Below are positions 1 to 36,513 of a DNA stretch of 36,513 nt, one piece after another. The translations under genes and the position numbers were made by a program. The stretch comes from Akkermansiaceae bacterium (GTDB taxonomy: Bacteria; Verrucomicrobiota; Verrucomicrobiia; Verrucomicrobiales; Akkermansiaceae): NCBI GenBank assembly GCA_023253625.1, contig JALRFY010000050.1, forward strand, positions 1 to 36,513, written 5' to 3'. Position 1 is the stretch's first letter. Every line of letters starts with the position of its first letter. A model generated the notes under the pieces. The model worked only from the letters and a program-made list of their open reading frames with translations, made no database searches and was not told the DNA's origin.

Positions 1-129
1 TGCCTTGGCGTTAACTCCAAGTCTTCGAGCAACACCAACCAATGCCATCGCTGATTCATTGCCGGGTGCAACTACCTCCAAAGAAGTTGAACGACCAGGA
101 TCTGTAAGTGTGCCCTGTGCCAAGAATGC

Positions 130-137
<8 letters not shown>
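1..137 (-). CDS. whiA: Partial WhiA (sporulation/division regulator) fragment, actinobacterial type; runs off the left edge
   Basis: Minus-strand translation in a frame different from moxR gives [46 protein letters not shown], which closely resembles the conserved WhiA segment [36 protein letters not shown] as I recall it. No database search was run. Confidence 0.8.
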
Positions 138-916
<779 letters not shown>

Positions 917-1084
917 AAAATTCGATTCTCTGATTGCGCCAGCGATGACCACAGAGGTGGGCAACCGCCGGTTGAGCGTGTCACCAGCGGTTTTTTTCAC
1001 TAGACCGGCAACAGATGGGCCTTTACGCCACCCTCTCAACCGGTCTTTTCAGGTTTTTTCGCCGATTGATTTCTATTTTGAAAA

Positions 1085-1110
1085 CAAGCTCCCCAAAATC
1101 GGGAAGCTTG
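1085..1110 (-). terminator. Possible Rho-independent terminator downstream of the 2249-aa gene
   Basis: Minus strand reads CAAGCTTCCCGATTTTGGGGAGCTTG followed by TTTTC; near-perfect stem with one bulge. Confidence 0.45.
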
Positions 1111-1264
1111 AATCCATCACCTGCCAGGCGGGCTGTCAGAGATCACCTGCGGTTTGCGGCTCCGGGACTTGCGCGCGCAGCAACAAAGATTTTTGCGGTC
1201 GGAATGCGCCTCCCCGGGTTGAAAACTGAACTTCGCCGCCAACGGCACACTCACTGATCCGGTG

Positions 1265-4200
1265 TCAGTTGTCCGTATTCGGGACCGCTTTCACGCGATA
1301 GAATTCCTTGGCTTTCGTGATCGGGACTTCGAACTTCCATCGCTGGCAGGGCATGTCCGCCGGCGTGATTCCGGTTTGGTTTTCATCCAGGCCCACAGCC
1401 ACATCCAAGGTATCGAATGCCAGGAGGTCGAGCGTGCCTTGGATTTCGTAATTCAAGCCGTTGCCCGTCGCGCTGCCACCGGTCCACACCGTGCCGTTGG
1501 CCGTTCGCGCGAGGAAGGTGACGACGATGTTGCCGTCAGCCTGGCCCACGCTAATCAACGAGGCCGAGGGCACCAACGGATTGCCGTTGAAGGCGAATTC
1601 CGTCAAGTTGTCGAGGCCGTCGCCGTCGGGATCGGCATTCCCGAGCGCGGTGGCGCCGCTGAAGGAGCCGGTTTGTGTGTTCCAATACGCCACCCAATCC
1701 TCATACGGCAGTGTCACGGTGCCGCTGACTGCCACTTGTTGCGGATCCGCGCCCGTGCTGGCGAGGGTGATATTGCCGGAGACCGCACCTGCCGGGGCAT
1801 TGGCCGAGAGGCGCGCATAGACGCTCGTGGATGCCACTGTGCCATCGACCGGCACCAAGGTCAGGCCCGGGGAGAATTCCCCGTCCTGGGTGCTTGCCAG
1901 CTCGAATCCTGCTGGCGCGTCGATCGTGATGTTGGCCGTGAGGTCCGAGCCGTTGACCGTGAACGATTGCACCACCGAGGCATAGCCGCGCGAGGCCTTG
2001 AAACCGTTCAATGCCAAAGGCGTGGCGGAAATCTCCGGCGTGACTGCCGCTCCCACGAAGCCTGAGAGCGCGACGGCTTGGGTTTCTGCGCCGGGGCTGG
2101 TGAGTGTGATGTTGCCCGAGACCGAACCGGAAGGGGCCGTCGGGGCGATGCGGGTGTAAACGGTAGCGGGCATAGTGACTGCGGCACCGATATTTGTCGG
2201 GCCGCCGGAGCCGCCGAAGTTCGCAGCGCCCCAAGTGACCACCGAGCCGTCGGCTTTCAGTGCCGCGAAGGCCCCTTGGGTGGAATACACCGCCGTGACA
2301 TTCGAACTAAGCTGTGAGGCCACGCTGGTGGAGTTTCCGCCACGATTCGCATCGCCCCAAGTGACCACCGAGCCATCCGACTTCAGCGCGGCGAATGCAT
2401 AACTGGAGGAATAAACCGCCGTGACATTCGAACCGAGTTGGGAGGCCACGCTCGTGGAATTCCCGCCGTAGGATTCATCGCCCCAAGTGACCACCGAGCC
2501 ATCGGACTTCAAAGCCGCGAAGGCATAGTCGTTGGAATACACCTCCGTGACATTCGAACCGAGTTGGGATGCCACGCTTGTGGAATCGCCTCCATAACCC
2601 GGAACGCCCCAAGTAACCAACGAGCCGTTCGACTTCAACGCGGCGAAGGCATATAGACTCGAATACACTTTAGTGACATTCGAGGTGAGCTGGGATGCCA
2701 CGCTTGTGGAATTTCCGCCAGAGGGTGCATTGCCCCAAGTGACGACGGAGCCATCGGATTTCAACGCGGCGAAGGCTTGGAATGTCGAGGACACCGAGGT
2801 GACATTCGAGGTAAGGTTGTCCGCGACGCTCGTGGAATTCCCGCCCGCGTTTTCCAAGCCCCAAGTGACCACCGAGCCGTCGCTTTTCAATGCCGCGAAG
2901 GCTGGGACTGTTGAATATACCGCTATAACATTCGAACTGAGCTGGCCGGCCACGCTCGTGGAATTGCCGCCCTGAAATGCATTGCCCCAAGTGACCACCG
3001 AGCCGTCCGACTTGAGCGCAGCGAATGCGCTTGTGTTGGAATAAACCGCCGTGACATTCGAACTGAGCTGACCGGCCACGCTCGTGGAATCCCCGCCGGA
3101 AGATGCCAAGCCCCAAGTGACGACCGAGCCGTCGGTCTTCAGCGCCGCGAAGGCATTACCAGTGGAATATATGGTCGTGACATTCGAACTGAGCTGTTCG
3201 GCCACGCTCGTGGAATCCCCGCCGCTGAATGGGGATCCCCAAGCGACGACCGAACCGTCGTCCTTCAACGCCGCGAAGGCAGATTGGTTTGAATAAACCG
3301 CCGTGACATTCGAGCTGAGCTGGGCGGCCACGCTGGTGGAATTCCCGCCGTCGAATGCGGATCCCCAAGTGACCACCGAGCCGTTGTTGGTGATGGCAGC
3401 GAAAGCAGTGGCGTGGGGAAATTCCTGCCCGTTTCCTAATGACCAAATCTTTCCAGTGGCGGTGGTGAAATTGCCGCCATAAACGCTCTCGATGCGGCCC
3501 GCGGGCTGGTTCACCGGCACGCTTGAGGAGAACGAGGAGTTGTCCAAGGAAACCTGGAAGCCAGATGGCGCCGTCACAGTGACTGTGCCCTGCAGGAGGG
3601 TTCCGTCGACCGTGAACGATTGCGAGGTGGAGGCGTTGCCGGGTGTGGCAGTGAAATTTGCCAGGCTCGCGACCGAGGGGAGGATTTGCGGGGTCTGGTA
3701 GAGCAGGACGAGCGTGTTGTCCTCGCCGAGCGCCATGGTGAACACGCCGCCGGAGGGGACAACCAAGGCTCCCGTGTGGATTGCGAATGCCCCTGCGCTG
3801 AACCCGGTGATACCGCCGGGGAAACGCCCCACCACCCACGAAGCCTGTTTTACGCCGGTGAGCGAGAATTCGCCGAGGGCGGAAATGTTGAAGGCGATTG
3901 GATTTTCAGCGTTGGCATCGAGCGCGAGTGCGCCGGTGGACTCGATGAGGTCGGAGTCCACACCCACGATACCGTTGGTGGAATTCGTTTCCCAGTTCCA
4001 AACCGCGCCACCGGCGAGCGAAACGCCACCGGTGGAGAGCGTTCCGGGGCCGCCATCGCCGGGGGAAATGGCCGCGCCGCTGGCTAGGGTGACCGAGCCT
4101 GTGGAGCCATTGCCCGAGAGCACGGCACCAGATTTCACCTCCACCACGCCGACCGAACCGGTGACGCGCAAGGTGCCGGAGTCCACGGAAACCGGGCCTT

Positions 4201-7200
4201 GAACGGTCGAGGCCAAAGTCAGCGTGTTGTTGCCGAGTTTGACGAGTGTGCCGGGGCCGCTGATTCCGTTCGAGAGTGTGAGGTCATCCGAACGGTTGAT
4301 GGCCAGCACGCTGTTGTTCACGATGGGGCCGGGCACGGTGCCGGTGGTGCCGCCATTGCCGAGTTGGAGCGTTCCGGAGGAAATGATGGTGGGTCCGGAG
4401 AAGGTGTTCGTTCCCGCGAGCACAAGGGTGCCGGGACCGTTGAAGGAAAGACCGCCCGTGCCGGTGATGCTTCCGGTGAGAGTGGCTTGAAGGCTGGTCA
4501 ATGCTTCCGGAGTGAGGTTGAGGGAGGTATTCCCCGGGGTGGAGAAAGTGTGCAGGGTGAAGCCCTCGGCGTTTCCGGTGCCTGTGCTGATGATACCGCC
4601 CGTGGCAACAGGGTCGCCCTTGTAGCGCACAATGACCACGCCCGATCCGCCATCGCCGCCCGCGCCTTGATGTCCCACGCCACCACCGCCCCCGCCGAGT
4701 CCGTTGGTTCCAGCGGTTGCATTGCCCACGGTGCTGCCATTGCCGCCGCCGCCCGCGCCGCCGAGACCGGCGGTTTCCGGAGCACCGGAATTGTTATCCA
4801 TGGCTCCACCACCGCCGCCGCCGGCATAGGTGATCTCTCCGCCAGTGATCGCACTGGCCAAGCCAGCCCCGCCGTTGCCCGCCCTGGTCACATCGGTTCC
4901 GCCAGTGCCGCCTATAGCCCCGGCACCGCCGCCACCGCCGCCAGCCGATCTACCGGCGGAGTCGTCATCCCGTGATGCCCCGCCAGCAAACCCTTGGCCG
5001 GAAGTGCCACTGCCACCCGCCGTTCGTAGATTGTTGCCGGTGCCGCGACCACCACCACCGCCGCCGGAACCACCGGAGTTTCCAACAAATTTCCAGGCCC
5101 CGCCGCCACCGCCGCCGATGGCTGTGAAATTTCCAAAGGTCGAGTTGCCGCCGTTGCCACCCTGCTGGGCGCTTGTCGGTGACGTTCTCGGCCCTCCAGT
5201 GCCGCCAATACCGACTACAACGGGATGCTCTCCTGCGGAGAGCGGCAGGGTGCTGCCTTGGAGAAGACCGCCACCACCGCCACCACCGCCGCCCCAGGCA
5301 CCGGTATCCGTTCCGCTGCCCGCCCCGCCGCCGCCACCGGCCACAATGAGATAGTCCGCGTTCAGTTTCAGGTCGATCGAGTAGCCATCGGTCATGGCAT
5401 AGTCGGCCTCAAGCGTGTTGTTGCCTTTCACACCGGCGAGCGGGAGGATTTCTTGAACCTGCCCTGAAACAGCCACGGTGCGTGTGATGCCCGAAGGACC
5501 ACCTGGGGCAATGATGGTCAAGCCGACTGAGGTGGCGAGATAGATCGTGTTTTCATTCACAAAAACACTCAAGAGGCCGTTGCTGGCCAGGCCGTCAGCA
5601 GTGGTGCGATTGGTGAAAGTGGCACCACCATCATACGAGATGCTCAATCCGCCGCTGGTGGCGGCATAGACCGTGCTCCCCACGACATAAACACCATTGA
5701 CATTATTGTGTCCCAGCCCGTGGGCGGTCGTACGGGTGTTGAAGTTCGTGCCACCATCCGTAGAGATACTCAACCCGCCACCCGTGGCGGCATAGATCGT
5801 ATTGTCGACCACAAAGATGTCCCATACATTCGAGCTGCCGAGTCCGTTGGATGTCGTGCGGCTGGTGAAACTGACACCTCCATTCGTCGAGATCGCCACA
5901 CCCCCGGGCGGCGAGAAGGAATTCATGGCAACATGGACGGTGTTGCCGACCGCGTAAACATCGTCAACAACAGGACTGGACAGTCCGCTCGTCGTATTGC
6001 GGTTGATGAATGTCACTCCGTTGTCATTTGAAATGCTCAGCCCGGCATTGGTGGCGGCATAGACGGAGTTGCCAGCCGCGAAGACGCCGCTGACAAAATT
6101 ACTCCCGAGTCCATCCGCTGTCGTCCGGGTGGTGAAACTGGTCCCGCCATCGGTGGAAATGCATAGCCCGCCATTGGTTGCGACAAAGATCGTGCCGCCG
6201 ACAGCATAGACATCATTGACGTAGTTGTTGGGTAAATTGGAGTTGGCCGTATTGCGGTTGATGAATGTAGCTCCCCCGTCGGTGGAGATGCCTAGCCCTC
6301 CGTTAATCCCGGGTTTTGTTGCAACATAGACGGTGCTGCCGGAGGCGAAGGCAGCTTGCACCAAATTGCTGCCCAGCCCATCCGCCGTGGTTCTTGTGAG
6401 ATAACTCGATCCGCTGGTGATGGCGATGTTTCCGGATACAAGACCGGCCGGAGCCCCTGCGGCGATGCGGGTGTAAACGGTGACGGCTGCAAGGCTGCCA
6501 TCGGTTGGAAAAATGGTGATCGATTTTGAAAATGTGGAATTGTCCGTGGAAACCTGAAAACCAGCGGGTGCCGTGACAATGACCGGTTCGTTGAGTCCAC
6601 TGGCATCGACAGTGAAGGATTGCGATGTGGAGGCGGTGCCGTTGGCGGTGAACAAGCCGCCGAGGCTGGCGGGGTTGGTGGTGATGGTGCCGGTGTAGAC
6701 CCTGCCGGAAAGAGGCACGAGGCGGGTGGTGGCATTGGTGGCCGCGAGGGTGAGGTTGCCGGAAACCAAGCCTTCGGGCGCAGTGGCTGCCAGGCGGACA
6801 TACACGATGGCGGCAGTCACATTGCCACCGGTTTGCGCGAGCGTGAGGTTTTGCGAGAACGAGGAGTTGTTGGTGGAAATCTCGAAATTCGCCGGCGCGG
6901 TGACGGTGATATTCGATCCGATAAGAGTTCCGTTGACGGTGAGGGATTGTGCGGGGGAGGCTTCTCCAGGGGTGGCTGAGAAGTCGGTGAGGCTGGCGGG
7001 GGAGGCGGTGAGGGAAGTGATTTGACCGATCGAAACGCCGCCCGAAGCCGCGTAAACGATGCCCCCGCTTTCGATGACGCTCAAGACATTATTGCTCCCC
7101 AGCCCTTTGGTGGTTGTGAAGTTTGTCCAGCTCGTGCCGTTATTGGTAGAGATGCCCAGCCCACCGCCTTGGGTCGCGGCATAAAGGGTGCCGTCGCTTT

Positions 7201-8014
7201 CGTAGACGCCGCGAACAGTGTCGTTCCCCAACCCGCTATTGGTGACATTTCGGGTGATCCAACTCGTGCCGTTATTGGTCGAGATGCTCAGCCCGCCGTT
7301 CGTCGCGGCGTAGATGGTGCCACCTTTCGCGTAAACGCTGCGGACCACATTGTTCCCCAGCCCGTTGGTGGTGGTGTAGTTTGTCCAGCTCGTGCCGTTA
7401 TCGGTCGAGATGCTCAGCCCGCCATCTGTCGCGGCATAGATGGTGCTGCCGATCGCGTAGACGCCGTAGAGAAAATTGTTCGCCAATCCGCTATTGGTGA
7501 CATTTCGCGTGATCCAACTCGAGCCGTTGTTGGTCGAGATGCTCAGACCGCCGCCCTGGGTCGCAGCATAGATGGTGCTGCCGCTCGCATAGACGCCGTT
7601 GACTGAATTGTTCGCCAGTCCGTTCGCGGTGGTGGAGTTGGTCCAAGTCGTGCCATTGTTGGTTGAAATGCCCAGGCCTCCCCCGAAAGTCCCGGCGTAG
7701 ATGGTGCCGCCGCTCGCATAAACACTAAGGACCAAATTGGCACCCAGCCCATTCGCAGTGGTGGAGTTGGTCCAACTCGCGCCATTGTTGGTCGAGATGC
7801 TCAGGCCGCCTCCATTGGTTGCGGCGTAGATGGTGCCGCCGGTCGCGTAAACGCTATAGACAAAATTGTCCCCCAGCCCGTTCGCGGTGGTGCGGTTTAT
7901 GAAGCTTGTCGGGAATTGGGCGAGGGCCGGGAGGGCGCAGGCGAGCAAGGCGAAGGCGAGCGCGGCGGCGGCGAAAAGCCGGGTGTGGAAAACAGGCGCG
8001 AAGGCTTTATTCAT
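1265..8014 (-). CDS. Giant secreted mosaic protein (2249 aa): two BNR/propeller-like arrays, repeated Ig-like domains, glycine-rich domain, autotransporter-associated (PATR-type) repeat, RCC1-like array, C-terminal DPDGDGLDNLTEFAFNGNP motif
   Basis: Uninterrupted ORF. Signal peptide MNKAFAPVFHTRLFAAAALAFALLACALPALAQ. Repeats GTIYAATNGGGLSISTNNG, AFAALKSDGSVVTWG, DYLIVAGGGGGG..GGSGVVIVRYKG and GGLSFNGPGTLVLAGTNTFSGPTIISSGTLQLGN. The C-terminal motif is common in Verrucomicrobiota surface proteins. Confidence 0.93.
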   Translation of the reverse strand: MNKAFAPVFHTRLFAAAALAFALLACALPALAQFPTSFINRTTANGLGDNFVYSVYATGGTIYAATNGGGLSISTNNGASWTNSTTANGLGANLVLSVYASGGTIYAGTFGGGLGISTNNGTTWTNSTTANGLANNSVNGVYASGSTIYAATQGGGLSISTNNGSSWITRNVTNSGLANNFLYGVYAIGSTIYAATDGGLSISTDNGTSWTNYTTTNGLGNNVVRSVYAKGGTIYAATNGGLSISTNNGTSWITRNVTNSGLGNDTVRGVYESDGTLYAATQGGGLGISTNNGTSWTNFTTTKGLGSNNVLSVIESGGIVYAASGGVSIGQITSLTASPASLTDFSATPGEASPAQSLTVNGTLIGSNITVTAPANFEISTNNSSFSQNLTLAQTGGNVTAAIVYVRLAATAPEGLVSGNLTLAATNATTRLVPLSGRVYTGTITTNPASLGGLFTANGTASTSQSFTVDASGLNEPVIVTAPAGFQVSTDNSTFSKSITIFPTDGSLAAVTVYTRIAAGAPAGLVSGNIAITSGSSYLTRTTADGLGSNLVQAAFASGSTVYVATKPGINGGLGISTDGGATFINRNTANSNLPNNYVNDVYAVGGTIFVATNGGLCISTDGGTSFTTRTTADGLGSNFVSGVFAAGNSVYAATNAGLSISNDNGVTFINRNTTSGLSSPVVDDVYAVGNTVHVAMNSFSPPGGVAISTNGGVSFTSRTTSNGLGSSNVWDIFVVDNTIYAATGGGLSISTDGGTNFNTRTTAHGLGHNNVNGVYVVGSTVYAATSGGLSISYDGGATFTNRTTADGLASNGLLSVFVNENTIYLATSVGLTIIAPGGPSGITRTVAVSGQVQEILPLAGVKGNNTLEADYAMTDGYSIDLKLNADYLIVAGGGGGAGSGTDTGAWGGGGGGGGGLLQGSTLPLSAGEHPVVVGIGGTGGPRTSPTSAQQGGNGGNSTFGNFTAIGGGGGGAWKFVGNSGGSGGGGGGRGTGNNLRTAGGSGTSGQGFAGGASRDDDSAGRSAGGGGGGAGAIGGTGGTDVTRAGNGGAGLASAITGGEITYAGGGGGGAMDNNSGAPETAGLGGAGGGGNGSTVGNATAGTNGLGGGGGGVGHQGAGGDGGSGVVIVRYKGDPVATGGIISTGTGNAEGFTLHTFSTPGNTSLNLTPEALTSLQATLTGSITGTGGLSFNGPGTLVLAGTNTFSGPTIISSGTLQLGNGGTTGTVPGPIVNNSVLAINRSDDLTLSNGISGPGTLVKLGNNTLTLASTVQGPVSVDSGTLRVTGSVGVVEVKSGAVLSGNGSTGSVTLASGAAISPGDGGPGTLSTGGVSLAGGAVWNWETNSTNGIVGVDSDLIESTGALALDANAENPIAFNISALGEFSLTGVKQASWVVGRFPGGITGFSAGAFAIHTGALVVPSGGVFTMALGEDNTLVLLYQTPQILPSVASLANFTATPGNASTSQSFTVDGTLLQGTVTVTAPSGFQVSLDNSSFSSSVPVNQPAGRIESVYGGNFTTATGKIWSLGNGQEFPHATAFAAITNNGSVVTWGSAFDGGNSTSVAAQLSSNVTAVYSNQSAFAALKDDGSVVAWGSPFSGGDSTSVAEQLSSNVTTIYSTGNAFAALKTDGSVVTWGLASSGGDSTSVAGQLSSNVTAVYSNTSAFAALKSDGSVVTWGNAFQGGNSTSVAGQLSSNVIAVYSTVPAFAALKSDGSVVTWGLENAGGNSTSVADNLTSNVTSVSSTFQAFAALKSDGSVVTWGNAPSGGNSTSVASQLTSNVTKVYSSLYAFAALKSNGSLVTWGVPGYGGDSTSVASQLGSNVTEVYSNDYAFAALKSDGSVVTWGDESYGGNSTSVASQLGSNVTAVYSSSYAFAALKSDGSVVTWGDANRGGNSTSVASQLSSNVTAVYSTQGAFAALKADGSVVTWGAANFGGSGGPTNIGAAVTMPATVYTRIAPTAPSGSVSGNITLTSPGAETQAVALSGFVGAAVTPEISATPLALNGFKASRGYASVVQSFTVNGSDLTANITIDAPAGFELASTQDGEFSPGLTLVPVDGTVASTSVYARLSANAPAGAVSGNITLASTGADPQQVAVSGTVTLPYEDWVAYWNTQTGSFSGATALGNADPDGDGLDNLTEFAFNGNPLVPSASLISVGQADGNIVVTFLARTANGTVWTGGSATGNGLNYEIQGTLDLLAFDTLDVAVGLDENQTGITPADMPCQRWKFEVPITKAKEFYRVKAVPNTDN
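2195..3415 (-). repeat. Ten-unit RCC1-like tandem array, 126-bp (42-aa) period
   Basis: Ten copies of AFAALKxDGSVVTWGxxxxGGNSTSVAxQLSSNVTxVYSxxx. The DNA motif gtgacattcgaa recurs exactly 126 bp apart, e.g. 2295 and 2421. Confidence 0.9.
4650..5370 (-). repeat. Glycine-rich low-complexity domain
   Basis: Encodes DYLIVAGGGGGAGSGTDTGAWGGGGGGGGGLLQG...GGSGVVIVRYKGDP; long CCGCCACC-type runs on the + strand. Confidence 0.85.
5490..6415 (-). repeat. Second propeller-like array, seven units
   Basis: Units STVYVATKPGINGGLGIS, GTIFVATNGGLCIS, NSVYAATNAGLSIS, NTVHVAMNSFSPPGGVAIS, NTIYAATGGGLSIS, STVYAATSGGLSIS, NTIYLATSVGLTII. Confidence 0.8.
7020..7900 (-). repeat. First propeller-like array, seven units
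   Basis: Units GTIYAATNGGGLSIS, GTIYAGTFGGGLGIS, STIYAATQGGGLSIS, STIYAATDGGLSIS, GTIYAATNGGLSIS, GTLYAATQGGGLGIS, GIVYAASGGVSIG. Confidence 0.8.
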
Positions 8015-8123
8015 TTCAGTTGGCTGGTTGCTGGGAAATTGCTTTTGGCGGGAGGGCTGCTAAACAGCGGTGCTCCTTGAATACGGAGCGGAAATGTCTA
8101 GGATCACCCGGAGATGCCTTCAA

Positions 8124-8142
8124 TCTTGTTACGGTAACAAGA
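8124..8142. promoter_or_regulatory. Candidate operator: 19-bp perfect inverted repeat in the divergent intergenic region
   Basis: TCTTGTTAC-G-GTAACAAGA, 9-bp perfect arms around one central base. Confidence 0.6.
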
Positions 8143-8280
8143 CGGTGTTTGCAGGCACGTATGGAGCGGGTCCTTCTTCATGAATGCAGCCGGCCGGAAA
8201 CCTGCGAAACTCACACCTTATTCGTATCCCAAAGGTTGGCATGGGCGCTCATTTGCCCCAAAGTGGCCGTCTTGAAGAAA

Positions 8281-10356
8281 ATGAGCCGCCAACTTGGAAA
8301 CATGCCCGGAGCGTTCAGGCTGGTTGGCCCGATTTTCAGCGCATTCATGGTGCTGTCGTCCGGCATCACGGCCAGATCCCAGGATTTACTTGAGCCGCTG
8401 GTGGTGACCGCGGCGGAGCCGGTCCCACCTGCCGACGATGTGGCTGCAAATCTGACCGAGGGTGGCGATCTGCGCGACATTCTGCGGATGAGGCCAAATG
8501 TGCACGCCGGGGAGGCGCCGGGCACCTTGTTCAGCCTGAGGGGTGCGGCGCAGGAAGGGACGCTGGTGGTGGGAAACCGCACCAATCCCGCCTTGGCGGT
8601 AGCAAACGGCGTCGTCTCGCGTTCAACCAACAGCCTCTGGGTGGTGGGCATGCCGGCCTGGGATATTGCGGGGCTCACCGTGGAGGCGGGGCCCCAACTC
8701 TTCAACGCCGGCCCAACTGCGCCGGGCGGCTCGATCACGCTGCTGCCGCGGCAGCCGGAATTCGCGGAAAGCGGCAGGTTTCTGGGCGAAGTGGGGAGCC
8801 ATGGCAGATACCGGACCGGGGCCACCTGCAACTCGATCTGGATTCCGGAGCATCTTGCGGTGCGTTTGAATTTTTACGCCGACGGCAATGATGGCGGTGT
8901 GACCAATGTCGCGGATGGCGACGACCGGTTTGCCGCGACCGACCGCCTGATGGCGCGGGGCCAATTGCGCTGGCGGCCGGCGGGCGATGAGACCGCGCAT
9001 CTTGACCTGCTGGTGGAAAACACGCGGATCCGGGGAAATCCGCTGGCACTTGCCGGGATGCGCCCGGATTTCGAGCTATTCGACCGCCGGGTGGCACTCA
9101 ACCAGGACGAACGGGTGCCCGCCGAGCATCTCGCGTTTTCCGTCAAGCTGGAGAGTTCACCCGCCCCCGGACGAAAGGTCGAAGCATGGCTCGCGTGGCA
9201 GGATGCGGACGGCTATCAACTCGCGGATCTTGACAACTCGGCGGACTTCGACTGGTGGTATCACACCAGTGTCGTCGAGAGGCGTTTGAACGGTGGAGGG
9301 AGCCTCGTTCATGAAGACGAGGGCTGCAAGCTGACGCTGGGGGTCCATGCCGACATGGCCGAATACCTGCTGCATTTCCAGGGGCGTGGATTTTCCGCAT
9401 CACCCGAAGGCGAACCGTTTTCCACCAAGGTGGACGAAACCGTCTCCATGGCTGCTGTTTTTGCCCGGGGAGAGTTCGAGTTGCAACCGGATTGGTGGGG
9501 CTTTTGCGGGCTGCGGATCGACGGCCAGCGGCGCAAGGTGGACATCCGGGCGAAGATGGGCGACGGCGTGCCAAACTCAGACGGTGACCAGGTCCAAACA
9601 GTCAGCCTGCTGCCCGAGCTGGGCATCGAGTGGCGGGGTGGGGCTTCCACCGCCGGCCTCAAACTCACCCGCTCCTATCAACCGGGCGGCGTCAGCTATG
9701 CGTTCACACTCGGGGACTCGAGCACGTATGATGCCTCGCACGGTTGGGAGATCCAGGGTTATGGCCAGTGGCAAGCGGAATCCCTGCGGGTCGCCCCAAG
9801 GGTGTTTTTCGCAAGTGGCGGCAACTTGCAGGTGACGACAGTGTATCCGGATGGATATGCCTCGCTGGACCACTGGATCCGCAATGCCGGTGATGTCGTG
9901 CGCTACGGTGCGGAACTGGAGCTTGGATGGCTGGGCCCTCGGGAACTCTACGCCGGCATCCACGGCGGCTGGCTTGTCACGGATTTTGATGGTTTCGAAG
10001 TCGATGGTGTCCGTCGCGCCGGCGGTCCGTTGCCCAATGCGCCCGAGTGGAATTTCGGACTGATTCTCGCGTGGAAGCCGGAAACCGGATGGTTTGGCGA
10101 AAGCGCGCTTACCTGGCAGGACGAGACTTACTCGCAATTCTCCGCTCCCGTGGCGACACGCATCGAGGATCGTTTGGAGCTGTCCGCACGTGTGGGCTAT
10201 CGCTGGGGAAGAGCGGAAGTGTATGGCTTCGGCCACAACCTGCTCGATCAGGATTTCGCGCTGCTCCGGCGCGACTTCGGCAATGACGGGACGGCGGTTC
10301 AAGGCAGCCCGTGCCTGCCGCGGACCCTCGGCATCGGCTTTGCCATCGATTGGTGA
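8281..10356 (+). CDS. TonB-dependent receptor (outer-membrane beta-barrel)
   Basis: Start MSRQLGNMPGAFRLVGPIFSAFMVLSSGITARSQ (signal-like); plug-like LRDILRMRPNVHAGEAPGTLFSLRGAAQEGTLVVGNR and PGGSITLLPRQPEF; C-terminal VYGFGHNLLDQDFALLRRDFG..RTLGIGFAIDW. The upstream part of the listed ORF (7906-8280) is not protein-like. Confidence 0.82.
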   Translation: MSRQLGNMPGAFRLVGPIFSAFMVLSSGITARSQDLLEPLVVTAAEPVPPADDVAANLTEGGDLRDILRMRPNVHAGEAPGTLFSLRGAAQEGTLVVGNRTNPALAVANGVVSRSTNSLWVVGMPAWDIAGLTVEAGPQLFNAGPTAPGGSITLLPRQPEFAESGRFLGEVGSHGRYRTGATCNSIWIPEHLAVRLNFYADGNDGGVTNVADGDDRFAATDRLMARGQLRWRPAGDETAHLDLLVENTRIRGNPLALAGMRPDFELFDRRVALNQDERVPAEHLAFSVKLESSPAPGRKVEAWLAWQDADGYQLADLDNSADFDWWYHTSVVERRLNGGGSLVHEDEGCKLTLGVHADMAEYLLHFQGRGFSASPEGEPFSTKVDETVSMAAVFARGEFELQPDWWGFCGLRIDGQRRKVDIRAKMGDGVPNSDGDQVQTVSLLPELGIEWRGGASTAGLKLTRSYQPGGVSYAFTLGDSSTYDASHGWEIQGYGQWQAESLRVAPRVFFASGGNLQVTTVYPDGYASLDHWIRNAGDVVRYGAELELGWLGPRELYAGIHGGWLVTDFDGFEVDGVRRAGGPLPNAPEWNFGLILAWKPETGWFGESALTWQDETYSQFSAPVATRIEDRLELSARVGYRWGRAEVYGFGHNLLDQDFALLRRDFGNDGTAVQGSPCLPRTLGIGFAIDW

Positions 10357-10405
10357 GTCTCACCCTGAAACCGCATTGCGGGTCGGTGGCCGGCAAGCAA
10401 CCGAA

Positions 10406-12019
10406 TCAGAAGAACGGACAGTCGCGCGGACTCTTCACCACGATGATGCCTGCCGCTTCCAGGCTTTCACGGATTCTCGCAAGATAATCTTCGTGCCAGA
10501 ACAGACCGGCTCTTGCCAAACCATACTTCGAAATGCCCGGATCCTTGCCCAAGGTGATCTTCCAATACCTCCGCGCCTTTCGAGCATTTCCTTGCATGGC
10601 GAAAATCGCCGCGCGCAACAACGGATCGCACCAACCATGGCTGATGCCGTATCCGTCCAACTCCAGCAAAGCCGTGACATGATCGCCCTCCTCCACGCTT
10701 TTAAGACAGGGCCCCAGCCTTAGCACGGTGGGAAAATGCGGGTTGTCAGCGCATGCGCGCTCGATCCATTCCAGTCCGTCCTCACGCAGGACCTTCCGGT
10801 AAACCATCCACAGTCCCATGCTGCCGCCAAGGATGGCGGGCATCTTCAAATCCCCCATCATCTGCCGCGCCAATTGTTCGATTTGATCATCCCGGCATTC
10901 GAGGATCGCGGCCATCGCAAGGGCGTTGATCGCCCATGGGCAATCCGGATCGAGTTTCCGCGCCCTGGTCGCAAGCCGGGTGATCTCTTGTCTCGGAATC
11001 ACACCACGCCAGCGCGGCTCGTAGCCGACGCTGGCCAGCAACATGGCAAGCGTCGCATGCGGCATTGCTTCGTCGGGATAAAGCACCACCGCCTCGTTCA
11101 AGGCCTTGAGCGCGCGCCGCAAGGATTCGATCGTCAGATCGAGAAGATAGCGTCGCCCCAGCAGAACCGCCCCGTAAACCGTGGGTTTTGCCGCATTGCC
11201 AACCCGTGCCAGCGAGGAATGATGCTGTGGAAGCACCCCGAACTCGGCCCCGATCTCGTGGGCAAGTCGACCCATCAGCTCGGACTCGAATCCGGCAAGA
11301 TTGCACTGAATATCTCCGCCAAAATGATATTTGCCTGACCAAATTTGCACCCCTGTGAGGGCATCCAGCAGCCTGACTCGCAGAACGCCATTCGCACCAT
11401 TGCGTTGGATGCTTCCATCCAGCACATAGTCACAAGGGTATTGGGAAGTGAGGCACTCGGGATCAAGGTTCCGGGCCTCAAGTCTGGCACGTGCCAGAGG
11501 ACCAAGTATTCTCAAATCAGGCATGCGCCCTAGCGCGACGCTCAATTCCTCAGCAAAAACGGCGGGCAATAGATCCCAAGGATCCCGCAGCCCGATTCCC
11601 CGGAATTCCACCAGTGCCAGGCATGGGAGCGCCGCGATTCTGGGTTTCGGTTTCGGCGGCTTTGTCTCATTGTGTTCGATCCGCAACGCGTAAGAACCCT
11701 GCGGAATGGTGAAACGGATGGGCTGGCCGGAACCAGGGCCGGCATAGTAGTCCCGGAGTGCCCCCCTCAAACGGCCCACCTGCACGCGCACGATCGGGTT
11801 GGTTTCGGGATCGAAGCCGCCGCCGAATCCAAGCAACTCAGAGCCGATGAGATACTGGCTGACGGTCTCGCCACGACCCGCGAGCGATTGCTTAACCAGA
11901 TAGTCCAGCAGCCGGCTCATAACTCTGGAGCGCTTCAAGGGGCCAAACGATCCCAGCTCTTTCAAGTGATCGTTCACCGGGCTGGAAGGAAGTTGCTGGC
12001 CCATATGAATTGGCAGCAA
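10406..12019 (-). CDS. TolB-like/TPR-type regulator with the N-terminal domain found in CadC/adenylate-cyclase-like proteins
   Basis: N-terminal SRLLDYLVKQSLAGRGETVSQYLIGSELLGFGGGFDPETNPIVRVQVGRLRGALRDYYAGPGSGQPIRFTIPQGSYALRIE; TolB-like FAEELSVALGRMPDLRILGPLAR; helical TPR-like C-terminus. Confidence 0.7.
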   Translation of the reverse strand: MLPIHMGQQLPSSPVNDHLKELGSFGPLKRSRVMSRLLDYLVKQSLAGRGETVSQYLIGSELLGFGGGFDPETNPIVRVQVGRLRGALRDYYAGPGSGQPIRFTIPQGSYALRIEHNETKPPKPKPRIAALPCLALVEFRGIGLRDPWDLLPAVFAEELSVALGRMPDLRILGPLARARLEARNLDPECLTSQYPCDYVLDGSIQRNGANGVLRVRLLDALTGVQIWSGKYHFGGDIQCNLAGFESELMGRLAHEIGAEFGVLPQHHSSLARVGNAAKPTVYGAVLLGRRYLLDLTIESLRRALKALNEAVVLYPDEAMPHATLAMLLASVGYEPRWRGVIPRQEITRLATRARKLDPDCPWAINALAMAAILECRDDQIEQLARQMMGDLKMPAILGGSMGLWMVYRKVLREDGLEWIERACADNPHFPTVLRLGPCLKSVEEGDHVTALLELDGYGISHGWCDPLLRAAIFAMQGNARKARRYWKITLGKDPGISKYGLARAGLFWHEDYLARIRESLEAAGIIVVKSPRDCPFF

Positions 12020-12023
12020 GGAC

Positions 12024-13463
12024 TCAGCCGTCCGCCGGCATGAGACGCACCACGCGGTCCGGGCTATTGAGCAGGACGTAGATCAAGCCGTCCGGCCCGC
12101 AGGCGACATCGCGCACGCGGCCAATGTTTTTGAGGATGATTTCCTGTTGGGTCACCTTGCCGTTTGCGATGCGGATGCGCCGCACTTCCTGCTGGGCGAG
12201 GCCGCCGGAGAGCAGGTCGTGTTTCCAATTGGGAAACTGGCCGCCGGTGACGACATCGAGCCCGCAGACCGCGACCGACGGCGTCCAGTGGACGAGCGGC
12301 TGCTGCATGCCTTCCTTCTCGGTAATGGCGACCATCGGCGTGCCGTTGTAGTTCATGCCGTAGGTGATGACCGGCCAGCCGTAGTTTCGGCCGGGCAGGA
12401 TCAGGTTGAGTTCATCGCCGCCGCGCGGGCCGTGCTCGGTGCTGTAGATCGCGCCGTCGCGCGGGTCCAACACGAGGCCCTGCGGATTGCGGTGGCCGTA
12501 GGACCAGATGCCAGGAATCGCGTCCGGGTTTTTCACGAAGGGGTTGTCCTCCGGCACGCGGCCATCGTCATGAAGGCGGAAAATCTTGCCGCTCGGCCGG
12601 CTCAGATCCTGCGATTCCATCATGCCGCCACGTTCGCCGATCACGAAGTAGATGTATCCCTGGTCGAACACGAAACGGGTGCCGAAATGCACGCCCGCGA
12701 CGGCGCGGAATTTTTCGTCCGGGCGGTAAATCCACTCCTGGTCGCTCCATTGGTGGCCCTTGATGCGGCCACGCACCACGGCTGTGATCACGCGCGCTTT
12801 CGGTTCGCGTTCGCCATCGGCAAAACCGAGGTAAACCCAGCCGTTGTTTTGATAATCGGGATGCAGGGCCACTTCCATCAGCCCGCCCTGGCCGTGCTCG
12901 ACGATTTCCGGCAGGCCTTTCACCGGTTGCGGATCGATTTTCCCTTCCTTGCCGACGATGCGCAGCCGCCCGGGCCGCTCGGTCACCAGCTTGCGACCGT
13001 CCGGCAGGAAGGCGATCGCCCACGGCCGCTCGAGGCCGTCCTTCACGAGCGTCTCAATGCGGTAGTTGTGCAGCTCGGTTTTCGTCACCGTGTCTGGTGA
13101 GGGAACGGGAAACTCCATGCCTGCCACACGAGTTTCCTTCTCCTTCTCGCGCAGGAAAATCACCAGGCTGCGGATTTGCTCATCAGTGAGGATGCCCTCC
13201 CACGGCGTCATGCCCATCGGGATGTTGCCCTTGGCGATCGAGCGGAAAATTTCGGCGTCGCTGGAGCCGTGTTTCCACACACCGTCCACCAGTGAACCAC
13301 CCTGGCCGCCCTCGAACTTCGCTCCGTGGCAGGCAGCACAGTATTTTCCATAGATCTCATCCACCTTCATCCGTTGCCCGGCAGCGGGAAGCACGGTGGT
13401 CAGCAAAATCGGCAACATCGAACGCATGAGCCGCAAGTTGAAAAAAAATCCGGAAAAACACAA
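12024..13463 (-). CDS. Soluble PQQ-dependent (aldose/glucose) sugar dehydrogenase with N-terminal cytochrome c domain
   Basis: CAACH heme motif in YGKYCAACHGAKFEGGQGGSLVDGVWKHG; catalytic domain RPWAIAFLPDGRKLVTERPGRLRIV, GQGGLMEVALHPDY, GHRNPQGLVLDPRDGAIYSTEHGPRGGDELNLI, GRNYGWPVITYG. The true start is probably an internal Met such as MRSMLPILL. Confidence 0.9.
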   Translation of the reverse strand: MCFSGFFFNLRLMRSMLPILLTTVLPAAGQRMKVDEIYGKYCAACHGAKFEGGQGGSLVDGVWKHGSSDAEIFRSIAKGNIPMGMTPWEGILTDEQIRSLVIFLREKEKETRVAGMEFPVPSPDTVTKTELHNYRIETLVKDGLERPWAIAFLPDGRKLVTERPGRLRIVGKEGKIDPQPVKGLPEIVEHGQGGLMEVALHPDYQNNGWVYLGFADGEREPKARVITAVVRGRIKGHQWSDQEWIYRPDEKFRAVAGVHFGTRFVFDQGYIYFVIGERGGMMESQDLSRPSGKIFRLHDDGRVPEDNPFVKNPDAIPGIWSYGHRNPQGLVLDPRDGAIYSTEHGPRGGDELNLILPGRNYGWPVITYGMNYNGTPMVAITEKEGMQQPLVHWTPSVAVCGLDVVTGGQFPNWKHDLLSGGLAQQEVRRIRIANGKVTQQEIILKNIGRVRDVACGPDGLIYVLLNSPDRVVRLMPADG

Positions 13464-13550
13464 CCCGCGATTCCGCTATTCCGAGTTGGGCCGACATCGA
13501 GACACTCACCGCTTCGGGTGATCCCGCTTGCATGGCAGCGACCACCCACC

Positions 13551-14417
13551 ATGATCCTGCCCGTGCGACGTATCGCGATCACCCTCGGCGATCCCGCCGG
13601 CATCGGCCCGGAAGTCATCGACAAGGCGCTGGCCTCCGGCCAGTTGCCGGAGGGCTTCAAATTTGCCATCATCGGCGACCGCAAGGCAGGCACACCCGGC
13701 CAACCGGACAAGCGGTCCGCCGCTGCGGCGCTCGCCGCGCTTGAACGCTCGGTGACAGAACTCAAGCTCGGCCGCGCCGAAGCCGTGGTCACCGGCCCGG
13801 TGTGCAAGGACCGCCTGCAAGCGCTCGGATTTCCGTTTCCCGGCCAGACCGAGTATTACGCCAGCGCCTTCGGAGTGCAAAACTACGGCATGCTGCTCAC
13901 CGGAAAACACCTCACCGTAGGACTCGTCACCATCCATGAGGCACTCGCCGCAGTTCCGCAGCTGCTCACCACGGACCGGATCGAGCGCATCGGCAAGCTC
14001 ACCGCGGCTTTCCTGAAACGCCGTGGCATCGCCCGCCCGCGCATCGCCGTGGCCGGGCTCAATCCGCACGCCGGTGAAAATGGTGCCTTCGGCGACGAGG
14101 AATCCCGCATCATCTCCCCCGCCATCGCACACCTCAACGCAGCGGATGTGGCGGATTTCTCCGGCCCCGCCGTGCCGGACGCCATTTTCCGTGATGCCGC
14201 GCGCGGTGAATGCGATGCGGTGATCTGTATGTATCACGACCAGGGACTCATCCCGATCAAGCTGCTCGATTTCGACAATGCGGTGAACGTCACGCTCGGC
14301 TTGCCGAAACCGCGCACCAGTCCGGACCATGGAACCGCCTACGGCATCGCCGGAAAAAACCTCGCCGATCCCTCATCGATGATCGCCGCCATCCGCCTCG
14401 CCTGCGAGCTGGCGTGA
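13551..14417 (+). CDS. pdxA: 4-hydroxythreonine-4-phosphate dehydrogenase PdxA (short form, 288 aa)
   Basis: MILPVRRIAITLGDPAGIGPEVI, VTGPVCK, FPGQTEYYA, GLNPHAGENGAFGDEE, DAVICMYHDQGLIPIKLL, TSPDHGTAYGIAGK. Confidence 0.93.
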   Translation: MILPVRRIAITLGDPAGIGPEVIDKALASGQLPEGFKFAIIGDRKAGTPGQPDKRSAAAALAALERSVTELKLGRAEAVVTGPVCKDRLQALGFPFPGQTEYYASAFGVQNYGMLLTGKHLTVGLVTIHEALAAVPQLLTTDRIERIGKLTAAFLKRRGIARPRIAVAGLNPHAGENGAFGDEESRIISPAIAHLNAADVADFSGPAVPDAIFRDAARGECDAVICMYHDQGLIPIKLLDFDNAVNVTLGLPKPRTSPDHGTAYGIAGKNLADPSSMIAAIRLACELA

Positions 14418-14426
14418 TTGCCGGGA

Positions 14427-15623
14427 TCAGCCGTGGTTCCTCCCGCGGTAAAACACGGCGAAAACCGCCCAGCAAAGCACGATCGTCGCGGCGAGGATTC
14501 CCCAGAACATTTCCCATTGCACACCCGCTCCGGTCACGCAGGCACCGCGCAGCCAGCCGCAAAACCACGCGCCCAGCAGAGGGCCCAAGCCGCCAGCCAC
14601 CAGCGCCAGTAAGCCCTGTGCCTGCGCGCGCATTCCCGGGTCCACCCGCCGATCCAGGAACACCTGTGCGGTGATGAAGTAAAACGTGTAGCACACCCCG
14701 TGCAGTGCGATGCCCGCGATATGCCAGCCGATTTCCCCGTTCACTCCGGAATACGCGCTCATCGCATAGCGCAGCACCGCCAGCCCAAGCGCCCATGAAA
14801 GCACTGTTTTGACCCGGTAGCGCGTCATCACGGAACCCACCAGGAACATGCACGCCACTTCCGATACCTGCGCCACCGTCATCGTCGCCGTCGGCCGTGT
14901 ATCGCCCAAGGCCAGCAAAAACTCCGGCGCATACATGTAAAACGCCGTCAGCGGCACCGAAAACATCGTCGTCACAAGAAAGAACACAAAGTGATCGCGA
15001 TGGCGCAGCAGACCGAAGGCACCCAGCCCGAGCCGCGACCACCACGCCGTGGCCGGCTTGCCGAGCGGCGGCGTGTGAGGCAGCGCGAACGCCGCCAGCC
15101 CGCAAACCAACCGCACCACCGCCGCAGCGTATCCCGCCACCGGACTCGCATCCGCCAGCAACACCAAACCAGTCACCAATCCGCCCGCGATCCAACCCAG
15201 TGTGGCACCCACCCGCACCTGCGGAAACTGACTGACACCGTTCGGCAAATGCACGAGCGAAATCGTCGCCAGCACACTCCACGATGGACTGGTGAAAAGC
15301 GACGAAAGCCCCAGCAGTCCCACAAACCAAGCCGCATGCCAACCCGCGTCCAGTGCCGCGAACGCCAGTGCCAGCGCGAACGATCCGATCAGCGACGACC
15401 ACGCAAACAAGCGGTCCGCCGCCACCCTTTGGTCGGCCAAGGCACCCCACAGCAGCGGCGAGACCAGCGCGCACAGCGGCGGCACCATGAACACCGCCGG
15501 CACCCAGCCGCCCAGGCCGCGCACACCGAGGATGTTGGTCAGCGCCGGCAGCCACAACCCCGGTGCCATCCCCTGCATGAAAAAAACCGCCCACAAGACC
15601 GCGAAAACCATCCGTGGATTCAT
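14427..15623 (-). CDS. MFS transporter, NupG/XapB-like (nucleoside:H+ symporter family)
   Basis: Multi-TM; FFMQGMAPGLWLPALTNILG, VRVGATLGWIAGGL, ALPHTPP, GIALHGVCYTFYFITAQVFLDRRV. Start MNPRMVFAVLWAV. Confidence 0.83.
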   Translation of the reverse strand: MNPRMVFAVLWAVFFMQGMAPGLWLPALTNILGVRGLGGWVPAVFMVPPLCALVSPLLWGALADQRVAADRLFAWSSLIGSFALALAFAALDAGWHAAWFVGLLGLSSLFTSPSWSVLATISLVHLPNGVSQFPQVRVGATLGWIAGGLVTGLVLLADASPVAGYAAAVVRLVCGLAAFALPHTPPLGKPATAWWSRLGLGAFGLLRHRDHFVFFLVTTMFSVPLTAFYMYAPEFLLALGDTRPTATMTVAQVSEVACMFLVGSVMTRYRVKTVLSWALGLAVLRYAMSAYSGVNGEIGWHIAGIALHGVCYTFYFITAQVFLDRRVDPGMRAQAQGLLALVAGGLGPLLGAWFCGWLRGACVTGAGVQWEMFWGILAATIVLCWAVFAVFYRGRNHG

Positions 15624-15734
15624 CCGTCGCCCGCGAGTTCCGTGCACCGCCACCCCTTGGCAGATCCGGCGGATTCTTCAACACGTCATTCTTCATGGCT
15701 TGAGTCCGCCGATCAATCCGCCTTATCAAGGGAC

Positions 15735-16055
15735 ATGTCCGACGACACGCGCGACCACGGCGTCCAGCCGCTCGATTCCCTCATGACCCGCTGGCAGCTC
15801 ACCAACCACCAATTGGTCGAATCCTCGGTGGAACAATTGACACACAAGCAGGTCCAGCGCGCTCGCAAGGGACGCCAGCTCACCCTCCATCTAATGCAGA
15901 AAATCACCCGCACGCTCAACGACGCGGTCGTGGCGGGACTCGGCAAGGAATCCCGCGAGGCCTTCGCACCCTATCTGCACAGGCAGCTCTTCAACTACGC
16001 CAAGGGCCACGACCGGGAATGGCACGACCCCAACGAACCGTTGATGCCACAGTGA
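15735..16055 (+). CDS. Hypothetical 106-aa protein, helix-rich
   Basis: ATG at 15735; MSDDTRDHGVQPLDSLMTRWQLTNHQLVESSVEQLTHKQVQRARKGRQLTLHLMQKITRTLNDAV... ends just past the start of the next gene (4-bp overlap with the GTG at 16052). Confidence 0.65.
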   Translation: MSDDTRDHGVQPLDSLMTRWQLTNHQLVESSVEQLTHKQVQRARKGRQLTLHLMQKITRTLNDAVVAGLGKESREAFAPYLHRQLFNYAKGHDREWHDPNEPLMPQ

Positions 16056-17002
16056 GCACGCCGTGGACCATCGCCGGCCAGGGGCTCGCCGGCACCTGCC
16101 TGGCATGGCATTTGTGGCGGCAGGGCATCCCATTCCGCATCGTGGACAGCGAACAGGGCGGCAGCTCGAGTGTCGCCGCGGGTCTGGTCAATCCAATCAC
16201 CGGAAAAAACTTCGAACCCACGCCCCGCGTCGCCGAACTGCTGCCCGAAGCGCTGGATTTCTATCAGGAGCTGGAGTCCCTGATGAACGAGCGCTTCTGG
16301 CATCCACTGCCGATCCTGCGCCTCGCCGCCGATGAAAAGGAATGGAGCAAAATGCTCGCCAAAAGCGCGCGTCCGGACGTGGCGCGCTGGCTAGACGGCG
16401 GACCGCTCGCCGCAGACGGCTGGTGCGGCGCATTGCGGCTCACCGGCGGCGGGCGGCTCGACCCCCGCGGTTTCCTCAATGCCTCGCGCGCGTTTTTCTC
16501 AAAGCATGCCATCTATCAGAAAGCGGAGATCCCCCATGCTTCTCCACCGCCACATACCATCTGGTGCGATGGCGCGGCAGGCCTGCTTAGCGGTCGGCAC
16601 GGGCCGCACCGCTGTGCCAAGGGAGAGATCCTCACCTTGCGCGCCCCACACTGGCCAGAAGACCACATCCGGATCGGCGGCGGCTGGCTCGTCCCGCTCG
16701 GCGACGGATGTTTCAAGGCCGGTGCCACCTACGAGTGGGACCAACTCGACGAGTCCCCCACCCCCGCCGGCCTTGAGAAAACCGCCGCCATCGCCCGCCG
16801 CCTTGGTGGCGATGAGCACTTCGAGGTGACCGCCCACGAAGCCGGCATCCGCCCGATCATCCGCCGCAGCGAACCGCAGGCCGGCCCGCTCGGCGACGGA
16901 AGCTGGATGTTCAACGGTCTCGGCTCCAAAGGCACGCTCAGCGCCCCTTCCATGGCGCGGCGGCTGGCGGAGCGGATCGCCGCAAGTATAGCGGAAGGGT
17001 GA
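16052..17002 (+). CDS. FAD-dependent oxidoreductase (DAO/glycine oxidase superfamily)
   Basis: WTIAGQGLAGTCLAWHLWRQGIPFRIVDSEQGGSSSVAAGLVNPITGKNF dinucleotide-binding motif; C-terminal GIRPIIRRSEPQAGPLGDGSWMFNGLGSKGTLSAPSMA. GTG start inferred. Confidence 0.83.
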   Translation: MSTPWTIAGQGLAGTCLAWHLWRQGIPFRIVDSEQGGSSSVAAGLVNPITGKNFEPTPRVAELLPEALDFYQELESLMNERFWHPLPILRLAADEKEWSKMLAKSARPDVARWLDGGPLAADGWCGALRLTGGGRLDPRGFLNASRAFFSKHAIYQKAEIPHASPPPHTIWCDGAAGLLSGRHGPHRCAKGEILTLRAPHWPEDHIRIGGGWLVPLGDGCFKAGATYEWDQLDESPTPAGLEKTAAIARRLGGDEHFEVTAHEAGIRPIIRRSEPQAGPLGDGSWMFNGLGSKGTLSAPSMARRLAERIAASIAEG

Positions 17003-17096
17003 AAAACATCGGCTGAATCGATGATTCCAGATGGATTTTCGATTACCCGCAGGCCAAGGATTTTGATAGAAGGCCTCCAATCATTCACACCCCGCC

Positions 17097-17331
17097 ATGG
17101 ATGGCATCGTCATTCACATTCTGTTGGCACTTGTCGCTTTCATCTTCACGGTGCCGGTCATCGCGGTGGTTTCGGCGAAAAAATGCGAACCACGCGGCGC
17201 AGGAAGCCCATGAGAAAATCCGCGAACTGGAAGCGCACCTGCGCGCCCAGGAAGGAGCGCGGACTTCAGTCCGCCCGTCCGTTTCCGAATCGCCGGAATC
17301 CTCTTCTGCGGCTGTTCCACAAAACACCTAG
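17097..17331 (+). pseudogene. Small TM plus coiled-coil protein split by a frameshift at an A6 run
   Basis: Frame A: MDGIVIHILLALVAFIFTVPVIAVVSAKK (stop at 17213). Frame B continues NANHAAQEAHEKIRELEAHLRAQEGARTSVRPSVSESPESSSAAVPQNT (stop at 17331). The frames meet at gcgaaaaaatgcg. Confidence 0.5.
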
Positions 17332-17523
17332 ACCCCGCCCCCGCCACTCCCCGCATGGGAACGAGACGGGCGCGTGCAGCTGCGCACCGGCTCGACCGCA
17401 TTTCCCGCCTCGCTTCCCTATCAGAAATATATCCCCGGAGACGCGAGGCGGGACGATGCCCACGAAGAAACTCCATGATTCCGAACCATTCGGACGGGAT
17501 CCGGAAAGCATGGCCCCGCAGCC

Positions 17524-18138
17524 TCAGGCGGCCCGCCGCAGCAGCGCCACCATCACCCCCTGGATCACCAGTTCCCGTGCCGGTATCAGGTCCGGGTAAT
17601 CCGGGTTTTCCGCATGGAGATAGGGTTTGCCACGCTCGACGACGTATCTCTTGAGCGTGGTTTCGCCATCGATCAGCGCAGCGACGATGTCGCCTTTGCG
17701 CGGTTCGCGGAGTTCAAGAATCACGGTATCGCCGTGGCAGATATGGGCCTCGATCATCGAATCGCCGCGTACCTTGAGAGCAAAGGTGCGGGCCTTGTTG
17801 GGAATTCCGAGCGCGGAGATGTCCACGGCCAAGCTGCCCTCGCGCTCGGTTTCGGCGTCCTGGGCCATGCCGGCGGCGATGCTGCCATAGATCGGAATGT
17901 CGGCGATCTCGCCACGATCGAGGTCGTCGGGGAAAATCACGGCGCGCGCCTTGCCGGGAAGGCGCTGGATCACCCCCTTGCGCTCCAGCGCCCGCAAGTG
18001 GCTCATCGCCGCCGTTTGGCTGGCGAACTTGAAGTAGTGCTGGATCTCGCGGGTCGACGGCATGATGCCGGTCTTGCGCTGTGACATTTTGAGATAATCG
18101 ATGATCTCCTGCTGGCGGCGGGTCAGTATGTGGCTCAT
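17524..18138 (-). CDS. lexA: LexA repressor
   Basis: MSHILTRRQQEIIDYLKMSQRKTGIMPSTREIQHYFKF; Ala-Gly cleavage region IPIYGSIAAGMAQ; catalytic VRGDSMIEAHICHGD and TTLKRYVVERGKPYLHAENPDYPDLIP. Confidence 0.95.
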   Translation of the reverse strand: MSHILTRRQQEIIDYLKMSQRKTGIMPSTREIQHYFKFASQTAAMSHLRALERKGVIQRLPGKARAVIFPDDLDRGEIADIPIYGSIAAGMAQDAETEREGSLAVDISALGIPNKARTFALKVRGDSMIEAHICHGDTVILELREPRKGDIVAALIDGETTLKRYVVERGKPYLHAENPDYPDLIPARELVIQGVMVALLRRAA

Positions 18139-18150
18139 GGTCTTGAACAG

Positions 18151-18164
18151 TGTTCGGTGGAACA
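18151..18164. promoter_or_regulatory. LexA-binding site (SOS box) upstream of lexA
   Basis: TGTTCGGTGGAACA matches TGTTC-N4-GAACA, the motif reported for Verrucomicrobia LexA as I recall it. It lies 12 bp upstream of the lexA ATG. Confidence 0.88.
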
Positions 18165-18303
18165 AAATAGCGTTTTGTCACCGACACAAGCGGAAAATCA
18201 CGCGATTTTGGATCGACCAGGCTTGCCGAACGGAAGTAGGGTCACGCCCATCGACGGCTTGCCGCCGGGCGATTCGCTGGCTAAGTTGCCACCCTCACTT
18301 GCC

Positions 18304-19047
18304 ATGAAAATCATTCCCACCCTCTGCCTGTTGCTCCTCACGCTGCCACTCGCGGCCCAGAACGAGGATGCGAAGAAACCCGATTTGCTGCCCAACCAGC
18401 AGGCTTTCCTCAACCTTCCCGAGGAAAAGCGCGCCGAGTTCTCCAAGCACCTCGGCGAGGCCATCCGCGTGTTCCAGCAGAAGCGGATCTTCGAGGCGCT
18501 TGAGGAACTCGAAAAGGCAGCAGCCATTTTCACCGACAGCCCGGAGATCCACAATGTGCGCGGCAGTTGCTATGTTGAGATCCGGGCTTTCGACAAGGCG
18601 CTCGCGGAATTCGGCAAAGCCGCCGCCCTTTCCAAGGACAATGCCAGCATCGCCTTCAACATCGGCGAAATCCATTTCGTCACCAAACAATGGCAGCAGG
18701 CCCATGACACGTTCCAGAAGGTGATGTCGCTGCTGCCAGCGGAAAACACCGCGCTCGGCCGGCTCGTCGAATTCAAAATCCTGCTTTGCAAGAAGAAGCT
18801 CGGCCAGGATGCGGAAGTCGCCGCGATGGCGGAAAAATACGACTTCATGGACGACTCGCCGTATTACTTTTTCGCCCAGGCCTCGCTCGCCTACGAAGCG
18901 GACAACCAGGTCAAGGCCGAGGAGTGGCTGGCCATCGCCGGCCGCATTTTCCGCGATCCCAATATCCTTGCGCCCTGGCAGGACACTCTGGTGGAATACG
19001 GATACCTCAAAAGCTTCTACGGCGAGGAAGCGCCCGAGGTTCCCTGA
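18304..19047 (+). CDS. Secreted/periplasmic TPR-repeat protein
   Basis: Signal peptide MKIIPTLCLLLLTLPLAAQ; TPR-like FDKALAEFGKAAALSKDNASIAFNIGEIHFVTKQWQQAHDTFQKVMSLLP. Confidence 0.82.
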   Translation: MKIIPTLCLLLLTLPLAAQNEDAKKPDLLPNQQAFLNLPEEKRAEFSKHLGEAIRVFQQKRIFEALEELEKAAAIFTDSPEIHNVRGSCYVEIRAFDKALAEFGKAAALSKDNASIAFNIGEIHFVTKQWQQAHDTFQKVMSLLPAENTALGRLVEFKILLCKKKLGQDAEVAAMAEKYDFMDDSPYYFFAQASLAYEADNQVKAEEWLAIAGRIFRDPNILAPWQDTLVEYGYLKSFYGEEAPEVP

Positions 19048-20285
19048 TGCCTGCCAAAAACTTCCACGTTCGCCAAGCCGCAGTCTCGGCCCTCCATGCA
19101 TGGGCGAAAGGGCATGACTATGCCGAAACGCTCGTCGAGCGGCATGCCCAGCGGCGCTTGTTGGGTGCCGCCGATCGTGGACTGCTCCAGGCGATCCTTT
19201 TTGGCGTGCTGCGCCACCGCCGGCTGCTCGACCATTGGATCGGCGAGCTGCGGAAAGGACAACTCGATCCCGAAACCCGCGACCTGCTGCGGGTGGGACT
19301 CTGCCAGATCCTGGTGCTTGGCATCCCGGACCATGCCGCGGTCAATGAAACCGTCGAGTCCGGCAAGGCGAACGTCCGCGGCCTGGCGAATGCCGTGCTG
19401 CGCCGCGCCATCGGCTCGCGCAAGCGCCTGGTGGAGGAAACCGCCGAGCTGCCACCCGCGGTGCTGCATTCGCATCCGGACTGGTTGTTCAACCGCTGGA
19501 AAAAGCAGTTTGGCAAGAACGAGGCCATCGCCCTGATGGAATGGAACAACCGCCCGGCGGAAACATTTTTACGAATCAATCCGCTGGCGCATTGGTCCGG
19601 CGAAATCCCCGGTGAAGCAGTCCCGGAGGCCCCGGGATTTTTCCGCATTCAAGGAGCGCCGCCGTCCGGACTACTGGCCGCCGGGGCTGTGTATGTGCAG
19701 GACCCGGCCACGCGCCACGCAGTCGATCTGCTGGCTCCCCGGGCGGGTGAGCGCATCCTCGACGCCTGCGCCGCCCCCGGTGGCAAAGCATTCCTGATCG
19801 CTGCGGCGATGGGCGCTGCCGAAACGCTGGCCTGCACCGATTCCAACGAGAAGCGCCTGCCGCGCCTGCGCGAAAACCTCCAACGCCTGCACGCCGGCGC
19901 GTCAAGCGTCGAGGCGCACGATTGGACCATGCCCGCGCCCGCCAAATGGCATGGTGCATTTGACGCCATCCTGCTCGACGTCCCATGCTCCAACACCGGC
20001 GTGATCCGCCGCCGAGTGGATGTGCGGTGGCGCTTGCAGCTGCAGGACATCGAACGCATCGCCCTCACCCAGCGGTGCATTCTGGAAAATGCCCTGCCCT
20101 GCCTGAAACCCGGCGGGCGCATCGTTTATTCCACCTGCTCGATCGAGCCCATGGAAAACGAGGAACTTATCGATGCATTCCTCCGCGACCACCCCGGATG
20201 TGCTCTTGAGGGCAGCCGCAGCTCTTTGCCATTCCGCGACGGTGCGGATGGCGCCTTCGCCGCGAGGATCGTCAAAACAGCCTGA
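19047..20285 (+). CDS. rsmB: 16S rRNA (cytosine-C5) methyltransferase RsmB-like
   Basis: NusB-like N-terminus (AADRGLLQAILFGVLRHRRLLD); SAM MTase motifs ILDACAAPGGKAFLIAAAMG, DAILLDVPCSNTGVIRRRVDVRW, GGRIVYSTCSIEPMENE. Overlaps the upstream stop (TGATG). Confidence 0.92.
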   Translation: MPAKNFHVRQAAVSALHAWAKGHDYAETLVERHAQRRLLGAADRGLLQAILFGVLRHRRLLDHWIGELRKGQLDPETRDLLRVGLCQILVLGIPDHAAVNETVESGKANVRGLANAVLRRAIGSRKRLVEETAELPPAVLHSHPDWLFNRWKKQFGKNEAIALMEWNNRPAETFLRINPLAHWSGEIPGEAVPEAPGFFRIQGAPPSGLLAAGAVYVQDPATRHAVDLLAPRAGERILDACAAPGGKAFLIAAAMGAAETLACTDSNEKRLPRLRENLQRLHAGASSVEAHDWTMPAPAKWHGAFDAILLDVPCSNTGVIRRRVDVRWRLQLQDIERIALTQRCILENALPCLKPGGRIVYSTCSIEPMENEELIDAFLRDHPGCALEGSRSSLPFRDGADGAFAARIVKTA

Positions 20286-20344
20286 GAAAACCAGCTTGCG
20301 AGTTTACGCTGGAGGTGGCACGAACGCGTGGCTATATGCATACC

Positions 20345-20482
20345 ATGCGCAGCGTGATCGGAATGATTGTGGTATGGACCGTGACACTGCTGGTGGTGAC
20401 GGCCGGGGGCTTGATCTGGTATCTCAGCCACACCGCCGAGTTTTCCCGTGTGGACCAGCCAGCAGCGGTGGGTGGCCGCTGA
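20345..20482 (+). CDS. Putative 45-aa single-TM small protein
   Basis: MRSVIGMIVVWTVTLLVVTAGGLIWYLSHTAEFSRVDQPAAVGGR; not in the supplied ORF track, probably because of length. Confidence 0.4.
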   Translation: MRSVIGMIVVWTVTLLVVTAGGLIWYLSHTAEFSRVDQPAAVGGR

Positions 20483-20489
20483 TATTGCC

Positions 20490-23400
20490 TCAGGCAGCCG
20501 GAGCCGCACGAAAGCGGCCGATGATTTGGAGCACCATCACCAAGAGCGCCGGCAGGAACGTGAGCGTGACCAGTGACGAGCAGGCAAGGCCGAAGAGGAC
20601 GATCGCCCCAAGGCCGCGGTAAAGCTCCGTGCCAGGACCGGCGAGCAGGACAAGCGGCGACAGGCCCATCAAGGTGGTGGCGGTGGTCATCAGGACCGGC
20701 CGGATGCGGGCGGCCAGCGCGTGCTTGACGGCATCAAGCGCCGACATGCCATCGACGCGGAAGTTTTGCATCGCCCGGTCCACAATCAGGATCGGATTGT
20801 TCACCGAAATTCCTAGCAGAATAAGGAAACCGAGCATGGTGATCATGTCGAACGGCTGGCTGATGGCCGCCAAGCCGAGGGCAGGAAGCATGCCGCCAAT
20901 GAAGTTGAGCAGCCACAAGCCAGCGATGCCGCCGCTGATACCCAGCGGCACGGTGGCCAAGATCAGCAATGGATCCCCCCAGTGGCGGTAGATGATGACG
21001 AGCTGTAGATAACACAGGATCAGCGCGATCCACAGGTTCGCGCTGAGCGACTTGCGGGTGGCGTCGAGCTGATCCCCCGCTCCGGTGAGGTCCACCGAGA
21101 CGTTTTCCGGAATGCCGCCGGTCTCCCGCAAATGGCCCACGACTTCCTCGTTCACCTTGCGGATCGCGGTTTCAAGCGGCAGCGAGCGGGGCGGAATGAT
21201 ATATAACGTGACGGTGCGGCGGCCATCCACTCGCCGAATGCGCGCGGTGTCCACCGTTTCCGAAATATCGGCCAGGGTGCGCAGCGGAACCACGGCACCC
21301 TGCGGCGTGCGGACGATGAAGTCGTCAATGCGATCGAGCCGCTGGCGGTAAAGCGCCTCGTCGTAGAGGAAGATGTCGATCTTGTCGTCGCCCAGATAAA
21401 ATTCGTCGATGAACGCGCCATCGGCGAGCGCGGAGACCGCAAAACCGAACTCGTCTGCACCGATGCCTAGTTCTGCGAGCCGCTCCCAGCGCGGCTGTAT
21501 TTCCACGAGCGGCTGACCGAGCACGAGCGATGGCGGCAACGAGTTGATCTGGGCGTCGTCTATCACCTCGCCGGCGCGGCGGTAGGTATTGACCGCGGCC
21601 TGATAGATCGTGGGCAGGTCCTGCCCGGCGAGGTTGAGCGCCACGGCGCGGGTGCCGCCGTCATTGCTGGAAATGATCGAGCCGCGCGCCGAGAACGCAC
21701 GCATGCCGGGATAGGAACGGAAACGGGCATTCACAACGTCCATGAAGGCGCCGATGTGCCTCGGGTCCTTGGTTTCCGCGATGATGCGCAGCGACTCCGG
21801 TTCGACGCCCATCGAGATGCGCGACAGCGGCGGGATGCTCACCTCGCCGCGGTCATAGGCCTCAGGCTGCCACCCGAGCGCGGGCAGAAGTTCCTGATGG
21901 AGCTGGTCGGCAATGCGTTCCATCTCCAGCAGGCTGTATCCCGGCGGCGCGATCATGGTGGAGAAGGATTTGGCCTCCTCGCCCTCGGGCAGGTATTCGG
22001 CGGCAGGGGTGAGGAACTTGATACATGAAAACGAAAGCGCGACGATGAACACGATCGTGGCAAGGCGGCGGACCGGTCCGCCGATGAGCCATAATACCGG
22101 AGCCAACAGCCATGTCGGGCGGTGATCCGAGATGCGGTCCTCGCCGCGCAGCGTGCGCTCGGGCAGCTTCGAGCAGGCCATCGGCACGAGTGTGAGCGCG
22201 ACGAGCATCGAAACCAGAATGGAGGCGGAAATGGCGATGCCGATGTCCGAGAACAACTGGCCGGCCTCTTCTTTCACAAACAGGACGGGCAGGAACACGA
22301 GCACGGTGGTCATGGTGCCGGAAAGCACGGCGGAAGCCACGTTGCGCGTGCCGTCGAGCGCGGCCTGGAAGCGGGTTTTCCCTTTCACCCGCTCCTGGTG
22401 GATGCTTTCGAGAACGACGATGGTGTTGTCGATGGTCATGCCGATCGCGAAGGCCACACCGGCAAGCGAGATGACATTGACCGTGCGGTCGAGCAGCAGC
22501 AGCCCGATGAAGCTGGCTACGGCGCACACCGGCATGCCGCACATGCCGATCAACGTGGAGGATCCGCTGCGGAGGAACGAATAGAGGACCGCCGCGGCAA
22601 GGATGGCACCGATGAGGATGTTGTTGCGGACGTTTCGGATCGAGGCCTCAACGTAGCGCACATCGTCATTACTGAGCAGCATCTGCAACCCGGCGGGATG
22701 GAGGATGTCGCGATTGACCTGCTCGACGACGGGACCGACGGCTTCCTTGATGGCGATCACGTTCGAACCGGTTTCGCGGATGAGCGAGAGGCGGATGTTC
22801 GGCTCGCCATCGGTGTAGGCGAGGCTGCGCAGTTCGAAATGGCTGAGCCGCACCTCCGCCACATCGCTGAGGCGGGTGATGGAATCGCCGCGGCGTGTGA
22901 GGATGAGGTCGCGCAGGTCGTCGAGCGACTTGAAGCGGCCGGTGGTCCGCATGAGATAGCGGCGCTTGCCGCTGTCGAGATCACCGGCGGAGACATCGGT
23001 ATTGCGCTGGCGGACGGCCTCTCGCAGTTGCATGAGCGAGATGCCGCGCTCGGCGAGTTTGGCGGGATCCACCAGGATCTGGATCTGCCGCTCGGCACCA
23101 CCGCGGAGTTCCACCTGCGACACGCCAGGCACGCGTTCCAGCGGCGCGCGGGCATTGTCGTCGATGAAATCGAGCATCATGGCCATATCGAGCCGCTTCG
23201 GGTTTCCATCGAGCGGGACCACCCGAAAACTCATGAACGGATTGTAGGAGAATGAATTCGATCGCAGCGCGGGTTGGTCGACGTTTTCCGGATAGGATGG
23301 CACTTGGCTGAGGGCGTTGTTCACGCGCAGCAGCGCTTCATTGACATCGATGCCGAAGGGGAACTCCAGTTCGATGGTGGCCCGGCCGGTGGCGGCCTCC

Positions 23401-23639
23401 GAGGTCATGCGTTTCAGATCCGGCAGGCCGCGCAGATATCTTTCCTGCTCGATGAGGATTTCCTTTTCCACGTCCTGCGGCGTGGCACCCGGCCAGTGGG
23501 TATCAATGGTGATCAGCCGGGTGTCGAGGTCCGGGATCATCTGCACCGGCACACGCAGCGCCGCAGTGATGCCCAGCAACATGATCATCGCCGTCACCAC
23601 CGTGAGCAGCGTCCCGCGTTTGAGAATGGCTTCCATCAT
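20490..23639 (-). CDS. RND-family efflux transporter permease (AcrB/MdtB-like)
   Basis: 1049 aa; MIPDLDTRLITIDTHWPGATPQDVEKEILIEQE, GVAFAIGMTIDNTIVVLESIHQER, ILLGISVNNPILIVDRAMQNFR, PVLMTTATTLMGLSPL. Confidence 0.94.
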   Translation of the reverse strand: MMEAILKRGTLLTVVTAMIMLLGITAALRVPVQMIPDLDTRLITIDTHWPGATPQDVEKEILIEQERYLRGLPDLKRMTSEAATGRATIELEFPFGIDVNEALLRVNNALSQVPSYPENVDQPALRSNSFSYNPFMSFRVVPLDGNPKRLDMAMMLDFIDDNARAPLERVPGVSQVELRGGAERQIQILVDPAKLAERGISLMQLREAVRQRNTDVSAGDLDSGKRRYLMRTTGRFKSLDDLRDLILTRRGDSITRLSDVAEVRLSHFELRSLAYTDGEPNIRLSLIRETGSNVIAIKEAVGPVVEQVNRDILHPAGLQMLLSNDDVRYVEASIRNVRNNILIGAILAAAVLYSFLRSGSSTLIGMCGMPVCAVASFIGLLLLDRTVNVISLAGVAFAIGMTIDNTIVVLESIHQERVKGKTRFQAALDGTRNVASAVLSGTMTTVLVFLPVLFVKEEAGQLFSDIGIAISASILVSMLVALTLVPMACSKLPERTLRGEDRISDHRPTWLLAPVLWLIGGPVRRLATIVFIVALSFSCIKFLTPAAEYLPEGEEAKSFSTMIAPPGYSLLEMERIADQLHQELLPALGWQPEAYDRGEVSIPPLSRISMGVEPESLRIIAETKDPRHIGAFMDVVNARFRSYPGMRAFSARGSIISSNDGGTRAVALNLAGQDLPTIYQAAVNTYRRAGEVIDDAQINSLPPSLVLGQPLVEIQPRWERLAELGIGADEFGFAVSALADGAFIDEFYLGDDKIDIFLYDEALYRQRLDRIDDFIVRTPQGAVVPLRTLADISETVDTARIRRVDGRRTVTLYIIPPRSLPLETAIRKVNEEVVGHLRETGGIPENVSVDLTGAGDQLDATRKSLSANLWIALILCYLQLVIIYRHWGDPLLILATVPLGISGGIAGLWLLNFIGGMLPALGLAAISQPFDMITMLGFLILLGISVNNPILIVDRAMQNFRVDGMSALDAVKHALAARIRPVLMTTATTLMGLSPLVLLAGPGTELYRGLGAIVLFGLACSSLVTLTFLPALLVMVLQIIGRFRAAPAA

Positions 23640-23659
23640 GGATCCGTGGCGGCAATGGT

Positions 23660-24721
23660 TTACTCCGAAACGATGGCCACCCGCCGGCCTTCCGTTAGAT
23701 TTTCATTGCCCCGGACCACCACACGGTCGCCCTCTTGGATTCCGGCGGTGATTTCGAGGACCTCGCCAAGGCGCCTGCCAATGGTGACCTCGCGGGACTG
23801 CGCCACGGATTCGCCATCACGTTCAGTCACGATCCAGACGCGGATGTCACCGCCTGGCTCCCGGATCAGCGCGTCGCGCGGAATCTGCAAGGCATCCTCG
23901 TCCAGCCACTCGAAACGGGCACGGGCGGACATGCCGGGAGCAGCGAGCGATTCCGGATCCTCCATTTCCATGCGCACCAGAAAAGTGCGGGTCACCGCGT
24001 CCTTGAGCGGCACCACGGTCGCCGACTTTACATCCAGCGACCGGTCCGAATAGACATCGAGAATAACCCTCGCCGAGGGCTTGCGGGCCATCACCGGATA
24101 GAGTTCCTGCGGCACCTGCACATCCATGCGGAGCCCGGTGGTTTCGACGAGTTCCAGGACCGGATCGCCGGTTTCCACCCACTCGCCTTCCTCGGCGTGC
24201 TTGGCCCGGATGACGCCATCGAAGGGCGCGATGAGGCGGTGGCGGTCGAGCAATTCGCGTTGCTCCTTCTCGAGCGCGGTGACGCGGTGGAGTTCGGCAT
24301 CGGCCACAGAAAGTGCGGTCTTGCGGCTTTGCGCCTCGGACTTGGCGAAGGCACCGGTGCTGGCAAGCCGGCGCGCCTCCTCTTCGAGGCGTTGGGCGTC
24401 GGCGAGGCGCCATTCCGCCTGCGCGAGTTCCGCGGCAATGCGGACGAGGACAATTTCCGCGAGTGCATCGTCAAGTTCCATGAGCACCTCGCCTTGCTTC
24501 ACGCGGTGGCCGGCGTCCACGCGCAGGTGGCGGACCAGTCCGGCGGTGCGGGTGGACAAACTCGACTCCCGGCGCGGGGTGACCGTCCCGGGAAGTTCGA
24601 TGGTGCTGCGCGCCGTCGCTTTCGTGGCCACGGCCAACACCACGGGCCTGGGTTCTTCTCCTGATGCGAGACTGCCAACAGCGAAAATGGCCACGCCAGC
24701 GGCAAGTCGTAGAAAAAGCAT
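23660..24721 (-). CDS. RND efflux periplasmic adaptor (membrane fusion protein)
   Basis: IELPGTVTPRRESSLSTRTAGLVRHLRVDAGHRVKQGEVLMELDD, hairpin AEAQSRKTALSVADAELHR, APFDGVIRAKHAEEGEWVETGDPVLELVE; start MLFLRLAAG. Confidence 0.9.
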   Translation of the reverse strand: MLFLRLAAGVAIFAVGSLASGEEPRPVVLAVATKATARSTIELPGTVTPRRESSLSTRTAGLVRHLRVDAGHRVKQGEVLMELDDALAEIVLVRIAAELAQAEWRLADAQRLEEEARRLASTGAFAKSEAQSRKTALSVADAELHRVTALEKEQRELLDRHRLIAPFDGVIRAKHAEEGEWVETGDPVLELVETTGLRMDVQVPQELYPVMARKPSARVILDVYSDRSLDVKSATVVPLKDAVTRTFLVRMEMEDPESLAAPGMSARARFEWLDEDALQIPRDALIREPGGDIRVWIVTERDGESVAQSREVTIGRRLGEVLEITAGIQEGDRVVVRGNENLTEGRRVAIVSE

Positions 24722-24819
24722 GCGCCACCATTGGCCGGAATACGGAAAACTCAAGCCCCGGGACTTTCGGCCGCGCGGCCCGGTTGACAGGCTGCGGGAC
24801 AGCGGCTTTGCTCGCCGCG

Positions 24820-25830
24820 ATGTCGCCCGATTCGCAGCAGGACTTCGCGCTCGCCTTCCTGAGCATACTCTTCGAGGGCGCGCCCTTCATTCTGTTAGGC
24901 ACGCTGATCAGCGGCTTCATCGATATCTATCTGCCGGCGGGAACGATGGAGCGCTTCCTGCCGAAACGCCGCAATCTCGCCATCGTGATGTCCGGCCTGC
25001 TGGGCGCGGTGTTTCCCGTCTGCGAGTGCGCGGTGGTGCCGGTGATCCGCCGCCTGGTGAAAAAAGGCCTGCCGGTTTCCTGCGGCATCACCTACATGCT
25101 GGCGGCCCCCATCGTGAATCCGATCACCGCACTCAGCACATGGAAGGCGTTCCAGGGACAGGGCGCGGCAATGATGACATGTTCGCGCATGTTGCTGGGT
25201 TTCCTGATCGCGGTATCGGTGGGGCTTGTTGTCTCGCGCCTTTCTCTTGCCAACGTGCTCAGGGAAAAAATCCTCCGTTCGCTCAACGAACCGGAAAAAT
25301 CGGACGGCCACCACCATTGCGGGCACAACCATCATCACGATCACCAAGATGGATGCTGCGACCATAAGACGCACGATCACGATTGTGATCACAATCACGA
25401 TGCGGCAGGCAACGACCGGCTGGTGGCCGCGTTCCGCTCGGCGCTGAAGGACTTCGTGGACGTGGGCGTCTATTTCGCCATCGGCGTTTCCATCACCGCA
25501 CTCTTCAACACCGGCATCGCGCCGGGAGCCGCTTGGCTCGACACACTGGCCGGCAACCAGGTGGCCGCTCCCGCCGCACTGATGACCCTGGCATTCATCC
25601 TCAGCCTTTGCAGCACCTCAGACGCCTTCATCGCCGCGACGCTCGACAAGTTCTCATGGGGCGCGAAGCTGGCTTTCCTCACCTTCGGGCCGATGATGGA
25701 CGTGAAGCTGCTGTTTCTCTATCAGACGGTGATGCGCAAGCGCTTCATCGCCGCGTTGGCATTGGCATTGTTTCTGGTGATCGGCTGCATTTCCACTTTC
25801 TGGCAACATCTCATCGTGCAAGCCAAATGA
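24820..25830 (+). CDS. DUF318/ArsP_1-type permease (putative metal efflux) with His/Cys-rich cytoplasmic loop
   Basis: FEGAPFILLGTLISGFIDIYLP, GLLGAVFPVCECAVVPVIRRLVKKGLP, YMLAAPIVNPITALST, SLCSTSDAFIAATLDKFSWGAKLAFLTFGPMMDVK; loop GHHHCGHNHHHDHQDGCCDHKTHDHDCDHNHD. Confidence 0.9.
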   Translation: MSPDSQQDFALAFLSILFEGAPFILLGTLISGFIDIYLPAGTMERFLPKRRNLAIVMSGLLGAVFPVCECAVVPVIRRLVKKGLPVSCGITYMLAAPIVNPITALSTWKAFQGQGAAMMTCSRMLLGFLIAVSVGLVVSRLSLANVLREKILRSLNEPEKSDGHHHCGHNHHHDHQDGCCDHKTHDHDCDHNHDAAGNDRLVAAFRSALKDFVDVGVYFAIGVSITALFNTGIAPGAAWLDTLAGNQVAAPAALMTLAFILSLCSTSDAFIAATLDKFSWGAKLAFLTFGPMMDVKLLFLYQTVMRKRFIAALALALFLVIGCISTFWQHLIVQAK

Positions 25831-26642
25831 ACCCGCGACTCCGCCACATCCTGTTTTCGCTTGCGGTGCTCGTCTGGAGCGCGGCGCTGATTTACTTTTA
25901 CGCCAGCGGAAGGATCACCAAGTATCTGGCACCGGACTTCCGCCCCATCGCCTTCGCCGGGGGTCTCGGTCTCGCCGTGATGGGCATGTTCAACCTGCTC
26001 ACATCAGGCCAGCGTGCGGACTGCCTCCACGACCATGGCGGCGGTGACGCCCACGACCATGAGGCGGGTGACATCCATCCGCTCGCGGCCTTTCTGCTGA
26101 TGGTGCTGCCGATCGGTCTGTCGGTGGCGTGGACCAAGGACGAATACTCACCCGCCGCGCTCGCCCGCAAGGGATTGTATGACTCACCCTCGCAGATGGG
26201 GAACGCCTTCATGTCCACCGTAATGCCGCCGCTCACCCGCGAGATGATCGAACAGGGCCACCGCAAGACCGATGACGGATATCATCAATTCAACCTGATG
26301 GAATTGTTCTTCGCCACCGGTGACCGGGAAATGCAATCGCTCATCGATGGCATGAAAGTGGAAACCGAGGGCCGCTGGATCGATGAGAAAACCCGCAACC
26401 CGAACGGCACGCGCAAGCGCCTCTACCGCCTGTTCATTACCTGCTGCGCAGCCGACAGCCGGGCGATTCCGATCGTGCTTGAATTCAACGGACCGCCGCC
26501 GGAACTCCCGGAAAACGGCTGGGCCAAGGTGGCCGGCACGATGCGTTTCCCGCTTGAGGAAGGCGTGCTCCAACCGGTGCTTGTCTGCGACCGTGCCGAC
26601 AGCGCCGAGCCACCCTACGAGGAAAGTTTCCTGCGCAGATGA
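25827..26642 (+). CDS. DUF1980/TIGR03943-family (YcgQ-like) protein
   Basis: Two N-terminal TM segments then a soluble domain; FRPIAFAGGLGLAVMGMFNLL, RLFITCCAADSRAIPIVLEF, GWAKVAGTMRF. ATGA overlap with the upstream permease. Confidence 0.82.
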   Translation: MNPRLRHILFSLAVLVWSAALIYFYASGRITKYLAPDFRPIAFAGGLGLAVMGMFNLLTSGQRADCLHDHGGGDAHDHEAGDIHPLAAFLLMVLPIGLSVAWTKDEYSPAALARKGLYDSPSQMGNAFMSTVMPPLTREMIEQGHRKTDDGYHQFNLMELFFATGDREMQSLIDGMKVETEGRWIDEKTRNPNGTRKRLYRLFITCCAADSRAIPIVLEFNGPPPELPENGWAKVAGTMRFPLEEGVLQPVLVCDRADSAEPPYEESFLRR

Positions 26643-26696
26643 AACATGGAGTGCCGGACATTTTGGAATTGCCGGTTGAAGCCTGCTTGATACCCC

Positions 26697-27830
26697 ATGG
26701 CCATCGACAAGCCCCTTTCCATCACCGGTCTTGGTGCCTTGTCCGCATCAGGCAACGATGTGAAATCGCACCACCGCGCCGTGATGGAAAAACACGCGCC
26801 GTTCCGGTCACTGGGTGCTTTGCTGGGAAATGACAGCCCACACGCGCAGCGGCCCGCAGCATGGATCGAGGATCGGTTCCTGCTCACCCACCGCAAGTGG
26901 AGCCCGGCCACGATGGCCGCCCTGCACGCCGCCCGCCAAGCGGTGGCGGATGCCGGATGGACCCACGGCGAGCTGACAGACTCCGCCCTGGTAGTTGGCA
27001 CCAGCCGTGGCAATGCCGCAGGCTGGCTCGCGCCATGGCCGGGCCGGCGGCCATTCAAACTGATGGCCTCATCCAACACCATCCACAGCGAACCCGCCTC
27101 CGCCATCAGCATCGATCTCGGCATCACCGGTCCGAACCATGTGATCGCCAGTGGCTGCGCCGCGGGGCTGGACGCCATCGGCATCGCCATGATGCTTGTC
27201 CGCTGCGGCGCGGCACCGCGCGCCCTCGCAGTGGCCGTGGACCTCCCGCTGGTACCCATGCTGTTGGACGGTTATGCCTCGTCCGGTATTCTATCACGCC
27301 ATCACCAACTCGATCCCTATGCGCCGGAAACCAGCGGCTTCATTCCCGCGGAAGCCGCCGCCGCGATGGCCATCGAGCCCACGGATGCAACGCATCCGCA
27401 GTTGACATTCCATGCCACCAATTCGGACGCCTGCGATCCAGTGGGCATCCCGCGCGATGGCGGGCACACCCCCGCATTGTTCGCCAAATGCGCGGCGCTG
27501 CCCACTGCGGTTTGCCCTCACGCCACCGGCACTGCAGTGCAAGCCGCGGCCGATCCCGCGGCGCTCGCGCGGGTTTTTCCCGAAGCGAAACCCACCTTGC
27601 ACCTGCTCAAACCGTTCCTTGGTCACGCCATCGGTGCCAGCGGCATGCTCGAGACCGTGGTGCTGGCCGCCTTCTTGCGCGAGGGCAAACTGCCACCCAA
27701 TATGCCGGGACTTTATGCCCCCGCGGGATTCCATCTGCCGCAAAACCCATTGCCCGCCCTCGGGCCGCTTGCCAAAATCGCCCACGGCATGGGCGGACAC
27801 AACTCACTGCTCGTCCTCACCCCGCCGTGA
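26697..27830 (+). CDS. Beta-ketoacyl-ACP synthase-like (KAS/thiolase-fold) enzyme
   Basis: Active-site Cys in GPNHVIASGCAAGLDAIG; His motifs CPHATGTAVQAAAD and LKPFLGHAIGASGMLE. Confidence 0.85.
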   Translation: MAIDKPLSITGLGALSASGNDVKSHHRAVMEKHAPFRSLGALLGNDSPHAQRPAAWIEDRFLLTHRKWSPATMAALHAARQAVADAGWTHGELTDSALVVGTSRGNAAGWLAPWPGRRPFKLMASSNTIHSEPASAISIDLGITGPNHVIASGCAAGLDAIGIAMMLVRCGAAPRALAVAVDLPLVPMLLDGYASSGILSRHHQLDPYAPETSGFIPAEAAAAMAIEPTDATHPQLTFHATNSDACDPVGIPRDGGHTPALFAKCAALPTAVCPHATGTAVQAAADPAALARVFPEAKPTLHLLKPFLGHAIGASGMLETVVLAAFLREGKLPPNMPGLYAPAGFHLPQNPLPALGPLAKIAHGMGGHNSLLVLTPP

Positions 27831-28309
27831 AAAAAAACCGACGCATCCTGGTTTCCATCGCTGACCAGAAACTCGTAGTCATCGATGACCATGCCGGCCG
27901 CATCGCCAGCTTCGATGTATCCACCTCGGAAAAGGGCATTGGCTTCGAGGAAGGCAGCTACCGCACCCCCACCGGAAAGTTCCGAATTTGCGAAAAGATC
28001 GGCGACGGCGAACCACTTGGCACGATCTTCAAAGCAAGGAAACCGGTGGGCCTGTGGCATCCCGGCAGCCCGTGCGAGGATGACCTCGTGCTCACCCGCA
28101 TTCTACGTTTAGACGGAATCGATCCCCGGAACCGCAACACACTGCAGCGCTTCGTATACATTCATGGGACCAACAACGAGGCGGGCATCGGACGTCCTGC
28201 CGGGCATGGATGCGTCAGATTGCGCAATATGGACATGATCACGCTCTTCGGAATGGTGGACGTGGACTGCCCGGTGGAAATCCTCCCGCCGTCATGCCTT
28301 CCCGCATGA
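27827..28309 (+). CDS. L,D-transpeptidase (YkuD family), GTG start
   Basis: RRILVSIADQKLVVIDDHAGR, YRTPTGKFRI, active-site YIHGTN...GRPAGHGCVRLRNMDM. GTGA overlap with the upstream KAS. Confidence 0.87.
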   Translation: MKKNRRILVSIADQKLVVIDDHAGRIASFDVSTSEKGIGFEEGSYRTPTGKFRICEKIGDGEPLGTIFKARKPVGLWHPGSPCEDDLVLTRILRLDGIDPRNRNTLQRFVYIHGTNNEAGIGRPAGHGCVRLRNMDMITLFGMVDVDCPVEILPPSCLPA

Positions 28310-28316
28310 CCGGCCG

Positions 28317-28337
28317 AATAAGACCGCGGGCCTTATT
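28317..28337 (+). terminator. Possible weak terminator hairpin
   Basis: AATAAG-ACCGCGGGC-CTTATT, starting 8 nt after the transpeptidase stop; no clear U tract. Confidence 0.3.
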
Positions 28338-28494
28338 GCACCATGTCATCACTCATCCCGGACGGATGTCTTGATATAGACGAAACCGCACATCAACCCA
28401 TTCCGCATGAGTATTGCCAAATTATCGCATGCGGCGACAGCATGCAACATTTACACTTGCGGTGCCTGCTCAATCCGATATGAAAAGCCCCGTC

Positions 28495-29061
28495 ATGAGC
28501 ACAAAAAAGAAAGCAGCCTCCAAGAAGGCATCCACCGGTGTACGATATTCCGATGATCTCAAGAAGCAGATTATCGATTTCGTCGAGACATATAACTCAC
28601 AAAACGGACGTGGTGGCCAAAGCGCAGCCACGAAGAAATTCAAAGTCACCCCGCTGACCATCGCGACTTGGCTCAAAGCCGCAGGAGTGAAAAAAACGGC
28701 AAAGAAAGCGACCAAGGCAGCCACCAAAAAGGCCGCAGCTGGAGCCTCCAAGACAAGCATGCGCTATCCTGACGAATTCAAGAAAGAGGTCGTCGATTTC
28801 GTGAACAGCTACAATGAAACCAATGGACGCGGCGGACAGAACCAGGCGACCAAGAAGTTCAATGTTTCCGTCCTCACGGTTTCGTCATGGCTCAAGGCGG
28901 CCGGCGTGAAGGGCCCGGGCCGCAAGTCGCTTGCCAAGAAGGCCACCAAGGTGACCGGCAAGGCGAAAAAGGCAGCCAAAAAGACAGCCCAGAAAAACAC
29001 GAGCGGGGCGATCAACGAGCTTGAAGCCCTCAAGGCAGCCATCCGCAAGCTAATTGATTGA
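28495..29061 (+). CDS. Putative DNA-binding protein: two transposase-type HTH domains with histone-H1-like Lys/Ala-rich linker and tail
   Basis: MSTKKKAASKK..; RYSDDLKKQIIDFVETYNSQNGRGGQSAATKKFKVTPLTIATWLKAAGVKK and RYPDEFKKEVVDFVNSYNETNGRGGQNQATKKFNVSVLTVSSWLKAAGVKG; AKKATKAATKKAAAGASK and KSLAKKATKVTGKAKKAAKKTAQK. Confidence 0.85.
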   Translation: MSTKKKAASKKASTGVRYSDDLKKQIIDFVETYNSQNGRGGQSAATKKFKVTPLTIATWLKAAGVKKTAKKATKAATKKAAAGASKTSMRYPDEFKKEVVDFVNSYNETNGRGGQNQATKKFNVSVLTVSSWLKAAGVKGPGRKSLAKKATKVTGKAKKAAKKTAQKNTSGAINELEALKAAIRKLID

Positions 29062-29089
29062 TACTTGCGTCCAGACACGTTTCCAACCC

Positions 29090-29116
29090 ATGGCCGCTCC
29101 GCGACGGAGCGGCCAT
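29090..29116 (+). terminator. Rho-independent terminator after the duplicated-HTH gene
   Basis: ATGGCCGCTCCG-CGA-CGGAGCGGCCAT followed by TTTC: 12-bp perfect stem between convergent genes. Confidence 0.85.
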
Positions 29117-29118
29117 TT

Positions 29119-29637
29119 TCATTTCCACTCGACCTGTGTGCGCATGTCCATCCAACGCATCGTCTCGCCCTCGAACACGAAGCGACCGTGAAAACCGGTT
29201 TCGGAAAGCAGCAAGGGCATCCAGTGGCGATCGTCCTGCCACATCCGGTGATAGGGAATCCCGTCGATTGCATGCCATAACGGAACCGCCTCGTCGGTCT
29301 CGGTCGGCTCGCCCTCATAAGCGTCGGCCCGATAGACGTGGCAGAGGATGTCCGGGCAATCCGACATTTTAAACCATAACTCACCGACCTTGCGGGGATT
29401 GAGCGGGGTGATCAGAAGTTCCTCGCGGGTTTCGCGGATCACGGCTTCGAGTGCGGTTTCGCCGGGATCGATCTTGCCGCCGGGGCCGTTGATCTTGCCG
29501 GCACCGAGACCGCGTTTTTTCTCGATGAGCAGGATGCGGCCCTCCTTCACGATAAACATGAGCGTGGCGTGCATCCCGGCCTGCCAGGTGGTCCAGTCGA
29601 TGGGTGAGGGCGGCATGATGGGTTCGTCTGATGTCAT
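29119..29637 (-). CDS. Nudix hydrolase (MutT/MTH1-like)
   Basis: Nudix box GGKIDPGETALEAVIRETREELLI; LGAGKINGPGGK; PDILCHVYRADAYEGEPTETDEAVPLW. Confidence 0.9.
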   Translation of the reverse strand: MTSDEPIMPPSPIDWTTWQAGMHATLMFIVKEGRILLIEKKRGLGAGKINGPGGKIDPGETALEAVIRETREELLITPLNPRKVGELWFKMSDCPDILCHVYRADAYEGEPTETDEAVPLWHAIDGIPYHRMWQDDRHWMPLLLSETGFHGRFVFEGETMRWMDMRTQVEWK

Positions 29638-30068
29638 TGGTCCGCTTCCGGATCATACATTCCGCCATAGCCGGGGCGGTAAAGCCGCAGTTCGGGGAAA
29701 ACCCCAGCCATCGCGGTGAAATGTTTGTCCACCGCGTAAACTCTGCATTGGTTCTCCATGGCGATGGTGGCAATGAGCACATCGTTCCAAGGCGCGGTGC
29801 AGCCGCCGGATTTCAGAATCGCGAAGTTGACCGCCGCCTTGCGCCAGATTTTCTGGTCGTTGCGGATGTAAGGCAGGATGTTGCACCAAGCCTGCAGCCG
29901 CTCACGCTCGTCCGGGCGGGCACCGCCCAGGAACTCCATCTCCACCGGGCCGCAGAGCGCGGCTTGAAATTCATCCAACAATCCGCGCACGGCGAGCTTC
30001 ACCGCAGCGTCGCCCTTGAGGCGGTGCATTTCAATCCAAGCACTGGTATCCACTATCACCATGGGCAA
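29634..30068 (-). CDS. vapC: VapC-type PIN-domain toxin
   Basis: VIVDTSAWIEMHR, CGPVEMEFLGG, DVLIATIAMENQCRVYAVDKHFTAMA: the acidic PIN residues are present. Confidence 0.87.
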   Translation of the reverse strand: MPMVIVDTSAWIEMHRLKGDAAVKLAVRGLLDEFQAALCGPVEMEFLGGARPDERERLQAWCNILPYIRNDQKIWRKAAVNFAILKSGGCTAPWNDVLIATIAMENQCRVYAVDKHFTAMAGVFPELRLYRPGYGGMYDPEADQ

Positions 30069-30069
30069 A

Positions 30070-30276
30070 TCAGCGGTCGAAATCCTCGATTTCCTCGTTG
30101 GTCAGCGGATAGTCGCCGAACTCGCCTTCCATCAACTTGCGGCCAAACTCGCGGGCCATCTGGCGGCGGATGTATTCTTTCGCCGCCTTCACCACGGCTG
30201 GCCCTTTCTTCCGTTCCCCGGTGATACGCATGGCGTCTTGCAAAACATCGTCTTCAATGTCGATGGTGATTTTCAT
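30070..30276 (-). CDS. vapB: VapB-type antitoxin
   Basis: MKITIDIEDDVLQDAMRITGERKKGPAVVKAAKEYIRRQMAREFGRKLMEGEFGDYPLTNEEIEDFDR; immediately upstream of vapC. Confidence 0.85.
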   Translation of the reverse strand: MKITIDIEDDVLQDAMRITGERKKGPAVVKAAKEYIRRQMAREFGRKLMEGEFGDYPLTNEEIEDFDR

Positions 30277-30335
30277 GAACGTATTTTTCACTAAATATCA
30301 CTCTTTTCAATAAAAATAATAATATTTTCCCATTT

Positions 30336-33170
<2,835 letters not shown>

Positions 33171-33275
33171 GGAGGTCTGGCGCTGATCCGCGGTGGAAAT
33201 CGCGGCTGCCCCTCCATAGTGGAAAATGCCCGCTGCGCAACCCCCGGCCGAAGGTTTGAGTGCAATTTCCTCCGC

Positions 33276-34091
33276 TCACTCCGCCCCCGTCATCCACGAT
33301 GCCTTGAGTTCCTTGCGGAGGCACTTGCTTTCAGCCGCCGTCTTGTCCTGCAGCCGCTGGCGCTCGGCGCTCAGGCATTGCCACAAACCGGGCTCAAAGC
33401 GGCCGGTGAAGCCATGCTCATCAAGCCATATCCCGAGCGTCGCGAGATCGTTCTCGTCGCCCAGCCAATCGGCGAGTTTGAGCGGCGATGAGTCGGCCGC
33501 TGGCGATCGATCCGGCAGGAAACCAAGCGCGCCGAGCCATGCCTTCAGCGCCTTGCGGGCCTCATGGAAATCCTCTTCACGGCCGTGATCGAGATCCTTG
33601 AAGCGCTTGCGCAATTTCCGGCGCAGCTTGTCAAGTCCCCCGCTGCAACGCCCGGCGAGTGTGTTTTCCGGCAAGGCGAGAAGTTCGGCGCATGAGGCAT
33701 CCACCCGCGCGGCGCACCAATCGATCGCCTCCGGCGGCGGACGGCGCGCGGCAGAGTGCGTTTGTTGTTCCAGCAGGCCCGCGATGGCGGTGCAGGCCCG
33801 GGGCTCACCCACCCAGCCGAGCTTGTTCCAGGTATTGAAGCGGGATACCGCATCGCGCGGCCCGGCGAGCAGACGGCCGATGGCCTGGATCTGGCTGGCG
33901 GCGGACTTGCCCAGCCCGAAGAGCGCGAAACCGCCGCGCAGCGATTTCCCGAGCTTGCGGATGGCATGGATTTCCTCGGCCACCCGACCCTTGGAGTCCA
34001 GCAGGCCGTGAAGCATGCGCTTCATCTCCTCGCAGTCGTGCAGCAATCGTTGGCGCGCAGCCAGGGCCGTGGCTTGATCCGGCATTTCCAT
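33276..34091 (-). CDS. CHAD domain protein
   Basis: HAIRKLGKSLRGGFALFG and FHEARKALKAWLGALGFL with conserved His/Arg/Lys helices; no CYTH domain in the ORF. Confidence 0.8.
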   Translation of the reverse strand: MEMPDQATALAARQRLLHDCEEMKRMLHGLLDSKGRVAEEIHAIRKLGKSLRGGFALFGLGKSAASQIQAIGRLLAGPRDAVSRFNTWNKLGWVGEPRACTAIAGLLEQQTHSAARRPPPEAIDWCAARVDASCAELLALPENTLAGRCSGGLDKLRRKLRKRFKDLDHGREEDFHEARKALKAWLGALGFLPDRSPAADSSPLKLADWLGDENDLATLGIWLDEHGFTGRFEPGLWQCLSAERQRLQDKTAAESKCLRKELKASWMTGAE

Positions 34092-34162
34092 AGGCCGGCA
34101 TCAAATGCACGGAAGCGCGGGCTTGTCAGCAGCGCTCTTGTGACAAATCCAGAAAGGCGGGT

Positions 34163-35551
34163 TCAGCCGGGCGTTTTACCCTTTTCCGCCGAGCGGTCGT
34201 GGAAACAGAGGGCGAAAATCACCGTTATCAGCGCCGCCATGCCAGCGGGGAACAACCAGTAATCCTTCCATTCGCCCATGGCCTTGGCCACCAGCGAAGC
34301 CTCGACCCCCTCGGGAAATCCCTTGCCGAACATGCCGGCCATGGATTCCCAAAACGAGGGCGCGGGCACCTCGCCGGCCGCGGTCTTGATGTTCTCCATC
34401 AGAGCGGCGTGGTTGGCGGGAGCGGCACCATAGCCACTGAGGGTGTTGGGCAGCGGAGTGGCGGTGAACGGCCAGCTACCTCCGAAGGCCATCCGGAATC
34501 CGAAGAACATGCCCAGCCCCTGGGTCAGGAAAACCAACAGGCCCTGCGCCTGGCCGCGCACCTCCGCGGGTGCCTTGCTGTCAGTGTAAATGAAACCGGT
34601 GACAAAGAAGAAATCGTAGCAGATGCCGTGCAAGGCCACCCCGAGCAGCAGCATCCACGCCATCTGATCGGGCGCGCCGAACGCGAACAGCAGATACCGC
34701 CCCACCCATGCCAACATGCCGATCAGCAACATCATTTTCACACCGAGCCGCCGGAAGAAAAACGGAATCAGAATCATGAAAATGATTTCCGACATCTGCC
34801 CGATGGTCATCGTCGCCGCAGCCTGTTTGAACCCCGCGGCACCGAGGTAGGCCGAGGTCTGGCCGTAGTAATATGCCAGCGGTATGCAGATCAGCATCGA
34901 GCAGACCGCGAAAACCAGATACGACGGCTGTTTCAAAAGCTTGAGCGCGTCCACCATCAACAACGAGCCCAGGTCAAGCGGCTTGCCCTTCGCGGGTGGC
35001 GGCGTGTGCGGAAGCGTGAAGGCATAAACCCCGAGCGCCAGGCAGGATCCGGCCGCCAGCCAGAAAATGTTGAGCGAGGCCGACCACCCGGCGCTGGCGA
35101 CCGCCAGCCCGGCGACAATCCAGCCGACAGTGCCCCAAACCCGGACCTTCGGGAACAATTCCGGCGGCAGGTGGGTGAAGGTAATGGTGTTGCCGAGACC
35201 CAGCGTGGGCATGAAGCACAGCATGTGGGCGATCATCAACCAGACGAGCAACCCGCCCTGGTCCGCGCCCTGCGGCGCGAGCATCGCAATCGCCACCATG
35301 ATGCCACCGCCCAAGAGCATCAAGGTGCCGAAAACCCGCTCCGAAGAAAACAGCCGGTCGGCTACCAAACCCAGGAACAGCGGCGCGATGATCGCAGCGA
35401 TCGGCGCGCTTTCATAGGCTCCACCGATGAAATCACCCAGCCCGTTGCTGCCCATCGCGAGCGCCATCGTCGCAAACCAAGCCCCCCAAACGAAGAACTG
35501 GAGGAACATCATCACGGAGAGGCGGAGGCTGACGGAGGCGTTCGTATTCAT
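34163..35551 (-). CDS. MFS transporter, NupG-like nucleoside permease family
   Basis: LSVMMFLQFFVWGAWFATMALAM, VWGTVGWIVAGL, LPHTPPPAKG, GVALHGICYDFFFVTGFIYTDSKAPAEVRGQAQGLL; start MNTNASVSLRLSVMM. Confidence 0.88.
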   Translation of the reverse strand: MNTNASVSLRLSVMMFLQFFVWGAWFATMALAMGSNGLGDFIGGAYESAPIAAIIAPLFLGLVADRLFSSERVFGTLMLLGGGIMVAIAMLAPQGADQGGLLVWLMIAHMLCFMPTLGLGNTITFTHLPPELFPKVRVWGTVGWIVAGLAVASAGWSASLNIFWLAAGSCLALGVYAFTLPHTPPPAKGKPLDLGSLLMVDALKLLKQPSYLVFAVCSMLICIPLAYYYGQTSAYLGAAGFKQAAATMTIGQMSEIIFMILIPFFFRRLGVKMMLLIGMLAWVGRYLLFAFGAPDQMAWMLLLGVALHGICYDFFFVTGFIYTDSKAPAEVRGQAQGLLVFLTQGLGMFFGFRMAFGGSWPFTATPLPNTLSGYGAAPANHAALMENIKTAAGEVPAPSFWESMAGMFGKGFPEGVEASLVAKAMGEWKDYWLFPAGMAALITVIFALCFHDRSAEKGKTPG

Positions 35552-35626
35552 GCGGTGGATGCGCGAAAACACCCGAAATTCCCAAACGGCGCAACTCGAT
35601 AATCCCACACCCGTTTCCAAACGCGA

Positions 35627-35661
35627 AAAAGCCGCCTGCACACGTGATGCAGGCGGCTTTT
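35627..35661 (-). terminator. Rho-independent terminator downstream of rpoA-rplQ
   Basis: AAAAGCCGCCTGCA-CACGTGA-TGCAGGCGGCTTTT: 14-bp perfect stem, T/A tracts on both sides. Confidence 0.88.
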
Positions 35662-35729
35662 CGTAGGCTGGTTGGTGGCCGGTCCGGCGCTTATTCTGCG
35701 GCGGGCTCGGCGGTTTCGGCCTTGGGAGC

Positions 35730-36173
35730 CTATTTCTTGGCCGGAGTTTCCTCGGCGGGCGTCTCCACCACCGCCTCGGCGGCCGGGGTTTCCTCGGCTT
35801 CCTCCCCGGACTTGGCCGGGCGGTCCACCCACTCGATGTAGGCCATCGGGGCGGAGTCGCTCATGCGGGCACCGAGCTTGGTGATCCGGCAGTAGCCGCC
35901 CTGGCGGTCTTGCGACGCAGGGGCCACTTCGGCGAAGAGCTTTTTGACGATGTCCTTCTGGTGCAGATAGGCGATCGCCAGGCGGCGGGAATGAAGGTCG
36001 TTGCGCTTGGCGAGGGTGACCAGCTTCTCGGCCACCGGCCGCAGGGCTTTCGCCTTGCCGAGGGTGGTGCGGATGCGGCCGTGCTCGATCAGGCTGCACG
36101 CCAGGTTGGAAAGCAGCGCCTTGCGGTGCGAGGCGTTGCGTTTGAGTTTGGCGGTTTTGCTGCGATGTCTCAT
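35730..36173 (-). CDS. rplQ: 50S ribosomal protein L17
   Basis: MRHRSKTAKLKRNASHRKALLSNLACSLIEHGRIRTTLGKAKALRPVAEKLVTLAKR; acidic/Ala-rich C-terminal tail ending at TAG. Confidence 0.96.
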   Translation of the reverse strand: MRHRSKTAKLKRNASHRKALLSNLACSLIEHGRIRTTLGKAKALRPVAEKLVTLAKRNDLHSRRLAIAYLHQKDIVKKLFAEVAPASQDRQGGYCRITKLGARMSDSAPMAYIEWVDRPAKSGEEAEETPAAEAVVETPAEETPAKK

Positions 36174-36205
36174 CGGATGATGCTTCGAGGGTTGGTGTGT
36201 GAGGT

Positions 36206-36513
36206 TTATTCGTCGAGGTTCTGGGCAATGAGGTCAGCGAGACCGACCGGGGCCTCGTCCTCCACACCGAGACGCGGTCCGCGGCTGGCGGCCGCCGCGC
36301 CACCGGCGAGCAATGCCGGCTCGAAGGTCAAGCCAAGGCCAAGGCCCAGCTCCACGAGCTTGTCCTTGATCTCGTTGAGCGACTTCTTGCCGAAGTTGCG
36401 ATACTTGAGCATTTCCGCCTCGGACTTCATCGCCAGCTGGCCGACGGTAGTGATGTTGGCGTTGTTGAGGCAGTTGGCGGCGCGCACCGAAAGCTCGATC
36501 TCGTTGACCGACA
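36206..36513 (-). CDS. rpoA: DNA-directed RNA polymerase alpha subunit, C-terminal part (partial at right edge)
   Basis: Alpha-[63 protein letters not shown]; gene order rpoA-rplQ is standard. Confidence 0.95.

Follow-up and report, generated by a model that had tools for sequence, protein, structure and literature searches.

The closest described relatives of the gene family reported here are the OrfA proteins of IS3-type elements (HTH_Tnp_1, PF01527; for example IS911 OrfA and IS629 TnpE, 2rn7), in which an HTH is followed by a heptad helix. In IS911, the HTH and zipper (HTH+LZ) part of the transposase acts as a dimer that binds two DNA ends and pairs them (PMC2909936). Two HTHs per chain occur in Mos1 and other tandem-HTH transposases and in tandem homeodomains, and Lys/Ala-rich disordered segments are found in linker histone H1, chlamydial Hc1/Hc2 and AlgP-type tails. 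A similar three-helix layout is seen in the Brinker domain (PF09607) and in CENP-B/pogo HTHs; Brinker and CENP-B are animal proteins. Descriptions of chromosome-organising proteins are scarce for the Verrucomicrobiota, and this holds for the genus of the gut bacterium Akkermansia too; our literature searches on Akkermansia or Verrucomicrobia nucleoid proteins found nothing relevant, and the text of the V. spinosum essential-genome paper contains no nucleoid, histone or DNA-binding terms.

We analysed a 36,513-nucleotide stretch of an Akkermansiaceae contig (JALRFY010000050.1; hereafter the window) that carries a gene for a small, very basic protein with two HTHs. A sequence-only reading had proposed a domesticated, duplicated HTH combined with an H1-like tail. 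Comparison across genomes gives good support to domestication and duplication, with an internal duplication in a fixed chromosomal gene, and places the protein in a so far undescribed family of very basic, small, probably DNA-binding proteins, on which full-text literature searches found no paper.

Architecture of the window protein

The gene and the parts of its product are as follows.

28495..29061, + strand: gene of the two-HTH basic protein, 188 aa (translation and unit profile)
28495..28542, + strand: basic N-terminal tail, residues 1-16 (structure prediction and composition)
28543..28692, + strand: HTH unit 1, residues 17-66, with predicted helices at 20-37, 41-49 and 53-62 (AlphaFold2, pLDDT about 95)
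28693..28761, + strand: Lys/Ala-rich disordered linker, residues 67-89 (pLDDT about 50)
28762..28911, + strand: HTH unit 2, residues 90-139, with predicted helices at 93-110, 114-122 and 126-135 (AlphaFold2, pLDDT about 95)
28912..29004, + strand: Lys/Ala-rich disordered linker, residues 140-170 (structure prediction and composition)
29005..29058, + strand: short C-terminal helix (GAINELEALKAAIRKLID), the shortened heptad helix of single-unit relatives (prediction and comparison)

Aligned within the protein, units 1 and 2 are identical at 32 of 50 residues, and a profile built from relatives matches each of them at E about 1e-25, so the unit duplication is not a chance resemblance and the two similar domains of the initial reading were borne out. 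AlphaFold2 predicts two three-helix HTHs at pLDDT about 95, unstructured linkers and a C-terminal helix of about 16-18 residues. The protein has a pI of 10.4 and contains 19.7% Lys and 15.4% Ala, and the Lys-rich linkers between and after the units are as that reading had quoted them, with 7 K/R in residues 67-89, 11 K/R in residues 140-170 and zero D/E in either. The resemblance of these segments to H1, Hc1/Hc2 and AlgP-type tails is one of composition only. Membership of the histone H1 or Hc1/Hc2 families was rejected, with no Pfam match at E up to 1, so that "histone-H1-like" describes the make-up of the linkers and not their family.

Pfam and NCBIfam searches found no ligand-binding or catalytic domain in the window protein. 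A PDB fold search with the predicted models returned nothing below E 0.001, and no solved structure was found by sequence. A search of the window genome found no second gene of the two-HTH kind, making 28495-29061 the sole copy.

Two-unit forms within a single-unit family

We mapped distribution and unit number with the unit profile and found mostly one-unit relatives, with two-unit forms in one branch. In the usual family member a single HTH unit is followed by a basic linker and then by a conserved helix of about 36 residues at the C-terminus. The predicted structure of a single-unit relative shows the same HTH and the 36-residue helix at pLDDT about 86-94, and across 37 single-unit members the hydrophobic columns of this helix follow a 3-4 heptad spacing. 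Four proteins, that of the window and its relatives L129, L124 and L130, combine two units with a C-terminal helix that is only short. The sequence-only reading thus had the duplication right but missed the C-terminal helix and the usual single-unit state of relatives; the heptad helix escaped it because the window protein has lost most of that helix.

Among sampled genomes, two-unit forms are confined to the window's own genus (of 22 members, 10 have an intact one and 3 have one truncated by a contig end), and they are also present in related metagenome-assembled genomes (MAGs). On a tree of the neighbouring gcvP gene product the two-unit loci form one clade (support 97/94), apart from L152, which was set aside since its HTH frame begins at a contig edge and its unit count is not readable. 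In a tree of the units themselves, 34 N- and C-units group together (92/88) and L121 falls among the single units. This suggests a second, independent duplication in L121, a candidate that we did not adopt: an AU test does not reject a single origin (p 0.33), and 52 columns are too few. Shortening of the C-terminal helix may have arisen more than once, judged from the GcvP tree, which we count against our preferred explanation. The duplication arose late, as a variant within a coiled-coil family of mainly single-unit members, and does not define that family.

Relation to IS3 OrfA and other HTH proteins

Profile comparison of the single-unit members with IS3 OrfA proteins of the same order gave 97.3% over 95 columns, spanning HTH and zipper, and the HTH unit alone gave 95.8% against 11 OrfA sequences across its full length (hhalign). 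Among control profiles, HTH_3 reached 72-88% over only 21-27 columns and TetR stayed under 1%. The zipper that follows the HTH in OrfA is present in single-unit relatives, and the window protein keeps only the shortened helix. The best PDB fold match of a single-unit model is likewise IS629 TnpE/OrfA (2rn7), at an E of 0.015 that is not significant alone. Judged from these profiles, the family shares its layout with IS3-family OrfA and probably its ancestry too. It differs from OrfA in an extra GRGG between helices 1 and 2, long Lys/Ala linkers, a duplicated HTH, the lack of OrfB and IS ends, and a fixed chromosomal slot.

Pfam matches the window protein to BrkDBD (2.3e-9, its best match) and HTH_Tnp_IS630 (7.4e-5), which together with the closeness to OrfA supports the transposase-type HTH of the initial reading. 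The BrkDBD score is 37.4 bits against a cut-off of 23.4, whereas two single-unit bacterial members fall below it (20.2 and 12.6), and because of these misses the Brinker likeness is probably one of fold. The HTH_Tnp_1 model itself scores below cut-off for a single-unit relative. Mos1 and tandem homeodomains gave weak fold matches only, and the units here, unlike theirs, are near copies confined to one branch.

Highly basic tails are also often carried by RNA-binding proteins, and the HTH of a Lys/Ala-rich protein could in principle make RNA or protein contacts, in a ribosome-associated or other such role. We consider this unlikely, given that the HTH retains the family pattern R-Y...GRGG..A..KKF.IS..TI..WLK and resembles that of DNA-binding relatives.

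Family distribution

Of 145 genomes sampled from the window's GTDB family (Akkermansiaceae), 110 have a homologue. Of the families sampled, the unit profile matched only its own and one other from the order; among 291 genomes sampled from the phylum it had no match outside its own family. An initial scan of genome contigs with a single protein as query had given no match. All 70 named loci in the genome collection come from Verrucomicrobiota, among them Luteolibacter, Haloferula and Akkermansiaceae MAGs, and searches of a phage collection and a plasmid collection found no family copies. No NCBIfam model covers the family, nor does a dedicated Pfam model.

Some genomes (G006, G039, G064, G082 and G108) carry 4-5 single-unit paralogues at other loci; what we take by eye to be an IS66-type transposase lies about 1.2 kb from one paralogue (L044). 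The basic arms of several relatives (L028, L039, L008 and L110) are strongly repetitive and vary in length, with KTPTAKTPTVK or KAPKAAKAPK motifs that are probably expanding repeats.

A fixed chromosomal slot

The neighbours that anchor the gene in the window are listed below; the last was named GcvP by recognition of its sequence.

26697..27830, + strand: beta-ketoacyl synthase (KAS) gene, upstream anchor (Pfam and synteny)
27827..28309, + strand: L,D-transpeptidase (YkuD) gene, upstream anchor (Pfam and synteny)
29119..29637, - strand: NUDIX hydrolase gene, convergent downstream anchor (Pfam and synteny)
30336..33170, - strand: glycine dehydrogenase GcvP gene, downstream anchor and species-tree proxy (synteny and tree)

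One- and two-unit forms occupy a common slot, KAS-YkuD-SerB-HTH followed by convergent NUDIX and GcvP genes, from which the SerB-like phosphatase is sometimes absent, as in the window. Where the flanking DNA reaches far enough, almost all two-unit genes have the NUDIX gene 59-214 bp downstream; L121 and L135 have only the upstream anchors, and some family members (for example L021, L029 and L044) sit at other loci.

A stand-alone OrfA left by a decaying IS3-type element, with no cell function, would account for the OrfA-like HTH and zipper. The syntenic loci, however, have no IS or transposase genes at the slot, with conserved non-IS genes on both sides; the finding that the initial reading had named as able to overturn it, transposase genes or IS ends beside homologues, was not made. 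OrfB with a DDE domain, terminal repeats and mobility, the marks of an IS3 element, are all absent. On synteny we rejected a mobile element or IS remnant, and 28495-29061 is a fixed chromosomal gene. With slot, intact frame, residues and promoter all kept across many genera, and the gene in 110 of the 145 family genomes, this long-term conservation already contradicts a functionless remnant, which we regard as very improbable.

Between the NUDIX and GcvP genes, window positions 29634-30291 hold two genes that we take by eye to be PIN-domain-like and VapB-like partners; the pair is shared only with a close relative (L002/L129) and is a probable toxin-antitoxin insertion. At two loci (L015:1399-3024 and L019:220-1845) YkuD, the SerB-like phosphatase and the HTH lie in one 541-aa frame with no stop. 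We treat a three-part fusion, alongside an internal promoter, as a possibility only, since at both loci the HTH gene retains a promoter of its own.

Promoter, start and terminator

Two control elements flank the gene.

28455..28482, + strand: conserved promoter, a CTTG -35-like element followed about 22 bases on by a -10-like ATATGA/GATATG (orthologue upstream comparison)
29090..29116, + strand: intrinsic terminator with a 12-pair stem, between the HTH gene and the convergent NUDIX gene (terminator scan)

In the window the C of CTTG lies 39 bases before the ATG at 28495, and CTTG is found 36-40 bases before the ATG in 48 of 50 syntenic orthologues, usually preceded by an A/T-rich stretch. This conserved spacing supports a start at 28495 rather than at the in-frame ATG at 28480. 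A generic sigma-70 scan picked up no promoter. The 12-pair hairpin agrees with the terminator that the initial reading had assigned to the gene, and the conserved promoter shows 28495-29061 to be its own dedicated transcription unit. Transcription would start within a few bases of the ATG, leaving a nearly leaderless transcript. The strictly spaced CTTG and near-leaderless start may be a promoter type typical of these bacteria.

A conventional local regulator would bind a specific operator, perhaps at its own promoter or between its neighbours, with the basic linkers only raising affinity. The single gene, its strictly conserved promoter and its fixed slot beside metabolic and cell-wall genes are consistent with such a role, and the IS911 HTH of the same type binds specific terminal repeats. 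We think it possible and lean against it: the window protein has no sensor or effector domain, paralogues of some genomes occur in unrelated contexts, and a k-mer scan of 46 upstream regions against shuffles gave nothing clearly above background except the promoter element. On that scan we rejected a conserved upstream operator.

Proposed function

Pairing of two DNA ends by the HTH and zipper of IS911 suggests a mechanism in which a paired, two-headed DNA binder later gained two heads per chain. Ancestrally, a single HTH would have been carried on a flexible basic arm, and a heptad helix at the C-terminus would have paired two chains, so that each dimer had two heads for DNA. Within a branch of Luteolibacter-like genomes, to which the window genome belongs, the HTH was then duplicated inside the gene, in the same slot, putting two heads on one chain with a flexible, charged linker of H1-like make-up. 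The pairing helix is reduced in the window protein and in three relatives, which would be expected if the covalent duplication had taken over its role. Such a protein would bind DNA with low to moderate specificity, its Lys-rich linkers adding non-specific affinity, and could hold two nearby or looped DNA sites together; its part would be architectural or of nucleoid type, and not that of a regulator that senses a ligand.

Our computations show the duplication, the fixed slot, the single clade, the conserved promoter, the relation to OrfA and the predicted fold; DNA binding, dimerisation, bridging and a nucleoid role we infer. We give an about even chance to a domesticated, OrfA-like dimeric DNA-binding or bridging protein in which duplication supplied two heads per chain. 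The label of nucleoid-associated protein is plausible: like such proteins, the product is small (188 aa), basic (pI 10.4) and without a ligand domain. More tentative, and somewhat short of an even chance, is the fuller reading of an Akkermansiaceae-type, lineage-specific nucleoid family, domesticated from an IS3 OrfA-like protein, that passed from a zipper-paired single HTH to a covalent two-headed bridger with H1-like linkers. Other findings count against our preferred explanation besides the possibly repeated shortening of the helix and the PDB fold search, which gave no match below E 0.001. High expression is not supported by codon adaptation in the window genome, where the gene ranks at an ordinary 62nd percentile (41st, 72nd and 97th in three relatives, high only in the last). 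The HTH gene is also missing from some small-genome members of one genus (that of L021-L025 and L074-L086) and is therefore dispensable there.

If correct, the proposal would add a chromatin protein class not described for Akkermansiaceae-type bacteria. A slot- and promoter-fixed family with natural one- and two-headed versions would offer a direct test of how the DNA-binding module of a transposon turns into a chromosomal protein, and would let one ask whether head duplication replaces dimerisation. In the genus that includes the small genomes, the single-unit gene of every locus examined is immediately followed on its own strand by what we take to be the gene for topoisomerase IV subunit A (parC), a neighbour that at most hints at chromosome work.
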